Assembly (NCBI RefSeq): GCF_001428505.1
Contig: NZ_LMHU01000001.1
Location: forward strand, 952,891 to 1,016,890
DNA length: 64,000 nt
Direction: 5' to 3'
DNA from: Terrabacter sp. Root181
GTDB taxonomy: Bacteria; Actinomycetota; Actinomycetes; Actinomycetales; Dermatophilaceae
Both the position numbers and the translations under genes were made by a program. Under the pieces are notes generated by a model that saw only the letters and a list, made by a program, of their open reading frames with translations, made no database searches and was not told where the DNA came from. This document shows positions 1 through 64,000 of the stretch, in pieces (position 1 is the first letter of the stretch; every line of letters starts with the position of its first letter).

Positions 1-816
1 GCCACGGACGCCGGCGGCGTCTTCGTGCGCCAGCCGCCCGTCGTGACCGCGAGCGGCCGCATCCTGCTGCCCGTCTTCAACTGCGTGACGGTGCCCGGCG
101 AGAAGTGGGTCGGCAACGAGGACACGTCGAGCGTGTGGTGGAGCGACGACGGCGGCGACACGTGGACCGAGGCGCAGGTGCCGGGATCGCTCGGCTGCGT
201 GCACATGAACGTCATCGTCCGCGAGGACTCCTCGCTCTGGGCGTGTTTCCGCAGCCGGTGGGCCGACCACGTCTGGGAGACGACCTCGACCGACGACGGC
301 CTGACGTGGGCCGACCCCACCCCGACCGCGCTGCCCAACAACAACTCCTCGATCCAGGCCGTGGCGACCGGTGGGGGAGAGGTCGCGCTCGTCTTCAACC
401 GCAGCTCGGCGCTGGACGCCACGGAACGCAGGGTCTCGCTCTACGACGAGATCGACGACGAGGGTGTCGTGGACGGCCTGGACGGTCCCGTCGTCGCCGA
501 GCCGTCGCCGGAGGAGGCGGAGGCCGCGGGGCGCCGCACGGCGTTCTGGGGAGCGCCACGGGCGCCGATGACCCTCGGCCTCAGCCCTGACGAGGGCCGG
601 TCGTGGCCGGTCCAGGTCGACCTCGAGACCGGCGACGGCTACTGCATGTCCAACAACTCGCGCGACGGTCTCAACCGCGAGCTGTCCTACCCCTCGGTGC
701 TGCCCGGCCCGGACGGCGACCTGCACGTCGCCTACACCTACCACCGCCGCGCCATCAAGCACGTGCACCTTCCCGCCGACGTCGTCGACCGCCTGCGCCG
801 GAGCCCATCCCGGTGA
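1..816 (+). CDS. Sialidase-like (BNR/Asp-box) exo-glycosidase, 3' part
   Basis: The reading frame is open from the first base, so the start lies upstream of the window; 271 residues are visible. Three Asp-box motifs of the S-x-D-x-G-x-T/S-W type can be seen (SDDGGDTW, STDDGLTW, SPDEGRSW), the hallmark of sialidase-type beta-propellers. No C-terminal sorting signal or transmembrane segment is present. The stop overlaps the GTG start of the following dehydrogenase, which suggests one transcript and perhaps one sugar-catabolic operon. Substrate cannot be told from this fragment; sialic acid is only the family default and many such proteins act on other glycans. Confidence 0.75.
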   Translation, partial: ATDAGGVFVRQPPVVTASGRILLPVFNCVTVPGEKWVGNEDTSSVWWSDDGGDTWTEAQVPGSLGCVHMNVIVREDSSLWACFRSRWADHVWETTSTDDGLTWADPTPTALPNNNSSIQAVATGGGEVALVFNRSSALDATERRVSLYDEIDDEGVVDGLDGPVVAEPSPEEAEAAGRRTAFWGAPRAPMTLGLSPDEGRSWPVQVDLETGDGYCMSNNSRDGLNRELSYPSVLPGPDGDLHVAYTYHRRAIKHVHLPADVVDRLRRSPSR

Positions 817-1508
817 GTGCGGCGACGCGGCCCGGGCCGGCCCCCACCCCACATGCCGAGCGCGCGACACGCAGCGCGGTCGTCACGGGGGCCAGCTCGG
901 GCATCGGTCTCGCCATCGCCCACGACCTCGTCGGTGCCGGGTGGCACGTCCTCGGGCTCAGCCGCTCCCGCGGCGCGCTGTCGGACGCCGCCACGTGGGT
1001 GCCGTGCGACCTGGCCGACGTGATCTCGGCCGACGAGGCCGTCCGTGTGGTGCGTGGGACCGCGGCCGGCGTCGGCGAGCTGCTCCCCGAGCAGGGCGAG
1101 CGGATGTGGGCCGTGCACGTGCGCGGCGCGGAGCTCGTCGTGGGCGGCCTCGTCGGGTCGCTCGTCGACGGCGGTCGTGTCGTCCTCGTCGGCAGTCGCA
1201 CCATGACGGGGGTGCCCGGCAAGAGCCAGTACGCCGCCACAAAGGCCGCGCTCACCGCGATGGCCCGTTCGTGGGCCGCGGAGCTCGCACCGCGCGGGAT
1301 CACCGTCAACGTCGTCGCTCCGGGACCGACCCGCACGGCGATGCTCGACGACCCCAACCGTGCGTCGGTGCCACCGGTCGTGCCGCCACTCGGCCGGCTC
1401 GTCGAGCCGTCGGAGGTCGCGGCGCTGACCCGCTTCCTGGTCGAACCGACCGGCGCGATGGTGACGGGTCAGACCATCGTCATGTGCGGCGGCGCGTCCC
1501 TGCCCTGA
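813..1508 (+). CDS. Short-chain dehydrogenase/reductase
   Basis: A 231-residue Rossmann-fold oxidoreductase. The cofactor loop TGASSGIG lies at residues 25-32 and the catalytic Ser-Tyr-Lys set at S128, Y140 and K144. The start GTG overlaps the TGA of the sialidase-like gene, so translation is probably coupled. The stretch between the cofactor region and the active site is short, and the usual NNAG motif is reduced to TAAG. It may be a divergent or slightly deleted member. The C-terminal VTGQTIVMCGG end is typical of the FabG-like branch. Substrate unknown; the neighbour suggests a sugar or sugar acid. Confidence 0.8.
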   Translation: MSAATRPGPAPTPHAERATRSAVVTGASSGIGLAIAHDLVGAGWHVLGLSRSRGALSDAATWVPCDLADVISADEAVRVVRGTAAGVGELLPEQGERMWAVHVRGAELVVGGLVGSLVDGGRVVLVGSRTMTGVPGKSQYAATKAALTAMARSWAAELAPRGITVNVVAPGPTRTAMLDDPNRASVPPVVPPLGRLVEPSEVAALTRFLVEPTGAMVTGQTIVMCGGASLP

Positions 1509-1640
1509 CGGCGTGCGCCCGGGGGGCGGCCGGCATGCGCTCGCCTGCGCCGATCGACACACGTCCGGGTCAGCCGCACCCGGTGCGCGGTGTGCAACCG
1601 GCCCGCACGTGCGTAGGTGTGTCTCGCGGCGGCGGACCGG

Positions 1641-1765
1641 TCAGGCGGTGACCTTCTCAAGGACGACGGGGAGCCCCTCGCCGACGCCGATGCGGATGCA
1701 GATGCAGGCGACGCCCCAGCACCCCCGGAGTGCTGCAGGTCGCGCGCCAGGCCAACGGGGCTGAC
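1641..1765 (-). pseudogene. Remnant of thiolase (acetyl-CoA acyltransferase) C-terminus
   Basis: Read on the minus strand, the frame ending at the TGA at 1643-1641 gives GVACICIRIGVGEGLPVVLE, which closely matches the C-terminal glycine-rich end of thiolases (GVA-x-CIG-GQG-x-A-VLE) including the active-site-type cysteine. Immediately upstream the similarity jumps to another frame (LARDLQHSG) and then fades into the tRNA-derived repeat, so no intact gene exists. It was probably the original gene downstream of tRNA-Lys before the element inserted, or a relic of an older event. Only about 30 codons are recognisable. Confidence 0.6.
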
Positions 1766-1772
1766 AGTGCCT

Positions 1773-1840
1773 GACCTGCGTAAACGTGTGGTGGGCCCCG
1801 TCGGGCTCGAACCGACGACCGGCGGATTAAAAGTCCGATG
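1773..1840. repeat. Left attachment site: displaced 3' half of tRNA-Lys
   Basis: These 68 bases match 12245-12312 with one mismatch (T at 1781, C at 12253). They contain the CCA end, acceptor strand, T-arm and anticodon region of tRNA-Lys on the minus strand, but the 5' half of a tRNA does not follow (after 1840 the sequence diverges). This is the far junction of an integrative element that uses the tRNA 3' end as its target. Confidence 0.93.
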
Positions 1841-1966
1841 TCACGGAGCCCTTGAACACTAGTCTACATGGCCCGGCGACCAGCGGAGACGCGCGAATCG
1901 TCCTGCGACGATTGACAATCAGCAAATCGGCTGTGGCGCACCCCGACGCATCGGGGCCGACCTCGG

Positions 1967-1996
1967 CGGAGCCCTACCGGAGCCCGTACGGAGCCC
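1967..1996. repeat. Three phased arm-type repeats near the left end
   Basis: CGGAGCCC occurs at 1967, 1978 and 1989, exactly 11 bp apart, with a further CGGAGCCCTT at 1844 beside the attachment core. Two more copies, again 11 bp apart, lie inside the right end (12180 and 12191). Helically phased direct repeats at both ends of an integrase-bearing element are what arm-type binding sites of a tyrosine recombinase or its excisionase look like. Binding itself is inferred. Confidence 0.6.
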
Positions 1997-2105
1997 CTTG
2001 AAGGTGCTCTCGGTAGTGCGGGAAACTTGCCGTCGGGGCGGCGTAAACGTCCGGATCTGCCGATGTGCGGACGTTGTGAATCCGCTGTCGTCTACGCTGC
2101 TGAAC

Positions 2106-2384
2106 GTGGCAAATGAGGTGCGGTGCTTTCACTCACACCCGCCCAAGCGTGAGACACGGCTGTCGGACGGGACTGAACATCGCGGGGTCGTCGTGTGCCT
2201 GCACCCGTTCGGGCTGGGTGTGTTTCTTCCGGACCAGGAGACCTTTGGGCATGTCGATACCCCGATGATGGGCCGGTCCGCGACCTCGGGGCTTGACGAC
2301 TATCCCCCGGTTGGCAGCGTCGTGTTGTTGACGGTGCTGGGCTACTCGGGCTTGGAGCAACTGCGCCTATCGGTCAACACCTGA
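2106..2384 (+). CDS. Small S1-like RNA-binding-domain protein
   Basis: A 92-residue protein whose core (GVVVCLHPFGLGVFLP, then DDYPPVGSVVLLTVLG and QLRLSV) has the strand pattern of an S1/OB RNA-binding domain. I chose the GTG at 2106 because a TACGCT box at 2093-2098 lies exactly 7 bases upstream, the leaderless geometry seen repeatedly in this window. It is the only gene of the element on the plus strand and sits between the attachment site and the integrase, a usual place for accessory cargo. Its role is unknown; immunity to secretion stress or RNA binding would be guesses. Confidence 0.55.
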   Translation: MANEVRCFHSHPPKRETRLSDGTEHRGVVVCLHPFGLGVFLPDQETFGHVDTPMMGRSATSGLDDYPPVGSVVLLTVLGYSGLEQLRLSVNT

Positions 2385-2437
2385 TCGTCCGCTCGTGCCG
2401 CGATCAGCGAGCGCACCGCGAGGGATCGCTCAGACGG

Positions 2438-3700
2438 CTACTGGACCGCGCGCAGATGGTTGCGTCGGGTCGGCGCGGTCGCGCTGGACGTGGCGCGGTC
2501 GAGCGCGGCGAGACGCTCGGCGTGGCGGGAGGAGTCCTCAGCGAACAGGTGCGTGTAGATCTGGCGCGTGATGATGTCGTCGGCGTGCCCGAGCCACGCC
2601 GCAACTTGGGCCGAGGGGATGCCCTGGCTGGCGGCGAGGGAGGCGAACGTGTGCCGCAGATCGTGCAGCCGGGGCGAGCCGATGCCGAGCGCAAGCGTGG
2701 CCGGGCGGAATCGTCGCTTCAGGAAAGTGCCCGCCTCCCATGGGTGGCTCCAATCGAGACGCCCGCTGCCCGTGGCGGCGGCGAACCTGCCGGACGTTCG
2801 CGGGCCGGTGCTCGCGCCGGGGCGGGTGCCGGGCCAGAGCGGCGCGTCGGGGTTGTCGCGGTCGGGGTGCATCGCGAGCACGTCGTGCACCGCCCTGAGC
2901 GCGCTTGGCAGCAGCGGCACGGTGCGAGCCTTGCCCGACTTCGGCGTGTGCTCAGACCACACCCCACCCCGGAAGGCACGGGTGCGGGTGACCGTGATGG
3001 AGGGTGTGGAGGATTCAAGGTTCACGTCACCGACGTTGAGCCCGGCGACCTCGCCGGTACGCAGGCCGGTCCAGGCCATGAAGCGGACGAGCGCGCCCCA
3101 CGGTGCCTCGGGGTAGGTGTCGCTGAGGCAGCGGGCGAGGCGGTCGATCTCCTCGGCGGTCATGAACTTTGGCGTGTAGTCGAGCCGACCGGTGCTCCGG
3201 TTGGTTGGAAGCCGGACGTCGCGTGCCGGGTTGTAGGTGATCGCTCGGGCGCGCACCGCGTAGGCGAACACCTGTCCCAAGACCCACCCGTGGTGCTTGA
3301 TCGTGGCCGGAGCCTTGTTGTCCCGCAACAAGCTCGTGATCCAGTCCTGCACGTCGCCCGCCGTGATTGAGCCGATACGCCGGTCACCGAACGCCGGGCG
3401 GACACTCGCGCTCCAGATCGCCCGGTAGCCGCGAGCAGTGGACGGCTTGGTGAGTGTCTCGCGCTCGGCCAACCAACGCTCACCCCAGAAGGCGAGCGAC
3501 TGCTTGCCGCCCGCGTAGTCGGGGAGATTGGCTGAGGTGATGGCGTCCTCGACCTCGCGCTTCTTGGCCTTGGCCTCGCGCTCGGTGCGATAGCGCGCCT
3601 TCTTGAAGTGACGCTTACCAGCCGTGTCGTACCAACTCCACCGCACCTCATACGGGCGTGGGCTGGTGGTGCTTGTCTCGACCTTGACGATGCGAGCCAT
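2438..3700 (-). CDS. int: Tyrosine-type site-specific integrase
   Basis: A 420-residue phage integrase. An N-terminal arm-binding-type region (residues 15-60), a SAM-like core-binding domain (about 65-165) and a catalytic domain (about 180-390) can be followed. The catalytic set is visible: R214 (TGLRTGE), H346 and R349 (LHDLRH), H372 (LGH) and the nucleophile Y382. The ATG at 3700 overlaps the stop of the serine recombinase (TGATG), so the two are translationally coupled; an in-frame upstream start inside that gene is less likely. It presumably integrates the element into tRNA-Lys between 1773-1840 and 12245-12312. Confidence 0.93.
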   Translation of the reverse strand: MARIVKVETSTTSPRPYEVRWSWYDTAGKRHFKKARYRTEREAKAKKREVEDAITSANLPDYAGGKQSLAFWGERWLAERETLTKPSTARGYRAIWSASVRPAFGDRRIGSITAGDVQDWITSLLRDNKAPATIKHHGWVLGQVFAYAVRARAITYNPARDVRLPTNRSTGRLDYTPKFMTAEEIDRLARCLSDTYPEAPWGALVRFMAWTGLRTGEVAGLNVGDVNLESSTPSITVTRTRAFRGGVWSEHTPKSGKARTVPLLPSALRAVHDVLAMHPDRDNPDAPLWPGTRPGASTGPRTSGRFAAATGSGRLDWSHPWEAGTFLKRRFRPATLALGIGSPRLHDLRHTFASLAASQGIPSAQVAAWLGHADDIITRQIYTHLFAEDSSRHAERLAALDRATSSATAPTRRNHLRAVQ

Positions 3701-4371
3701 CAGGCGACCGTCCTTCCGGCTCGGTCGAATACGCGGCGGACGGTGGACGACTGCCAACCGGGCCGACCCTGCGGGCTGAGGATGCCGTCGTCGGTGAGCC
3801 CGCGAGCGATGGCCCCGAACGAGGCTCCGCCCTCCCGCTCGCGACAGATGCGGTCCACGACGCCAGCCGTCGCGAGCCGGGGCCGACCGATCTGCTTGCC
3901 CTTGGCCTTCGCGGCGGCGAGCCCTTCGCGGGTGCGAGTCGCGATCATCTCTCGCTCCAACTCAGCGAACGTCGCCAGCATGTTCGCCATCGCCTTGCCG
4001 TACGGAGTCGACAGGTCGAGGGCGAGGTCGCAGACCACGAGGTCCCAGCCTTGGAGCCGGGCGCGCTCCATGACGTCGCTCGCGTGGAGCACCGACCGGG
4101 CAAGCCGGTCCATCTTGGCGACGATCAGGGCGTCTGCGCGCCCGGTCGCGAGTTGGTCGAGCGCGTCGCGCAGACCTGGGTTGACCTGCTTGCCGGACGC
4201 GCCCTCATCGGTGATCACATCCACGGTCCAACCGCGCCGGGTCGCCTCCGCCGTGACCGTGTCGCGTTGGGCGTCGAGCCCGAGCCCGGTGCGCACTTGC
4301 TCGGCTGTCGACACGCGGCAGTAGGCGAGTGCTCGGGTGACGGGCCGGGTGCCCGCTTGAGCCTTGCTCAT
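3700..4371 (-). CDS. Serine recombinase (resolvase/invertase family)
   Basis: A 223-residue small serine recombinase. The catalytic serine is S21 in YCRVSTAEQ, followed by the dimer core with MDRLARS and the long E-helix region (ANMLATFAELEREMI). The GRPR-type hinge and a C-terminal HTH of the Hin/resolvase kind close the protein. Ribosome-binding sequence GGAACC precedes the ATG. It is the upstream partner of the tyrosine integrase in the same operon, an unusual pairing. It might resolve element multimers, invert DNA, or help excision; the hairpin and TTACGC repeats just upstream (4410-4570) could be its site. Confidence 0.92.
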   Translation of the reverse strand: MSKAQAGTRPVTRALAYCRVSTAEQVRTGLGLDAQRDTVTAEATRRGWTVDVITDEGASGKQVNPGLRDALDQLATGRADALIVAKMDRLARSVLHASDVMERARLQGWDLVVCDLALDLSTPYGKAMANMLATFAELEREMIATRTREGLAAAKAKGKQIGRPRLATAGVVDRICREREGGASFGAIARGLTDDGILSPQGRPGWQSSTVRRVFDRAGRTVA

Positions 4372-4442
4372 CTTGGTTCCTTCCTTGTTCTCGGTCGGGC
4401 GTAACCGACCGGCTTGGCCTTACGCCCCGAACGGTACGCCTG

Positions 4443-4463
4443 CCGTCTCACTTCGTGAGACGG
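4443..4463. terminator. Perfect 9-bp-arm hairpin upstream of the recombinases
   Basis: CCGTCTCAC / GTGAGACGG with a 3-base loop. It stands in the 222-bp gap between the Zn-finger gene (stop at 4594) and the recombinase operon (start 4371), so on the minus strand it could end the upstream transcript. The same gap holds several copies of TTACGC/GCGTAA, so part of a recombination (res-like) site is an alternative reading. Confidence 0.4.
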
Positions 4464-4593
4464 TTCGCCCGCCATTCGAGCACACGGCGTGCTACGCGCC
4501 CGCCTAACGCTGCCGACGGGCTCGACCCTCGCCCGGTACTGGCCCGGCCATTACGCACCGTTACGCCACAGCCGGGGCGTGCGAGGCGTGGGC

Positions 4594-5184
4594 CTACGGG
4601 GCGAACGTCGCCCGTCCGGGGTCGGGGTCGAGGCGTAGCCCCGAGCGGATGTGGGTGGGCACCTTCACAACGGCCCCGATCCGCTTGCCTCGGGGCGGGC
4701 TCGCAGGTGCGCTTGCCGGCTGGGCGGGCGGGGCTGTGGCTGCCGGCTCGCGGATGACCTCGCCGGGGATGGTGTCGCGCTCAGGCAGCCACTCGTCACC
4801 CCACCCCCGGTCCGGGGTGGGGAGGGCGCGCCGCGGGGTGTCCTCGATGATCAGGTCGGGGTCGCTCAGGATCTCCTTGAGCAGATCGCCAAACGGATCG
4901 TCTTGCGCGAGCCCAAACTTGACCATCTGGGCCGGGGCGAAGCCTGCGCGGTCGAGGGCGTCCTTGATCGCGGACAACCGGACGGCCTCGCTCTCCGCGC
5001 TGGCGGCGATGCCAAGCAGCTGCGCCATGAGCACGTCTGCCGCCGCAGCGAGCCGCTCCGCTGCCTTCCTCCGCACCTGGGGCGCGGAGCCACCATGCTT
5101 CGGGCAGACGGTGGAGCCTCTGACCGGCCAACGGCCGCATGGAGTTCCGTCCTTCTTGTGGGCTTTGCACTTGGGCTTGTCCAT
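4594..5184 (-). CDS. Phage-type Zn-finger 'HGG' protein, possible small terminase-like
   Basis: A 196-residue protein that opens with a putative metal-binding module: C6, H9, C16, C27 and H30 in the pattern CKAHKKDGTPCGRW...VCPKHGG, then a helical segment rich in Ala (residues 35-75) and a disordered Pro/Ala-rich tail. Proteins with this CxxH...C...C..HGG-APQV start are common in actinophage genomes near terminase genes and are often called terminase small subunit or DNA-binding. That assignment is from memory and unproven here. A strong AAGGAG precedes the ATG. In this element it would be the only candidate for packaging specificity beside the capsid gene. Confidence 0.6.
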   Translation of the reverse strand: MDKPKCKAHKKDGTPCGRWPVRGSTVCPKHGGSAPQVRRKAAERLAAAADVLMAQLLGIAASAESEAVRLSAIKDALDRAGFAPAQMVKFGLAQDDPFGDLLKEILSDPDLIIEDTPRRALPTPDRGWGDEWLPERDTIPGEVIREPAATAPPAQPASAPASPPRGKRIGAVVKVPTHIRSGLRLDPDPGRATFAP

Positions 5185-5403
5185 TGCAATCTCCTTGTCC
5201 TTCAGTGTGTTTCACGTCATCCGAAATCGTGGGCCGGGGAGGGGAATCGGCGGCCTTTCACGCCTCCCCGTGCTGCGCCTAGCCTCCCTGAGCACACTTC
5301 GATAGGTCTTCACTTCCGTAGGTCATCGCGCGAGTCCTCCATACCTGCAAGAAGATCGGCCCCGGCAAGGGGTGGACCAAGGGGGTGGGTGGGGTAACCG
5401 GCC

Positions 5404-5531
5404 TTCTCTAGCCACCCCTTGACCGACCAAGGAGTCGCTAGAGGAGGTTGATTCCCCGTAAGAGAGCCTTGCCCCACCCCTAGCCCTTCCGTGCCACGTT
5501 TCCGCTGGTCGGAGCAAGAAGTGGCTAGAGG
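5404..5531. other. Iteron-like repeat region, candidate replication origin
   Basis: Within the 370-bp gap between the Zn-finger gene and the ATPase gene a 26-bp sequence occurs at 5506-5531 and, with several changes, at 5420-5445; an inverted partial copy starts at 5404. Together 5406-5443 form an interrupted palindrome (CTCTAGC...CCTTG...CAAGG...GCTAGAG). Repeats plus dyad symmetry beside the primase and helicase genes are the usual build of a plasmid or phage origin. A weak TTG-start frame of 82 codons (5310-5558) covers it but shows no recognisable domain and is probably not coding. Confidence 0.45.
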
Positions 5532-5554
5532 CTGGTGCTCCTTCTCATGCGACC

Positions 5555-6763
5555 TCAACCCGATTCACCACCCTGCACAGCATCGGGCGGCGCGACGGTC
5601 CATTCCCAGCCGCAGATCGCCGCGCCCTCGCGGCGCTGCACCGAACGAACGCCATAGTGGCGCTTGGTCCGCTTGATGGTGTCGAGGGTGTGCCCGGCCT
5701 CCTGCAAGAGACGCTGCACCTCACGCGCCGGTCGCGGGTCGCGCTCCGCCAGAAGCGCCTTCATGTTCTCCCAACACTCGTCCCGTTCTGGGGCGTCGCG
5801 CCGGGAGTCGTGGCCCCGGAGGAGCGTGTCGGCGTCCATGTCCACCGGCTCACCCCACTCGATGCCTGAGGTATCGATGGACTTGCCGCCAGCATCAGTG
5901 ACCTCTCGCGGCACGATCACGTATCGCACTGACCGGCCCCGCACGGTGATGTTGGCCTTGGAGTGGACGAAGACGTACGTGCCTGGCTCCTCTGGATGCT
6001 CGCCGACCATCCACGCCGACCGGGCAAGCCCGATGAAGCCGCCGTGTGAGCCGCCACCCCGGTACTCAGCCTTCAGGTCGACCGACTTGTTGAGGTGGCG
6101 GATCAGTACGAACGCCGCGCCGGTCTTGGCGGCGAGTTCCTTGAAGGGGCCGAGCGCCTTGCGCACGCTCGCGTCGCTGCTGGTGTTTGTGTCCTCCCCG
6201 AAGAACGCCATGATCGGGTCCACGACCACCAGTACGGCGTCGACAGCCTTGACGGCCTGCCGCACCTTCGTCGTGTCCTTTGGAAACTCCAGGGCTCGGA
6301 CTTGGCCGTCGTCGGAGCGTTGCATCCCAACGACGGCAACACGATCCAGCGCAGCTGGGATGTCCTTGCATCCGTACTCCTGAAGCGCCCCGACAAGCCG
6401 CGGGAGGATCGTGTCTCCCCAGTCGTCCTCCGCGCAGACCATCACGACACCACAAGGCGAAACCCGTTTCCGGGAAGCCGGGCGCGAGACACTGACATGA
6501 ACACGCATGTCGGGCAGTGGCAGCCCCATGATGACGCGCGCCGCAAGGTCGACGGTGATCTGGGACTTGCCCTTGCCGGGATCACCGTCGAACACAGTGA
6601 TCTTCCCCAGCGGGAGGTATGGGTACCAAAGGTGCCGGGCGGCGCGCATCGTGAAGTCGCTGGCTCGGAGCACGCCGTCTCCATGCAGCGGGATGACGTT
6701 GTCGCCGGCCGCCCTGGGCGCGTTGCTTGGCATGCTTGGTCTCTCGTTCCGTTGCCGGCTCAT
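5555..6763 (-). CDS. RecA/RepA-like AAA ATPase (replicative helicase type)
   Basis: A 402-residue ATPase. Walker A is GDPGKGKS at residues 60-67, Walker B is VLVVVD at about 177-182, followed by the IRHLNKS and GGGSHGGFIGLARS segments found in RepA/Gp4-type hexameric helicases. A C-terminal helical, winged-helix-like region (about 330-390) follows. The ATG overlaps the stop of the TOPRIM gene (ATGA), so the pair is translated together and likely acts as primase plus helicase for autonomous replication of the element. Confidence 0.82.
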   Translation of the reverse strand: MSRQRNERPSMPSNAPRAAGDNVIPLHGDGVLRASDFTMRAARHLWYPYLPLGKITVFDGDPGKGKSQITVDLAARVIMGLPLPDMRVHVSVSRPASRKRVSPCGVVMVCAEDDWGDTILPRLVGALQEYGCKDIPAALDRVAVVGMQRSDDGQVRALEFPKDTTKVRQAVKAVDAVLVVVDPIMAFFGEDTNTSSDASVRKALGPFKELAAKTGAAFVLIRHLNKSVDLKAEYRGGGSHGGFIGLARSAWMVGEHPEEPGTYVFVHSKANITVRGRSVRYVIVPREVTDAGGKSIDTSGIEWGEPVDMDADTLLRGHDSRRDAPERDECWENMKALLAERDPRPAREVQRLLQEAGHTLDTIKRTKRHYGVRSVQRREGAAICGWEWTVAPPDAVQGGESG

Positions 6764-7494
6764 ATCGGACTGCCTGACCCGTCTGGGTGGGGGTTGCTGG
6801 CCATGACTCGCAGAGCAAACTTCTCGAGTTTGTGCAGGTCCATCGGCACCAGGTCATCGAGCGTGTAGCCGTCCTTGAGGTGGTCGGTGACGTCACGACC
6901 CCTGTCGAGCGGCATCGGCCCAGCAGCGCGGACGACCGTGATTCGCTCGCTCGGGATGCCGAATCGTGTGAGTAGCCCGTACCACCGGAACGCGGTAACG
7001 GCACCGGCGTCGTCCGCGTCGGCACACACGACGACACCTCCCCGCCATGGGCGGAGGCGTCGCGCCTGTCGGGAGGTCGGCCCGCCCGAGCCCTGCCTGG
7101 CTCCGCCCTGCCAGTGCGACACGGCCACCACCCCAGGCAGGCCGAGCGCGGCGATGGAGTCGGCGTCCTTCTCGCCCTCGGTGATGTAGAGGGTGCCGTG
7201 CTCGGAACCCTCAACCGCCGCAAGCAGGTCGGGCAGCCGGTACAGAAGGCTGTCGAAGTAGGCGCGCGCGGCTGGGTACTTGCGTTTGAGCGTTTTGGGC
7301 TGAACCCACGCCATGCCCTCGCCCTTTCGCGCCTGCATGTAGAAGGACTTCTGCTCGGCGGGGAAGGGGATGTCATCGGTGGGTGGTGGGGTCCGCTGGA
7401 ACCGAATCTTGCGCAGCCGCAGGTGTCCTTGGCTGTCTGGGTAGTGGTACGTGGCGCCGTTCACCAGATGCTCCGAGTCTTCGTGGGGCTCCAC
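6760..7494 (-). CDS. TOPRIM-domain primase-like protein
   Basis: A 244-residue protein with a TOPRIM fold: the acidic E106 in LYITEGEKDAD and the DxD pair D159/D161 in VVVCADADDAG. An N-terminal stretch (residues 14-60, ATYHYPDSQGHLRLRKIRF) resembles the region before TOPRIM in phage and plasmid DnaG-like proteins, but neither the zinc ribbon nor the full RNA-polymerase core of a DnaG is present. The GTG start at 7494 overlaps the upstream gene by 34 bases, so a later start or a frameshifted fusion with that gene is possible. Confidence 0.75.
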   Translation of the reverse strand: MEPHEDSEHLVNGATYHYPDSQGHLRLRKIRFQRTPPPTDDIPFPAEQKSFYMQARKGEGMAWVQPKTLKRKYPAARAYFDSLLYRLPDLLAAVEGSEHGTLYITEGEKDADSIAALGLPGVVAVSHWQGGARQGSGGPTSRQARRLRPWRGGVVVCADADDAGAVTAFRWYGLLTRFGIPSERITVVRAAGPMPLDRGRDVTDHLKDGYTLDDLVPMDLHKLEKFALRVMASNPHPDGSGSPI

Positions 7495-7907
7495 GACGGC
7501 ACGAACTGGTCTGGGAAGTCCATGACAACGCCCACCGGCCCGTAGATGACGCAGGTTGAGTCGGTCGAGAACAGTCGGTGGATCGCGCCTTGTCCGGGGA
7601 TGAACGCTTGGACCCCGACCGCTGCTGCGTACTCCTCGACTGCCTTGCAGTGCAGGTCGTGACCTGGCTCGCCAGGTCGTTGCGCGTACGGGAAGCAGAT
7701 GAGGATGCGGTGCTGGGTCTCCGTGGCCGTGAACACGAAGGCGTTGGCGAGCAGCGTTCGTCGCGCTGGCAGGCAGTAGTCACGGTGGGCTCGGGTGTCG
7801 AGGCGGCCACCACGGATCGCATGTGCGCACGGGTGGCGGGTGCTGGGGCGCAGGCGAACGGCCTGCGCCCAGAGCGCGATGTGCTCACCGAACTGTGGGT
7901 TCTTCAT
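7461..7907 (-). CDS. Unknown element protein upstream of the TOPRIM gene
   Basis: 148 residues, not recognised. Scattered cysteines and histidines in the first half (HPCAH, DYCLP) might bind metal but form no clear ribbon; the second half (residues 60-135) has alternating hydrophobic strands (AFVFTATETQHRILICFPYA). Because it ends inside the TOPRIM gene and primases usually carry an N-terminal zinc domain, it could supply the missing primase N-terminus as a separate subunit. This is inference from position only. Confidence 0.55.
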   Translation of the reverse strand: MKNPQFGEHIALWAQAVRLRPSTRHPCAHAIRGGRLDTRAHRDYCLPARRTLLANAFVFTATETQHRILICFPYAQRPGEPGHDLHCKAVEEYAAAVGVQAFIPGQGAIHRLFSTDSTCVIYGPVGVVMDFPDQFVPSWSPTKTRSIW

Positions 7908-7922
7908 GGCAGGCAGGCTTGC

Positions 7923-8276
7923 TCAGGCGACGCGACGCACGAGGCGCACGGCGGGCGGCAGGAGGGTCAGCGGCGAGTTCGCGGCGTCGACCTGTCGCGA
8001 CAGCCAAATCTGCGCAGTGCAGACGTTCTGGGCGTGGTTGACCGGCTGCCCACGCTTCACGTCAAGCGAGTCAAACCAAGCCGTGAGGTCGGCGAGGACC
8101 GCGCTGCGGCTCTGGACGTGAACACCCTTGCCCGAGAAGCACACCCGGATGATCAGCTGTGCCTCGATGGTGACCGGCGCGTCCGACTGCTGCCAACGGA
8201 TTCGACCTCGGGTCAAAGGAACTCGCGACAACGGCATCGCGCGGTCGTCGGGTAGTCTCGAAGTGTTGATACTCAT
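7923..8276 (-). CDS. Unknown element protein, 117 residues
   Basis: I chose the ATG at 8276 because GGAGGAGAT stands just upstream; earlier in-frame codons lack such a site. The protein is basic with a central strand-rich part (VTIEAQLIIRVCFSGKGVHV) and ends in RLVRRVA. It is not recognised and has no membrane segment. It lies between the HTH gene and the primase-side genes in the same direction, so it is probably part of the element's replication or control operon. Confidence 0.6.
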   Translation of the reverse strand: MSINTSRLPDDRAMPLSRVPLTRGRIRWQQSDAPVTIEAQLIIRVCFSGKGVHVQSRSAVLADLTAWFDSLDVKRGQPVNHAQNVCTAQIWLSRQVDAANSPLTLLPPAVRLVRRVA

Positions 8277-8360
8277 GGGAATCTCCTCCTCCTTCTGGGG
8301 GTTCCTGGCGGGGCAGTCACTTTGGCTCGGCGGCTGCCCCGCAGTCACGCCCGGCGTTGG

Positions 8361-8609
8361 TCAGTTCTTGGCGCCGAGATACGCGGCGTTGAGGTCGTTG
8401 AGGAAGCGGACAAAGTCGTCCGGGTCGATGCGCAGGACGTTGATCCGCACGGCGCGGAACCGACGCTCACGGAGCATGTCGTGCACCCAACGCACGTTGA
8501 CGCCGTACTCCTCAGCGATCTCCAGCGCGGTCGGCCAGTCGCGAGCGGCCCGGAACTCATCAGCGGTCAGCGTCGACCCAGCCGGGCTACGCCTGGTTGG
8601 CTTGGCCAT
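8361..8609 (-). CDS. Small helix-turn-helix protein (excisionase/regulator type)
   Basis: 82 residues with an HTH of the MerR/excisionase kind: TALEIAEEYGVNVRWVHDMLRE reads as two helices around a turn, followed by a short beta wing (RFRAVRINVLRIDPDDFVRFL). A clean AAGGAG precedes the ATG. Small proteins of this build in integrative elements are either excision factors that bend attachment-site DNA or regulators of the replication operon. The element has a second one at 10449-10673, so the roles may be split. Confidence 0.7.
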   Translation of the reverse strand: MAKPTRRSPAGSTLTADEFRAARDWPTALEIAEEYGVNVRWVHDMLRERRFRAVRINVLRIDPDDFVRFLNDLNAAYLGAKN

Positions 8610-8612
8610 TTC

Positions 8613-9107
8613 TCAAACTCCTTGCGGTTGTGTGTTGTTCGGGTTGTAGACCCAGACCGGCTTGAGGTTGTCGTCGAGCCAAGCCAGGTTGAACATCTCT
8701 GCGCAGCCATGGCAGAAGACAAGGCCGATGATTTTGGCGCCGTGCGCGAACAGCAGTGCCCCGTATGGCGGCTTGTCCTCGGCGCACCGATCGCAGGTCG
8801 AGGTCTGCCCCAGTGCGAGCGGGTACGAGTGCGCGGCAAACATGGCCACGTCCTCACCCCGCTGCACCTGCACCGCAGCACCGTTCACCGGCCAGACGAG
8901 CGTCACTTGGTCAGGCCGGACGAGTGCACCCCACGCACTGTCGCTGTCCGGGCCGATCGCGCAGTCCAGCAACCGAGCCTCCACCTTGAGGTCGCTCCAC
9001 ATGGCCTTGTTGTGGGGCCAAAGGCGTTCGGCGTCCTCGGCTGCGGTAGTCGCCTGGTCGAGCACCGACCGGGCGAGCACCTCAGAGTCCTTGTCGCTCA
9101 TGGTCAT
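8613..9107 (-). CDS. Element protein with a four-cysteine zinc motif
   Basis: 164 residues. A CDRC...(about 30 residues)...CHGC arrangement in the second half suggests one bound zinc; the first 60 residues are helical and acidic. The ATG is only 5 bases after the capsid stop and lacks a clear ribosome-binding site, so it is probably translated by re-initiation behind the capsid gene. Not recognised. A head-associated role is suggested only by this tight coupling. Confidence 0.6.
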   Translation of the reverse strand: MTMSDKDSEVLARSVLDQATTAAEDAERLWPHNKAMWSDLKVEARLLDCAIGPDSDSAWGALVRPDQVTLVWPVNGAAVQVQRGEDVAMFAAHSYPLALGQTSTCDRCAEDKPPYGALLFAHGAKIIGLVFCHGCAEMFNLAWLDDNLKPVWVYNPNNTQPQGV

Positions 9108-9112
9108 GGCTG

Positions 9113-10276
9113 TCAGAACGTCCGGACGTACTTGGACGGGGCGGCGTAGGAGGCATTCGCCGTGACCTGCATGACGGCAGCGGCGCCACGGTGGCGGATG
9201 CCCGTCCCGAACCCACGAGCCCAGAACGAGTCCTGGAGCGGGTAGCGGTTGTCGGGGCCACCGACCTGCCGCAGACCCTTGAGGTCAGCGCGCACGTGCT
9301 CGCGGAATCCCACTGGGTTGTCTGGGCTGTTCGGTCCGCCGGACGCGACCGCGAGCAGGTAGCCCTTGGGCATGAGCGACTCCGGCAGGACCCAGGCCGA
9401 ACCGAACGAGCCAGCGACCGGCAGCGCGCCGTAGGTGGCGGGGGCGACCTGACCCATGATCGTGTCTGCGGTGAGGTACGCAGGGGCAGCAGCCGAGGGG
9501 ATGAAGTCAGCGGGGCTGCCTGAGGCGACCTTGAACCCGCGGATGATCTCCACGTCGTCGGGGTGCGCGAACACGAGCAGCTGTCCACTGCCGTTCGTGC
9601 CGTAGCCGTGGTGGGTGACGTGGCCCATCAGGGTGTTGAGGTCTGCGCCGTCGAAGTTCGCCGCGCCGCTCGTGAGGTAGTGCGTGTGCGTGCCCAGGAA
9701 CGTCGTGCCGTCGACCGCGGGCGGGACAGTGCCGTCCGCGTTATAGAGGCCGTAGACCGGGTTGCCCTCTGGCGAGACGCGCTGGGCCGGGTCGAAGAAC
9801 GAACCCATGATTCCCTCGAAGACCTGGCGGTTGTCGGCCTCCAGGACACCGTTGGTGTTCGAGCGCACCTGCTCCGCAGTGGCGTCGATCAGGAAGCGCC
9901 ACGTCGTGCGCACCGCGATGTCGCGGAACTTGAACGTGTACGCGACGGGCAGCGCCGTCGGCAGAGCGCGGTAGCCGACCGGCTCGCCGTACTCAGTCGT
10001 GTCCTCAAACACGAAGTCCGACGTGCCCTGCAGGACATCGTCATAGGCGTTCACCGTGCGGAACGAGAGTGCGGCGGCGAACCCATCGCGCTTGGCGTTC
10101 TGTGCGGCCGCAGCCTTGTCGAACTCTGTGAACAGGTTGGCGGTGTCGGTGCCGTCGGCGAGTTTCTTGACGACGTCGCCAGCGCTGTTGTACCCGCGCG
10201 GCATGGCGCCAAAGATCGGGAAGACGGGCGTGCCGGCTCGGGTGTACCCGACTAGTGACCTCATGGTGAGGTTCAT
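9113..10276 (-). CDS. Phage-type major capsid protein (HK97-like), solitary
   Basis: 387 residues, starting at the ATG behind AAGGAG. The opening (RSLVGYTRAGTPVFPI) and body (FEDTTEYGEPVGYRA, then RTTWRFLIDATAEQVR, GYLLAVASGGPNS and the ending FWARGFGTGIRHRGAAAV) look like major capsid proteins of actinobacterial siphophages and prophages. I recognise the pattern from memory; fold prediction was not run. No protease, portal, large terminase, connector or tail gene is nearby, so the element cannot build a virion alone. It could build small capsids for itself with help from a phage, or the gene may be a relic; the intact frame and good ribosome-binding site argue against decay. Confidence 0.62.
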   Translation of the reverse strand: MNLTMRSLVGYTRAGTPVFPIFGAMPRGYNSAGDVVKKLADGTDTANLFTEFDKAAAAQNAKRDGFAAALSFRTVNAYDDVLQGTSDFVFEDTTEYGEPVGYRALPTALPVAYTFKFRDIAVRTTWRFLIDATAEQVRSNTNGVLEADNRQVFEGIMGSFFDPAQRVSPEGNPVYGLYNADGTVPPAVDGTTFLGTHTHYLTSGAANFDGADLNTLMGHVTHHGYGTNGSGQLLVFAHPDDVEIIRGFKVASGSPADFIPSAAAPAYLTADTIMGQVAPATYGALPVAGSFGSAWVLPESLMPKGYLLAVASGGPNSPDNPVGFREHVRADLKGLRQVGGPDNRYPLQDSFWARGFGTGIRHRGAAAVMQVTANASYAAPSKYVRTF

Positions 10277-10448
10277 ATGTGAATCTCCTTGGTATCGAAG
10301 CGAATTTTGGGTGGGTTGCGCCTCTGACGTCATCCCGCGAATCGGGCCGCTGGCTCCGACGACGACGAACGTACGCCATCGGCGGAATCGACGCGGCACG
10401 AGTGCCCTTGTGGGAGAAAGCAACCCACTCCAGCCCAAGCAGGCAGGG

Positions 10449-10673
10449 TCAGGCGAGGCGACCGGATGTGGCTGGGGTCGTGGATGCCTCGATGAGCGCG
10501 TCCAACGCGGACTGCCGGATGCGGATGCGGCTTTTGGGCTGGCCGCCGATCTTGATGATGGGCAAGATCCCATCGCGGATCAGTCGTCGCACGGCGGACT
10601 CGGTGTAGCCGAGGTAGTCGGCCACCTGCCACACGTCGAGGAGTGGATCTGGCTGAGCAGGAGTGGAACTCAT
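10449..10673 (-). CDS. xis: Excisionase-like HTH protein
   Basis: 74 residues forming a MerR/Xis-type winged helix: DVWQVADYLGYTESAVRRLI is the HTH and GILPIIKIGGQPKSRIRI the wing. This is the HTH_17 pattern found in excisionases and in DNA-binding subunits of integrative elements. It precedes the capsid gene by 172 bp. That gap holds a 9-bp inverted repeat (10311-10319 with 10420-10428), a possible operator. Confidence 0.75.
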   Translation of the reverse strand: MSSTPAQPDPLLDVWQVADYLGYTESAVRRLIRDGILPIIKIGGQPKSRIRIRQSALDALIEASTTPATSGRLA

Positions 10674-10976
10674 GGCTTGCCTCTTCAGATGGAGTCATCG
10701 GAGAGGCAGCGGACACAGAGAAGCCGAGCGCGGCCCGCTCCGATGGATCGGAAACGGAGTGCCACTGCTCGGCTGGGGAGTGACCACCCTGACGTGTGTA
10801 TCAGTGTGTCAGTGTGTCGGCGTCTGTGCGTTTGCGTGTTCGGGGGTCTCGGCATATCGGTGTACGAGCGATGCTAACACCGCGAGTTCCGTTGGCGCTA
10901 CTAGCCCGACGCACCTCGGCGCACGAATCGTGTTCGCGTGCAAGCGATCCGGTGGGTATGCCAGCGCGAGGACGCT
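10674..10976. other. Non-coding control region of the element
   Basis: About 300 bp without a convincing gene. On the minus strand 10790-10840 carries GT/CA-rich tandem repeats (units like CACACTGA and TACACACG), followed toward 10880 by the most A/T-rich part (GTGTTAGCATCG). Placed between the toxin-antitoxin pair and the excisionase-capsid operon, it is a likely promoter/operator zone; I could not assign exact promoter boxes. Confidence 0.35.
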
Positions 10977-11441
10977 TCACGACGTAAGTCGGGTCACTCT
11001 CGCTCGATGCTGCATCTCAGGCGCGTTCCGGACCGTGATCCGTTGCTTCGCTTCGCGCTGGAGACCGCGCAGGGTAATCCAGCATCCGTTGGTACCTGCC
11101 CACGAGCCGATGGTGTCCAGGGCATGGGGGAGCCCGGCCATGAGGCAGGCGGCTGAAGCCGCGAGCCCGTGCAGGTCCCCTTGACGTTGAACGTTCAGCC
11201 CAACCCAGTGCAGGCCGCTATCGAGAAGCGCCTCTCTGTGGTTGCGAAGTTGGCTGCGGTCCTGCGTGACCATGACGTCGAACTGACTCTGGAGCGACTG
11301 GATCAGCGCGTCGTCGTCGGCGCTGACCAGCCTGCCGCCGTTGTGTTCGAAGATGGACACCAACTCGTGCTCTCTGCCGAGGAGCGGCCGCAGCGGGTCC
11401 ACCACTGTGGGGGACATGTTCTCGTCAAAGAAGAACTTCAC
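10977..11441 (-). CDS. PIN-like (DUF5615-type) toxin
   Basis: 154 residues beginning FFFDENMSPTVVDPL, with acidic residues D6/E7, a SADDDALI segment and MVTQDRSQL at about 55-65, the layout of the PIN-like DUF5615/Mut7-C family of putative RNases. The GTG start overlaps the stop of the upstream antitoxin gene (GTGA), the classic toxin-antitoxin coupling. The C-terminal third is longer than in minimal members. It probably cleaves RNA when the antitoxin decays and so stabilises the element in its host. Confidence 0.72.
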   Translation of the reverse strand: MKFFFDENMSPTVVDPLRPLLGREHELVSIFEHNGGRLVSADDDALIQSLQSQFDVMVTQDRSQLRNHREALLDSGLHWVGLNVQRQGDLHGLAASAACLMAGLPHALDTIGSWAGTNGCWITLRGLQREAKQRITVRNAPEMQHRARVTRLTS

Positions 11442-12040
11442 GCCGGGACCGCTTCAACCGACAGGTGGAAGTCACGGGCATCCTTGGCTGCCTCCGCCGA
11501 AACGCCAGGGTAGTAACGCGAGACCTGTTCCGCCGGAACGTCCTCCATGAGGCTGGCCACCAAGTCGTACGGCACCCGAGTGCCCCGGATCGTGGGCCAT
11601 CCGGCGAGACGCGCCTCACGGATCTCCAAGTTCTCGCGCGGGTGTCTGAGGTCCACGACCCGCTCACCCCTCATGTTCTTGAAGGGGTGCATGACGTCCG
11701 CGAGCGAGGTCAGCATCGTCTGACGTCTCCGCTTCACCAGATCCGTGATGTCGTCCCCTTGCACAAGGAAGACGCTTTCACCGTCAGAGAAGAGGGCGTA
11801 CTGCGACGGGTGCTCCGTGAGGTCCAGCTCGCTCAGTGTGCTGAAGGCGCTGCGAATCCGTTGGAGGGGTACGTCCGAGCGCAGTCGAGCGACGGTGCGC
11901 AAAGCCATGATGTCTCGGAAGGAGTACAAGTACCGTGGCTGCCGACCGTGGGCTGGCTCCAAAATGCCGGTGGTGGCCCAGTGCCGCAGTTGGCCTTCGC
12001 TGGCCCCGGAAAGCTTGGACGCCAGATGGATCGGGTACAT
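11438..12040 (-). CDS. MerR-HTH plus DUF433 antitoxin/regulator
   Basis: 200 residues. Residues 1-70 are a MerR-type winged helix (SGASEGQLRHWATTGIL, then PRYLYSFRDIMALR), residues 145-190 a DUF433 domain (GWPTIRGTRVPYDLV, then VPAEQVSRYYPGVS). DUF433 proteins are the usual antitoxins of DUF5615 toxins; here the DNA-binding module is fused to it, which would let the complex repress its own promoter. AAGGAGGAG lies just before the ATG at 12040; an upstream in-frame ATG at 12148 has no such site. First gene inside the right end of the element. Confidence 0.75.
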   Translation of the reverse strand: MYPIHLASKLSGASEGQLRHWATTGILEPAHGRQPRYLYSFRDIMALRTVARLRSDVPLQRIRSAFSTLSELDLTEHPSQYALFSDGESVFLVQGDDITDLVKRRRQTMLTSLADVMHPFKNMRGERVVDLRHPRENLEIREARLAGWPTIRGTRVPYDLVASLMEDVPAEQVSRYYPGVSAEAAKDARDFHLSVEAVPA

Positions 12041-12179
12041 GGCTCCTCCTTCCGCACCCTTGAGGTCTCGCTTGCGCTCATCATGCCAGCGACCGGGGTC
12101 AATCGCTTGGCAGAATCGCCCACAGACGCGTGGGCCGTACGCCGACACCTTGAGCCCGTGAGAGGGCCCTCCGAGGCAC

Positions 12180-12199
12180 CGGAGCCCTTACGGAGCCCT
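12180..12199. repeat. Two phased arm-type repeats near the right end
   Basis: CGGAGCCCT at 12180 and 12191, 11 bp apart, the same unit and spacing as the left-end cluster at 1967-1996. The surrounding bases (ACCGGAGCCC-TACGGAGCCC) also match between the two ends. Probable binding sites of the integrase arm domain or of the excisionase. Confidence 0.6.
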
Positions 12200-12244
12200 C
12201 GGCGGGTGCAGTGATCGCCGCTGAGTACGTCGGAAACCGCTCTC

Positions 12245-12312
12245 GACCTGCGCAAACGTGTGGTGGGCCCCGTCGGGCTCGAACCGACGACCGGCGGATT
12301 AAAAGTCCGATG
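12245..12312. repeat. Right attachment site within tRNA-Lys
   Basis: Direct repeat partner of 1773-1840, identical over the last 59 bases. It supplies the 3' half of the intact tRNA-Lys, so the element restores the tRNA it enters; the original chromosomal 3' half is the left copy. Confidence 0.93.
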
Positions 12313-12336
12313 CTCTACCGACTGAGCTAGAGGCCC
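12261..12336 (-). tRNA. tRNA-Lys (anticodon UUU)
   Basis: A complete 76-nt cloverleaf on the minus strand, from GGGCCTC at 12336 to an encoded CCA at 12263-12261. The acceptor stem pairs 7 of 7 (one G-U), the D-arm has the AGCTCAGTCGGTAGAGC form, the anticodon loop CTTTTAA gives UUU, and the T-arm carries GGTTCGAGCC. It is the integration target of the neighbouring element. Confidence 0.97.
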
Positions 12337-12577
12337 GGGGGGGTGGGGAGTTCACCTGCAAACTTCCCACGCAAGTTCGATCGGAACAACAGGGGTGTAA
12401 GTACCGGCCGAACCTGATCCCACGGCAAGTATGCCGCAGTCCCCAGACGCCTTGATGTGCGGCCCCGCCAGAGGAAGTGGGGCGGCGACATCCCAGCGCA
12501 GGCACGGTTCACGGCGCGGAAGACTCCGATCACGACGGCTGTGAACTGTCCATGCAGTGGTGGGTGTCCCCTGAGTC

Positions 12578-13177
12578 CTAACGGGTGAGGCCCAGCGTCG
12601 CGATCAGGTCCTCGTGAAGCTCGAACCAGACGCGGTGGCAGGAGTCCCGGTCGGTACCGACGATCCAGGCCGGCGCTGTGCGGGCTCGGGTGAGGGCGGT
12701 TCGGAAGCTGTCGTGGTAGCCCGAGAACCGCATGAGATGAGAGGTCAGGAGCCTCTCGATCTCGGCCAGGGCCGTGGCGGCGGTCTCGAGAGTCGCGATG
12801 GTGTCCGCCAGGGTGGTGCGTTGGGCGCCGATGCCCATCTCGGTCAGCTGCCAAGCGGTGAGGGCTCCGGCCACCACCTCGTTGAGCGGTAGGAAGTCTC
12901 GGTAGACACTTTCGACGACGCCTCGGGCACCGGTCTCGTCGAGCTCGGTGGCCATGACGTCTTCGTCGTGGGCCTTGCCGGACTCGGTGAGCGACCAGCC
13001 CTCGTCACCGGCGAACGACGAGGGCACGACCCATCCACGACGCCGAGCCTCGCCCAGGTGCTGCAGTGCGGCGTCCGGGCTGGCGGCGGCGCGACGGGCG
13101 AGGCGTTCGGTATCGGCGTAGCCGAGGACGCGCACGGCGTGCAGCACCCTGACCTCGACCGGCGTGGGGGTGGTCAC
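12578..13177 (-). CDS. Winged-helix protein, last gene of PEP-enzyme operon
   Basis: 199 residues. The first 60 residues read as a winged HTH (RVLGYADTERLARRAAASPDAALQHL, then RRGWVV), followed by a helical domain of unknown function to the end. It starts within the stop of the PEP/pyruvate-binding gene (ATGA overlap), so it belongs to the same operon. It may be a regulator or a structural partner of that enzyme. No close family is recognised. Confidence 0.7.
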   Translation of the reverse strand: MTTPTPVEVRVLHAVRVLGYADTERLARRAAASPDAALQHLGEARRRGWVVPSSFAGDEGWSLTESGKAHDEDVMATELDETGARGVVESVYRDFLPLNEVVAGALTAWQLTEMGIGAQRTTLADTIATLETAATALAEIERLLTSHLMRFSGYHDSFRTALTRARTAPAWIVGTDRDSCHRVWFELHEDLIATLGLTR

Positions 13178-14388
13178 TGGTCCTCCTCGGTGATCGTTCG
13201 CCCTGGGCTGTGCACAGCGGTGGAGACGGTGCCATCAGTGCCGTCGACGATCACTCGCTCTCCGTTGCTCAGTGCCGTCGTCGCGTCGCTGACGCCGGTG
13301 ACCGCTGGGATGCCGAACTCCCGGGCCACGATCGCCGTGTGCGACAGGATGCCGCCGACCTCGGTCACCACCGCTGCTGCGCGAGCCAGAAGGGGAGTCC
13401 AGGCCGGTGACGTCGCGCGGCACACGAGGACGTCGCCGGGGCGGAAGCGGTCGAAGTCGTCCAGGCCGTCGATGACCTGGGCGGGGCCCGCGGCGCTGCC
13501 GGGGCTGGAGCCCGTGCCCCGCACCAGCAGTCGGACGGCAGCGCCGGACGTCCTGGCGTCGGGGGTGGCCGGCGAGCCGAGCAGGCCGGTCGTGGTGATG
13601 GGACGAGCCTGAAGCACCCAGAGCACGCCGTCGGCCAGGGCCCACTCGACGTCCTGTGGGCCCCCCAGCTCGGCCTCGACACGCCGTCCGGTTCGGGCGA
13701 TGTCCAGCACCTGCCCCGCGGTCAGGACCATCTCCCCGTCCGAGCCTGGCGCGGGAGCTGGGGCGCTGACGACGTGATCGCTCACGGCCCACCGCTGCGG
13801 CCTCACCCTGCCTTCGACCACCTGGTCACCAAGGCCGCGGGCGCCTTCGATGATCACCGCGTCGCCCCCGGTGACCGGATGCCGGGTGAACAGCACTCCG
13901 GAGACGTCGGCGGGGACGAGGAGCTGCACGATGACCGGCACGGATGCCGGAACGGGACGGGGATCGCTCCTCTCGGCGGTCGGGTGACGCGGGTGACGCG
14001 GGTGACCTCGGCGGGCGGCGTAGGCGAGGGCCCGCAACGTGTTGCCCGATGCCGCGCAGCTGCGTACCGCATCGGCGACCTCCCTCGGCGTCGTGACACC
14101 CAACGTGGTGTCCAGCTGGCCGGCGTAGGACGCTTCGGGTCCGTCCTCGCACATCGCGGAGGAACGCACGGCGAACGGCCCCGGACCCAGCTGGCGCAAG
14201 GCCGCTTCGAGCTCTCCTGCCCAGCTGTCGTCGCCGAGGGCGTCGACGACGACGAACCCGGCCGGAACGTGGAAACCCGTGCGGAGCAACCGGCCCAGCT
14301 GCGCTGCCTTGGCGCCACATCGCCCGTCGGCCGCCTCCAGCCAGATCACCAGGTCCGCCGGAGACGCCTCATGAACCTGACTCGCCAT
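13174..14388 (-). CDS. PEP/pyruvate-binding phosphotransferase-like protein
   Basis: 404 residues. The N-terminal about 290 residues are an ATP-grasp PEP/pyruvate-binding domain (GAKAAQLGRLL, FAVRSSAMCEDGPEASYAGQLDT, DVEWALADGVLWVLQARP). A linker leads to the swivelling phosphohistidine domain with catalytic His in GGILSHTAIVAREFGIPAV. The C-terminal PEP-binding TIM barrel of PEP synthase/PPDK is missing. This architecture resembles rifampin phosphotransferase and other small-molecule dikinases with the domains shortened. It sits between two DNA-binding proteins in one overlapping operon. Substrate unknown. Confidence 0.8.
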   Translation of the reverse strand: MASQVHEASPADLVIWLEAADGRCGAKAAQLGRLLRTGFHVPAGFVVVDALGDDSWAGELEAALRQLGPGPFAVRSSAMCEDGPEASYAGQLDTTLGVTTPREVADAVRSCAASGNTLRALAYAARRGHPRHPRHPTAERSDPRPVPASVPVIVQLLVPADVSGVLFTRHPVTGGDAVIIEGARGLGDQVVEGRVRPQRWAVSDHVVSAPAPAPGSDGEMVLTAGQVLDIARTGRRVEAELGGPQDVEWALADGVLWVLQARPITTTGLLGSPATPDARTSGAAVRLLVRGTGSSPGSAAGPAQVIDGLDDFDRFRPGDVLVCRATSPAWTPLLARAAAVVTEVGGILSHTAIVAREFGIPAVTGVSDATTALSNGERVIVDGTDGTVSTAVHSPGRTITEEDQ

Positions 14389-14755
14389 CGCTGACGCGTC
14401 CTAGCACCCGGTTCAACCGCTGCTGTGCGGCCTGTGCCGAGGCGAGCCCGAGCGCGTCCGCGATCTGTGGCCACGTCATCCCGGCCGCCCGCGCCGCGAA
14501 GAGCAGGCCGGCCTCGACCTGGTCCAGCTCCGCTCGGGCGCTGGAGAGCAGCTGCAGCCCCGCGGTCACGACGGCGACATCGGTGCCGGCCTCGTGGCGG
14601 GCCGCCCAGACGGCGAACCGCACCAGGTCCCCGTCGGAGGGAGGCTGCCCCGAGGTCTGCCACGGTCGAGAACCCAGACCGGCGCCACCAGCGGCTCCTA
14701 CGACCCCGCGAGCACCGTCCAGAGCAGCGGCACCATCCCAGTCATCGTCGCGCAT
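14369..14755 (-). CDS. Small HTH protein, first gene of PEP-enzyme operon
   Basis: 128 residues from the ATG at 14755 (another in-frame ATG lies 21 bases upstream). The C-terminal half has an HTH (AARAAGMTWPQIADALGL, then QAAQQRLNRVL). Its end overlaps the start of the PEP/pyruvate-binding gene by 20 bases, which implies coupling. It may be the regulator of the operon or of a response to the compound that the enzyme modifies. The start is uncertain. Confidence 0.65.
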   Translation of the reverse strand: MRDDDWDGAAALDGARGVVGAAGGAGLGSRPWQTSGQPPSDGDLVRFAVWAARHEAGTDVAVVTAGLQLLSSARAELDQVEAGLLFAARAAGMTWPQIADALGLASAQAAQQRLNRVLGRVSDGESGS

Positions 14756-14900
14756 CCCCAGAGCGCACCGCATCAACGGGATGTTGTCAACAAGACATTG
14801 AGCAACTGCTGGAACCGCGAGGTCGCCATCGTGCCCGGCCCGGCAGAACCGGCGACCCGGTCAGGACGTGCTCGGCGGCGCCGCGTCGGGCCGGAGCGGG

Positions 14901-15527
14901 TCAGAGGTGGCGGCCACGCACCCAGTCCTCGAGGGTGCCGTCGACCTGGCCGCGCATCACGAGGGCCCAGACCAGGACCGAGGCCGCGAGCTCGCCGACC
15001 GGCGCCGCGGCCGCCACGTCGTCACGGACCGCGGCGAAGCCCGGCTCGTCGGTCGGTCGGCGGAAGCGCAGGCGCGGTGAGTCCAGCACGATCGCTCGGG
15101 CGCTCTCCGGGAGGCTCTCGACGGTGGCCGGCCTGGCCGTGGCGGCGGCGCGTCGGGTGCGGACGGCCCGCACCCGCAGGAGGCCGCCGACGGTCACGCC
15201 GACCGCCGCGGCGGCCAGCACGACCGTCGCGCCGAGTGCGAGGTCGGACTCGCGGACGGGCCAGCGCCAGGCCACCGTGGCGGCTCCGGCCGCGAGCACG
15301 AGCGCCACACCGAACGGCCAGGCGAGGCGCCACCACGTCGCGTCGCGCTCGAGCCGCTCCTGCTCGTAGTAGCGGGCCGCCCACTCCCGGACGGCGAAGA
15401 CCGGGAAGCCGGACGGGACGGGCGGCGTCTGCTCGGCAGCGGACTCCGGAGCCGCCGAGACCATGGCATCGTGCGTGTGCCCGCGCCGCACCCTGCCGGT
15501 GCCGTGCGCCTCTCGCTCCTTGCGCAT
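14901..15527 (-). CDS. Two-span membrane protein, unknown
   Basis: 208 residues from an ATG preceded by AGGGG. A Pro-rich N-terminus (to about 45) is followed by an amphipathic stretch and two transmembrane segments at roughly 78-98 and 107-127 (LAWPFGVALVLAAGAATVAW; LALGATVVLAAAAVGVTVGG). The C-terminal 80 residues are soluble. No family recognised. It stands alone between the PEP-enzyme operon and the lipoprotein gene, transcribed in the same direction. Confidence 0.65.
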   Translation of the reverse strand: MRKEREAHGTGRVRRGHTHDAMVSAAPESAAEQTPPVPSGFPVFAVREWAARYYEQERLERDATWWRLAWPFGVALVLAAGAATVAWRWPVRESDLALGATVVLAAAAVGVTVGGLLRVRAVRTRRAAATARPATVESLPESARAIVLDSPRLRFRRPTDEPGFAAVRDDVAAAAPVGELAASVLVWALVMRGQVDGTLEDWVRGRHL

Positions 15528-15650
15528 CAGGACCCCTGTCTGCTTTGTCACGTTTCGTGACCTTCAGCGTAACGAGGGACCGGGTCGGACGTGGGACGTC
15601 CACGCCCAGGGGGTCCCGCGGCTCGATGTCGTCCGAGCCGCGGGAGCGCG

Positions 15651-16571
15651 TCAGACGCCGGCGTCCGGCCGGTCCGAGTCCGCCGCGGCGGCCGGGCTCT
15701 CGACGGGACCGAGGGTGGCGCGCAGGTCGCGTCGGGCCGAGTCGATCACCGCTCGACGGGCCCGGAACTGGTCGGGGTCGGCCGTCGGGGCCGTCGCGAG
15801 GTCGGCCCCGACAGCCTCCACCAGGCCACGCAGGAGACCGCGAACGTCGGTGACCCGCTCGGCGCGTGCCCCGTCCGGCGCCTCGGTGGCCAGAGCGTGG
15901 AAGGCCTCGTCGATCTCGAGCAGGCGGGGCTGGGCGGCCGTCCAGATCGGCAGCGCCTCTGCGGCGCTCGGCCGCTCCAGGACCTGGGTGGTGAGAGAGT
16001 CCTCGACCCAGGACGCCTCCCGCTCGGCGGCGAGCAGACGGTCGTCCCAGGCCTGGAGCTCAGCCTGTGCCTGGCGACGCCGGATCAGGAACCAGGTGAG
16101 CGCGCCGAGCAGGATGAGCAGGAGCAGCAGCCACGGCCACCACGTCGTCCCCTCGTCGGACGTGGGCGCCGCTGCGACCTCGGTCGAGGTCGGTGTCGGC
16201 GTCGGGCTCTCGGACGGTGTCTCGGTCACCGTGGCGGTCTCGGTCTCGGTCCGAGTCACCGTGGCCGTCCTCGTCTCCGTCTGCGTCTGCGTCTCGGTCT
16301 TCGTCTGCGTCTGCGTGGCGGTCTCCGTCACGGTCTGGGTCTCGGTCGGGACCGTCCGGGTCGGCAGTGCCGGGAGTGCCGGATCGCTCGTCGCCGACTC
16401 GCTGGCCGCCGGTTCGCTCGCCGCCGGTTCGCTGGCGGACGGCTGCGATGAGCGCTCGACGCTCGGCAGCGTCGTCGGCAGGTTGACTGACCCGCTGCCG
16501 GAGCACGCGGCGAGGACCGAGATCACGGCCAGGGTGGCAAGCGCGCTGGCCAAGGCAGGAATGCGTCTCAT
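15651..16571 (-). CDS. Thr-rich lipoprotein with C-terminal membrane anchor
   Basis: 306 residues. A lipoprotein signal ends at the lipobox VLAAC (Cys about 22). Residues 25-130 are low-complexity, first Ser/Ala/Pro repeats (SEPAASEPAASES) and then a long Thr/Glu/Gln run of TETQT-like units, probably a cell-wall-spanning stalk. A transmembrane segment WWPWLLLLLILLGALTWFLI follows at about 140-160 with RRR after it, then a 140-residue charged, helical cytoplasmic domain. This double anchoring (lipid plus span) is odd. Function unknown. Confidence 0.75.
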   Translation of the reverse strand: MRRIPALASALATLAVISVLAACSGSGSVNLPTTLPSVERSSQPSASEPAASEPAASESATSDPALPALPTRTVPTETQTVTETATQTQTKTETQTQTETRTATVTRTETETATVTETPSESPTPTPTSTEVAAAPTSDEGTTWWPWLLLLLILLGALTWFLIRRRQAQAELQAWDDRLLAAEREASWVEDSLTTQVLERPSAAEALPIWTAAQPRLLEIDEAFHALATEAPDGARAERVTDVRGLLRGLVEAVGADLATAPTADPDQFRARRAVIDSARRDLRATLGPVESPAAAADSDRPDAGV

Positions 16572-16724
16572 GGCCGATTGTGCGCGCACGACACCCCGCT
16601 CGGGCGTCACCCCCGCGGGGTGAGATGGCGGGGAAGGCGAGGGTCGGGGACGCGCTCTCGGCCCGGGACGGCATACGCACTCGGTGGGTAGGGTGCAGAC
16701 GTCAACGACTCGCAGGAGGACCGC

Positions 16725-17246
16725 ATGAGCCTGGACCGACCGGTCGCCCCCAACCCCTACGACCTGCTTCCGCCGGTGCCGTCCTTCACGGTGACGAGCG
16801 CCGACGTCACCGACGGGGCGCCGCTCGGGGACGACCAGGTGGCGGCCGCGGGCAACACCAGCCCGCAGCTGTCGTGGAGCGGTGCGCCCGAGGGGACGCA
16901 GAGCTACGTCGTGACCTGCTTCGACCCCGACGCCCCGACGCCGTCGGGCTTCTGGCACTGGGTGCTCGTCGACGTGCCTGCCGACGTGACGTCGCTCGAC
17001 ACCGGCGCAGCCTCGGGAGCCTTGCCGGGCAAGGCTTTCCACGTGCGCAACGACAGCGGTGAGAAGGGTTTCATGGGTGCCGCGCCCCCGAAGGGCGACA
17101 TGCCGCACCGCTACTTCTTCGTCGTCCACGCCGTGTCGGAGCCGACACTCGGCGTCGACGACTCGGTGTCTCCGGCGGTCGTGTCGTTCAACCTCGCCTT
17201 CAAGTCGCTCGGCCGCGCCGTCGTCCACGGCACGTACCAGCACTGA
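16725..17246 (+). CDS. YbhB/YbcL family (PEBP, Raf-kinase-inhibitor-like) protein
   Basis: 173 residues with the phosphatidylethanolamine-binding fold signatures: [33 protein letters not shown] (ligand-pocket Asp-Pro and Trp-His) and the late [23 protein letters not shown] lies 7 bases before the ATG. No signal peptide, so it is cytoplasmic. Bacterial members have no settled role. It is divergent from the lipoprotein gene and appears monocistronic. Confidence 0.9.
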
Positions 17247-17306
17247 CACCGTCGGCGTCACCCCGATGGCGTCTGCCGGGTCGCTCGCTGGGCGGCCCGG
17301 CTGACG

Positions 17307-17900
17307 TCAGGCGAAGGTGAAGTGACCGGACCTGGGTGTCCAGCCGTCGGGCGGGTCCTCACCCACGCGTCCGTCGACGGCCTCGCGCAACAGGTCGGCG
17401 TGACCGGTGTGACGGGAGTACTCCTCGACGAAGTCGGACACGAGGCGACGCAGGTTGGCGTGCCGGCCGTCGGGCATCGAGGCGTGGACGGGCTGGTCGA
17501 GGTCGCCCGCGTCGAGCGCTGCGCGGAGCCGGGTGCGTGATCGCTGCACGGCTCCGTCGTAGAGGTCGTAAAGGCTCTCGGCGGAGTCCTGAGCGGCCGA
17601 CTCGAAGTCCCAGTCGTCGCTGCCGTCCCAGCCGGTCGCGTCCCACGGGGCGCCCATGGGCTCGCCGCGCAGCTTGTGCGTGAAGATGTAGTCCTCGTTC
17701 GCGGCGAGGTGCTTGAGGAGGCCGCCGAGGGTGAGGCTCGAGGCTCCGACGCGGGTCCGCAGGCCGGCGCCGTCGAGGTCGTCGGCCTTCCAGCGGAAGG
17801 TCGCTCGCATCCGCTCGAGGGAGCCCACGAGCTGCTCGACGTCGGTGCCGGCGAGCGGTGGCTCCCACGGGGTCTGGTTCGTCATCGGTTCGGTGCTCAT
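17307..17900 (-). CDS. DinB/DUF664 family protein
   Basis: 197 residues forming the four-helix DinB-like bundle: TLGGLLKHLAANEDYIFT with the metal-ligand-type His, SRTRLRAALDAGDLDQPV in the middle and VEEYSRHTGHADLLREAVDG at the end, the typical HxGxxDxxRE ending. Members include mycothiol-dependent transferases, and this genome makes mycothiol, so a thiol-transferase role is plausible. I start at the ATG at 17900, six bases after a TACGGT box on the minus strand (leaderless type). Confidence 0.85.
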   Translation of the reverse strand: MSTEPMTNQTPWEPPLAGTDVEQLVGSLERMRATFRWKADDLDGAGLRTRVGASSLTLGGLLKHLAANEDYIFTHKLRGEPMGAPWDATGWDGSDDWDFESAAQDSAESLYDLYDGAVQRSRTRLRAALDAGDLDQPVHASMPDGRHANLRRLVSDFVEEYSRHTGHADLLREAVDGRVGEDPPDGWTPRSGHFTFA

Positions 17901-18041
17901 GGACCGACCGTAGGCAGGGTCCCGGACGGTCGACGTCCGCCTCGTGAGGGCGTCCGAAGGTCGCCGGACGACGAGACCCGCGCCGCCGTCGTCTGCGGTG
18001 CGGGTCTCGCCCGGGTCCGGGTGCACGGAGGGAGCGCGCGG

Positions 18042-18830
18042 TCAGGCGCTCATGAGCTCCTCGGTCTCGAGGTGGGTGCGCAGCTCGGCGAGCACCCGGC
18101 GCAACAGGCGGCTGACCTGCATGGCGCTCAGGCCCATCGTCTGGGCGATCTCGGCCTGCGTCATGTCGTGCGCGAAGCGCAGCTCGACGATCTCCTGCTC
18201 ACGTGGGGGCAGTCGCTTGAGCGCCGTCCGGACGACGATGCCGTCGTCGAGGCCGGGGTCGGACTGGTGCTCGGCGCGGGCGTCGACGAGGTCGAGGACA
18301 GGGCGCCCGCCCTCCGTCGTGGCCGCGTCGAGCGACGCCGGCCGAAGGTTCGTCGAGGCGACCTGCGCCTCCTTGACCTGCTCGAGCGTCAGCTCGAGCG
18401 ACGCGGCCAGGTCGGCCTGCGTGGGCTCGTGGCCCAGAGTCTGCTCGAGGCGGGTGCGCGCGTCGGTGACGAGCTGGCGCCGCTCCTGCAGGCCGCGCGG
18501 GGGACGGACGAGCCACCCGTGGTCGCGGAAGTGGCGGCGCAGCTCGCCGGTGATGGTGGGCGTCGCGTAGGCGCCGAACTCCGTCTCGTGGGACAGGTCG
18601 AAACGCCGAATCGCCTTGAGCAGAGCCAGAAAGGCGACCTGCTCGAGGTCTTCGCGGTCGAGACCCTTGCCGGAGTAGCGGTGGGCGAGCGACCGGGCCA
18701 GTGGCATGTGCAGCCGGGTCACCGTCTCGAGTGCCTGCGCCCTCTCCGTCTCGGAGTCCGAGGTGCGGAAGGCGGTGATGAGCTCACGGGTGCGGGCGTC
18801 CTTGCGGGGACCGCGCGAGGGGTCGGTCAT
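18042..18830 (-). CDS. SigB/SigF-type RNA polymerase sigma factor
   Basis: 262 residues. Region 2 (YSGKGLDREDLEQVAFLALLKAIRRFD), region 3 (the PPRGLQERRQL stretch) and region 4 with HTH (LPPREQEIVELRFAHDMTQAEIAQTMGLSAMQVSRLL) are all present, as in general-stress and sporulation-type sigma-70 factors of the SigB/F/G group. The ATG at 18830 sits behind GGATGGAGC; a longer in-frame start at 18911 is possible. No anti-sigma factor gene is adjacent; the HATPase protein at 45737-46714 is a distant candidate partner. Confidence 0.9.
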   Translation of the reverse strand: MTDPSRGPRKDARTRELITAFRTSDSETERAQALETVTRLHMPLARSLAHRYSGKGLDREDLEQVAFLALLKAIRRFDLSHETEFGAYATPTITGELRRHFRDHGWLVRPPRGLQERRQLVTDARTRLEQTLGHEPTQADLAASLELTLEQVKEAQVASTNLRPASLDAATTEGGRPVLDLVDARAEHQSDPGLDDGIVVRTALKRLPPREQEIVELRFAHDMTQAEIAQTMGLSAMQVSRLLRRVLAELRTHLETEELMSA

Positions 18831-18953
18831 GTCTGCTCCATCCAGGGATGTGGGTGGCGGCACCTTCTTGACCGACAGGAGGACCCTAGACAAAGTCTCA
18901 ACATTGCACAAGGGCTGGACAGTCGAGCCCGGCCGATCCGGGCCCGCGCGCCC

Positions 18954-19268
18954 TCACGCAGGGCGGTGCAGCACCGCTCCCACGGGGGTGACCACGAGCT
19001 CGCCGTCTCCGACCTGCGCCACGGTGCCGTCGACGATCAGCGACCGGTCGCCGGCCTCCCGGGGCGGGAACACGAGCGTCACGCCGCCGCGATCCCCGAC
19101 GAGCCGGGTCGCGGTCGCGCCGATCCGGTCGACGACCAGCCGGTCGCCGTCGAGCCTCGGCCGGACGCCGAGCACGTGCGGCCGTTCCTCCCCGAGACAC
19201 ACGAGGAACGCGTAGTCGTGGCGCCCCATCGCCTCGCCCAGCTCCGACAGCTCGACCTTGACGCTCAT
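18954..19268 (-). CDS. Pyridoxamine-5'-phosphate-oxidase-like (split-barrel) protein
   Basis: 104 residues, starting at an ATG behind GGAGG. Strand pattern and residues (YAFLVCLGEERPHVLGVRP, then VTLVFPP and SLIVDGTVAQVGDGELVVTP) match the small flavin- or F420-binding split barrels related to PNPOx. Such short members often act as reductases or only bind the cofactor. It is divergent from lutA. Confidence 0.75.
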   Translation of the reverse strand: MSVKVELSELGEAMGRHDYAFLVCLGEERPHVLGVRPRLDGDRLVVDRIGATATRLVGDRGGVTLVFPPREAGDRSLIVDGTVAQVGDGELVVTPVGAVLHRPA

Positions 19269-19389
19269 GGCGACCTCCACCGTCCGGGATCCGCACCGGC
19301 GGTGGCGCGGACGTCCCCACCATCGTCCACCCGCTCGTCGATCGCTCGTCCACCGACGACGGCGAGCTCCGCTGTGCGAGGGTGTTCGT

Positions 19390-20145
19390 ATGCGTGTGGC
19401 GTTGATGGTGACCTGCCTCAACGACGCGATGTTCCCGGATGCCGGCAAGGCCGTGGTGACGCTGCTGCGCCGGCTGGGCGTCGACGTCGAGTTCCCCGCC
19501 GCTCAGACCTGTTGCGGTCAGCCGATGGTCAACACCGGCTACCTCGACGAGGCCGTGCCGGTCGTCCGCAGCTTCGTGCGGGCCTTCGAGGGCTACGACG
19601 CCGTCGTCACGCCGTCGGGGTCGTGCGCCGGATCCGCGCGCCACCAGCACTCGATCGTCGCGCGACGCTCCGGTGACCCCGGCCTCGCGACCGCGGTCGC
19701 CGAGATCTCCCCGCGGGTGCACGAGCTGTCCGAGTTCCTCGTCGACGTCCTCGGCGTCGAGGACGTGGGGGCGTCCTTCCCGCACGCCGTCACCTACCAC
19801 CCGACGTGCCACTCGCTGCGGATGCTGGGCGTCGGCGACCGTCCCGAGCGGCTCCTCCGTGCGGTCCGGGGCCTCCGGCTGCTCGACCTCCCGCGGGCCG
19901 AGGAGTGCTGCGGCTTCGGCGGCACCTTCGCACTGAAGAACGCCGACACCTCCGTCGCGATGGGCGCCGACAAGGCTCGGCACGTGCGCGAGTCCGGGGC
20001 CGAGGTGCTCGTCGCCGGCGACAGCTCGTGCCTCATGCACATCGGTGGCCTGCTGACGCGCCAGCGGGCCGGGGTCCGCGTGATGCACCTCGCCGAGGTG
20101 CTGGCGTCGACCGAGGGCGCGACACGCGCCGGGGCCGCCCGATGA
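19390..20145 (+). CDS. lutA: Lactate utilisation protein A, (Fe-S)-binding subunit
   Basis: 251 residues of the CCG-domain family (YkgE/LutA). Two cysteine-rich CCG-type motifs are visible: TCCGQPMVNTGY at about 37-48 and EECCGFGGTF at about 174-183, with further Cys in PSGSCAG and YHPTCHSLR. In Bacillus LutABC forms an iron-sulfur L-lactate oxidation system. First gene of an operon with 4-base ATGA overlaps to lutB. Confidence 0.93.
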   Translation: MRVALMVTCLNDAMFPDAGKAVVTLLRRLGVDVEFPAAQTCCGQPMVNTGYLDEAVPVVRSFVRAFEGYDAVVTPSGSCAGSARHQHSIVARRSGDPGLATAVAEISPRVHELSEFLVDVLGVEDVGASFPHAVTYHPTCHSLRMLGVGDRPERLLRAVRGLRLLDLPRAEECCGFGGTFALKNADTSVAMGADKARHVRESGAEVLVAGDSSCLMHIGGLLTRQRAGVRVMHLAEVLASTEGATRAGAAR

Positions 20146-21632
20146 GCCGCACCTTCGTCGGTATGCCGCCGTTCCCCACTGCCGCTCGTGCCGCCCTCGC
20201 GGACACGCAGCTGCGTGCCAACCTCGCCCACGCGACGACGACCATCCGCGCCAAGCGAGCCGCCGTCGTCGCCGAGCTCGACGACTGGGAGGCGCTCCGG
20301 CTCCGTGCCGCCGCGATCAAGGACGACGTCCTGCTCCACCTGGACGAGCACCTCGTCCGGCTCGAGGAGTCGCTCACCGCGCGCGGCGCCGTCGTGCACT
20401 GGGCGCGCACCGCGGAGGAGGCGTCGGAGGTCGTGGCGCAGGTCGCGCGGGCCCACGGCGTCGACGAGGTGGTCAAGGTCAAGTCGATGGCGACGCAGGA
20501 GGTCGAGCTCAACGAACACCTTGCGGCGCAGGGCATCTCGGCGTGGGAGACCGACCTCGCCGAGCTCATCGTCCAGCTCGGCGACGACCTCCCGAGCCAC
20601 ATCCTCGTGCCCGCCATCCACCGCAACCGCGCCGAGATCCGCGCCATCTTCGAGCGGGAGATGGCGCGCGTCGGCCGCCCCGCTCCGGCCGACCTCACCG
20701 ACGACCCGGTGCGCCTGGCCGAGGCGGCCCGCCTTCACCTGCGCGAGAAGTTCCTCCGCGCCAAGGTCGGGGTCAGTGGCGCCAACTTCGCCGTCGCGGA
20801 CTCCGGCACCCTCGTCGTCGTCGAGTCCGAGGGCAACGGCCGCATGTGCCTGACCCTCCCCGAGGTCCTCGTGTCGGTCGTCGGCATCGAGAAGGTGGTG
20901 CCGACGTGGACCGAGCTCGACGTCTTCCTCACCCTGCTGCCGCGCTCGTCGACGGGTGAGCGGATGAACCCTTACACCTCGACGTGGTCAGGCGTGACTC
21001 CGGGCGACGGCCCGCAGGAGGTGCACGTCGTCCTCCTCGACAACGGCCGCACCCGCGCGCTCGCCGACGAGGTCGGCCGGCAGGCCCTGAGGTGCATCCG
21101 GTGCTCGGCCTGCCTCAACGTGTGCCCGGTCTACGAGCGAACCGGCGGGCACGCGTACGGCTCGGTCTACCCGGGGCCCATCGGCGCCATCCTCAACCCG
21201 CTCCTCAAGGGCGTCGGCCACGACGAGCAGACCGACTCGCTGCCGTACGCGTCGTCGCTGTGCGGGGCGTGCTTCGAGGCCTGCCCCGTGCGCATCGACA
21301 TCCCGAGCGTCCTCGTCGACCTGCGCGCCCAGGTCGTCGACGCCCACCGGTCGGGGGTCCCCAAGCCCGAGGCGCTCGCCATGCGAGCCGCGGCCGCCGC
21401 CTTCGGGTCGGGCGGCCGGCTCGCGGCCGCCGAGCAGGCGTCCGGCCTCGCGGGCCGTGCTCTCGACGCCCTCTCCTCCCTGACCCGTCGCGGCCGTCGT
21501 GCCGGTGGCCGCCGCCTGGTCGGTCGCCTCCCCGGTCCCGGTGCCGCCTGGACCGACGCGCGCGACCTCCCGGTTCCGCCTCGGGAGTCCTTCCGGGCCT
21601 GGTGGAAGCGCACGGACGGAGGCACCCGATGA
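20142..21632 (+). CDS. lutB: Lactate utilisation protein B, iron-sulfur oxidoreductase
   Basis: 496 residues. The N-terminal LUD domain (about 60-290) is followed by a ferredoxin-like region with two cysteine sets: RCIRCSACLNVCPVY and LCGACFEACPVRIDIP, the usual 2x[4Fe-4S] arrangement. A Pro/Arg-rich tail ends in FRAWWKRTDGG as in other LutB proteins. ATG overlaps the lutA stop and TGA overlaps the lutC start, so the three are coupled. Electrons from lactate presumably pass through it to the quinone pool. Confidence 0.95.
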   Translation: MSRTFVGMPPFPTAARAALADTQLRANLAHATTTIRAKRAAVVAELDDWEALRLRAAAIKDDVLLHLDEHLVRLEESLTARGAVVHWARTAEEASEVVAQVARAHGVDEVVKVKSMATQEVELNEHLAAQGISAWETDLAELIVQLGDDLPSHILVPAIHRNRAEIRAIFEREMARVGRPAPADLTDDPVRLAEAARLHLREKFLRAKVGVSGANFAVADSGTLVVVESEGNGRMCLTLPEVLVSVVGIEKVVPTWTELDVFLTLLPRSSTGERMNPYTSTWSGVTPGDGPQEVHVVLLDNGRTRALADEVGRQALRCIRCSACLNVCPVYERTGGHAYGSVYPGPIGAILNPLLKGVGHDEQTDSLPYASSLCGACFEACPVRIDIPSVLVDLRAQVVDAHRSGVPKPEALAMRAAAAAFGSGGRLAAAEQASGLAGRALDALSSLTRRGRRAGGRRLVGRLPGPGAAWTDARDLPVPPRESFRAWWKRTDGGTR

Positions 21633-22246
21633 GTGCGCGCGACGAGATCCTCGCGGCCGTCCGGGGTGCCGTCGCCACCGCGCGTCGCCCGGTCGAGGTC
21701 CCACCGCTCGACCGGCCCGAGCGGGAGGGCGACGTCGACCTGTTCGCCGCGCGGGTCGCCGACTACCGCGCCACCGTCGTGCGGTGCCCGCCCGAGGGCG
21801 TCGCCGCGGCCATCGCCGCGGCCCTGCCCGAACGTGCCACCGTCGTCGTCCCCGACGGGATGCCGTATGCCGTCCCCGGCGCGGTCCCCGACGCCGGCCT
21901 GTCGTCCGCGGAGCTCGACGCGACCACGGCCGTGGTCACGACGGCGACCGTCGCGATCGCGACGACCGGGACGATCGTGCTCTCGCACGGGGCGGGGGAG
22001 GGGCGACGGGTGCTGACGCTCGTGCCCGACGTGCACGTGTGCGTCGTCCGCGCCGACCAGGTCGTCGACGACGTCCCGGCTGCCGTGCGACGTCTCGACC
22101 CGGCGCGTCCGACGACGTGGATCAGCGGCCCGTCGGCGACGAGCGACATCGAGCTGAGCCGCGTCGAGGGTGTCCACGGACCCCGTACCCTCCACGTCGT
22201 CCTCGTCGGCCCGGCGGACGGCACGCCCCCGGGGGCCGTCAGCTGA
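21629..22246 (+). CDS. lutC: Lactate utilisation protein C (LUD domain)
   Basis: 205 residues, LUD fold: TTATVAIATTGTIVLSHG and the closing ISGPSATSDIELSRVEGVHGPRTLHVVLV are characteristic of LutC/YkgG. Last gene of lutABC, overlapping lutB by 4 bases. No GntR-type LutR regulator is adjacent. Confidence 0.95.
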   Translation: MSARDEILAAVRGAVATARRPVEVPPLDRPEREGDVDLFAARVADYRATVVRCPPEGVAAAIAAALPERATVVVPDGMPYAVPGAVPDAGLSSAELDATTAVVTTATVAIATTGTIVLSHGAGEGRRVLTLVPDVHVCVVRADQVVDDVPAAVRRLDPARPTTWISGPSATSDIELSRVEGVHGPRTLHVVLVGPADGTPPGAVS

Positions 22247-22365
22247 CGCGAGTCAGCGCCGGCCGGTCGTCGCCCACGAGGGCAGCGTCGTGCCGAGCGC
22301 CTCCAGCCGGTGTAGGAGCCCGCCGGGACGAGCCTGGCGTGGGCGCCGGGGGTTAGCCTGCGGGG

Positions 22366-22977
22366 ATGAGTGAGAGCGACCACCACGCCCCGAGGCGGCC
22401 CGCCTTCTTCAGCGAGGCCGCCCTCGAGGCGCACGGTCCCGCCTACGACCCGACGGAGCAGATCCACGTCGCGCACGAGACGGCCCTCGCGCTCGTCCAC
22501 GCCGGACGTGCGGCGTCCGACCCGGCCGTGACGCAGAAGCTCGTCGCGCTCGTCGACGACATCGGCCTGTCGACGCTCGCCGAGCTGTGGTCACAGCGCC
22601 CCGCCCGGTCGCTCCCGGGAGCGCTCTGGCGTCTCTACGTGCTGCGTGAGTGGGTGCAGCGGGCGCCTGAGGAGGCGAGCCGGGAGTATGCCGCCGGCAT
22701 CCGTTTCACCGGCCCCAACCACGCCGTCGCCGGTGCGGCCGAGCCGCCGGGGCCCCAGGAGATGGGGCGGGTCATCGACGAGGTGCTGCGCGGTGTGTTC
22801 GAGGGCGACCTCGCCGTCGCCCTCGAGCGGGCCTCGGCGTTCTGCCGCGTCGTCTCGGCCGGCCGTGCCGACATCTCGTCGGGCGACGAGTCCGCCGAGC
22901 AGGCCGCCAACGTCCTCGTCATGGCCGAGGACCTCACCGTGTGCGCGCGCCTGTGGCGGGCCGACGCGCTGGACTGA
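22366..22977 (+). CDS. Conserved actinobacterial protein of unknown function
   Basis: 203 residues, helical and acidic, cytoplasmic, no motif recognised. Features include SLPGALWRLYVLREWV and FEGDLAVALERASAFCRVVSAGRAD. A TAGCCT box ends six bases before the ATG, so it is probably leaderless. I recall similar sequences in other actinobacteria under vague names; no function should be inferred. Confidence 0.75.
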   Translation: MSESDHHAPRRPAFFSEAALEAHGPAYDPTEQIHVAHETALALVHAGRAASDPAVTQKLVALVDDIGLSTLAELWSQRPARSLPGALWRLYVLREWVQRAPEEASREYAAGIRFTGPNHAVAGAAEPPGPQEMGRVIDEVLRGVFEGDLAVALERASAFCRVVSAGRADISSGDESAEQAANVLVMAEDLTVCARLWRADALD

Positions 22978-23251
22978 GGCGGCTCGTAGTCGTCGGGGCT
23001 TGCGTCAGCGCGTCTTTGGTGATCCGTTCGGACGGCTTTATTCTTGGACGCGCGTCGGGTCGTGGTAGCCCCGGGTCCCAAATTCAGCCGCTACGAGCGG
23101 CCCAGTGCCGAGAGGCGCTCCCGACCCGACGCAACCTCGGTCGCCGTCACGTCACGGTCGTTCACGGCCCACCCCGATAGCACGCGCCACGCCCTCATCT
23201 CGTTTGGGGCTTCCCCCCACGGGCCCCGGGGTCGGCACCTAGATTGGACCC

Positions 23252-23521
23252 ATGACGCCCGAGGAGGAGCGGTCCGGAGACCTGCTCGATGTCGCACTCG
23301 CCGACGAGATCGAGCTCGTGAGCGACCTCGTGGTGGCGGCGTCCTCCAGCCCGCGCCACTTCACGCCCGACGAGGTCGACGAGCTGCTCGGCATACCGGG
23401 TGAGGACCCCGGCGACCCAGCGGCCGGGCCCGCGGCAGCCGCCGACGCCTCCTCCCCTGAGATCCCCAGCACCGACGGCTCACGGGCCTCGGGGCCGTCG
23501 CTCGCCGACCCGGCCGAGTGA
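23252..23521 (+). CDS. Small acidic protein of unknown function
   Basis: 89 residues. The first half (EERSGDLLDVALADEIELVSDLVVAAS, then FTPDEVDELLGI) looks like two helices, and the second half is disordered Ala/Pro/Gly-rich sequence. A TAGATT box lies six bases before the ATG (leaderless type), which supports it being real. The 274-bp gap before it shows no gene. Confidence 0.55.
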   Translation: MTPEEERSGDLLDVALADEIELVSDLVVAASSSPRHFTPDEVDELLGIPGEDPGDPAAGPAAAADASSPEIPSTDGSRASGPSLADPAE

Positions 23522-23692
23522 CCCGTTCCCGTCCGCACGCCGAACCGGGTGCTGTGGGCGCCTTCCTGCACGCAGCTCCCGAGCCGCCCGGTCGGTCCGG
23601 CGTGAACGCCGGATTGACGCCGGGTTGCGCCGGAGTGACTCAGACGCCGTAGCATCTTCCCGGACCAGACCTCGATCGACCGGAGCGCCCCC

Positions 23693-24313
23693 GTGGGTTT
23701 TCGCCTCACACCCCAGGACACGAGCTTTTTCTCCCTCTTCACCTCCTCCGCCCAACTCCTCGTCGAGGCGACCCGGGAGCTGACCCGGTTCCTCGAGGTC
23801 GAGCCCTCGAAGCGGCAGGCGGTGGCTGACCGGCTCAAGGACCTCGAGCACGCCGCCGACGACGCGACGCACGAGCTCATCAACAAGGTCAACAGCTCGT
23901 TCATCACGCCCTTCGACCGCGAGGACATCCACAACCTCGCCGCGTCGCTCGACGACTGCATGGACTACATCGAGGAGACCGCCGACCTCATCGTGCTCTA
24001 CCGCATGGGCGAGATCCCCGAGGGTCTTGCCGAGCAGTTCGAGATCCTCGCCCGCATGGCCGAGGTGACCGCCGAAGCCATGCCGCGGCTGCGCTCGCTG
24101 AAGGACCTCAAGAGCTACTGGATCGAGATCAACCGCCTCGAGAACCAGGCCGACTCCCTGCACCGCAAGATGGTGGCCGCCCTCTTCAACAACTCGCCCG
24201 ACCCGGTCAACGTGATCAAGGTCAAGGCCATCGTCGACGGCTTCGAGAACGCCGCCGACGCGTTCGAGAAGGTCGCCCACGTGGTCGAGGGCATCGCGGT
24301 CAAGGAGTCCTGA
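23693..24313 (+). CDS. DUF47/PhoU-like Pit accessory protein
   Basis: 206 residues, all-helical PhoU-like bundle: RLKDLEHAADDATHELINKVNSSFITPFDREDIHNLAASLDD is the DUF47 signature with metal-binding Asp/Glu residues. It starts at GTG and ends 7 bases before the phosphate transporter gene, the usual pairing. DUF47 proteins are thought to regulate Pit transport. Confidence 0.93.
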   Translation: MGFRLTPQDTSFFSLFTSSAQLLVEATRELTRFLEVEPSKRQAVADRLKDLEHAADDATHELINKVNSSFITPFDREDIHNLAASLDDCMDYIEETADLIVLYRMGEIPEGLAEQFEILARMAEVTAEAMPRLRSLKDLKSYWIEINRLENQADSLHRKMVAALFNNSPDPVNVIKVKAIVDGFENAADAFEKVAHVVEGIAVKES

Positions 24314-24320
24314 CCCGCTG

Positions 24321-25325
24321 ATGGACACAACCATCCCCGTCCTCGGGGTCGGTGCGGTCATCGCGCTGGCCATGGGCTTCAACTACACCAACGGCTTCCA
24401 CGACGCCGCCAACGCGATCGCGACCTCGGTCTCGACCCGGGCCCTGACGCCTCGCGTGGCGCTTGCCATGGCCGCCATCGCCAACCTCTTCGGGGCCTTC
24501 TTCGGCTCCAAGGTGGCCGCGACCATCGGCTCGGGCATCATCGAGCAGCCCGAGGGCGTCGACGGGCTCTGGCTCGTCGCCGCAGCCCTCATCGGCGCCA
24601 TCGGCTGGAACCTGCTGACCTGGTGGTTCGGCCTGCCCTCGTCCTCGTCTCACGCCCTCATCGGCGGTCTCGCTGGCGCTGCGCTCGTGGCCGGCGTCGC
24701 CGTGAAGTGGGCCGTCATCTGGGAGAAGGTCATCATCCCGATGATCGCCTCACCACTCATCGGGCTCGTCGTCGGCTACCTCTTCATGACGGCCATCTTC
24801 TGGATCTTCCGCAACGCCAACCCGGGCCGGGTCACGCGCGGCTTCCGCCTGGCGCAGACCGCGTCCGCTGCCGCGATGGCCTTCGGCCACGGCCTCCAGG
24901 ACGCCGCCAAGACCGCCGGTGTCGTGCTGCTCGCCCTCAACATCTCTGGCTACCACAACAGCACCACCGTCCCGATCTGGGTCCTCGTGCTCTCGGCCCT
25001 CGTGATCTCCGCGGGCACGTATGCCGGTGGGTGGCGCATCATGCGCACGCTGGGTCGGCGGATCATCGACCTCACGCCCCCGCAGGGCTTCGCGGCCGAG
25101 ACCACGGCGGCGTCGATCCTCTACGTCGCCGGCCTCGCGCTCGGGGCCCCCATCTCGACGACGCACACGATCACCTCGGCGATCATGGGCGTCGGCGCGA
25201 CCAAGCGGCTCTCGGCGGTGCGCTGGAGCGTGGCCGGCAACATCGTCGGCGCGTGGGTGCTCACCTTCCCCGGCGCCGGCCTCGTCGCAGTCGCCGCCTG
25301 GTACGTGACCGCCATCTTCCGCTGA
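24321..25325 (+). CDS. pit: Low-affinity inorganic phosphate transporter (Pit family)
   Basis: 334 residues, about ten hydrophobic segments. The duplicated PiT signatures are present: FNYTNGFHDAANAIATSVSTRAL near the N-terminus and GAPISTTHTITSAIMGVGATKR near the C-terminus. Acts in the cytoplasmic membrane as a metal-phosphate/H+ symporter. Cotranscribed with the DUF47 gene. Its gene converges on pstB across a hairpin. Confidence 0.96.
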   Translation: MDTTIPVLGVGAVIALAMGFNYTNGFHDAANAIATSVSTRALTPRVALAMAAIANLFGAFFGSKVAATIGSGIIEQPEGVDGLWLVAAALIGAIGWNLLTWWFGLPSSSSHALIGGLAGAALVAGVAVKWAVIWEKVIIPMIASPLIGLVVGYLFMTAIFWIFRNANPGRVTRGFRLAQTASAAAMAFGHGLQDAAKTAGVVLLALNISGYHNSTTVPIWVLVLSALVISAGTYAGGWRIMRTLGRRIIDLTPPQGFAAETTAASILYVAGLALGAPISTTHTITSAIMGVGATKRLSAVRWSVAGNIVGAWVLTFPGAGLVAVAAWYVTAIFR

Positions 25326-25345
25326 CCGCGCCACCGGCATACGAC

Positions 25346-25382
25346 CAGTGCCCACCCGACCGTCGAGGTCGAGTGGGCACTG
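25346..25382. terminator. Bidirectional hairpin between pit and pstB
   Basis: Ten-base perfect arms CAGTGCCCAC / GTGGGCACTG (25346-25355 and 25373-25382) around a partly self-complementary loop, between convergent genes. No U-run on either side. A GGCATAC motif copy lies immediately upstream (25336). Confidence 0.7.
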
Positions 25383-25424
25383 TCGTCCGTGGCCGCGGGC
25401 CGTCGGCCCGAGCGGCCTCGTGGC

Positions 25425-26201
25425 TCAGCCGAAGCGGCCGGAGATGTAGTCCTCGGTGGCCTGCTCGGTCGGGTTGTTGAAGATCCGCGTCGTGTCGTCG
25501 ACCTCGACCAGCCGACCCGGCTCGCCGGTGGCCTTGAGGTTGAAGAAGGCCGTGCGGTCGGAGACGCGCGCCGCCTGCTGCATGTTGTGGGTGACGATCA
25601 CGATCGTGAAGTCGTTCTTGAGCTCGTTGATGAGGTCCTCGATCGCCAGCGTCGAGATCGGGTCGAGCGCCGAGCACGGCTCGTCCATGAGCAGCACCTG
25701 CGGCTGCACGGCGATGGCCCGGGCGATGCAGAGCCGCTGCTGCTGGCCACCGGAGAGCCCGGCGCCCGGCTTGCTCAGGCGGTCCTTGACCTCGGTCCAG
25801 AGGTTCGCGCCCTTGAGCGACTGCTCGACGATGCCGTCGAGGGTCTTCTTGTTCTTGACGCCGTTGAGCCGCAGCCCGGCCGCGACGTTGTCGTAGATCG
25901 ACATCGTCGGGAAGGGGTTGGGCCGCTGGAAGACCATGCCGACGGTGCGGCGCACGGTCACGGGGTCCATCGAGGCCGCGTAGAGGTCCTGGTCGTCGAG
26001 CATGACCTTGCCCTCGACGCGCCCGCCGGGGATCACCTCGTGCATCCGGTTGAGGGTGCGCAGGAAGGTCGACTTGCCGCAGCCCGACGGGCCGATGAAG
26101 GCCGTGACGGACCGGGGCTCGACCGTCATCGAGACACCTTCCACGGCCTTGAAGCCGCCGTAGTAGACGTTGAGGTCGCTGACGTCGATTCGCTTTGCCA
26201 T
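25425..26201 (-). CDS. pstB: Phosphate ABC transporter ATP-binding protein
   Basis: 258 residues. Walker [10 protein letters not shown], signature LSGGQQQR and Walker [14 protein letters not shown] are complete, and the C-terminus [11 protein letters not shown] is the PstB-type ending. Last gene of pstSCAB; 20 bases after pstA. Powers high-affinity phosphate import at the membrane. Confidence 0.97.
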
Positions 26202-26221
26202 CGTTCAGGTATCGCTTTCTC

Positions 26222-27202
26222 TTACTTCTTGACGGCGCCGAAGTGCGCAATGACGCGGCCGATGACGTTGAGGAGGAGCACGAGCAGGATCAGCGTGAGC
26301 GCCGCGCCCCACATCCGTTCGGCGGCGGTCGCGAGCGCGAAGTCGCCGCGGTCCTGGTTGATCATCATCGGCAGCGTCGGGAAGTTGCCGTTGAACAGGT
26401 CACGCTGGAAGTTCTTGGTGTACGGCGCGAGGATCAGCAGCGGCGCCGTCTCACCCATGACGCGGGCGATGCCGAGGAGCACGCCGGTCACGATGCCCGA
26501 GAACGCGGTGCGCAGGACGATCTTGACGACGGTCGCCCACTTCGGCACCCCGAGCGCGTACGAGGCCTCGCGCAGCTCGTTGGGCACGAGCTTGAGCATC
26601 TCCTCCGTCGAACGGACGATGACGGGGATCATGAGCAGCACGAGGGCGAGGGCCGCCGCGAACCCCGAGCGGCTGAAGCCGAAGGCCGTCACCCAGATCG
26701 CGTAGATGAACAGCGCGGCGACGATGGACGGGACGCCCGAGAGGATGTCGACGGTGAAGCTGATCACCCGGGCCAGGTGCCCGCGGCCGTACTCGACGAG
26801 GTAGACGGCGGTGAGGATGCCGATGGGCACCGCGATGAGCGCGGTGATGCCGACCATCTGCAGCGTGCCCTCGATGGCGTGACGAGCGCCGCCACCGAAG
26901 TCGTCGGAGTTGACGTTGCGCTGGTTGCCGGTCCACCAGGTCGACGTCGTGAGCATGTGGAAGCCCTTGCCGATCACGGTGCCGAGGATCCACACGAGCG
27001 GCACGACGGCGAGGAAGAAGGCGGCCCACATGACGACGCGGGCCACGACGTCCTTGACCGCGCGAGCCCGGTGGGGGTTGCTCATCTCGGACAGCGCGTC
27101 GCGACCCGATCGGCCACCGGGCGGGGTCGAGGTGTCCCCGGAGGCGACCTGGTCGTCGGGGACGCGGTCGTCGGGGAGGCGGCGGTCGGTGGCGGTGCTC
27201 AT
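26222..27202 (-). CDS. pstA: Phosphate ABC transporter permease
   Basis: 326 residues, six predicted membrane segments with an extended N-terminal cytoplasmic region of about 55 residues. The EAA-type loop (LREASYALGVPKWATVVKIVLRTA) that docks on PstB is clear. Start overlaps the pstC stop by 4 bases. Confidence 0.96.
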   Translation of the reverse strand: MSTATDRRLPDDRVPDDQVASGDTSTPPGGRSGRDALSEMSNPHRARAVKDVVARVVMWAAFFLAVVPLVWILGTVIGKGFHMLTTSTWWTGNQRNVNSDDFGGGARHAIEGTLQMVGITALIAVPIGILTAVYLVEYGRGHLARVISFTVDILSGVPSIVAALFIYAIWVTAFGFSRSGFAAALALVLLMIPVIVRSTEEMLKLVPNELREASYALGVPKWATVVKIVLRTAFSGIVTGVLLGIARVMGETAPLLILAPYTKNFQRDLFNGNFPTLPMMINQDRGDFALATAAERMWGAALTLILLVLLLNVIGRVIAHFGAVKK

Positions 27203-28206
27203 TCGGTGAAGGCCTTCCTGCGCTCGATGACCACGCGGGCGATGCTGTTGACGACGAAGGTCAGCACGAACAGGACGAGGCCGGCCGCGATGTAGGCGCC
27301 GGTCTTGTTGGGGTTGCTGAACTCCGAGGCGTTGTTCGCGATCTTCGAGGCGAAGGTCTCACCGCCGTTGAAGAGCGACCAGGACCAGGGGTTGCCGTCG
27401 GCGAGGGCCGAGACGAGAAACGTGACGGCGATGGTCTCGCCGAGCGCCCGGCCGAGGGCGAGCATCGAGGCGGAGATGACGCCGGGTCGCCCGAAGGGCA
27501 GGACGGACGTGCGGATCATCTCCCACTGGGTCGCGCCCAGCGCCAGCGCGCCCTCCTTGTGCGCGGTCGGCGTCTGGTCGAAGACCTCACGCGAGAGTGC
27601 GGTGACGATCGGCAGGACCATGATGGCCAGGACGACGCCGATGAAGCAGATGGTCCCGCCGCTGATGCCCGTGGGGGCGAAGAGCGGGAACCAGCCGAGC
27701 TTGTCCTCGATGAACGACTGCACCGGCTTGAACACGGGCGCGAAGGCGATCAGGCCCCAGAGGCCGTAGACGATCGAGGGGACGGCCGCGAGGAGGTCGA
27801 CGAGGCTCGCGGCCGGGCGGCGCATCCAGGTGGGGGCGTACTGGGTGAGGAAGAGGGCCACGGCCACGCCGACCGGCACCGAGAGCAGCATGGCGATGGC
27901 CGACGCGGTCACGGTCGTCCACAGGAACTCGAGGATGCCGAAGGCGGGCTGCTCGCCGCCGGGTGCCCACACCCGGCTGGTGAAGAAGTTCGCCGAGTTG
28001 TCCATCAGCGCGGGCACGGCCTGCACGATGAGGAAGATGGCGATCAGGGTCACGAGGACGATGACGAAGACACCCGAGACCGTGGCGGCGCCACCGAAGA
28101 GCCGGTCGCCGACGCGCCCCGTGGACGCGTGGTCCGCCTGCAAGGGTCTGCGCCCGTCGGGCCCGGGAGTCTGGTCCGCGGCGGACACACCCGTCACTGT
28201 CGACAC
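27199..28206 (-). CDS. pstC: Phosphate ABC transporter permease
   Basis: 335 residues from the GTG at 28206, which has GGAAGAGG upstream. Six membrane spans; the permease loop HKEGALALGATQWEMIRTSVLP is present. It is separated from pstS by 112 bp that hold two hairpins, which can explain more PstS than permease. Confidence 0.95.
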   Translation of the reverse strand: MSTVTGVSAADQTPGPDGRRPLQADHASTGRVGDRLFGGAATVSGVFVIVLVTLIAIFLIVQAVPALMDNSANFFTSRVWAPGGEQPAFGILEFLWTTVTASAIAMLLSVPVGVAVALFLTQYAPTWMRRPAASLVDLLAAVPSIVYGLWGLIAFAPVFKPVQSFIEDKLGWFPLFAPTGISGGTICFIGVVLAIMVLPIVTALSREVFDQTPTAHKEGALALGATQWEMIRTSVLPFGRPGVISASMLALGRALGETIAVTFLVSALADGNPWSWSLFNGGETFASKIANNASEFSNPNKTGAYIAAGLVLFVLTFVVNSIARVVIERRKAFTE

Positions 28207-28243
28207 GTGGAGGCCTCTTCCTTCGATGTGCGTCGTACTGGCG

Positions 28244-28312
28244 CAGGGGCGGACGCCGGGTTCGGCGCCCACCCCTGCGTGGACGACCCTGCCGGATCGC
28301 TCCGGCCGGGTC
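28244..28312 (-). terminator. Tandem hairpins between pstS and pstC
   Basis: Two stem-loops in a row: 28285-28296 with 28301-28312 (GACCCTGCCGGA / TCCGGCCGGGTC) and 28244-28257 with 28264-28277 (14-base arms with two G-U-type mismatches). Neither has a U-tract. Probably partial terminators or 3'-stabilising structures that separate abundant pstS mRNA from the transporter genes. Confidence 0.55.
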
Positions 28313-28318
28313 AGGTGG

Positions 28319-29440
28319 TCAGGAGATCGCGTCGACCGCGGCCTGGACCTTGGTCGCGACCTCGGTCGGGAGCGGGGCGTAGCCCTTGGCCTCGAGGCCC
28401 TTCTGGACCTCGTCCGAGGCGAAGGTCTTGAGGAAGCTCTTGACCTTCTTGCCCGTCTCGGCGTCGGCGTACTTCGAGCAGACGATCTCGTAGGTCACGA
28501 GGACGATCGGGTAGGCCCCGGCCTCCTTGGTGGCGTAGTCGATCTTGAGCGCGAGGTTGTTGCCGGAGCCGGTCTGCTTGGCCGTGGCGATCGTCTTGCC
28601 GGCCGACTCGGCGGTCAGCTCGACGGGGCCGGAGCCGGTGTCGATCTGGGCCATCGCCAGCTGGTTCTGCTGGGCGTAGGAGAGCTCGACGTACGTGATG
28701 CCGCCGTCCTGGCCCTTTGTCGCGGTGGCGACGCCGGCCGACTTCTCCTTGCCCTCGCCCTTGCCGGTCCACTTCTTGCCGGTCTCGTAGGACCAGGCGT
28801 CGGGAGCGGCGGCCTTGAGGTACTTCGTGAAGTTCTCGGTCGTGCCCGACTCGTCGGAGCGGAAGAAGACCTTGATCGGCGTGGCGGGAAGCGTGACGCC
28901 CTTGTTGAGCGCGGCGATGGCCGGGTCGTTCCAGGTGGTGATCTTGCCGTCGAAGATCTTCGCGGCCACCTCGGCGTTCAGCACGAGCTTGTCGACCCCC
29001 TTGACGTTGTAGGCGATCGCGATGGGGCCGGTCACCATGGGCAGGTTCCAGGCCTCGGTGCCGCAGGCCGCCTTGGCGTCGTCGGCCTCGATCTTGCCGT
29101 CCTTGGGCTCGGTCTTGAGGGCCGAGTCGGAGCCGGCGAAGTCGACCTGCTTGGCGATGAACTGCTTGATGCCGGCGCCGGAGCCGGTGGGCTGGTAGTC
29201 GATGTTGGCGTCGGCGCAGGCCGTCTGGTACGCCTTGATGGCCTCGTCGATGGCGTTCTTCTGGGCCGAGGAGCCCTCGGCCTTGAGGTCGCCGCTGAAG
29301 CAGTCACCGGCGGCGGTGGAACCAGCAGCGGTCGAGCCGGCGCCGGGAGCGGCGCCGTTGTTCTCGGACGCGCAGGCCGACAGCGCCAGAGCGCCGGACA
29401 GGGCGATGGCGCCGAGAGCGCTGATACGCGAAACAGACAC
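28319..29440 (-). CDS. pstS: Phosphate-binding lipoprotein
   Basis: 373 residues from a GTG behind GAGAGGGA. Lipoprotein signal with lipobox LSAC (Cys about 25), a short Ala/Gly/Ser linker, then the periplasmic-binding-protein fold with phosphate-site segments (AEGSSAQKNAI, VDFAGSDSALK, RSDESGTTENFTKYL). Anchored outside the membrane and delivers phosphate to PstCA. A PHO-box-like repeat lies about 115 bases upstream of the start. Confidence 0.96.
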   Translation of the reverse strand: MSVSRISALGAIALSGALALSACASENNGAAPGAGSTAAGSTAAGDCFSGDLKAEGSSAQKNAIDEAIKAYQTACADANIDYQPTGSGAGIKQFIAKQVDFAGSDSALKTEPKDGKIEADDAKAACGTEAWNLPMVTGPIAIAYNVKGVDKLVLNAEVAAKIFDGKITTWNDPAIAALNKGVTLPATPIKVFFRSDESGTTENFTKYLKAAAPDAWSYETGKKWTGKGEGKEKSAGVATATKGQDGGITYVELSYAQQNQLAMAQIDTGSGPVELTAESAGKTIATAKQTGSGNNLALKIDYATKEAGAYPIVLVTYEIVCSKYADAETGKKVKSFLKTFASDEVQKGLEAKGYAPLPTEVATKVQAAVDAIS

Positions 29441-29553
29441 GAGTGTGATCCCTCTCGATGGGGTGTACCTGGTGGTCGTTCGGCAGATCCGAGCGACGTT
29501 GCTGGACGTTGATCCACGGCGAACATAGGTGCGCAGGATGACGAGTCGTCCAC

Positions 29554-29575
29554 GTGCGGTTAACGCAGGGTGAAC
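29554..29575 (-). promoter_or_regulatory. PHO box upstream of pstS
   Basis: On the minus strand two adjacent 11-bp units, GTTCACCCTGC and GTTAACCGCAC, match the actinobacterial PHO-box form (direct repeats beginning GTTCACC) bound by PhoP/RegX3-type regulators. The window encodes RegX3 at 52850-53533. Binding is inferred. Confidence 0.75.
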
Positions 29576-29675
29576 GAGGGGCGACGTCTTGGGGTGCGGC
29601 GCCGGCTCGGGATGCGGCGCGGCCCGGACCGGCCGACGATGAAGGATTGGGGAGCCTCGCAGACCCCGTCCGGTC

Positions 29676-30623
29676 TCAGGTGTCGATGCGCTCGACGTCG
29701 ACGACGCGCGCGTCCTCGCCACGTCCGACGAGGTGGCAGACGAGCACCTCGCCCTTGTGCATGTCCTCGTCGGCCGCGCCCTGCAGGGCGTCCGCGACGC
29801 CGCCGCGTTCCGGCGAGTGGTCCACCCGGGTGTGGAGCAGGCCGAGCAGGGTCGGCAGCACGGGACCGTGGCTGCAGAGGGCGGCCGGGTCGCCGCGCTC
29901 GAGCAGCCGCTGCACCTGGGCGACCGCACCGACGGGGCTCTCGGCGAACCCCTCCTCCGACAGCACGTCACGGGTGCGCAGTCGCAGGCCCTGCCCAGCG
30001 GCATACGGCTCGACGGTGGAGACGCAGCGGGCCGAGGAGGAGGAGACGACGCGGGTCACGCCGTAGGACCCGAGCACGGCGGCGACGCTGGCCGCCTGCG
30101 CGCGCCCCACGGCATCGAGCGGCCGACGCCGGTCGTCGCCCTCCCACTTGCCGCGCGGGGTCGCCTTCGCATGGCGCACGAACGCGAGCGGCCACGTGCG
30201 CAGCTCGTCGGCACGCTCGGCGCGGACGAGGGCGAGCAGCTGCTCGCGGTCGCGGGCGTAGTGGAGGCGGTCGTGGGCGGTACGGACGTCGACCCACGCC
30301 ACCTCGTCGATCTCGTGCTCGAGCACACCGGTGCCGCCCGTGACGCGTGCGGTCCAGTAGTGCACCTGCTTCGTGGCAGGGCCGCCCGTGGAGTCGAGCA
30401 CGGGGTACTCCGCCGACGGCAGGGGCACCCCGAGGCGCACGACGAGCCCGGTCTCCTCCAGCGTCTCGCGGGCGGCGGCGACGCACGGGTGCTCACCGGG
30501 GTCGAGCTTGCCCTTGGCCCAGGACCAGTCGTCGTACTTCGGCCGGTGCACGAGGGCGACCTCGAGACGTCCGTCGCGACGCCGCCAGGGCAGCGTGCCG
30601 GCGGCGGGGATCACTGAGGCCAC
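29676..30623 (-). CDS. mutT1: Nudix hydrolase fused to histidine phosphatase (MutT1 type)
   Basis: 315 residues. The N-terminal Nudix domain has the box GKLDPGEHPCVAAARETLEETGL (pattern G-x5-E-x7-RE-x2-EE-x-G) at about 39-61; the C-terminal domain from about 148 starts FVRHAKA and is of the SixA/phosphoglycerate-mutase-like type, with SHGPVLPTLL as the second His. In mycobacteria this fusion (MutT1) degrades 8-oxo-GTP and diadenosine polyphosphates. Start GTG lies 7 bases after a CAGACT box. Adjacent to ppk1, as in several actinobacteria. Confidence 0.9.
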   Translation of the reverse strand: MASVIPAAGTLPWRRRDGRLEVALVHRPKYDDWSWAKGKLDPGEHPCVAAARETLEETGLVVRLGVPLPSAEYPVLDSTGGPATKQVHYWTARVTGGTGVLEHEIDEVAWVDVRTAHDRLHYARDREQLLALVRAERADELRTWPLAFVRHAKATPRGKWEGDDRRRPLDAVGRAQAASVAAVLGSYGVTRVVSSSSARCVSTVEPYAAGQGLRLRTRDVLSEEGFAESPVGAVAQVQRLLERGDPAALCSHGPVLPTLLGLLHTRVDHSPERGGVADALQGAADEDMHKGEVLVCHLVGRGEDARVVDVERIDT

Positions 30624-30758
30624 GCGCGCCAGTCTGCCTGATGCGGCGCCACGAGGCGCCCCGACCGGCCCAACCTGCCCGTATGCCGGTCAGCCGAGCA
30701 GGTCGTCGAGGTCGCCGAAGCGCGGCGCGCGAGCACGCGGGCGGCGCATCATGGAACG

Positions 30759-31157
30759 ATGAGCGACGACGACGACTTTCTCACCTGGGTGAAGACCGAG
30801 CTGTACGACGCCGAACTGGCCCTGCACAACGGTGACGCCGGGCCCCGACGGGCGCTGTGGTCGCGCCGTGAGCCCGTGAGCGTGCTCGGGGCCTGGCGCA
30901 GCGCGCAGGGGCAGCGTGAGCTCGACGAGCTGTTCGCGTCCCTCGGCAGGTCGTTCTCCGACTGCACGTCGTACGCGTTCGAGCTGCTGGCACATGACGT
31001 GGCGGGCGACATGGCCTACACCGCAGGCCTCGAGCACACGTCGGCCTCCGTCGACGGTCGGCCACGGACGTACACCTTGCGAGCGACACAGGTGTACCGA
31101 CGCGAGCACGGCCAGTGGCGGGTAGCCCATCGCCACGGTGACACCGTGACCGACTGA
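30759..31157 (+). CDS. SnoaL/NTF2-like protein
   Basis: 132 residues with the cone-shaped NTF2-like pattern: an N-terminal helix, GDAGPRRALWSRREPVSVLG, a middle barrel strand set and a final TYTLRATQVYRREHGQWRVAHRHGD, very typical of the SnoaL_3/DUF4440 group. Catalytic role unknown. It is the only plus-strand gene between mutT1 and mshD. Confidence 0.82.
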   Translation: MSDDDDFLTWVKTELYDAELALHNGDAGPRRALWSRREPVSVLGAWRSAQGQRELDELFASLGRSFSDCTSYAFELLAHDVAGDMAYTAGLEHTSASVDGRPRTYTLRATQVYRREHGQWRVAHRHGDTVTD

Positions 31158-31219
31158 GTGCCGTGCCCGTTCTGACCGCAGCCGCGCGCGACGGCCGTCG
31201 AGTCGCCGAGCAGTGAGCC

Positions 31220-33532
31220 TCAGCGGCGGCGGGCCTTGCGGCGTCGCCGGTCGTGGCGCTCGATGAGCTTCTCCTGCAGGTCGTCGAGAGGCTCGCCGGC
31301 CTCGGACAGGTGGTGGCGCACCCAGCGACCGTCGGAGCCGAGGTCCCAGCGGGAGGTGGTCTCGGCGAAGGCGAGGTCGATGAGGTCGGCGAGCTCGACG
31401 AGGTGCCCGGGCTCGACGATGCGCACGAGGGCCTCGACCCGGCGGTCGAGGTTGCGGTGCATCATGTCCGCGCTGCCGATGTAGACCTGCGGGTCGCCGC
31501 CGTGGTCGAACCAGAAGACGCGCGAGTGCTCGAGGAAGCGGCCGAGGATCGAGCGCACGCGGATGTTCTCGGACAGGCCCTCGACGCCGGGGCGCAAGGC
31601 GCAGATGCCGCGCACCCAGATGTCGACCTGGACCCCGGCGATGCTCGCCCGGTAGAGCGCGTCGATGAGCGCCTCGTCCACGATGGAGTTGGCCTTGATG
31701 ACGATCCGCCCGGCCGGGGCGTCCTTGTGCCGCGACTCGTGGATGTCGATCTCCTCGTCGACGAGGTCGATGAGGCCCGACCGCACCGACCTCGGGGCGA
31801 CGAGGAGGCGCTTGAACCTGCTGCGGGGCGCGAAGCCGGACAGGAGGTTGAAGAGGCGAGAGAGGTCCTCGCCGACCTGCGGGTCGGTCGTGAAGAGGCC
31901 GAAGTCCTCGTAGACGCGAGCCGTCTTCGGGTTGTAGTTGCCGGTGCCGATGTGGCAGTAGCGCACGAGCCCCTCGGACTCCTGGCGCACGACGAGGCAC
32001 AGCTTGGCGTGCGTCTTGAGGCCGACGACGCCGTAGACGACGTGGACGCCGGCCTGCTCGAGCTGTCGGGCCCAGGAGATGTTGTTGACCTCGTCGAAGC
32101 GGGCCTTGATCTCGACGACGGCGAGGACCTGCTTGCCGGCCTCGGCGGCGTCGATGAGGGCGTCGATGATCGGCGAGTCGCCGGAGGTGCGGTAGAGCGT
32201 CTGCTTGATCGCGAGCACCTTCGGGTCGTTCGCGGCCTGCTCGATGAAGGCCTGCACCGACGTGGAGAACGAGTTGTAGGGGTGCTGGACGAGCACGTCC
32301 TTCTGCCGAACGGCCGTGAGCAGGTCGATGGCCTTGGCGCTCTCGGTCGGAGCGAAGTCCGGGTGCGTGCGCGGGAAGAACTTGGGGAACTCGAGGTCGC
32401 TGCGGTCGACGTCGGCGACGGTGAACAGGCCACGCAGGTCGAGCGGGGTCGGCAGCCGGTAGATCTCGCGGTCGCTGATCTGCAGCTCGCGGGCGAGCAT
32501 GTCGAGGACCTTGGGGTCCATGTCGTCCTCGACCTCGAGGCGGATCGGCGGCCCGAACCGGCGGCGGGTCAGCTCCTTCTCGAGCGCGGTGAGGAGGTTC
32601 TCGGCGTCGTCCTCCTCCACCTCGAGGTCCTCGTTGCGGGTCACGCGGAAGCTGAAGTGCTCCTGCACGAGCATCCCGGGGAAGAGCTGGTCGAGGTGGC
32701 TCGCGATGACGTCCTCGAGCGGCACGAAGCGCTTGCGCTCGACCTCGGCGTCGATGTCCTCCTCGACGAGGATGAAGCGCGGCAGGCTCGGTGGCACCTT
32801 GACGCGGGCGAAGTGCTCGCTGCCCGTCTTGGGGTTCTGGAGCAGCACCGCGAGGTTGAGCGACAGGCCGGAGATGTAGGGGAACGGGTGCGCCGGGTCG
32901 ACGGCGAGCGGCGTCAGCACCGGGAAGACCCGGTCCGCGAAGAAGTAGTGGAGCGGCTCCCGGTCGTCCTCGTCGAGGTCGTCCCAGCGGACGATGGTGA
33001 TGCCCTCGTCCTCGAGCGAGGGCCGCACGTCGTGCTGGAAGACGCCGGCGTGCTGCTGCATCAGCTCGTGCGCGAGCCGGGCGATGCGCTCGATCAGCTC
33101 ACGTGGCTCGAGCCCTGCGGCGGTGCGCACGGCGAGGCCGGTCGCGATGCGCCGCTTGAGGCCGGCGACGCGCACCATGAAGTACTCGTCGAGGTTGTTG
33201 GCGAAGATCGCGAGGAAGCGGGTGCGCTCGAGCAGGGGCACCGCAGGGTCCATGGCCAGCTGGAGCACCCGCTCGTTGAACTGCAGCCAGGACAGCTCGC
33301 GCTCGAGGTAGCGGTCGGCCGGCAGGTCGTCCTCGTCGTCGCTCGGCCCCGCGGCCCCGACGAACCGCCCGTTGGGTGCCCGCGCGGGGATGCGCCGGGT
33401 GGGCACCGTGCTCGTGAAGGAGCTGACCTCGGCGGCCTCGCTCGCGGCCTCCTCCGAGCTCATGTCGCGGACCTCCGTCGAGACGGCGTCCTGCTCGTCG
33501 AGGTCGGTGGTGGTGAGACTGCCGGTGCTCAT
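31220..33532 (-). CDS. ppk1: Polyphosphate kinase 1
   Basis: 770 residues, a full PPK1: N-terminal domain ([18 protein letters not shown], about 78-95), head domain, and two phospholipase-D-like catalytic domains. The autophosphorylated His stands in [16 protein letters not shown] and the second conserved segment in [15 protein letters not shown]. Makes polyphosphate from ATP. A disordered acidic N-terminus of about 70 residues precedes the core. A single GTTCACC half-site lies about 30 bases upstream, so phosphate control is possible. Confidence 0.97.
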
Positions 33533-33560
33533 GTGCCCATCGTGGCACCGAAAGGCGACT

Positions 33561-33571
33561 CGGGGGTGAAC
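33561..33571 (-). promoter_or_regulatory. PHO-box half-site upstream of ppk1
   Basis: GTTCACCCCCG on the minus strand in the 44-bp gap between mshD and ppk1. The next 11 bases (AGTCGCCTTTC) fit the repeat poorly, so this is only a half-site, close to or inside the likely promoter. Confidence 0.35.
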
Positions 33572-33576
33572 TCGTC

Positions 33577-34509
33577 TCAGCCGACAGCGGGCGAGGACCG
33601 GGCGAACTGCCGGTGCACCTCGACGTCCTCGAAGCCGAGGGCGGCGTAGGTGCGCACGGCCGCGACGTTGTCCTCGTCGACGTACAGCACGACGCGGTCG
33701 AGGCCGAGCGAGCGCAGGTGGTCGAGGCCCAGCACCGTGACCGCGCGCCCCAGGCCCTGCCCCTGCCGGTCGGGTGCGACCGCCACGACGTAGACCTCGC
33801 CCACCTCACCGCCCGGCGGGTCGACCTTCGTCCAGTGCGAGGCGGCGAGCACGTCCGGGTCGGCGGCCTCGACGACGAGGATGAGGCCTGCCGGGTCCCA
33901 CCACGGCTCCGCCATCCGCTGGTCGAGGTCGGCCCGCCGCAGCGACCCCTGCTCGGGGTGGTGTGCGAACGCTGCGGCGTTGAGCTCCAGCCACGTGTCC
34001 TCGTCACGTCCGGGCTCGAAGGAGCGGACGGCATACGTCGGGTCGAGGGACGCGGGCGGCCAGGCGGGCCCGTCGCGGAGCGAGCGGCCCATGACGTGGA
34101 GCGAACGCACGGGCACGAGCCCGAGGGCGGCGGCGAAGGAGGCGGCCGCGGACGCGCTCGCCCCGGAGCCGTGGCTCCACAGCCGCACGTCACCGGGCAG
34201 CGCGGCTGCGAGGGAGCGGCCGATGCCGCGCCGCCTCACGTCCGGTGCGACGACGAGCTCGGCCGACGGGGGCTCGCCGTCGGGCCCGACGCGCCACTGG
34301 GCGTAACCGACGACCCCGCCCGCCTCGTCGAGCGCGAGGACGTGATCGACGCCGTCGACGTCGCGCGAGGCGGTCGACAGCCGGAACTGCTCCGACAGCG
34401 GGGGAGAGCCGTCGCGCCGGGTGACCTCCTCCGCAAGGGTGAGGACGGCCGTGGCCTCCTGGGTGGTCAGCGGGTGCTGCTCGTCGCGCACGGCGAGGGT
34501 CGGCGGCAT
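33577..34509 (-). CDS. mshD: Mycothiol synthase (tandem GNAT acetyltransferase)
   Basis: 310 residues with two GNAT domains, each with an acetyl-CoA loop: [19 protein letters not shown] at about 85-103 and [16 protein letters not shown] at about 245-260. MshD acetylates Cys-GlcN-Ins, the last step of mycothiol synthesis. The ATG at 34509 is favoured over one nine codons upstream. Close to glnR, as in mycobacteria. Confidence 0.93.
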
Positions 34510-34653
34510 ACGGCGATTCCACCACAGGGGGCACACGGACTCGCGACCGTCACCACTCTTTTACCGGACAACACCCATTTGGCACTCAGCCACGGCTAGC
34601 CTCCGCAGTGGATGCCACGAGCTCCGACACCACCGATGACCAAGGGGAAAGAC

Positions 34654-36519
34654 ATGTCCCGTTCCACCCGCCGCTTCGCCGGAGTCGCCGTCGCCGGACT
34701 CTGCGCTGCGGCCGCGCTCGCAGCGCCTGCCGTTGCCGACAACGGCAACCAGAAGAGCGACCCGCAAGGCCCGCTGGTCGACATCCAGCTCCTGTCGTTC
34801 AACGACTTCCACGGCAACCTCGAGGCGCCGTCCGGGTCGAGCGGGCGCATCGTCGTCGGCCACGCGCCGGACGCCAACGACGTCGACAAGGACCTCAACA
34901 AGGCCGAGCCCGTGGACGTCACGGTCGACGCCGGCGGTGTCGAGTACCTCGCGTCCCACCTCGCCGAGGCCCGCCAGGGCCACCGCAACACGCTCACCGT
35001 CGCCGCGGGTGACATCGTGGGCGCCTCGCCGCTGCTGTCCGCGGCCTTCCACGACGAGCCCACGATCCTCGCGATGAACAAGCTCGGCCTCAACGTCACC
35101 TCCGTCGGCAACCACGAGTTCGACGAGGGTTACAGGGAGATCCAGCGCCTCGCCCACGGCGGCTGCATCGACGACGGCGACGGCCAGAACAACCAGAACT
35201 CCTGCCCGACCGGCTCCTTCCCCGGTGCGAGCTTCGACATCCTCGCCGCGAACGTCATCGAGAAGGCCAGCGGCAACACGATCCTGCCCGCCTACTCGAT
35301 CAAGAACGTCAACGGCGCCAAGATCGGCTTCATCGGCATGACCCTCAAGGACACGCCCAACATCGTCACCGCCTCCGGCGTGGCCGGGCTGGAGTTCACC
35401 GACGAGGTGAAGACCGCCAACGCGCTCGTGCCGGTGCTTCGCGCGCAGGGCGTCAAGGCCATCGTCGTGCTGATCCACCAGGGCGGGACCCCGAGCTCTG
35501 AGCCGTGGACGAGCCCCGTCGACCAGAAGACCTACCAGGCCAACCCGACCTATGACTACACGTGCCAGGGCGGCGGCAGCCTGAAGAGCGACTCGGCGAT
35601 CCTGCCGATCGCAGCGGGCCTCGACCCCGAGATCGACATGATCGTCTCGGGTCACACCCACCAGCCCTACGTGTGTGACGTCAAGGATCCGGCCGACAAC
35701 GACCGGCTCGTGACCTCGGCGTCGTCGTTCGGCCGGCTCTTCACCGAGACCAACCTCCAGTTCGACAGGCGCACCCAGGACATCGTGCGGAGCTCGGTCG
35801 AGGGCACGAACATGATCGTCACGCGCGACACGAAGGACCCCGCGCAGACGGCGCTCATCAACCAGTACAAGGAGCTCGTCCGCCCCATCGCCTCAAAGGT
35901 GATCGGCCACATCACGCAGGACGTCCTCAAGGGCGGCGCCGGTGCCAACGCAGGCGGTGAGTCGCAGCTCGGCGACCTCATCGCCGACGCCCAGCTCGCC
36001 GACCCGTCGGTCGTCACCGGCGGCGACAAGCCGGTCATCGCCTTCATGAACCCGGGCGGCATCCGTGCGGACCTCACCTACGCCACCTCCCCGTACGGCG
36101 AGGCGCCCGGTGACGTCACCTACGACGAGGCGTTCACGGTCCAGCCGTTCAACAACTACCTCGTGTCGATGACGCTGACCGGTGAGCAGATCAAGGCGAT
36201 CCTGGGGCAGCAGTGGACCGGCAGCAACGCCGGCTCCAACAAGAAGATCCTCCAGGTCTCGAAGGGCTTCTCCTACAGCTACTCCGGCACGACCCTCGGT
36301 GCCGTGACGCTGAACGGCAGCCCCCTCGTCGACAGCCAGTCCTACCGCATCGTGACGAACAACTTCCTGCAGGGCGGTGGCGACGGCTTCCCGACCTTCA
36401 CGAAGGGCACCAACGTCTACTACGGCGGTCTCGACATCGACGCGTTCGCCAACTACCTCACGTCCTTCAACCCCACCGGCTACACGCCGGGTCCGCTGAC
36501 CCGGATCTCCGGCAGCTGA
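34654..36519 (+). CDS. Secreted 5'-nucleotidase / metallophosphatase
   Basis: 621 residues. A Sec signal peptide (residues 1-31, ending APAVADN) leads into a calcineurin-like phosphoesterase with metal motifs SFNDFHGN, GNHEFDEG and SGHTHQPY, and a C-terminal 5'-nucleotidase domain (MNPGGIRADL and FNNYLVSMTLTGEQIKAIL). No sorting signal, so probably released. It liberates phosphate from extracellular nucleotides, fitting the surrounding phosphate genes. AAGGGG precedes the chosen ATG; a TAGCCT box lies at 34597-34602. Confidence 0.95.
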   Translation: MSRSTRRFAGVAVAGLCAAAALAAPAVADNGNQKSDPQGPLVDIQLLSFNDFHGNLEAPSGSSGRIVVGHAPDANDVDKDLNKAEPVDVTVDAGGVEYLASHLAEARQGHRNTLTVAAGDIVGASPLLSAAFHDEPTILAMNKLGLNVTSVGNHEFDEGYREIQRLAHGGCIDDGDGQNNQNSCPTGSFPGASFDILAANVIEKASGNTILPAYSIKNVNGAKIGFIGMTLKDTPNIVTASGVAGLEFTDEVKTANALVPVLRAQGVKAIVVLIHQGGTPSSEPWTSPVDQKTYQANPTYDYTCQGGGSLKSDSAILPIAAGLDPEIDMIVSGHTHQPYVCDVKDPADNDRLVTSASSFGRLFTETNLQFDRRTQDIVRSSVEGTNMIVTRDTKDPAQTALINQYKELVRPIASKVIGHITQDVLKGGAGANAGGESQLGDLIADAQLADPSVVTGGDKPVIAFMNPGGIRADLTYATSPYGEAPGDVTYDEAFTVQPFNNYLVSMTLTGEQIKAILGQQWTGSNAGSNKKILQVSKGFSYSYSGTTLGAVTLNGSPLVDSQSYRIVTNNFLQGGGDGFPTFTKGTNVYYGGLDIDAFANYLTSFNPTGYTPGPLTRISGS

Positions 36520-36544
36520 CCGAGGACCGACCCGGCACCACCAC

Positions 36545-36585
36545 GAGGTATGCCGTCCAGCTCACCGAGCCGGACGGCATACCTC
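36545..36585. terminator. Hairpin built from inverted GTATGCC motifs
   Basis: Fourteen-base perfect arms (36545-36558 and 36572-36585, GAGGTATGCCGTCC and its complement) plus an inner GCTC/GAGC stem. Each arm contains one copy of the over-represented GTATGCCG motif. It lies between the convergent nucleotidase and glnR genes. Confidence 0.85.
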
Positions 36586-36611
36586 TGTGTGGCGTGGCTC
36601 GGGCGAGTGGG

Positions 36612-37307
36612 TCAGGCGTCGGCCGGCTGGGCCTCGGCCCGGTCGGGCACGAGACGGTAGCCCACGTTGCGGACCGTGCCGATGAGGGCCTCGTGGTCGG
36701 GCCCGAGCTTGGCGCGGAGGCGACGCACGTGCACGTCGACGGTGCGCGTGCCGCCGTAGTAGTCGTAGCCCCAGACCTCCTGGAGCAGCTGGGCGCGGGT
36801 GAAGACGCGCCCCGGGTGCTGCGCGAGGTACTTGATGAGCTCGAACTCCTTGTAGGTCAGGTCGAGCGGGCTGCCACGGAACTTCGCGGAGTAGGAGGCC
36901 TCGTCGATGACGAGCTCGCCCGAGGTGATCGGCAGGTCGAGGTCGGCGTCGTCGTCCTGGCCCTTCGTCATGGCGAGGCGCAGGCGCGCGTCGACCTCGG
37001 CGGGGCCGGCGGAGTCGAGCAGCACGTCGTCGAGGCCCCACTCGGCCGTGAGACCAGCAAGGCCGCCCTCGGTGAGGACGGCCAGCAGGGGGGTGCCGAT
37101 CCCGGTCGTGCGCAGCACCCTGCAGAGGGAGCGTGCGCTCGCCAGCTCCCGTCGCGCATCGATGATGACGACGTCGCAGTCGGGTGAGTCGACGAGGGCC
37201 GTGGCCTCGGCGGGCAGGATCCGCACCGTGTGGCTGAGCAGCCCGAGGGCAGGCAGCACCTCGGCGCTGGGAGCCAGCGCGTTGGTGAGCAGCAGCAGTC
37301 GGGCCAT
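36612..37307 (-). CDS. glnR: Orphan OmpR-type regulator GlnR
   Basis: 231 residues. The N-terminal receiver-like domain (1-115) starts [24 protein letters not shown], characteristic of GlnR, and has a degenerate phosphorylation pocket (only the [10 protein letters not shown] acidic site is clear). The C-terminal winged helix contains [22 protein letters not shown] and [20 protein letters not shown]. GlnR controls nitrogen assimilation genes; there is no partner kinase next to it, as expected. Confidence 0.92.
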
Positions 37308-37373
37308 CTCATGCAGGATAGGCGAGACTGGTCACCAGCGGACGAGACCGCATCAACGATGAGACGGAGTGAG

Positions 37374-37694
37374 ATGGCCCCGAGTGGACCCGAGCCGCGC
37401 ACGACCGAACCGGTCGCTGCGGCGGTTCCCGCGACCCCGGTTGCCACCACCTCCGCCGCGACGGTCACGGTGCGCTACTGGGCCGCGGCGCGCGCCGCGG
37501 CCGGGACCGACAGCGAGACGCGGACCGGCGCGACCGTCGGGGAGGTCGTCGACGCGGCCGTCGCCGCCCACCCCGACCTCGCGCGGGTCGCGCGGGTCGC
37601 GACCTTCCTGCTCGACGGCCGCAAGGTCGGTCGCGACGCACCCGTCGTCGACGGCGGGACCGTCGAGGTGCTGCCGCCCTTCGCCGGCGGGTGA
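37374..37694 (+). CDS. MoaD/ThiS-type sulfur carrier protein
   Basis: 106 residues with a Pro/Ala-rich N-terminal extension and a beta-grasp core (ATVTVRYWAAARAAAGTDSE to VEVLPPFAGG). The C-terminal di-glycine is the thiocarboxylate-forming end. GGAG lies 5 bases before the ATG at 37374, preferred over the ATG 15 bases upstream. It is divergent from glnR and followed by a membrane protein. Confidence 0.85.
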   Translation: MAPSGPEPRTTEPVAAAVPATPVATTSAATVTVRYWAAARAAAGTDSETRTGATVGEVVDAAVAAHPDLARVARVATFLLDGRKVGRDAPVVDGGTVEVLPPFAGG

Positions 37695-37700
37695 TGCACA

Positions 37701-38531
37701 ATGGCCCCCGTGCCTGAGGACGACGCGACCCTCCGCGAGCCCGGTCCCGACGCCTCCGTGGCCGCCGGGTCGCTCCGCCTACCGCTGTCGCCCGCGGGTG
37801 CCGACCGCATCCGGTGGGTCAGCATCGCAGCGACCCTCGTCGCCGCGGTGGTGCTCCTCGTCGCACAGGGGACCGGGTATGCCGCCACGCTGGGCGTGAC
37901 CCTCGCGCTCGCTCTCGCGGTGGCCTGGGGATGGCCTCTGCTCACCGGGTCCTGGACCCCGACGGCGACGACCGTCGTGCTCGCCGTCGCGTCCGTGGCG
38001 ATCGTGCTCAGTGCGCTGCGCCAGGACCTGCTCTGGGTCCCGGCAGCAGTCGCGTTCGGCATCCTGCTCGCCTTCTCCGGCCAGCTCGTCCGGCGCACCG
38101 GCCGCGAGGGGCTCGTCCTGACGCTGCTCTCGTCGTTCGGCGGCCTCGTCGTCATCGCCTCCGGCACGACGGCGGTCGTCGCGGCCAACAGCGACAAGGG
38201 CCGGGCGGTCGCCGTCGTCGCCATGGCAGCGGTCGGGGCGGCCGTCGTCACCGACCTGCTCGCCGGCGTCCGGGGCGCCTCGCCGTTCCTCGGGTTCGTG
38301 GCCCTCGCGGCCGCGGTGCTCGCCGCTGTCGTCGTCGCGACCCGCGGCACGCAGGTCGGCGCGCTCGAGGCACTCGGGATCGGTGCTGCCGTCGGCACGG
38401 TGTCGTGGTCGTTCCGCCGGGTGCTCGCGCTGCAGCCGGCCATGCTGACGGTCCGGGGACAGGTCGGCGCGGGGGCCGGGTCGGTGCTCGTCGTCGGTGC
38501 CGTCGTGCACCTCTTCTCCGTCCTCACCTGA
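37701..38531 (+). CDS. Multi-span membrane protein, unknown
   Basis: 276 residues with about seven hydrophobic segments beginning at residue 39 (WVSIAATLVAAVVLLVAQ). Only short loops connect them, with RRTGREG and NSDKGRAV facing the cytoplasm by the positive-inside rule. No transporter motif seen. It starts 6 bases after the sulfur-carrier gene, so the two are cotranscribed. Confidence 0.75.
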   Translation: MAPVPEDDATLREPGPDASVAAGSLRLPLSPAGADRIRWVSIAATLVAAVVLLVAQGTGYAATLGVTLALALAVAWGWPLLTGSWTPTATTVVLAVASVAIVLSALRQDLLWVPAAVAFGILLAFSGQLVRRTGREGLVLTLLSSFGGLVVIASGTTAVVAANSDKGRAVAVVAMAAVGAAVVTDLLAGVRGASPFLGFVALAAAVLAAVVVATRGTQVGALEALGIGAAVGTVSWSFRRVLALQPAMLTVRGQVGAGAGSVLVVGAVVHLFSVLT

Positions 38532-38602
38532 CTCCCCACCTCCCCAACCGTCGAGAGGCCACGTTCCGCCGCCTCCCACCGTCGAGAGGCCAGAAACTCG
38601 GG

Positions 38603-38974
38603 TCAGTAGACGAGGGCCTGCGCACCCGGGGCCATGACCTCCTCGACGAAGACGGCCGCGCCCTTGATCACCGCACCGTCGACCAGCTGGTCCTGCGTCA
38701 GGTCGCGCCGGGCCGCACACTGCGTGCAGACGGTGAGCCGGCCACCCTCGATCACCGCGTCACGCAGCGAGACGAGCGGGGCGGCATACGGCAGCTCGAA
38801 CTCCTCCGCCCGCCCGGGGACGGCCATCCACGTCGACTCGCCGGTGAGCCAGAGCGAGACGTCGACGCCGCTCGCGACGGCCGTGGCGGCGACCGTGAAG
38901 GCCTGCGAGAGGCGCTCCGGCGCCTCGGTGCCGGCGGTGACCTTGACGACGAGCGAGCGTGCGGGGGAGTCCAT
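38603..38974 (-). CDS. DsrE-family protein
   Basis: 123 residues with the DsrE/F fold: SLVVKVTAGTEAPERLSQAFTVAATAVASG, then VSLWLTGEST and a cysteine pair in LTVCTQCAARRDL. Sulfur-relay proteins have this fold; the CxxC-like TVCTQC might carry persulfide. A TAGCCT box ends 6 bases before the ATG (leaderless type), overlapping the divergent promoter of the nitrobindin gene. Confidence 0.85.
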   Translation of the reverse strand: MDSPARSLVVKVTAGTEAPERLSQAFTVAATAVASGVDVSLWLTGESTWMAVPGRAEEFELPYAAPLVSLRDAVIEGGRLTVCTQCAARRDLTQDQLVDGAVIKGAAVFVEEVMAPGAQALVY

Positions 38975-38980
38975 GGGATC

Positions 38981-38990
38981 AGGCTACGAT
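38981..38990. promoter_or_regulatory. Overlapping divergent -10 boxes
   Basis: AGGCTACGAT contains TAGCCT read leftward (for the DsrE gene, 6 bases from its ATG at 38974) and TACGAT read rightward (for the nitrobindin gene, 7 bases from its ATG at 38998). The two boxes share the same T-A step, so both promoters cannot be melted at once. Both mRNAs would be leaderless and start 23 bp apart. Confidence 0.6.
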
Positions 38991-38997
38991 CGGGCGC

Positions 38998-39495
38998 ATG
39001 TTCAACCTCGACCAGGACATCCCCGAGCCGCTGCGACCCCTCGCCTGGCTCATCGGACGCTGGGAGGGCGCCGGCGTCGTCGGCTACCCGACGATCGAGT
39101 CGGCGCACTTCGGCCAGGAGGTCGAGGTCACCCACGACGGGCGAGGCTTCCTCAAGTGGGAGAGCCGCGCCTGGATCCTGGACTCCGAGAACGGCGCGAA
39201 GGTGCGCCCCGCGGCCGTCGAGTCCGGCTTCTGGCGCCCGCTCGAGAACGGTGAGGTCGAGCTGCTCCTCGCGCACCCCACCGGCATTCTCGAGCTCTAC
39301 TACGGCAAGATCGAGCCGGCCAAGATCCAGCTCAAGACCGACGGCGTCCTGCGCGCCCCCGGGGCGAAGGAGTACAACGCCGCGACGCGGATGTACGGCC
39401 TCGTCGAGTCCAACCTCCTCTGGGTCATGGACATGGCCGCCGTCGGCCAGGAGCTCCAGAGCCACGTGTCGGCCACCCTCAAGCGCGTCGAGTGA
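38998..39495 (+). CDS. Nitrobindin-type heme-binding beta-barrel
   Basis: 165 residues. The GxWxGxG motif of the FABP-like/THAP4 family is present as GRWEGAGVVGYP at about 21-32, followed by antiparallel strands and a late His in LQSHVSATLKRVE that matches the proximal heme ligand. Members isomerise peroxynitrite to nitrate. Precedes the YgfZ gene by 22 bases. Confidence 0.9.
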   Translation: MFNLDQDIPEPLRPLAWLIGRWEGAGVVGYPTIESAHFGQEVEVTHDGRGFLKWESRAWILDSENGAKVRPAAVESGFWRPLENGEVELLLAHPTGILELYYGKIEPAKIQLKTDGVLRAPGAKEYNAATRMYGLVESNLLWVMDMAAVGQELQSHVSATLKRVE

Positions 39496-39517
39496 CCAAC
39501 GGAATGAGGCGTGTGCC

Positions 39518-40579
39518 GTGAGCGTTCCAACCAGCATGAGCGACGTGGAGCTGCCCACCCGACCGGCGACGACGAGTCCGCTGCTGTCGCGCCCCGGCGC
39601 CGTGGCGGGCGAGGGGCTCGAGGCCGGCGTCGCCCTCCACCACGGCGACCCGATGCGCGAGCAGCGCCTCCTGGAGGAGGGCCTCGCGGTCGTCGACCTC
39701 TCGCACCGCGACGTCGTCACCGTCACGGGCCCCGACCGGCTCAGCTGGCTGCACTCGCTGACCACCCAGCACCTCCTCGGCCTGGAGCCGCGCCAGTCGC
39801 GCGAGGCCCTCATCCTCAGCCCCAAGGGCCACGTCGAGCACTCCCTGCACGTCGTCGACGACGGCGAGACGACATGGATCACGACCGAGCCCGGTGCCGG
39901 CCCGGCCCTCGTCGAGTGGCTCGACCGGATGCGCTTCATGCTGCGCGTCGAGGTCTCGCTCGTCACCGACGACTGGGCCGTGCTCGGCGAGCCGCACGAC
40001 AGCGAGTCCGTCGAGGGCGAGCCCCTCGCCTGGCGCGACCCGTGGCCCGACCTCGTCGGCGACACGACGGCATACGGCCCGGTCGACGACCACCCCGGCA
40101 CCGAGCGGTCCTGGCGAGAGGTCATCGTCCCGCGATCGGATCTCGTTGCGGCCGTGGGGGATCGGCCTCTAGCCGGTCTGTGGGCCGCCGAGGCCCTCCG
40201 GATCGCTGCCTGGCGTCCGCGTCTCGGCCTCGAGACCGACCACCGCACCATCGTCCACGAGCTCGACTGGCTGCGCACCGCGGTGCACCTGCACAAGGGC
40301 TGCTACCGCGGCCAGGAGACGGTGGCCCGCGTCCACAACCTCGGTCGCCCTCCGCGCCGGCTCGTCTTCCTCCACCTCGACGGCTCGGGTCACGTCCTGC
40401 CGGCGCAGGGGAGCGAGGTCCGGGCGGGCGACCGCGTCATCGGGCGCGTCACCTCGGTCGGGCGCCACCACGTCGACGGACCCATCGCCCTCGCGGTCAT
40501 CAAGCGCAACACCGACCCGACCCTCGAGCTGCTCGTCGACGACCTCTCGGCCGCGCAGACGACGATCGTCGCCCCCTGA
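39518..40579 (+). CDS. ygfZ: YgfZ/GcvT-like folate-binding Fe-S maintenance protein
   Basis: 353 residues. GcvT-like fold with the YgfZ signature KGCYRGQETVARVHNLGRPPRRL at about 263-285, where the Cys is the conserved one. The protein uses tetrahydrofolate to sustain Fe-S cluster enzymes. I use GTG at 39518 (GAGGC upstream); an in-frame ATG lies at 39536. Confidence 0.9.
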   Translation: MSVPTSMSDVELPTRPATTSPLLSRPGAVAGEGLEAGVALHHGDPMREQRLLEEGLAVVDLSHRDVVTVTGPDRLSWLHSLTTQHLLGLEPRQSREALILSPKGHVEHSLHVVDDGETTWITTEPGAGPALVEWLDRMRFMLRVEVSLVTDDWAVLGEPHDSESVEGEPLAWRDPWPDLVGDTTAYGPVDDHPGTERSWREVIVPRSDLVAAVGDRPLAGLWAAEALRIAAWRPRLGLETDHRTIVHELDWLRTAVHLHKGCYRGQETVARVHNLGRPPRRLVFLHLDGSGHVLPAQGSEVRAGDRVIGRVTSVGRHHVDGPIALAVIKRNTDPTLELLVDDLSAAQTTIVAP

Positions 40580-40614
40580 CCGACGCGGCTGCAGCCGCTG
40601 GCAGGATGTGCGGC

Positions 40615-41469
40615 ATGAGCACCGCACGCACCGCAGCGAGCACCCTGATCACCGTCGCGCCCACGGGCGCCGAGACCGCCAAGTCGGACGTCGCGGCCCT
40701 GCCCACGACACCGGATGAGCTCGTCGAGACCGCCGTCGCCTGTGAGCGCGCGGGCGCCGCGTTGATCCACATCCACGTGCGCGACCGCGAGCACCAGCCG
40801 ACGCTCGAGCCGGGCTTCCTGAAGGAGGCCGTCGACGGCGTGCGCGAGGCCACCGACCTCGTCGTCCAGCTCTCGACCGGCGGCTCCATCACCGACCCCC
40901 TCGAGAAGCGCCTCACCGTCCTCGACGCCGACCCCGACTCGTGCTCGCTGACGTGCGGCACGACCAACTTCGGCGACGGCGTGTTCCTCAACCCGTGGGG
41001 CTTCATGGTCGACCTCTACCGGCAGGCCCAGGAGCGGGAGGTCGTGCCGGAGTTCGAGCTCTTCGAGCTCGGTCACGTGCACGCGCTGCGCCGGCTCATC
41101 GACGAGTGCGGACTGCCCTACGGCGGCAAGGTCCACGTCGACTTCGTCACCGGGGTGCCGGGCTCGATGCCGGGCACGCCGCAGGCGCTGCTCGCCGGCG
41201 TCGCGATGCTCCCGCCCGAGGTGACGAGCTGGTCGGCCACCGGCATCGGCCGCGCGCACCTGCCGATCGTCGCCGCGGCCCTCTCGGGCGGCGGGCACCT
41301 CCGCGTCGGCATGGAGGACAACCTCATGTACGCCAAGGGTCGTCCCGTCGCGCACAACAGCGAGCTCGTGGCCCGGGCCGCCGAGATCGCCACGGTCATG
41401 CAGCGCCCGCCGATGACGACGACCGAGGCGCGAGAGGCCCTGTCGATCAAGGACCGTCGCACCCGCTGA
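40615..41469 (+). CDS. BKACE-type beta-keto acid cleavage enzyme (DUF849)
   Basis: 284 residues, TIM barrel. Zn ligands are visible in LIHIHVRD (two His) and the catalytic-region FELFELGHVHAL and VGMEDNLMYAKGRPVAHNSELV are family hallmarks. BKACE enzymes condense a beta-keto acid with acetyl-CoA to give a CoA ester and acetoacetate; the substrate cannot be read from the sequence. AGGA lies before the ATG at 40615. Confidence 0.92.
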   Translation: MSTARTAASTLITVAPTGAETAKSDVAALPTTPDELVETAVACERAGAALIHIHVRDREHQPTLEPGFLKEAVDGVREATDLVVQLSTGGSITDPLEKRLTVLDADPDSCSLTCGTTNFGDGVFLNPWGFMVDLYRQAQEREVVPEFELFELGHVHALRRLIDECGLPYGGKVHVDFVTGVPGSMPGTPQALLAGVAMLPPEVTSWSATGIGRAHLPIVAAALSGGGHLRVGMEDNLMYAKGRPVAHNSELVARAAEIATVMQRPPMTTTEAREALSIKDRRTR

Positions 41470-41488
41470 CACGCTCCTGCGCGGGGAA

Positions 41489-41525
41489 GAGTGCCCTCTC
41501 GACCCATCGGGTCGGGAGGGCACTC
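41489..41525 (+). terminator. 17-base-arm hairpin after the BKACE gene
   Basis: GAGTGCCCTCTCGACCC and its near-perfect complement (one mismatch) around ATC, 20 bases after the stop. No U-tract, as is common in high-GC actinobacteria. Confidence 0.8.
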
Positions 41526-41606
41526 GTGCGTGCCGGGAGCCGGTGTGGGGCGTCTCACGCTGTCCAGAGTTTGCATTCTGCTTGCTGTAGTTAGCACAAT
41601 GGAGGC

Positions 41607-42098
41607 ATGAGCAAGCTTCCGCTACCCGACCTCGGGGCCTACTTGCGCGAGCAGCGCGAGAGCGCCCAGCTGTCGCTGCGGCAGCTCGCCGAGATGGCCG
41701 GGGTCTCCAATCCCTACCTGTCGCAGATCGAGCGCGGGCTCAAGCGCCCGAGCGCCGAGATCCTGCAGCAGATCGCCAAGGGGCTGCAGGTCTCGGCCGA
41801 GTCGCTCTACGTCCGGGCCGGCATCCTCGACGAGCGGGTCGCCGACGGCGACCCTGCCGCCGTGCCCGACGTCCTCTCCGCGGTCGCGCTCGACCCGGTC
41901 CTGACCGACCGGCAGCGCGCGGTGCTCGTCGACATCTACCTGTCGTTCGTCGGTGAGGACGAGACGACACCCGAGACCACGCCGCGGCCACCGCGCACCC
42001 CGCGCACACCGCGTACCCCGGCGGCAGCACCGCGCCGGCGCCCGTCGCGCAGCACGTCCGCTGCCGCGACCCCCGAGCTCAACGAGAAGGAGAACTGA
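41607..42098 (+). CDS. Xre-family regulator paired with HbhA-like gene
   Basis: 163 residues. N-terminal HTH_3: AYLREQRESAQLSLRQLAEMAGVSNPYLSQIERGLKRPS at about 11-49. The C-terminal tail is Thr-Pro-Arg rich with PRTPRTPRT repeats. The arrangement regulator then HbhA-like gene is the same as Rv0474-Rv0475 in Mycobacterium tuberculosis. GGAGG precedes the ATG; an A/T-rich region with TTGCAT and GTAGTTAGCAC (41571-41598) is the likely promoter. Confidence 0.9.
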   Translation: MSKLPLPDLGAYLREQRESAQLSLRQLAEMAGVSNPYLSQIERGLKRPSAEILQQIAKGLQVSAESLYVRAGILDERVADGDPAAVPDVLSAVALDPVLTDRQRAVLVDIYLSFVGEDETTPETTPRPPRTPRTPRTPAAAPRRRPSRSTSAAATPELNEKEN

Positions 42099-42099
42099 G

Positions 42100-43110
42100 A
42101 TGGCACTCAGCAAGAAGATCACCAAGGCTGTCAAGGACGCCCAGAAGCAGGCCGAGGCCGCCGTCGCCGACGTGCGCGGCCAGCTGGTCCAGGTCGAGGA
42201 CCGTATGCCCGATGTCCAGGTCGACCCGACGCCGTTCTACGCCGTCGTCGGCGCCGCCAACATCGCGATCGACACGGTCCGCACGGCCGGCGAGCAGCTC
42301 GAGGTCGCGCGCAAGCAGGCCAAGGGTGTCGACCTGCGCAAGGGCGCCAAGAAGGAGGCCGACCAGATGCAGAAGGACCTCCAGAAGCGCATCGTCGACC
42401 TCCAGGGCCGCACGACCGAGCTGCAGAAGCTGGCGACGACGTATGCCGAGCGCTTCGTCACCCGGGCCCAGGACCTCCCGGCCCGCGTCCTCAACGAGGG
42501 TCTCGTCATCGCGAGCAACGCCAAGGACCAGTACGACGCCGCCGCGGCCCGTGGCGAGAAGGTCGTGACCGACCTCCGCGCCCACGGTGAGCGCACGGCC
42601 TACGACCTCGCCGAGCGCGGCACCGCCACGGTGACCCGTGGTCGTCGCGTCGCCGGTGCTGCTGTGAGCGAGGGCGAGAAGGTCGCCAAGAGCCTCAAGG
42701 GTGTCGTCGTCAAGGACGCCTCCACGCTCGGCTCGCAGGTCTCCTCCTCGGTCGAGGCCGTCGAGTCGGCCGCCGCACCGGTCCCGGCCAAGCGCACCGC
42801 CGCCCACCAGACGGCGATCCGCAAGTCGGCGGCCCAGAAGGCCGCGGCCACGCGCAAGGCCAACGAGGTCGAGGCCACGACGACCCGCAAGGTCGCCGCT
42901 CGCAGCTCTGCCACGACCGACGACCCGCAGGCCACGGTGGCCCGCAAGGTCGCGCCGGCCAAGAAGGCGGCCAGGAAGACGGCCACCAAGACGGCGGCCG
43001 CGACCACGGGCGCGGCCAAGACCGCGACGAAGAAGGCCACGCCGGCCAAGAAGAAGACCGCCAAGAAGGCCTCGACGGCCACGAGCACGACCGGCACCTC
43101 GACGGACTGA
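42100..43110 (+). CDS. HbhA-like lysine/alanine-rich protein
   Basis: 336 residues. The N-terminal 150 are helical coiled-coil-like (KKITKAVKDAQKQAEAAVADV, KEADQMQKDLQKRIVDLQGRT); the last 100 are Lys/Ala/Thr/Pro repeats of the AAKKAT and PAKKA kind, as in heparin-binding haemagglutinin and histone-like tails. It may bind DNA, polyanions or the cell surface. No signal peptide. AAGGAG lies upstream, and the ATG is one base after the regulator stop. Confidence 0.82.
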   Translation: MALSKKITKAVKDAQKQAEAAVADVRGQLVQVEDRMPDVQVDPTPFYAVVGAANIAIDTVRTAGEQLEVARKQAKGVDLRKGAKKEADQMQKDLQKRIVDLQGRTTELQKLATTYAERFVTRAQDLPARVLNEGLVIASNAKDQYDAAAARGEKVVTDLRAHGERTAYDLAERGTATVTRGRRVAGAAVSEGEKVAKSLKGVVVKDASTLGSQVSSSVEAVESAAAPVPAKRTAAHQTAIRKSAAQKAAATRKANEVEATTTRKVAARSSATTDDPQATVARKVAPAKKAARKTATKTAAATTGAAKTATKKATPAKKKTAKKASTATSTTGTSTD

Positions 43111-43150
43111 CTCGTCGAGCCGGCGCCCCCCGGGCGCCCGTCCGTACGAC

Positions 43151-43181
43151 AGGGCCGCCACCCCCACCGGGTGGCGGCCCT
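43151..43181 (+). terminator. 13-base perfect hairpin after the HbhA-like gene
   Basis: AGGGCCGCCACCC and its exact complement with a 5-base loop (CCACC), 40 bases after the stop. It supports starting the next gene at 43210 rather than inside the hairpin. Confidence 0.85.
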
Positions 43182-43209
43182 GCTGCGTCGCTCCGGCATA
43201 CTGCGGGAC

Positions 43210-44205
43210 GTGTCCGTTCACCTTGCCCCGCCGTCCACAAACTCCGTCAGCGCGGCGCTCGCCGACGCCCCGATCGTCGCGCACGTCGTGCGGGACGGGT
43301 TCGTCGAGTCGGTGCACCACGGGACGGCCGTCGTCACGCCTCCCGACGGCTCGGTCGAGCTGGAGATCGGCGACTCGAGCGGCGCAGTCTTCCCCCGCAG
43401 CTCGAGCAAGCCCCTCCAGGCGCTCGCGATGGTGCGCAGCGGCCTCGCGACCGACGGCCACCTGCTGTCGCTCGCGTGTGCCAGCCACTCGGGCGAGGAC
43501 TTCCACGTCGAGGGTGCGCGCGAGATCCTCGCCGGCGCCGGCCTGACCGAGGCCGACCTCCAGAACACCCCCGACTACCCCTACGACGAGTCCGCCCGCA
43601 TCGGGTGGATCGCGAGCGGGCGACCGCGGCAGTCGATCGCGCAGAACTGCTCGGGCAAGCACGCCTCGATGCTCGCGACGTGTGTCGTCAACGGGTGGGA
43701 CCTCGCGACCTACCGCGACCCCGCGCACCCGCTCCAGGTGGCCGTGGCCGAGACCGTCCGCGAGCTCACGGGCGCCGAGCCGAGCGCCGTCGCCGTCGAC
43801 GGCTGCGGTGCGCCGATCCACGCGGTGCCCCTACGCGCCCTCGCCCGCTCGTTCGGCCGTCTCGCAGCGGCGACCGAGGGGCCGGAGGCCAAGATCACCA
43901 GGGCCATCCGGGACTTCCCGGAGTACCTCGGCGGCACGCACCGCGACGTCACCGCCCTGATCCGGGGTGTCGACGGCCTGGTCGCCAAGGACGGCGCCGA
44001 GGCCGTCTACGCGGTGGGTCTGCCCGACGGCCGCGGCATCGCGGTCAAGGTCGCCGACGGCACGTCGCGCGCCCGCAGCGTCCTGCTGGCCGCCGTCCTG
44101 CGGCGCATCGGGGTCGGCAGCGAGGACGTCCTCGCGGTGCTCGAGCACCAGCCCGTGCTCGGCCACGGCCAGCCCGTGGGGTCCGTCGTCGCCGTCGGCG
44201 TCTGA
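43210..44205 (+). CDS. L-asparaginase (thermolabile, AnsII/DUF1384 type)
   Basis: 331 residues. Recognisable by FPRSSSKPLQALAMVRSGLA, ASHSGEDFHVEGAREIL, QNCSGKHASMLATCV and DGCGAPIHAVPLRALA, the Rhizobium-type asparaginase family with conserved SSK and CSGKH. Deaminates asparagine to aspartate. CATACT lies 7 bases before the GTG, consistent with a leaderless transcript. Confidence 0.9.
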   Translation: MSVHLAPPSTNSVSAALADAPIVAHVVRDGFVESVHHGTAVVTPPDGSVELEIGDSSGAVFPRSSSKPLQALAMVRSGLATDGHLLSLACASHSGEDFHVEGAREILAGAGLTEADLQNTPDYPYDESARIGWIASGRPRQSIAQNCSGKHASMLATCVVNGWDLATYRDPAHPLQVAVAETVRELTGAEPSAVAVDGCGAPIHAVPLRALARSFGRLAAATEGPEAKITRAIRDFPEYLGGTHRDVTALIRGVDGLVAKDGAEAVYAVGLPDGRGIAVKVADGTSRARSVLLAAVLRRIGVGSEDVLAVLEHQPVLGHGQPVGSVVAVGV

Positions 44206-44259
44206 GCCGGCCGAGGTGGCCGAGGTGGCCGACGCGGCCGGGACGACGGTGAGGTCGAC

Positions 44260-44685
44260 GTGAGGGCGGTGCTCCAGCGCGTCACGAGCGCGAGGGTCGA
44301 GGTGGACGGCGAGGTCGTGGGCGCCATCGACCGCCCCGGACTGCTGGCGCTCGTCGGCGTCACCCACGACGACGGTCCCGAGCAGGTCGAGCGGATGGCC
44401 CGCAAGATCGCCGAGCTGCGGATCCTGCGCGACGAGGAGAGCCTCACCGATGCCGGGGCCCCCGTCCTCGTCGTCAGCCAGTTCACGCTCCACGCCGACA
44501 CCCGCAAGGGCCGCCGCCCGTCGTGGAGTGCGGCCGCACCGGGGCCGGTGGCGGAGCCGATCGTCGCCGACCTCGTGGCCGCGCTGCGCGCTCGGGGGAT
44601 CGAGGTCGAGCAGGGCCGTTTCGGCGCCATGATGCAGGTGTCGCTGGTCAACGACGGTCCCTTCACGCTCGTCGTGGACGTCTGA
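44260..44685 (+). CDS. dtd: D-aminoacyl-tRNA deacylase
   Basis: 141 residues, near the family norm of about 145. Starts [21 protein letters not shown], has the catalytic [19 protein letters not shown] segment and ends [11 protein letters not shown], including the cross-subunit GP motif. Removes D-amino acids from tRNA. A short GGCCGAGGT tandem repeat lies just upstream (44212-44235). Confidence 0.96.
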
Positions 44686-44772
44686 CCAGAACGTTCGCGG
44701 CCGGCCCGACGGCAGAAGTCTGGGAGCCGGCTGGGAGAGGTCGGGCCCACGTCGCCGGGTTACGCTGCATCC

Positions 44773-45087
44773 ATGCAGCTCTATGCCGGCTACCAGAGCC
44801 TCGTCACCCTCGTCATCGGAGTGGTGGCCCTGGGTTGCGAGATCTTCGCCTTCGTCGACGCCCTGCGCCACCCGGAGAACGCCTACGTCGCCGCGAGCAA
44901 GCGCACCAAGCGCTTCTGGCTCGTGATCACGGGCGTGGCCCTGGTCCTCGGGTCCGTCTCGGTCTTCAACCCGATCGGCCTGCTGGGTCTGGCCGCGTTC
45001 CTCGGGGCCGCGGTCTACCTCGCCGACGTGCGTCCGGCGCTGCGGCAGGTCAGGGGTCTCGGAGGCCGCTCCAACACCGGGTGGTGA
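44773..45087 (+). CDS. DUF2516 family membrane protein
   Basis: 104 residues, two or three hydrophobic segments (LVTLVIGVVALGCEIFAFVDALRH; FWLVITGVALVLGSVSVF; LLGLAAFLGAAVYLADV), with YVAASKRTKRFW between them. Family of unknown role in actinobacteria. A TACGCT box ends six bases before the ATG. Confidence 0.88.
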   Translation: MQLYAGYQSLVTLVIGVVALGCEIFAFVDALRHPENAYVAASKRTKRFWLVITGVALVLGSVSVFNPIGLLGLAAFLGAAVYLADVRPALRQVRGLGGRSNTGW

Positions 45088-45162
45088 CCCTCACGCGTCC
45101 GCCCGGGACACCGGGCCCGCCGCGTACGGCACACTGGTGCACTCACAACCGATAGGAGAACC

Positions 45163-45627
45163 ATGTCCGACCAGCAGCCTGCTGCTGCCGTCGTCGACCA
45201 CGAGCTCGACGCCCACCAGCACCAGAACTTCTCGTCTCCGCGTCACACCGCGGACGAGTACGACCTGGGCAACCGCAACCCGACCGAGGACATCTTCGTC
45301 GCCGAGCGGCCGTGGGGCGAGTTCCAGCAGTTCGTCTCCAACGAGCAGGTCACCGTCAAGATCATCACGGTGCAGCCCGGCCACCGGCTCTCCCTCCAGC
45401 GTCACGACCACCGCGGTGAGATGTGGCAGATCCTCGACGTGCCGATCGACGTCACGGTGGGTGACCGCACCTGGAGCGCCCAGCCCGGCGAGACGGTCTG
45501 GGTCCCGCGCAACTCGATCCACCGCATGGGCAACTCCGGGGAGCACCCGGGTCGTCTCCTCGAGGTCGGCTTCGGCCACTTCGACGAGTCCGACATCGAG
45601 CGCCTCGAGGACGACTACGTCCGCTGA
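45163..45627 (+). CDS. Cupin, phosphomannose isomerase type II-like
   Basis: 154 residues. The cupin core matches the isomerase part of GMP/PMI enzymes: RPWGEFQQFV, QPGHRLSLQRHDHRGEMWQIL with metal-binding His residues, and PGETVWVPRNSIHRMGNSG. The nucleotidyltransferase part is missing, so it could be a stand-alone isomerase or a sugar-binding cupin. Confidence 0.88.
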   Translation: MSDQQPAAAVVDHELDAHQHQNFSSPRHTADEYDLGNRNPTEDIFVAERPWGEFQQFVSNEQVTVKIITVQPGHRLSLQRHDHRGEMWQILDVPIDVTVGDRTWSAQPGETVWVPRNSIHRMGNSGEHPGRLLEVGFGHFDESDIERLEDDYVR

Positions 45628-45655
45628 GCGCGCACGCACCACGACCACGCACGAC

Positions 45656-45694
45656 CGCACGTATGCCGCCGGCCCGCCCGGCGGCATACGTGCG
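45656..45694. terminator. 17-base perfect hairpin with inverted GTATGCC motifs
   Basis: Arms 45656-45672 and 45678-45694 (CGCACGTATGCCGCCGG and its complement) with a 5-base loop, between convergent genes. Each arm holds one GTATGCCG copy. It is one of three such motif-bearing hairpins in the window. Confidence 0.9.
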
Positions 45695-45736
45695 TCCCGG
45701 GGCTGGTCGGCACCGGCGAGCGAGGCGCCGGCCGAC

Positions 45737-46714
45737 TCAGCCGGCGCGTGACCGGCCCGGGTCGAGCGTCAGCTCCGCCCACACCACCTTGCCGCCGGGG
45801 ACCGGGCTGTAGCCCCACCGCTCCGACAGGGCCGCGACGATGTCGACGCCGCGCCCGCTGACGTCGTCCACCGCGGCCGGTCGCCGCCTGAGCGGGGTGA
45901 CGGCCGCGTCCTCGACGCCGATGCGCAGATCGCCCCGACGCCGGTCGACGACGACACGGAACGGGGAGGCGGCGTGGGTCAGGGCGTTGGTCGCGAGCTC
46001 GGAGACGATGAGGGCGGCATCGGTCGTGAGCGTGTCGTGGTCCCACGCCCGCAGCACGTCGACGACGAAGTGCCGCGCCGCGGGCACCGACTCGGCCGTC
46101 GGCAGGTAGACCCGGGAGCAGGCGTGGCCGGCAGCCAGCCGGGACCCGTCGGTCGAGGTCGCTGCGCCCACCGGCATCAGGTCGGTGTGCAGGTCGCACA
46201 CCCGCCGCACGTCGACGAGCTCGGCGTGGTCGAAGGCGCCCGTGGGGTAGGCGCAGAGCAGCGAGAAGTCGTACTCGCGCAGCAGCTCGTTCCAGAGCAG
46301 CTCGAGGTCGATGGCCTCCTCGATCTGCCCGCGCTGCCAGAGCACGGCGACCATCTCGCCGAACCCCCGGATCGGGCGGCCGGCGCCGGAGGCCTCGCTG
46401 ACGACCTCGCCGACCCGCCGCATGAACAGGTCGGGGTCCAGGTGGCCGTCGACGAAGAGCTCGGACAAGGTCTGCTCGGCGTCGAGGGTCAGGTAGCGTC
46501 CGGCCGCCACCCGCGCGGCGGGGTCGTGCCCGAGCTCGAGCAGGAGCGCCTCCACGGCGGCCCGGTGGGCTGCCGTGGCCACGACGACGACACACTCGTC
46601 CTGGTCCCACCCGTCCGCGACGAATCGCGCGACGGCGCCGAAACCCTCACTGTCGAGCGTGTAGAAACTCACCGCATGGCCTCGCCCCCACGCGGCCGTG
46701 CCGCCGTGCGACAT
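45737..46714 (-). CDS. MEDS sensor domain plus RsbW-like ATPase
   Basis: 325 residues. The N-terminal MEDS domain (1-175; HAVSFYTLDSEGFGAVARFVADG, LTLDAEQTLSEL, RGFGEMVAVL) is followed by a HATPase_c_2 domain with N-box SELATNALTHAASPFR and G-box GRGVDIVAALSERWG. This combination is common in actinobacteria as anti-sigma-factor-type kinases. TAGCAT lies 7 bases before the ATG. The SigB-type factor at 18042-18830 is a possible but unlinked target. Confidence 0.88.
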   Translation of the reverse strand: MSHGGTAAWGRGHAVSFYTLDSEGFGAVARFVADGWDQDECVVVVATAAHRAAVEALLLELGHDPAARVAAGRYLTLDAEQTLSELFVDGHLDPDLFMRRVGEVVSEASGAGRPIRGFGEMVAVLWQRGQIEEAIDLELLWNELLREYDFSLLCAYPTGAFDHAELVDVRRVCDLHTDLMPVGAATSTDGSRLAAGHACSRVYLPTAESVPAARHFVVDVLRAWDHDTLTTDAALIVSELATNALTHAASPFRVVVDRRRGDLRIGVEDAAVTPLRRRPAAVDDVSGRGVDIVAALSERWGYSPVPGGKVVWAELTLDPGRSRAG

Positions 46715-46834
46715 GGTGCCGATGCTACGCCGCCGTCGAGCTCGTCGACGGCGGCGCTACCTGTGAGTGCCGAGTGGGGGAACAGAGCGGGACAAGGCGG
46801 CCCAAACCCTGAGCGGCTGATCGGGATGGGCAGC

Positions 46835-47635
46835 TCAGCGGGGGAGCGGCGCCACCGCCGCCCAGTCGACGGTGAGCTCGCCGAGCCGCCAGCGTGCGGG
46901 ACCGTCGAGCAACGGCCACCTCTCGCGTACCTCGGCCACGGCGGCGAGGAAGCGCTGGCGCGCACCCCAGGAGGACTGGGGGGCGCTGCGGGCCCAGGCG
47001 CGGTCGAGGTCGGCGAGGAACGCATGGACCGGTTCGCCCGGCACGTTGCGGTGGATGAGCGACTTGGGCAGGCGCTCGGCGACGTCGGAGGGACGGTCGA
47101 GGCCGCCCATCCGCACCGAGATGGTCAGGCTGACGGGACCGGTCGCGTCGACCGCGACCCACGACGCACGGCGCCCGATCTCGTCGCACGTCCCGTCCAC
47201 GAGCAGCCCGTCCGGGGCGAGACGTTCCCGGACCAAGGCCCAGGCGGCCGGCACCTCGTCCTCGGCGTACTGCCGCAGCACGTTGAAGGCACGCACGACG
47301 GTGGGGCGGGCGCCGTCGTCGAGGGGCACCTCGAAGCCCCCGACGCGGAAGGACAGCCCGTCACGCTCGAGCGGCTTCGCCGCGGCGACCCGGGCGGGCT
47401 CGATCTCGATGCCGACGACCCGGACGTCCGCCCGCACGCGCTGGAGTCGGTCGTGCAGCTCGACCGCGGTGATGGGGGAGGCGCCGTAGCCGAGGTCGAC
47501 CACGACCGGGGGCGTCGGGCTCCGTCGCAGTCGCCACGCCTGCGGTCCGGCGATCCACCGGTCGCAGCGCCGCAGCCGGTTCGGGTTCGTCGTCCCGCGC
47601 GTCACCGTGCCGACGGGGCGTTGACGTGGAGGCAC
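46835..47635 (-). CDS. Class I SAM-dependent methyltransferase
   Basis: 266 residues. Motif I is VVVDLGYGASP at about 45-55, followed by an acidic residue in VRVVGIEIEPARV; the later VRAFNVLRQYAEDEV and LLVDGTCDEIGRRASW fit motifs II-III. The substrate is unknown. Probably leaderless (TAGGCT six bases before GTG). Divergent from mshA. Confidence 0.82.
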   Translation of the reverse strand: MPPRQRPVGTVTRGTTNPNRLRRCDRWIAGPQAWRLRRSPTPPVVVDLGYGASPITAVELHDRLQRVRADVRVVGIEIEPARVAAAKPLERDGLSFRVGGFEVPLDDGARPTVVRAFNVLRQYAEDEVPAAWALVRERLAPDGLLVDGTCDEIGRRASWVAVDATGPVSLTISVRMGGLDRPSDVAERLPKSLIHRNVPGEPVHAFLADLDRAWARSAPQSSWGARQRFLAAVAEVRERWPLLDGPARWRLGELTVDWAAVAPLPR

Positions 47636-47668
47636 CTCCGCAGCCTAGTCAGCGCCCCACGACCGCGG

Positions 47669-47713
47669 TTCGACGTGTTCCCCGGTCACGGGCGACCGCG
47701 GAATACATCGAAT
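47669..47713. repeat. Palindromic intergenic repeat, copy 1
   Basis: A roughly 43-bp imperfect palindrome (TTCGACGTGTTCC...GGTCACGGG...CGAATACATCGA type) that matches 55672-55714 at most positions. It lies between the divergent methyltransferase and mshA genes, so it may be an operator or a mobile palindromic unit rather than a terminator. Confidence 0.65.
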
Positions 47714-47741
47714 CGTGCGTGTGGTTGAGTCGAGGAAGAGC

Positions 47742-49091
47742 ATGTCGACGAGCAGCGAGCAGGACGAAGGGATGCCGATGGCGGCCGATCCGAGACGTGT
47801 GGCGATGATCAGCGTCCACACCTCGCCCCTGGAGCAGCCGGGCACCGGCGACGCCGGAGGTCTCAACGTCTACGTCGCCGAGACCGCGAAGGAGCTCGCC
47901 GCGAGGGGCATCGAGGTCGACATCTTCACCCGACGCACCACCGGCGCGACGCCGGTCGAGGCCGACCTCGTGCCGGGCGTCCGGGTGCGGCACGTGACCG
48001 CCGGTCCCTACGAGGGTCTCGCCAAGGAGGACCTGCCGGGCCAGCTGTGCGCCTTCTCCGCCGGCATCATGCAGGCCGGGCTCTCGGTCCCCGAGGACCA
48101 CTACGACCTCGTCCACTCGCACTACTGGCTCTCGGGCCAGGTCGGCTGGCTCGCCGCCGACCGCTGGCGGGTCGCGCTCGTGCACACGATGCACACCATG
48201 GCGCGCGTCAAGAACCTCCACCTTGCCGAGGGCGACCCACCCGAGCCGCGCGGCCGCGAGATCGGTGAGGTCCAGGTCGTCGAGGCGGCCGACCGCCTCA
48301 TCGCCAACACCGACGACGAGGCCCGTGAGCTCATCGAGCTCTATGCGGCCCCGCCGGCCAAGGTGTCCGTCGTCCCACCCGGGGTCGACCTGTCGACCTT
48401 CACCCCCGGCGACCGGGGTGCGGCGCACCGGGCCCTGGGCCTGCCGGTCGAGGGTGAGCTGCTCCTCTTCGTCGGGCGCATCCAGCCGCTCAAGGCGCCC
48501 GACGTGCTGCTCCGCGTCGCGGGCGAGCTGCTGCACCGGGACCCGTCACGCCGCAGGCGCCTCACCGTCGCCGTGCTCGGCGGACCCAGTGGAAGCGGCC
48601 TCACCCGGCCGCACGAGCTCGAGGAGCTCGCCCGCACCCTCGGCATCGACGACGTCGTCCGCTTCGTGCCACCCGTCGACCGTCAGGTGCTCGCGCAGTG
48701 GTACCGCGCCGCCGACCTCGTCCTCGTCCCGAGCCACTCCGAGTCCTTCGGCCTCGTGGCCATCGAGGCCCAGGCCTGTGGGACCCCGGTCGTCGCCGCC
48801 CACGTCGGCGGACTCCCGACCGCCGTTGGTGACGCGGGTTTCCTGGTCGACGGCCACGCGACCCCCGACTGGACCGACGCCGTCGAGTCCCTGCTGCGCG
48901 ACGACGACCGCCGCCTCGCGCTGGGCTCCGCAGCGGTCGCACACGCCGCCCAGTTCGGCTGGGGCGCGACCACCGACCGGCTCCTCGAGGTCTACCGGCA
49001 GGCGATCCGCGAGCGGGCCGACGGCGGCAACGAGTCGCCCATCGACGAGGGTCAGAGTCTCGTCGGCGTCCCGACGGCGGTGATCCCGTGA
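47742..49091 (+). CDS. mshA: D-inositol-3-phosphate glycosyltransferase
   Basis: 449 residues, GT4 family. N-terminal [22 protein letters not shown] is the MshA signature (UDP-GlcNAc and inositol-phosphate site); the C-terminal Rossmann domain has [23 protein letters not shown]. First step of mycothiol synthesis. The ATG at 47742 has GAGGAAGAG upstream; an in-frame GTG is at 47715. Overlaps the ybjN-like gene by 4 bases. Confidence 0.95.
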
Positions 49092-49642
49092 GCGCCGAGC
49101 CCACCGACAACCCCGCAGACGACAACCCCGCAGACGACAACCCGGCCGCGGCCGCGGAGGCCCGCCTCACGGCATACCTCGGCTCGGTCGGTCTCGACTG
49201 GGAGCTCGGCGGACGCCCGGGGGAGTACGTCGTCACCCTGCCCGGGGAGAAGAAGCTCAAGACCGTCGTGTCGGTCCTCGTGCGCGACCGGACGACGAGC
49301 GTCAGCGCCTTCGTCATCCGCAACCCGGACGAGAACCACGAGGCGTTCTACCGCACGCTGCTGCGCAAGAACCTGCGGCTGCAGGGCGTCGCCTACGCCG
49401 TCGACACCGACGGCGACGTCTACCTCCGCGGTGAGGTGCCGACCGTCGCGGTCGAGCCCGAGCACCTGGACCAGCTCTTCGGGATCGTCCTGTCCGCGAG
49501 CGACGACGTCTTCAACGAGCTGCTCGCGCTCGGCTTCCTCGGCTCGATGCGCAAGGAGTGGGCCTGGCGGGTCTCGCGAGGGGAGTCCACCCGCAACCTC
49601 GACGCCTTCCGTCACCTGCTGGACGACAGGTCGGAGCCCTGA
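49088..49642 (+). CDS. YbjN-domain protein
   Basis: 184 residues. An N-terminal repeat (two NPADD units in tandem, residues 6-15) precedes the YbjN domain ([40 protein letters not shown]), related to type III chaperones. Located directly after mshA, as in many actinobacteria. Function unknown. Confidence 0.88.
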
Positions 49643-49666
49643 TCGGCCGTCGCTAGGCTGGCCCGC

Positions 49667-50410
49667 ATGACCTACACGCTCGTCCTCGTCCGTCACGGCG
49701 AAAGCGACTGGAACGCCAAGAACCTCTTCACCGGCTGGGTCGACGTCGACCTCACCGACCAGGGCCGCGCCGAGGGCGTGCGCGCCGGCGAGCAGCTCAA
49801 GGACGCCGGCATCCTGCCGGACATCGTGCACACCTCGCTGCTGCGCCGTGCCATCACGACCGCGAACCTCTCGCTCGACGCGGCGGACCGCCACTGGATC
49901 CCCGTCAAGCGCGACTGGCGCCTCAACGAACGTCACTACGGCGCGCTCCAGGGCAAGAACAAGAAGCAGACCCTCGAGGAGTTCGGCGAGGAGAGGTTCA
50001 TGGAGTGGCGCCGCTCCTACGACGTGCCGCCGCCGCCCATCGCCGAGGACGACGAGTTCTCGCAGCACGGAGACGCCCGATACGCCGGCCTCGGCGCGGC
50101 CATGCCCGCCACGGAGTGCCTCAAGGACGTCGTGACACGGCTGATGCCCTACTGGGAGAGCGAGATCCAGAACGACCTCGCCGACGGCCTGACCGTCATG
50201 GTCGCCGCGCACGGCAACTCGCTGCGGGCCCTCGTCAAGACCCTCGACGGCATCTCCGACGACGACATCGCCGGCCTCAACATCCCCACCGGCATGCCGC
50301 TCGTCTACGAGCTCGACGAGTCGTTCCGCCCCGTGACCCGGGGTGGGCGCTACCTCGACCCCGAGGCCGCCCGCGCCGCCGCCGAGGCCGTCGCCAACCA
50401 GGGCCGCTGA
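49667..50410 (+). CDS. gpmA: 2,3-bisphosphoglycerate-dependent phosphoglycerate mutase
   Basis: 247 residues, standard length. Active-site [10 protein letters not shown] (phosphorylated His 10) near the start, [14 protein letters not shown] in the middle and [13 protein letters not shown] as the second His. Interconverts 3- and 2-phosphoglycerate in glycolysis. TAGGCT lies 7 bases before the ATG. A strong hairpin follows. Confidence 0.97.
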
Positions 50411-50433
50411 CGGCCCCGACCGTCGAACCGTCG

Positions 50434-50469
50434 AAAGGCCACGAACCGGAGCCCGGTTCGTGGCCTTTT
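50434..50469 (+). terminator. Intrinsic terminator after gpmA
   Basis: Sixteen-base perfect arms (50434-50449 and 50453-50468) ending in CCTTTT, the most classic terminator of the window. It contains GTCGAAAGGCCAC and its complement. Confidence 0.9.
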
Positions 50470-50490
50470 CGAGGTTGCAGAAGGTGAGGG

Positions 50491-51201
50491 TCAGGAGTCG
50501 TGCTCGATGGCCTCGAGCACGTCGGCGTCCTCGGCGTCCTCGTGGTCGTAGCTCACCTCGGAGTCGTACTCACCGGTGACGAGGTAGATGACGCGGCGTG
50601 CCACCGACACCGCGTGGTCGGCGAAGCGCTCGTAGTAGCGGCCGACGAGCGTCAGGTCGAGGATCGCGCTGCGCGACCACGACGTGTTCTCGTCGAGCAG
50701 GGCGGCGAAGAGTTCGCGGTGGAGGTCGTCCATCGCGTCGTCGTCCTTCTCGAGGGCGATGGCCGCAGCGACGTCCTTGCTCGCGATGATCGACCCGCAC
50801 TTGGCGACGATCGACTCGGCGACCTGGCCCATCTGCAGGATGTGCGAGCGCAGCTCCGGTGGCACTGCCGAGTCGGGCGTGCGCAGGCGGGCCACCTTGG
50901 CGACGTGACGGGCGAGGTCGCCCATCCGCTCGAGGTCGGAGCTCATGTGCATCGCCGTCACGACGATGCGCAGGTCGGTGGCCACCGGCTGCTGGCGGGC
51001 GAGGAGGTCGATCGACAGCTCGTCGAGCTCGACGCGGATGTCGTCGAGCTTGCGGTCTGCCTCGATGACCGACTCGGCGAGGTGGACGTCGGCGTCGAGC
51101 AGTGCGGTCGTGGCCCGGGAGATGGCCGACCCCGCGAGGCGCGTCATTTCGACGAGCTGGTCCGAGATCGTGTCGAGGTCCTCGTGGAACTGGTCGCGCA
51201 T
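50491..51201 (-). CDS. phoU: Phosphate transport system regulator
   Basis: 236 residues, two PhoU domains: FHEDLDTISDQLVEMTRLAGSAISRATTALL and RMGDLARHVAKVARL with the metal-binding acidic motifs, then a second bundle ending with ERFADHAVSVARRVIYLVTGEY. It lies divergent to senX3-regX3, as in M. tuberculosis (phoY2 type), and keeps the kinase off in high phosphate. Confidence 0.96.
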   Translation of the reverse strand: MRDQFHEDLDTISDQLVEMTRLAGSAISRATTALLDADVHLAESVIEADRKLDDIRVELDELSIDLLARQQPVATDLRIVVTAMHMSSDLERMGDLARHVAKVARLRTPDSAVPPELRSHILQMGQVAESIVAKCGSIIASKDVAAAIALEKDDDAMDDLHRELFAALLDENTSWSRSAILDLTLVGRYYERFADHAVSVARRVIYLVTGEYDSEVSYDHEDAEDADVLEAIEHDS

Positions 51202-51220
51202 GGTCTTCCTGTCAGTTGCC

Positions 51221-51272
51221 GGTCGTGCGTGGTCGTGCGTGTCGTCGTGCGTGGTCGTGCGTGGTCGTGCCA
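51221..51272. repeat. GGTCGTGCGT tandem repeats upstream of phoU
   Basis: Five near-copies of GGTCGTGCGT with a 10-12 bp period immediately upstream of phoU. The same CACGACC-type units occur on the other strand at 45638-45656. This could be a leader repeat or a slippage-prone tract. Confidence 0.6.
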
Positions 51273-51386
51273 GCGGTGGGTCGTGCTGGGGCGGGCGCCA
51301 CCTCGGGAACCAGCCTGCCACTCGCGACGCGCGGGACGGCATACGAACGGGGTGGCACGTCCCCCGCTGGTGCAGAGGTTGGCAGG

Positions 51387-51419
51387 GCTTCGTGAATGGG
51401 TGGGGACGCCAAGGTGAAC
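51387..51419 (-). promoter_or_regulatory. PHO-box-like repeats between phoU and senX3
   Basis: On the minus strand GTTCACCTTGG (51419-51409) and ATTCACGAAGC (51397-51387) start exactly 22 bp apart, two helical turns. This fits RegX3/PhoP-type sites and would allow autoregulation of senX3-regX3 and phoU. Confidence 0.5.
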
Positions 51420-51492
51420 AGTGGGTTCGCGCTCAGCACGAGCGTGTCGCGCGTGGTCCGACCCTCCCGCGGTGATGCGTACGCTGAGTGTC

Positions 51493-52785
51493 GTGGACCC
51501 GACGACCGCGGCAACGCTCGGTGGAATCGCCGGCCTCGCCCTTGGCGGCCTGGCGATGGTCGCCGTGCGCCTGTCGGACCGCTCGACCGCCGCCGAGATG
51601 CCCCCGCCACCCGACCCGCCGCTGCCCCCCGGTGTCGGTGAGGTGATCGCGGTGCTGCGCTCGAGCGGCATCCTCGTCGACTCGTCCGACCGGGTCGTCA
51701 ACAACAGCCCTGCCGCGGTGGCCCAGGGCCTCGTGCGCGGCCAGGAGCTCGTCCACCCGGAACTGCTCCACCTCGCCCGCGCGGTGCGCCGCGACGGCGT
51801 CATCCGCGAGGCCGAGCTGGCCCTGCAGAAGGGCATCGGGGACGGCCGGCTCGTCGTCGCGGCCCGCGTGGCACCGCTCGGCGCCGACCACGTCCTCCTC
51901 CTCGTCGAGGACCGCTCCAAGGCGGCGCGCGTCGAGGAGATCCGTCGCGACTTCCTCGCGAACGTCAGCCACGAGCTCAAGACCCCGGTCGGCGGCATCT
52001 CGCTGCTCGCCGAGGCCGTCCTCGACGCGCACGACGACCCCGAGGCCGTGGCGCGCTTCGCCAAGCGGATCAGCGTCGAGTCGGACCGGCTGACCCGGCT
52101 GGTCAAGGAGATCGTCGAGCTGTCCCGCCTGCAGGGCGCCGACGTCATCAAGGACCCGACCCTCATCGACGTCGGGGCGTGCGCCGGAGATGCCGCCGAC
52201 CGCAGTCGCCTCATAGCCGAGGAGCACCGCATCGAGCTCGTCACGGCCATCGACGAGGGCTGCGAGGTCTGGGGGGACGCCGAGCTCGTGACCACCGCGA
52301 TCAGCAACCTCGTCGGCAACGCCATCGCCTACTCCGACACGGGCACCCGGGTCGGGGTCATGGTGCGTCGAGGTCGTGCGGGTGTCATCGACGTCTCCGT
52401 CACCGACCAGGGCCTCGGCATCGCCCCCGACGAGCAGCAGCGCATCTTCGAGCGCTTCTACCGCGTCGACACGGCCCGGTCGCGTGCCACCGGCGGCACC
52501 GGGCTCGGCCTGGCCATCGTCAAGCACGTCGCCGACAACCACGGCGGCAACGTGTCGGTGTGGTCCGAGCCCGGCCGCGGGTCGACGTTCACCATCGAGC
52601 TGCCCGCCGCGAACGCCTCCGCCGCGATCGCGCCCTCTCGACCGACGACGTATGCCGCCCTCCCGCCCGACGCGGCGGCTGCGGCGGCCACGCCGGCCGA
52701 GCCGGACGCTTCGGCCACGCCGGGTGCACCGGACCCGCCGGGTGCGCACCGCCGCGCCGGCCCGACCCCGTCCGTCAACGCCTAG
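51493..52785 (+). CDS. senX3: Phosphate-sensing sensor histidine kinase SenX3
   Basis: 430 residues from a GTG that follows a TACGCT box by 7 bases; an in-frame ATG at 51475 lies upstream of that box and would not be on the leaderless mRNA. One N-terminal membrane segment (TLGGIAGLALGGLAMVAVRL), a PAS-like region, the H-box FLANVSHELKTPVGGISLLA, N-box SNLVGNAIAYS and G-boxes, then a long Ala/Pro-rich tail of about 60 residues. Phosphorylates RegX3 under phosphate limitation with PhoU/Pst input. Confidence 0.95.
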   Translation: MDPTTAATLGGIAGLALGGLAMVAVRLSDRSTAAEMPPPPDPPLPPGVGEVIAVLRSSGILVDSSDRVVNNSPAAVAQGLVRGQELVHPELLHLARAVRRDGVIREAELALQKGIGDGRLVVAARVAPLGADHVLLLVEDRSKAARVEEIRRDFLANVSHELKTPVGGISLLAEAVLDAHDDPEAVARFAKRISVESDRLTRLVKEIVELSRLQGADVIKDPTLIDVGACAGDAADRSRLIAEEHRIELVTAIDEGCEVWGDAELVTTAISNLVGNAIAYSDTGTRVGVMVRRGRAGVIDVSVTDQGLGIAPDEQQRIFERFYRVDTARSRATGGTGLGLAIVKHVADNHGGNVSVWSEPGRGSTFTIELPAANASAAIAPSRPTTYAALPPDAAAAAATPAEPDASATPGAPDPPGAHRRAGPTPSVNA

Positions 52786-52849
52786 CCACGTCCCCACCGC
52801 CCGAGCAGCTCACCCAGTTCCCACGCTGCCCGACCCCGAGAGGCCTGTC

Positions 52850-53533
52850 TTGAGTCGCATTCTCATCGTCGAGGACGAGGTGTCGTTCTCCGACCCGCTG
52901 TCCTACCTGCTGAAGAAGGAGGGCTACGACGTCGCCGTGGCCGAGACCGGGCCCGACGGCCTGGCCGAGTTCGACAAGAACGGCGCCGACCTCGTCCTGC
53001 TCGACCTCATGCTGCCCGGCCTGTCGGGCGTCGACGTGTGCCGGGCGCTGCGCCAGCGCTCCTCGGTGCCGGTCATCATGCTGACCGCCAAGGACAGCGA
53101 GATCGACAAGGTCGTGGGTCTCGAGATCGGTGCCGACGACTACGTCACGAAGCCCTACTCCAGCCGTGAGCTGCTCGCGCGCGTCAAGGCCGTGCTCCGC
53201 CGGCTCGCCGAGCCCGAGGACCTGCTGCCCTCGACGCTCGAGTCGGGTCCGGTGCGCATGGACGTCGAGCGCCACACGGTCAGCGTCCAGGGCCGGTCGG
53301 CGTCCTTGCCGCTCAAGGAGTTCGAGCTGCTCGAGATGCTGCTGCGCAACTCCGGTCGCGTGCTGACGCGCATGCAGCTCATCGACCGGGTGTGGGGTAG
53401 CGACTACGTCGGCGACACGAAGACGCTCGACGTCCACGTCAAGCGCCTGCGCGCCAAGATCGAGCCCGACCCGGCCAACCCGGTGCACATCGTCACGGTG
53501 CGCGGGCTGGGCTACAAGTTCGAGGCCGGCTGA
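52850..53533 (+). CDS. regX3: Phosphate response regulator RegX3
   Basis: 227 residues, OmpR type. Receiver with acidic pocket EDE, phospho-Asp in LVLLDLMLPGLSGVD and Lys in YVTKPYSSREL; winged helix with KEFELLEMLLRNSGRVLTR and DYVGDTKTLDVHVKRLRAK. Starts with TTG 64 bases after senX3, behind GAGAGG; no ATG or GTG fits. Expected to bind the PHO boxes upstream of pstS and senX3. Confidence 0.96.
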   Translation: MSRILIVEDEVSFSDPLSYLLKKEGYDVAVAETGPDGLAEFDKNGADLVLLDLMLPGLSGVDVCRALRQRSSVPVIMLTAKDSEIDKVVGLEIGADDYVTKPYSSRELLARVKAVLRRLAEPEDLLPSTLESGPVRMDVERHTVSVQGRSASLPLKEFELLEMLLRNSGRVLTRMQLIDRVWGSDYVGDTKTLDVHVKRLRAKIEPDPANPVHIVTVRGLGYKFEAG

Positions 53534-53570
53534 CCCCCACTGTCGAGCGGTCACGAGTGGCCGCACCCAC

Positions 53571-53617
53571 GCAGTCGAAAGGCCACTCCTCGCCGCGAGG
53601 AGTGGCCTTTCGACTGC
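53571..53617. terminator. 22-base perfect hairpin after regX3
   Basis: Arms 53571-53592 and 53596-53617 pair without mismatch around CCG. Each arm carries GTCGAAAGGCCAC. Serves convergent regX3 and the lipoprotein gene. Confidence 0.92.
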
Positions 53618-53654
53618 TGCGAGTGGGCCGGACGTGGCCTCTCGACGGGGAGCG

Positions 53655-54176
53655 TCAGCTGCCGGTCGGGGCCGGCGTCACCGTGGCGTAGTAGCCGCTC
53701 GCCGTCAGCACCGGCACCTTGACGACGGTGGTACCACCGGTGTCGGAGGTGATGGTGACCGGGGCGAGGCCGCCGGGCTTGGTCTTGACGTCGGTCAGCT
53801 GCAGACCCTTGGTGGAGAGGTTGACCTGCTCGCGCGGGCCGAGCCGCACCTCGGAGCCGGTGGGCGCGCTGGTGGCGTTGGGGTCGGCCTGCGCGGCGAT
53901 CTGGACGGTCATGTCCTGCTCGCCGAGGTTGATGGCCGAGCCGGAGATGACCACGGTGCCGTTGCCGTCACCGACGAGCAGGAGGTCGCGCACGGCGAGC
54001 TGGCCCACGTTGGCCGGCACGCCGTCGGCCGGCACGTAGGGGACGGCGGTCTGGACGGGCGAGTTGACCTGGCAGCCGGTCGTCGCGACGGCGAGGACGA
54101 CACCGGCGAGCACGGTCGACACCCGGCGGGTGGACGGGCGACGCGCGGGGGTCATGGCGGGGTATCGACGCTTCAC
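53655..54176 (-). CDS. Small lipoprotein, unknown
   Basis: 173 residues from the GTG at 54176, which follows TAGGCT by 7 bases; an ATG seven codons later is possible. Lipobox ATTGC lies at about residue 34. The mature part is an Ig-like strand-rich domain (TVVISGSAINLGEQDMTVQIA, VRLGPREQVNLSTKG, VPVLTASGYYATVTP). Not recognised beyond this. Probably an extracytoplasmic binding or assembly protein. Confidence 0.75.
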   Translation of the reverse strand: MKRRYPAMTPARRPSTRRVSTVLAGVVLAVATTGCQVNSPVQTAVPYVPADGVPANVGQLAVRDLLLVGDGNGTVVISGSAINLGEQDMTVQIAAQADPNATSAPTGSEVRLGPREQVNLSTKGLQLTDVKTKPGGLAPVTITSDTGGTTVVKVPVLTASGYYATVTPAPTGS

Positions 54177-54440
54177 GGGCGACAGCCTACCGGCGCGTGA
54201 CCCCGCGGACCCGTGCACCCGCCGACTCGGCGCCGGCGAGCCGAAGGACGGGCGCCGCGAACGCGACGACACAGGCCCGGAAGGCCCCCGCGAAGCACGC
54301 CGAGCGGCCTTCTGTCAAGACGTCAATTACCGCGTGCCGCGCCCCCACTGTGGCTCTGACCTGCACTGATGCCGAATCCTGAGATCGCGATGTGCACAGC
54401 TTCGTGATAATCTGGAGGTCGCGAAAGGGGAAAACAGCAG

Positions 54441-54923
54441 ATGGTTTTCAAGGTCGGCGAGACGGTCGTGTACCCCCACCACGGGGCTGCACTCATCGAA
54501 GAGATCAACACACGCACGATCAAGGGAGAGGACAAGCTCTACCTCAAGCTCAAGGTCGCCCAAGGTGACCTGACGATCGAGGTCCCCGCCGAGAACTGCG
54601 ACCTCGTGGGTGTCCGCGACGTCGTCGGCAAGGAAGGCCTCGACCGCGTTTTCGAGGTGCTCCGCACGCCGCACACCGAGGAGCCGACCAACTGGTCGCG
54701 TCGCTACAAGGCGAACCTCGAGAAGCTCGCGTCGGGTGACGTCATCAAGGTCGCCGAGGTCGTGCGCGACCTGTGGCGTCGTGACCAGGACCGCGGTCTG
54801 TCGGCCGGCGAGAAGCGCATGCTCGCCAAGGCCCGCCAGATCCTCGTCTCCGAGCTCGCGCTCGCGGAGAAGACGAACGAGGAGAAGGCCGAGACCATCC
54901 TTGACGAGGTCCTCGCTTCCTGA
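54441..54923 (+). CDS. carD: CarD/CdnL-type RNA polymerase-binding regulator
   Basis: 160 residues. The N-terminal Tudor-like RNAP-interaction domain ([20 protein letters not shown]) and helical DNA-binding domain ([38 protein letters not shown]) are complete. Essential activator of rRNA and housekeeping promoters in actinobacteria. GAAAGGGG precedes the ATG and TGATAAT lies upstream as a -10 box. Followed in the same frame by ispD. Confidence 0.97.
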
Positions 54924-54935
54924 TCGGACAGCACA

Positions 54936-55643
54936 CTGAACAACGAGACCGGAGCCGGTCGCGTCGGCGTCATCGTCGTCGCGGCCGGCTCTGGCTCGCG
55001 TCTGGGGGCAGGTCTGCCCAAGGCGTTCGTGCCCCTCGCCGGGGTGCCCCTGCTGGGGCACGCCCTGCGGGGGGTCCTGTCGTGCGCGACCGTGGTCCAG
55101 GTCGTCCTCGTCGTTCCGGACACCCACCGCGAGCAGGCCGCTGCCGTCACTGATGGCGTATGCCGTGAGCTCGGGTCCGTGACGCCGGTGACCGTCGTGC
55201 CCGGCGGGGTCGAGCGGGGCGACTCCGTCGCAGCCGGTCTGCGCGCGCTCGGTGACGAGGTCGACATCGTCCTCGTCCACGACGCCGCCCGGTGCCTGAC
55301 GCCGGTCGCGGTCTTCGACCGGGTGGTCGCCGCCGTCGCGGCGGGAGCCGTGGCCGTCGTGCCCGGCACTGCGGTCGTCGACACGATCAAGCAGGTCGAC
55401 GCCGACGGGTTCGTCGTCGGCACGCCCGAGCGCTCGGCCCTGCGGGCGGTGCAGACGCCGCAGGGCTTCCGGCGTGACGTGCTCGAGCGTGCGCACGCCG
55501 TGTCGAGCGAGGCCACCGACGACGCGGGGCTCGTCGAACGGCTGGGCGAGCGGGTCCTCGTCGTCGAGGGCGACCCGCGGGCCCTCAAGGTGACGACGCC
55601 GAGCGACCTCGAGGCCGCCGCCCGCCTGCTCGCCACCTCCTGA
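54936..55643 (+). CDS. ispD: 2-C-methyl-D-erythritol 4-phosphate cytidylyltransferase
   Basis: 235 residues if it begins at the CTG at 54936. The nucleotide loop VIVVAAGSGSRLGAGLPKAF lies just after, then VLVHDAARCLTP and RAVQTPQGFRRD. No ATG, GTG or TTG exists between the carD stop (54923) and that loop, so the start is either CTG (with GGACAG 7 bases before) or readthrough of the in-frame carD TGA. MEP pathway, step 3, with ispF nearby. Confidence 0.92.
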   Translation: MNNETGAGRVGVIVVAAGSGSRLGAGLPKAFVPLAGVPLLGHALRGVLSCATVVQVVLVVPDTHREQAAAVTDGVCRELGSVTPVTVVPGGVERGDSVAAGLRALGDEVDIVLVHDAARCLTPVAVFDRVVAAVAAGAVAVVPGTAVVDTIKQVDADGFVVGTPERSALRAVQTPQGFRRDVLERAHAVSSEATDDAGLVERLGERVLVVEGDPRALKVTTPSDLEAAARLLATS

Positions 55644-55672
55644 CCTCGATCCGACCTCGATCCGACCTCGGT

Positions 55673-55714
55673 TCGATGTGTTCTGCGGTCACGGGTGACC
55701 GCAGAACACATCGA
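55673..55714. terminator. 20-base perfect hairpin after ispD (palindromic repeat copy 2)
   Basis: Arms 55673-55692 and 55695-55714 pair fully around a 2-base loop. The same unit recurs, less symmetrical, at 47669-47713. Just before it CTCGATCCGAC is repeated in tandem. Confidence 0.85.
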
Positions 55715-55741
55715 CCCCGGGAGTTGCCTATCCTCGGCAGC

Positions 55742-56563
55742 GTGACGACCGACCCCAGCACCGCCCTGTCCCGACCGACGGCTCTCATCACCGGTGGTGG
55801 CACCGGCATCGGTGCGGCCATCGCACGGCGGCTGTCGCGCGACGGCTTCGACGTCGTCGTCGCCGGCCGCCGTCGCGAGAAGCTCGACGAGGTCGTGGCC
55901 GACATCGAGAGCGCCGGCGGCTCCGCCCGTGCGCTCGTCATGGACGTCACCGACCCCGGGTCGGTGACCCAGGGCGTCGCGTCCCTCGACCGGTGCGACG
56001 TCGTCGTCAACAACGCAGGCGGTGCGCTGGGCGTGACCCGCGTCGAGGACGGCGACCCCGAGGAGGTCGAGGACGGCGACCCCGAGGAGTGGGAGCGGAT
56101 GTTCGCCACGAACGTCGTCGGCACCCTCCGGGTCATCCAGGCCGTGCTGCCGCTCCTGCGGCGCTCCTCCCGCGCCACCATCGTCGACATCAGCTCCATC
56201 GCCGGTGAGCGCGTCTACGAGGGCGGTGCCGGCTACGTCGCCGCCAAGCACGGCACGTCCGTCGTCTCCGAGACGCTCCGGCTCGAGCTCAACGGAGAGA
56301 ACATCCGCGTCGTCGACATCCGGCCCGGCATGGTGCACACCGAGGAGTTCTCCCTGACCCGCCTGCACGGGGACCGGGCCGCGGCCGACAAGGTCTACGA
56401 CGGCGTCGACCGCCCGCTCGTCGCCGACGACGTCGCGGAGTGCGTCGGTTTCGTCGTGGGCCTGCCCCAGCACGTCAACATCGACACGATGGTGGTCAAG
56501 CCGGTGGCCCAGGCGGCCCCGCACAAGATCCACCGCGGCCCGATCGACTGGAAGGACGCCTGA
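55742..56563 (+). CDS. Short-chain dehydrogenase with internal tandem duplication
   Basis: 273 residues. Cofactor loop [13 protein letters not shown], catalytic Ser in VDISSIAGE and YVAAKHG with Tyr and Lys. VEDGDPEE occurs twice in a row because a 24-bp unit is exactly duplicated (56042-56065, 56066-56089), adding eight residues before EWERMF. Leaderless start (TATCCT, 7 bases, GTG). Stop overlaps ispF start (TGATG). Confidence 0.9.
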
Positions 56564-57048
56564 TGACCCACCTCCCGCGCGTCGGCGTGGGCGTCGACGT
56601 CCACGCGTACGCCCCGGAGGGCTCGGACCGGGAGCTCTGGGTGGCGGGACTGCAGTGGCCGGGGGAGCGCGGCCTCGACGGGCACTCCGACGCCGACGTC
56701 GCCGCCCACGCGGCCTGTGACGCGATCTTCTCGGCGGCCGGGATCGGTGACCTCGGCGCGCACTTCGGCACGTCGCGTCCCGAGCTCGCCGGAGCGTCCG
56801 GGGTCACGCTTCTCGCCGAGGCCGCGCGGCTCGTGCGCGAGGCCGGCTACGACATCGGCAACATCGCCGTCCAGGTCGTCGGCAACCGGCCCAAGGTCGG
56901 CGCCCGCCGTGCCGAGGCCGAGGCGGCCCTCGCCGCCGCGGCCGGCGCCCCGGTCTCGGTGAGCGGCACGACGACGGACGGGCTCGGCCTGACGGGTCGG
57001 GGCGAGGGCGTGGCCGCCGTCGCGACGGCCCTCGTCGTCGCTCGCTGA
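56563..57048 (+). CDS. ispF: 2-C-methyl-D-erythritol 2,4-cyclodiphosphate synthase
   Basis: 161 residues, normal length. Metal ligands D and H in GVDVHAY, the [14 protein letters not shown] motif, GDLGAHF and the closing [19 protein letters not shown] are intact. MEP pathway, step 5. Overlaps the SDR stop, so the order is ispD-SDR-ispF. Confidence 0.96.
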
Positions 57049-57162
57049 GGCCCCGCGAGGGCCGAGACACCTCGCCACGTCGGAACCGATCGACGGGCGC
57101 GCCGCTCGTAGTGCCGACCGCGTCCGCCCCCCGGCGGCTCGACGACTCACCTGAGGAGACCC

Positions 57163-57597
57163 GTGGACGACTCGTGGATGTGGCTGGTCTTCGGACCGGT
57201 CGCACTGATGCTCATCGTCTTCCTCGTCGCGATGTTCATCGCCCTCGCCGGCTGGAACCGTCCGGCCGAGCCGGAGCAGCTGCCGACCGCCTGGGACGTG
57301 CAGGTGCGGTCGCGTCGCGACGTCGCCGGTCCCGGCCGCATCGAGGTCCGAGACGGCCACGTCGCCTTCACGCCGGCGGGTGCCCAGGACGTCGCCTGGG
57401 CCGTGCCGGTCGCCGGCACCCGGGCGTCGCGCAACTACACGACGACGCGGTGGCCGGTGCTGCTGCGCACCACGGCCCACGGACGGATCTTCCTGCGTGT
57501 CGCTCCCGTCGACCACGACCTCGAGCACTCGCCGTGGGACCGGGCCCCGGTGCAGCGGCACGCCCAGCTCTTCCTCGCGGCGCTGCGCCGGGCCTGA
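57163..57597 (+). CDS. Single-span membrane protein, unknown
   Basis: 144 residues. One N-terminal membrane segment (WLVFGPVALMLIVFLVAMFIALAGW), then a strand-rich cytoplasmic or external domain (WDVQVRSRRDVAGPGRIEVRDG). GAGGAG precedes the GTG. Not recognised. Confidence 0.72.
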   Translation: MDDSWMWLVFGPVALMLIVFLVAMFIALAGWNRPAEPEQLPTAWDVQVRSRRDVAGPGRIEVRDGHVAFTPAGAQDVAWAVPVAGTRASRNYTTTRWPVLLRTTAHGRIFLRVAPVDHDLEHSPWDRAPVQRHAQLFLAALRRA

Positions 57598-57685
57598 CGC
57601 TCGTTGCGCTGGGCCCCGCGGGACGTTTGGGTAGGTCATGGAGGGCCTCTCAGGCCGCACATCCGCAAGATCGACAGGAGTAGTC

Positions 57686-58768
57686 ATGCCGCAGACCGTC
57701 AAGGGTGTCATCAGCCGCAGCAAGGGCGCCGACGTCGAGGTCGTCGACGTCGTCGTGCCGGACCCCGGCCCGGGTGAGGCGGTCGTCAAGATCGAGACCT
57801 GCGGGGTGTGCCACACCGACCTGCACTACCGCGAGGGCGGCATCAACGACGACTACCCGTTCCTGCTCGGCCACGAGGCCGCCGGCTACGTCGAGGCCGT
57901 CGGCGAGGGCGTCACCGACGTGGCTCCCGGCGACTTCGTCATCCTCAACTGGCGCGCCGTGTGCGGTCAGTGCCGGGCCTGCGCCAAGGGCAAGCCGTGG
58001 TACTGCTTCAACACCCACAACGCGACGCAGAAGATGACGCTGACCGACGGGACCGAGCTGACGCCCGCGCTCGGCATCGGGGCCTTCATCGAGAAGACGC
58101 TCGTCGCCGCGGGCCAGTGCACCACGGTGCCCGAGGCCGACGCCGCCGCCGTCGGTCTGCTCGGCTGCGGCGTCATGGCCGGCTTCGGCGCGGCCGTCAA
58201 CACCGGCGGGGTGGGCCGCGGCGACTCGATCGCCGTCATCGGCTGCGGCGGGGTCGGCAACGCCGCGATCGCCGGCGCCAAGGTGGCCGGCGCGACGACG
58301 ATCATCGCCGTCGACGTCAGCGACGCGAAGCTCGAGCAGGCGAAGCACTTCGGCGCCACGCACACCGTCAACAGCAAGAACACCGACGCCGTCGAGGCGA
58401 TCCGCAGCCTCACCGACGGCAACGGCGCCGACGTCGTCGTCGAGGCGGTCGGCCGCCCCGAGACCTACGAGCAGGCGTTCTACGCCCGCGACCTCGCGGG
58501 CACCGTCGTACTCGTCGGCGTCCCGACGCCGGACCAGCAGGTCACCCTGCCGATGATCGACATCTTCGGCCGCGGCGGCGCCCTGAAGTCGAGCTGGTAC
58601 GGCGACTGCCTCCCGAGCCGCGACTTCCCGATGCTCGTGGACCTCTACAAGCAGGGCCGCTTCGACCTCGACGCGTTCGTCACCGAGCGCATCGGCCTCG
58701 GCGACATCGAGGCGGCGTTCGACAAGATGCACGCCGGCGAGGTCCTGCGATCGGTCGTCGAGCTGTGA
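57686..58768 (+). CDS. mscR: S-(hydroxymethyl)mycothiol dehydrogenase
   Basis: 360 residues, zinc alcohol dehydrogenase class III type. Catalytic zinc [10 protein letters not shown] and [15 protein letters not shown], structural zinc [18 protein letters not shown] site [14 protein letters not shown]. The family oxidises the mycothiol-formaldehyde adduct and also reduces S-nitrosomycothiol. AGGAG precedes the ATG. Coupled to the MBL gene by a 4-base overlap. Confidence 0.94.
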
Positions 58769-59439
58769 GCGCCGACGGCGCGGCCGACCGGGTCACGCCC
58801 TCGCAGGGCGGCGTCCGCATCGACCACACGACGACCGAGGGCACCTTCAGCCTCGACGGCGGCACGTGGGAGGTCGAGAACAACGTGTGGGTCATCGGCG
58901 ACGACACCCAGTGCGTCGTCATCGACGCCCCGCACGACGCCGCCCCGATCCTCGAGCTCGTCGGCGACCGCCGCCTGACCCACATCCTGCTGACGCACGC
59001 ACACGACGACCACGTCACCGTCGTGCCCGAGCTGCTCGCCGCCCATCCCGGCGCGAAGGTTGCTCTCCACCCGGACGACCGGGTGCTGTGGGACCAGAGC
59101 CACCCCGACCTCACCCCGACCCTGGACCTCGCCGACGGCGACGTCGTGCAGGTCGCCGACGTCGAGCTGTTCGTGCTGCACACGCCGGGCCACGCGCCGG
59201 GCGCGTGCTGCTTCCACGCCCGCGACCTCGCCGTCGTCTTCACCGGTGACACGCTCTTCCAGGGTGGCCCCGGCGCGACGGGTCGGTCGTGGTCCGACTT
59301 CCCGACCATCGTCGAGTCGATCAAGGACCAGCTGCTCTCGCTCCCGCCCGAGACGACGGTCCTCACCGGCCACGGCCGCGCCACGACGATCGGCGACGAG
59401 CTGCCGGACGTCGAGGAGTGGATCCGCCGGGGTCACTGA
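58765..59439 (+). CDS. Metallo-beta-lactamase-fold hydrolase, MscR partner
   Basis: 224 residues. Metal motif THAHDDHV at about 76-83 plus [13 protein letters not shown] and [10 protein letters not shown]. The same gene follows mscR in many actinobacteria, where it is thought to hydrolyse S-formylmycothiol to formate and mycothiol. GTG overlaps the mscR stop. Confidence 0.92.
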
Positions 59440-59460
59440 CCCCGCTGCGCCGCGTGACCC

Positions 59461-59508
59461 GGGCACACGGCATACGCCCTCGTGCCGTATGCCGTATGCC
59501 GTGTGCCC
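59461..59508. terminator. Hairpin with three GTATGCC motif copies
   Basis: Left arm 59461-59475 (GGGCACACGGCATAC) pairs perfectly with 59494-59508. A second forward copy of GTATGCC at 59487 lies in tandem, so two alternative stems are possible. Between convergent genes. Confidence 0.85.
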
Positions 59509-59528
59509 GAGGCCGCGGCGTCGCGCGC

Positions 59529-60278
59529 TCAGGCGCGGGGTGCGTCGCGCAGGAGGCTGATCTTCTGCCAGATCTTGCGGCTCATGCCGGTCGTGAGGTT
59601 CTCGATCTCGCTCACGGTGTCGAGCACGAGCGCGTCGGTCGACTCCTCGGCGCACAGGGCCGCGGCCTTCGAGGTCATCGACAGCAGCTCGGAGCAGTAC
59701 TCGAGGTAGAGCGCGTAGTCGCGCACCGACATCGTGCGGGGGCTCACGACCTCGTCACCGGCGATCGTCCCGAGCCGGGTGTCGGGCAGCAGGGCGGCGG
59801 GGTCCTTGCTCATCTGGTGCATGTCGATGATGTGGGCGAGCGAGCGCAGGTGGTGCAGCCGGCGGATGAGGTCGTTGCGCACGACCCGGTCGGCGAGCGA
59901 GAGCAGGAACCAGATCGCGATCCCGGCGAACACGAGGTCGTTGATGAGGCTCTCGACGACCGGCAGCCACTCGAAGGCCGCGATCGAGCCGGCCCGGGCC
60001 AGCGCGTCGCGCACCGCGATGCCGACCGCGACGAGCGACACGGCGAGGACGACGACGATGAGGGCCCGCGAGGCCCACACCAGGGTGGCTCGCTGGGCGG
60101 GGGCGCGCCGGCGGCGGTCGAGGAGGGCGTCGACGACCTTGCCGAGCTCCTCGGTGGCGGCACGCAGCCCGGGGTGGCGGGGCAGGTAGGTGTCGATGCG
60201 CTCGCCGAGGTAGCTGATGACGGCGCGCACCTCGGAGCCGTCGAGCCGCTCGTAGCTCGTGAGCCGCGGTTGCGCCAT
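59529..60278 (-). CDS. Two-span membrane protein, unknown
   Basis: 249 residues. Two central membrane segments ([33 protein letters not shown]) between a helical N-terminus ([18 protein letters not shown]) and a long helical C-terminus rich in Ser and Leu. Not recognised. Divergent from cysS. Confidence 0.72.
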
Positions 60279-60363
60279 GCGCCCGAGCGTAGACCGCGCG
60301 GTGCCGGCGTCGCGGGATCGCGCATGGTCGGGTGCGCAGCGACGCGCCGATAGACTTCGGCGG

Positions 60364-61857
60364 GTGAGCCTACGACTGTTCGACACCGCAACCCGGGAGC
60401 TGCGCGACTTCATGCCGCGCGAGGTGGGCAAGGTCGGCATGTACATCTGTGGCCTCACCACGCAGGGTGCGCCGCACATCGGCCACATCCGTTTCGCGGT
60501 CGCCTTCGACGTGCTGCGCCGCTGGCTCGAGGTCGGTCACGGCTACGACGTCACGCTCGTGCGCAACGTCACCGACATCGACGACAAGGTGCTCCGCAAG
60601 GCGGCCGACGCCGGTGAGGACTGGTTCGCCCTGACCTACCGCAACGAGCGCCTCACCTCGCAGGCGCTCGACGCGCTCGGCGTCGAGCCGGCCACCTACG
60701 AGCCGCGGGCGACCGGTCACGTGCCCGACATGGTGACGCTCATGGAGACGCTCATCGAGAAGGGCCACGCGTATGCCGCCCCCGACGGCAGTGGCGACGT
60801 GTACTTCGACGTCCGCTCGTGGCCCGAGTACGGCTCGCTGACCGGCCAGTCGCTCGACGACATGGCCAGCGCGGACGATGCCGACCCGCGCGGCAAGCGT
60901 GACCCGCGCGACTTCGCGCTCTGGAAGGGCCACAAGTCCGACGAGCCCGAGAGCGCGTCGTGGCCCACGCCCTTCGGCGCCGGTCGTCCGGGCTGGCACC
61001 TCGAGTGCTCCGCCATGGCGCGACGCTGGCTCGGCGACGAGTTCGACATCCACGGCGGTGGCATCGACCTGCGCTTCCCGCACCACGAGAACGAGCAGGC
61101 GCAGTCGCGCGCGGCCGGGCTCGGCTTCGCCCGCTACTGGCTCCACAACGCGTGGGTCACGGTCAAGGGCCAGAAGATGGGCAAGTCGCTCGGCAACGCC
61201 CTCGAGGTGCGCCACCTGCTCGAGTCGACGCGGCCGATCGTGCTGCGCTACTACCTCACGGCGGCGCACTACCGCTCGATGATCGAGTACCACTCCGGCT
61301 CCCTCGAGGAGGCCGCCGCCGCCGTCGAGCGCATCGAGGGCTTCCTCGAACGGGCGTCCCGGCGCGGCGCGATCCGACCGGTGTCCACCGCTGACCTGCC
61401 GGGCGCGTTCGTCGCCTCGATGGACGACGACCTCGGCGTCAGCGGCGCGCTCGCCGTTGTGCACGACACGGTGCGCGCCGGCAACAGCGCCCTCGACGAG
61501 GACGACGACGAGGCGGCCCTCGAGGCCGCCGGCGCCGTCGTCGCCATGACCGACGTGCTCGGCGTCAACCCGCTCGCCGCGCACTGGGGCTCCGGCAGCA
61601 GCCGCGAGGACGCCGCCGCCGAGCTCGCGCTCGAGGCACTCGTGCGGGCCCAGCTCGACGCCCGCCAGATCGCCCGCCAGGAGCGCGACTTCGACCGGGC
61701 CGACGAGATCCGCGACACGCTGACGGCGGTCGGCATCGAGATCACCGACACCCCGTCCGGGGCCCAGTGGTCGCTCGCCCGCCCGGCGCGCGGCGACGCC
61801 GACCCCACCACCGACCACCCCACCGCGGCCCTCGGGGCCGAGAAGGCACAGGGCTGA
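60364..61857 (+). CDS. cysS: Cysteinyl-tRNA synthetase
   Basis: 497 residues. HIGH-type motif in [10 protein letters not shown], Zn ligands ([29 protein letters not shown]) and KMSKS as KMGKSLGN are all present. TAGACT ends 7 bases before the GTG, so the mRNA is probably leaderless. It is an authentic CysS rather than MshC, which would lack the tRNA-binding end. Followed one base later by rlmB. Confidence 0.97.
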
Positions 61858-61858
61858 C

Positions 61859-62830
61859 ATGCCAGGCAACTCCCAACGGCGCGGCGCCATCCGCAAGAGC
61901 GGCAAGGGCGCGACCGTCGGCTCCGGCGGCCAGCGCCGCCGCGGGCTCGAGGGCAAGGGCCCGACGCCCAAGGCCTCCGAGCGCGAGTACCACCCCGCGC
62001 ACAAGCGCGCCAAGGCTGCGGCGAAGCGCTCCGGCTCCGGTGCGCCCGGTCCGGGCGGCCGCGGCCAGACCCGGTCCAAGAGCCGCAGCAAGGCCTCGAG
62101 CGAGATGGTCTACGGCCGCAACTCGGTCGTCGAGGCGCTCCGCGCCGATGTGCCGGTCGCGACGATGTACATCGCCACGCGCATCGACACCGACGACCGC
62201 GTGCGCGAGGCCCTCAAGCTCGCCACCGAGCGGGGTCTCCCGATCCTCGAGACGCCGCGCGGCGAGCTCGACCGGCTCACCGACGGCGGCGTGCACCAGG
62301 GGATGGCGCTGCAGGTGCCGCCCTACGACTACGCCCACCCGAACGACCTCATCGACCCCGAGATGCCCGGCATCCCGCTCGTCGTGGCGCTCGACGGCAT
62401 CACCGACCCGCGCAACCTCGGCGCCATCGTGCGGTCCGTGGCGGCCTTCGGCGGCCACGGTGTCGTCGTGCCCGAGCGTCGTTCCGTCGGCATGACCGCG
62501 TCGGCGTGGAAGACCTCCGCCGGTGCGGCTGCCCGCATCCCGGTGGCCCGCGCGAGCAACCTGACCCGCGCCCTCGAGGAGTTCAAGAAGGCCGGCTTCT
62601 TCATCCTCGGCCTCGACATGGACGGCGACGTCGAGCTGCCCGACCTCTCGCTCGCGACGGAGCCGCTCGTCGTCGTCACCGGCTCCGAGGGCAAGGGCCT
62701 GTCGCGCCTCGTCCGCGAGACGTGCGACCAGATCGTCTCGATCCCGATGAGCTCGGCCGTCGAGTCGCTCAACGCCGGGCTCGCGACGGGCGTCACCCTC
62801 TACGAGATCGCCCGCCAGCGCCGCCGCTGA
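61859..62830 (+). CDS. rlmB: 23S rRNA (guanosine-2'-O-)-methyltransferase RlmB
   Basis: 323 residues. A basic, disordered N-terminus (1-80, Lys/Gly/Arg-rich), an L30e-like substrate-binding domain ([10 protein letters not shown]...) and the SPOUT domain with [23 protein letters not shown] and [13 protein letters not shown]. Methylates G2251 in E. coli numbering. Coupled to cysS as in many actinobacteria. Confidence 0.95.
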
Positions 62831-63003
62831 CCGGCCGGTCGGCGGCCGGGGGGAACGACTCATACGTGTCCGGGAACTCTCGGACCCTCTGCGACGCTGG
62901 TCCAGATGACCTCGATAGAGTGCTGACGCAGGTCAACTACGAGCTGTAGTACTACGAACCCCGACTGCGGTCATGCAGCGGGAGATGCCGGAGGACCGAA
63001 CCC

Positions 63004-63855
63004 GTGGCGAAGAGCAACCGTGCCGAGACGGCCGCCCGAGCGGCGCAGCTGCGCGCCGAGGCCGCCCGCAAGGACCGTCAGCGCACGCAGGTCATCGCCG
63101 CGTCGGTGGCTGTCGTCGTGGTCGTGATCGCGGTCGTCCTCGGGGTCGTCATCTCGAACCGGCCGCAGGACGCGCCCGCGGCCAGCGGGGGAGCCGCGGC
63201 GCTCGCCACGCTCGAGAAGCTGCCCTCGAGCGTCTTCGACAGCGCGCCGGCTCCGACGCCGGAGCAGGCGCCCGCCAAGCTCCAGGGCGGCACGGCCCTG
63301 ACCCAGGACGGCAAGCCGAAGGTGCTCTACGTCGGCGCCGAGTACTGCCCGTTCTGCGCCATGGAGCGCTGGGCGCTCATCGGGGCGCTGTCCCGCTTCG
63401 GCACCTTCACCGGCGTCACCGAGACGACGAGCTCGAGTGACGACGTGCACCCGGACACCCCGACGTTCTCGTTCAAGGACGCGAAGTACGCGAGCGACGT
63501 CGTCGCCTTCGAGGCCGTCGAGACGCAGGACCGCAACAAGCAGCCGCTCCAGACCCTGGACGGCGAGAACCTCGCGCTCTTCCAGAAGTTCAACCCCGGC
63601 GGCGGCATCCCGTGGATCACCTACGGCGGCACCCACGCCACCGACGGCGCGACGGTCGACGCCAACGCCTTCGAGGGCAAGACCTACGACCAGATCATCG
63701 CCGGCATCCAGGACCCCACCTCCGACATCGGCAAGACCGTGACGCCGGCCATCAACATGATCACCGCCCAGATCTGCGAGCAGACCAAGGGCCAGCCCGC
63801 CAACGTCTGCACGAGCCAGGCGGTCGCCTCCGCCTCCGTGCTGCTCAAGCGGTGA
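63004..63855 (+). CDS. Membrane-anchored DUF929 thioredoxin-like protein
   Basis: 283 residues. One membrane segment at about 28-50 (VIAASVAVVVVVIAVVLGVV), then an extracytoplasmic domain with redox motif YCPFCAMERW. DUF929 members accompany VKOR, whose start follows. Probably makes disulfides outside the cell. The 173-bp gap before it holds the palindrome GTAGTACTAC (62946) and GGAGGACC as ribosome-binding sequence. Confidence 0.88.
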   Translation: MAKSNRAETAARAAQLRAEAARKDRQRTQVIAASVAVVVVVIAVVLGVVISNRPQDAPAASGGAAALATLEKLPSSVFDSAPAPTPEQAPAKLQGGTALTQDGKPKVLYVGAEYCPFCAMERWALIGALSRFGTFTGVTETTSSSDDVHPDTPTFSFKDAKYASDVVAFEAVETQDRNKQPLQTLDGENLALFQKFNPGGGIPWITYGGTHATDGATVDANAFEGKTYDQIIAGIQDPTSDIGKTVTPAINMITAQICEQTKGQPANVCTSQAVASASVLLKR

Positions 63856-63862
63856 CGCCGGC

Positions 63863-64000
63863 GTGAGCCCGCTGCACGACGACGTGGCCACCGGGGAGGC
63901 CCCGGTGGTCACCGGCCCGAGCCGGCCGGTGTGGCTCGCCCCCGTGTCGGTCGTCCTCGCCGTCGCGGGCCTGCTCGTCTCGGCCTACCTGACCTTCGAG
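63863..64000 (+). CDS. Vitamin K epoxide reductase family protein, 5' part
   Basis: 46 codons from GTG to the window edge. After a 25-residue cytoplasmic tail comes the first membrane span ending LLVSAYLTFE, which is typical of VKOR-family proteins. It would reoxidise the DUF929 partner and pass electrons to menaquinone. Only the beginning is seen. Confidence 0.7.
   Translation, partial: MSPLHDDVATGEAPVVTGPSRPVWLAPVSVVLAVAGLLVSAYLTFE

Follow-up and report, generated by a model that had tools for sequence, protein, structure and literature searches.

Capsid-forming PICIs (cf-PICIs) carry a full capsid and packaging module of their own, portal and large terminase (TerL) included. Their major capsid proteins (MCPs) arose from phage capsids more than once, in what are described as three radiations (PMC11389934). 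SaPIbov5 and further cos SaPIs carrying Ccm are satellites that encode a homologue of their helper's capsid protein, and they are described as being without a small terminase (TerS) (PMC8569155). In Actinomycetota, capsid-encoding satellites have been published for Streptomyces: MulchRoom and MiniFlayer, of 14.8 and 17.4 kb, encode both terminase subunits, portal, scaffold and adapter, and are described as having no primase homologues (PMC10690885). Capsid-carrying candidate PICIs have been published for Mycobacterium by Abad et al. 2023, who describe a candidate as a phage-like region that has both integration machinery and a gene for an MCP, and whose search, as described, covers Mycobacteriaceae only and uses these two features as its sole definition (PMC10654092). 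Those candidates integrate at tRNA (tyrosine) or other (serine) sites, their MCP lineages are diverse, and replication, terminase and scaffold genes each occur in some (PMC10654092). Finally, the actinophages Patience and Adjutor are autonomous, with genomes of 64.5 and 70.5 kb, and their MCP family and metal site are those of the elements described below (PMC10635136).

We present the case of an element of 10.5 kb integrated in tRNA-Lys of Terrabacter sp. Root181, at positions 1773-12312 of the window, by which we mean the whole 64,000-nt stretch of DNA that was analysed. Its features are the following.

1773..1840, no strand: attL, a 68-nt repeat of the tRNA-Lys 3' half, 67/68 identical to 12245-12312
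1976..1996, plus: putative integrase arm sites, left end; ACCGGAGCCCNTACGGAGCCC, one free base, no mismatch
2438..3697, minus: tyrosine integrase (Phage_integrase E 9.1e-19; PHROG 1 E 3.7e-63)
3700..4371, minus: small serine recombinase, resolvase/invertase type (Resolvase E 1.3e-39)
4594..5184, minus: HGG zinc-motif protein, putative TerS (best match PHROG 3678, unknown function, 2.3e-9; PHROG 2538, terminase small subunit, E 1.2e-5)
5185..5554, no strand: non-coding gap with imperfect direct and inverted repeats
5555..6763, minus: AAA_25 (RepA/helicase-like) ATPase (AAA_25 E 4.6e-25)
6760..7494, minus: TOPRIM primase-like protein (Toprim_4 E 4.5e-4, below cut-off; PHROG 239 primase/helicase E 1.8e-5)
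7461..7907, minus: hypothetical ORF (no Pfam or PHROG match)
7923..8279, minus: hypothetical ORF (no Pfam or PHROG match)
8361..8609, minus: excisionase-like HTH protein 1 (HTH_17 E 6.5e-6, 0.2 bits under cut-off)
8613..9107, minus: CxxC-CxxC (zinc-ribbon-like) protein, neighbour of the MCP (family profile)
9113..10276, minus: Patience-like HK97-fold MCP (PHROG 3990 'major head protein' E 1.8e-91; PDB 8saj E 3.3e-71; PDB 8giu E 9.9e-66)
10449..10673, minus: excisionase (HTH_17 E 3e-11; TIGR01764 E 1.5e-7)
10977..11441, minus: PIN_10/DUF5615 toxin-like protein, cargo (PIN_10 E 4.8e-10; no PHROG match)
11438..12052, minus: MerR/DUF433 antitoxin-like protein, cargo (DUF433 E 2.7e-8; MerR_1 E 1.8e-7; PHROG 31673, unknown function, E 8.2e-66)
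12178..12198, plus: putative integrase arm sites, right end; ACCGGAGCCCNTACGGAGCCC, one free base, no mismatch
12245..12312, no strand: attR, a 68-nt direct repeat overlapping tRNA-Lys
12261..12336, minus: intact tRNA-Lys, anticodon TTT, holding the right repeat copy

Most of what the earlier note on this DNA had read from the letters is borne out by these matches. The direct repeats in and beside an intact tRNA-Lys are there, and a whole-genome search with the 68-nt repeat (E <= 0.001) returns only the two att places and one partial place of 29 nt. The ACCGGAGCCCNTACGGAGCCC motif, allowing one free base, is present at both ends of the element and in none of 100 shuffles, the pattern expected of integrase arm sites; further copies of CGGAGCCC lie at 1844 and 1967 at the left end. 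The integrase, the serine recombinase and the AAA_25 ATPase pass their Pfam cut-offs, and the claimed excisionase-like proteins and toxin-antitoxin pair also find profile matches, with kin of the first excisionase-like protein in the related loci L014, L015 and L017. Regarding the replication genes, the RecA-like ATPase is firm and the TOPRIM domain is seen, below its cut-off. The 'iteron-like' region did not hold up: positions 5392-5531 contain only imperfect repeats around GGCTAGAG, which is weak evidence, and the surrounding gap is a possible origin or packaging site.

The capsid-like gene belongs to the HK97 family and matches solved HK97-fold capsids by sequence, the opposite of the missing fold that the earlier note had named as a counter-sign; a search of NCBIfam with the window MCP gave no match. 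Its start is most likely the ATG at 10276, the best-scored start, rather than the 10573 of the long ORF. The protein is conserved over nearly its whole length, and the three metal-site histidines of Patience-like MCPs are kept in 14/16 element MCPs, the window's included. As in the Mycobacterium candidate PICIs and the phiRv1/phiRv2-like elements, an integrase and a phage MCP occur together here (PMC10654092), which is what Abad et al. ask of a candidate. The present elements share a core of TerS, serine recombinase and CxxC protein, set apart from the genes described for those candidates (PMC10654092), and some of our Mycobacterium loci may already be in Data set S4 of that work. The element is thus not the first capsid-carrying satellite reported in Actinomycetota. 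With respect to the phiRv-like elements, which have another capsid type and a prohead protease, the window MCP is of PHROG 3990 and no protease was found.

The HGG protein, which the earlier note had placed with the capsid as a zinc-finger protein, is present and is probably the element's own TerS. Its family profile matches the small terminases 7joq (E 5.6e-10) and 6w7t (E 3.2e-9) over the middle domain and not the zinc motif, and its score for NF041373 HGG_STG is 0.7 bits below the cut-off. Position in phages points the same way. Kin of HGG lie directly before TerL in two of the five phage regions that we read and in the prophage-like locus L182; another region has the kin 2.3 kb before TerL, and two have no TerL nearby. 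Across 40 TerL-bearing phage loci, 24 of which show at least 1 kb upstream, an HGG relative is found upstream of TerL, within about 3.3 kb, in 11 (10 of them among those 24), and reversed sequences give 0. Two of the 11 are weak (L042, 2.9e-4; L055, 2.9e-3), as is one found elsewhere (L050). Some phages with this MCP family therefore carry this type of TerS; that kin precede TerL in only 11/40 loci, and are not always near it, speaks against our reading. As to the own, packaging-redirecting TerS of pac-type PICIs, family profile and gene position point to the TerS family, and redirection would be putative. HGG elements with recombinase and integrase in which the MCP is not seen exist (L168, L170-L172), so the backbone does not depend on it; 30 genomes of the class have an HGG match and 8 of these have PHROG 3990. 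A 422-aa protein of L168 was considered as an alternative capsid and set aside, with no PHROG or Pfam match and a PDB match at chance level.

The virion genes that the earlier note had reported absent are absent by profile as well. PHROG scans of 14 ORFs of the element and profile scans of all element ORFs of at least 40 aa find nothing for portal, large terminase, protease, tail or lysis (one holin match, E 0.036, falls at chance level on the integrase). Among the predicted proteins scanned with Pfam and PHROG, neither a conjugation gene nor a transfer gene of FtsK/TraB type turns up. PF03354, the one TerL family searched for in the host genome, has no match there. The relatives give a similar picture. 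Of 29 loci profiled, two repeat others (L122 is L026, L136 is L017), leaving 27 with this MCP, window included. TerS is found in 24/27 and the serine recombinase in 23/27, counting as misses the capsid fragment L137 and the loci L024 and L075, cut by contig ends; L028 has no serine recombinase. Profiles for TerL, portal, MuF and tail genes match in 0/27, with profiles built from phages with the same MCP, which may overlook portals or tails that belong to other lineages. By these profiles, the genes for an autonomous virion that satellites in general lack are missing from the window and from all 27 loci, and the related islands with portal or terminase genes that would have spoken for a deleted prophage did not appear. 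By tblastn, genes of the phage structural module are absent from 15/16 named-genome loci and present in 79/80 IMG/VR MCP loci (the top 80 among 238 relatives, near-identical contigs included). PHROG scans covered nearly all predicted genes of the window, L014, L015 and L017, plus 10 genes of four other loci.

These loci resemble each other. The gene order MCP-CxxC-Xis-TOPRIM-AAA-TerS-serine recombinase-integrase is the same in the window and L017 and nearly so in L014 and L015, and the bounded elements measure 10,472, 11,252, 11,340, 11,563, 12,149 and 12,870 bp. The CxxC-CxxC family profile matches in 19/27 element loci, in 0/81 phage loci and in 0/20 HGG loci in which this MCP was not seen. 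PHROG 3990 occurs in 13 genomes besides the window's, and TerS adjoins it in 12/13, the 13th having a capsid fragment only. This count comes from profile searches of family, order and class that were not steered by element MCPs (our scan of genome contigs used element-MCP patterns, which favours elements), and it suggests that an actinobacterial chromosome with a match to this MCP family most often holds a satellite. In IMG/VR, the window MCP alone confirmed no relative and a query with a four-sequence alignment worked; the plasmid collection gave only one weak match, in Isosphaeraceae.

From an MCP and a TerS without other recognised virus parts, and from relatives found in many actinobacteria, the element looks like a phage satellite. 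The reading that we consider probable is a satellite with its own MCP and TerS that would use the portal, TerL and tail of a helper with a Patience-like capsid, a helper type suggested by the shared MCP and TerS families. The compact, satellite-like actinobacterial element of the earlier note is supported, and its helper-supplied terminase is narrowed, because with a probable TerS of its own the large subunit alone would need to be borrowed. The comparison with cf-PICIs survives in part. Both have a satellite-encoded MCP, taken from phages more than once in cf-PICIs (PMC11389934) and probably so here, but with one MCP and one TerS in place of a larger packaging module this is not a small cf-PICI, and its one capsid gene brings it closer to SaPIbov5 Ccm. 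It differs from the Ccm cos SaPIs in host phylum, in capsid, and in having a TerS-type gene where those are described as having none (PMC8569155). Like MulchRoom and MiniFlayer, it pairs Actinomycetota with a capsid gene (PMC10690885); the present elements have primase/helicase-like genes and, of the packaging and head genes, only MCP and TerS. Compared with Patience and Adjutor (PMC10635136), they are 10.5-12.9 kb long and without the remaining head and tail.

When a phage with a Patience-like capsid infects the host or is induced in it, the element would excise, and the AAA and TOPRIM proteins would replicate the excised element. TerS would direct the helper's TerL to satellite DNA, and the MCP, possibly with the CxxC-CxxC partner, would assemble on the helper's portal and scaffold, so that the capsid gene would gain control of head assembly in a manner similar to SaPIbov5 Ccm. 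The resulting head, of element MCP alone or mixed with helper MCP, would take the helper's tail. Scaled by volume from a T=7 head of 65 kb, in an estimate of our own, a T=3 shell would take some 18 kb and a T=4 shell some 28 kb. An element of about 11 kb would leave either underfilled, which speaks against the reading.

Still within the satellite reading, the MCP could instead be a Ccm-like factor that co-assembles with helper MCP, for example in pentamers, and shrinks or spoils helper heads without forming a shell of its own. SaPIbov5 Ccm is a precedent, a capsid homologue described in the pentamers of T=4 heads (PMC8569155), and there is a single capsid gene per element, but for the minor capsid gene of L023. 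The N-terminal arm also appears systematically changed: the best-scored start falls within 3 residues of the conserved domain in 19/25 element MCPs and in 11/80 phage MCP ORFs, starts being chosen by a ribosome-site heuristic and L123 (capsid start cut off) and L137 left out. The window MCP, however, unlike most relatives, retains a 24-residue N-terminal extension (by the same heuristic), and almost the entire length is conserved together with the metal site, as would be expected of a full shell protein. The element MCP is a homologue of a phage MCP family, to which the helper's MCP would belong. We regard this variant as quite possible, if on balance doubtful.

Outside the satellite reading, it is improbable that the capsid protein has been repurposed as an encapsulin-like cellular compartment or anti-phage protein in an element that moves otherwise. 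A lone MCP would fit, and the CxxC-CxxC partner could be cargo, but the MCP is accompanied by a gene of TerS type, some of the phages with this MCP family have kin of that gene upstream of TerL, and no conjugation gene is among the scanned proteins. That the capsid gene is left over from a deleted Patience-like prophage is very improbable. The MCP does come from phages, and some related loci are broken, with the L028 capsid in two pieces and L137 a fragment; against this stand the lack of TerL, portal, MuF and tail matches, a conserved gene order that includes a partner for which the phage loci gave no match, the similar bounded sizes, and element MCPs that form clades of their own, and the only other morphogenesis gene recognised in the 27 loci is the minor capsid gene of L023. 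An actinomycete integrative and conjugative element (AICE) would share the roughly 10-kb size, tRNA site, integrase, Xis and own replication genes that are features of AICEs, but with MCP and TerS present and no FtsK/TraB-type gene among the predicted proteins searched, this is hardly credible.

In the MCP tree, from which L028 and L137 are left out, the element MCPs fall in two separate clades, each with support 100/100. Most simply, these would be two captures from Patience-like phages. The tree has three changes of element/phage label, of which the starred branches force only two, and it could also be read as one gain with losses, the capsid moving back to phages. More generally, we propose, tentatively and a little short of even confidence, a class of satellites that spans several actinobacterial families and has a hijack kit of two parts, most simply assembled twice from Patience-like phages: TerS would seize the packaging motor, and shell assembly would be taken by a captured MCP, in most cases with a shortened arm, together with the satellite-only CxxC-CxxC partner. 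Shell geometry would then be set by the satellite, and portal, scaffold, TerL and tail would be the helper's. This takes the actinobacterial capsid-carrying island beyond a broad list of candidates, published for a single bacterial family, to a defined group: the gene core is conserved, the ends are measured, the capsids form two clades and a putative helper class can be named. Phages with Patience-like capsids are common laboratory isolates with solved capsids, and takeover of a helper head by a lone capsid gene is therefore directly testable.

The pN/pS values are 0.54, 0.25, 0.55 and 0.72 for the four computed MCP pairs, 0.75 and 0.34 for TerS, and 0.82 for the CxxC-CxxC protein; all are below 1, and the MCP values are counted for the satellite reading, but that the values are not low speaks against it. 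As for cargo, the role that we would give to the PIN / MerR-DUF433 pair of the window, some relatives carry restriction-modification genes.

The window element, whose gene content is listed here from scans against Pfam, PHROG and NCBIfam, carries a single recognised head gene beside integration and replication functions.

Genes of the window element, by Pfam, PHROG and NCBIfam scans
Tyrosine integrase
Small serine recombinase
HGG protein, a zinc-motif protein and putative small terminase (TerS)
AAA_25 ATPase
TOPRIM protein
Two excisionase (Xis)-like proteins
CxxC-CxxC protein, the zinc-ribbon-like neighbour of the capsid gene; no family assignment
Major capsid protein (MCP), Patience-like with an HK97 fold
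PIN / MerR-DUF433 pair
Two or three ORFs without matches

The scans agree with the earlier note on the integrase, the TOPRIM protein, the RecA-like ATPase (AAA_25) and the excisionase-like proteins, and also on what it had reported absent: no portal, large terminase (TerL), protease, tail or lysis gene is recognised in the element. Its capsid-like gene is confirmed by a match to PHROG 3990 (E 1.8e-91) and to solved capsids, and its 68-bp direct repeats in and beside an intact tRNA-Lys are found at the 1773 and 12312 ends, 67/68 identical. The MerR/DUF433 protein (window 11438-12052) is a full-length match to PHROG 31673 (E 8.2e-66), a phage family of unknown function, so this antitoxin-like gene travels with phages too.

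Recognised head and tail genes are missing across the family. By profile search, PHROG 3990 occurs in 3/186 genomes of the family, 5/396 of the order and 9/394 of the class, samples that overlap and each include the element's own genome. Together they give 13 other genomes, in 12 of which TerS adjoins the MCP; the 13th (G736) has only a capsid fragment. A pattern scan of named genomes finds 16 MCP loci, some identical to those of the profile search, in Micromonospora, Demequina, Nocardioides, Piscicoccus, Mycobacterium, Mycolicibacterium, Cryobacterium, Rhodococcus, an Intrasporangiaceae bacterium and Microbacterium. With duplicates removed and the window counted in, we profiled 27 MCP loci: 24 have TerS, 23 the serine recombinase and 19 the CxxC-CxxC protein. 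TerS is missing from three: L137 is a fragment, and L024 and L075 run off the end of a contig. Profiles for TerL, portal, MuF and tail proteins match 0/27, so by these profiles none of these loci is an island with portal or large terminase beside the set, which the earlier note had named as the contrary case. The sole other head gene in the 27 loci is a minor capsid gene between the MCP and the CxxC protein (L023:10956-11468). In L014, L015 and L017 nearly every predicted gene was scanned against PHROG, as were 10 genes of L016, L019, L027 and L029; these scans give genes for replication, excision and regulation, along with methyltransferase and HNH genes, and no head or tail genes, aside from a Nudix-like protein of L029 that partially matches one portal profile. 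Among the cargo genes are those for an EcoRI-type methylase and an accompanying GmrSD/HNH protein in L017, and for an Eco57I-type methylase in L018. Four further loci (L168, L170, L171 and L172) have the HGG TerS, serine recombinase and integrase, with no PHROG 3990 MCP seen, which indicates a backbone that either lacks this capsid gene or has one that goes unrecognised.

Profile matches and gene order make a small terminase the most likely identity of the HGG protein. Its top PHROG, 3678 (E 2.3e-9), has no known function, and it also matches two PHROGs annotated as terminase small subunit, 2538 (E 1.2e-5) and 10899 (E 1.6e-3). A 12-member profile matches the small terminases 7joq (E 5.6e-10) and 6w7t (E 3.2e-9) in the PDB, with the match covering the domain that follows the zinc motif; both entries are named in work on the small terminase of PaP3. 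Kin occur in 14 phage records, and we inspected five phage regions. The gene lies directly before TerL in Microcystis phage Mae-JY09, in circular phage D_HF5_3 and in the prophage-like locus L182, and 2.3 kb before it in Montesquieu; no TerL is near it in the inspected stretches of Mimi and Margaery. TerL can be seen in 40 phage loci that belong to this MCP family. In 11 of them an HGG relative lies upstream of TerL and on its strand (E up to 0.01, against 0 in reversed sequences); 24/40 show 1 kb or more of the upstream region. In L174 (8547-10033), from a genome that shares genus code g149 with other loci, a TerS-like HGG gene adjoins a PPE-family gene.

The MCP and TerS families are common to the elements and one phage group. 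As a single protein, the window MCP matches the capsids of Adjutor (8saj, E 3.3e-71, residues 27-384 of 387) and Patience (8giu, E 9.9e-66, residues 14-383 of 387); the family profile reaches 4.5e-120 against solved capsids. Capsids of this type are described as T=7 heads with 64.5 and 70.5 kb inside and a three-histidine putative metal site (PMC10635136), and all three aligned histidines occur in 14/16 element MCPs. GenBank phages with the same MCP number 153 records, with a best identity to the window MCP of 44%; among the matches listed they are 55-72 kb long, with one exception at 43 kb, and their hosts are mainly Mycobacterium, Gordonia and Microbacterium. Using tblastn with Wollypog and Fowlmouth proteins on the best 80 of 238 IMG/VR relatives, we find phage structural-module genes in 79/80. 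The exception, L075, groups with the elements in the MCP tree. The best-scored MCP start, chosen by a ribosome-site heuristic, is at most 3 residues from the conserved domain in 19/25 element MCPs vs 11/80 phages; the window MCP is an exception, with 24 extra residues before that domain. Codon comparisons of four pairs (pN/pS 0.25-0.72) indicate that the MCP is under constraint, though not strong.

In the MCP tree (111 sequences), 20 elements and L075 form one clade (support 100/100), and L023, L027, L121 and L134 form a second (100/100) that joins 12 phages (94/98). The tree has three changes between element and phage labels, of which the starred branches require at least two; the mean for shuffled labels is 21. 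Transfer of the MCP from elements back to phages is possible. Most simply, the tree would be read as two captures of the MCP by elements sharing TerS and a recombinase type.

The phage group that shares the MCP and TerS families would be the helper class. TerS would redirect packaging, from a packaging site that may lie in window 5185-5554 or 4372-4593, and the MCP may either form the shell or act as a co-assembling redirector. Ccm of SaPIbov5 (PMC8569155) is the closest well-studied case of a capsid homologue carried by a satellite. Candidate Mycobacterium PICIs, as defined by Abad et al., have integration machinery plus an MCP and include phiRv1 and phiRv2 (PMC10654092), and the Streptomyces satellites of deCarvalho et al. 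are described as carrying genes for a capsid protein, a portal and the two subunits of terminase (PMC10690885). In open-licence papers, taken without supplements, we found no description of a core of TerS, serine recombinase and lone MCP across Actinomycetota.

The host genome is 4.94 Mb, and the window starts at base 952,891 of contig 1. The intact tRNA-Lys is at the right end of the element. A putative arm-site motif, with 20 fixed positions and one free, is present at each end of the element and in 0/100 shuffles. G+C per 1-kb window is 72-75% to the left vs 63-71% inside. We compared the flanks in eight congeners, three of which are uninformative. In four (G173, G175, G176 and G177) the site is element-free, with the flanks about 1.2 kb apart and between them an intact tRNA-Lys and a gene that we take to be thiolase-like. 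In the window roughly just the end of that gene remains (1630-1772), as if about 1.1 kb had been lost from the left flank. In the remaining congener (L204, G172:C10:654000-656000), the left flank is followed by just 39 nt of the tRNA-Lys repeat and no tRNA is predicted there, which looks as though another element had made use of this site.

Six elements are bounded by repeats; a convincing bounding repeat was not found in the remaining loci searched. Natural carriers of bounded elements include non-pathogenic strains of Nocardioides pinisoli and Micromonospora endolithica.

Elements bounded by repeats (size, site, repeat identity)
Window element, 1773 to 12312 (68-nt repeats): 10,472 bp, tRNA-Lys, 67/68
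L014: 11,252 bp, no tRNA, 23/23
L015: 11,340 bp, tRNA-Arg, 44/44
L017: 11,563 bp, tRNA-Leu, 52/52
L131: 12,149 bp, tRNA-Leu, 40/46
L132: 12,870 bp, tRNA-Leu, 45/45

Other elements integrate by means of large serine integrases, as do L019 and L027, which sit between the halves of a secretion-ATPase gene, presumably CpaF-like. In L132, a second integrase immediately past the tRNA-Leu repeat (13465-14766) suggests an adjoining second element. One metagenomic Nocardioides contig (JAOPXC010000399.1) has two capsid elements, L019 and L022, about 12 kb apart with MCPs 86% identical, which suggests tandem integration.
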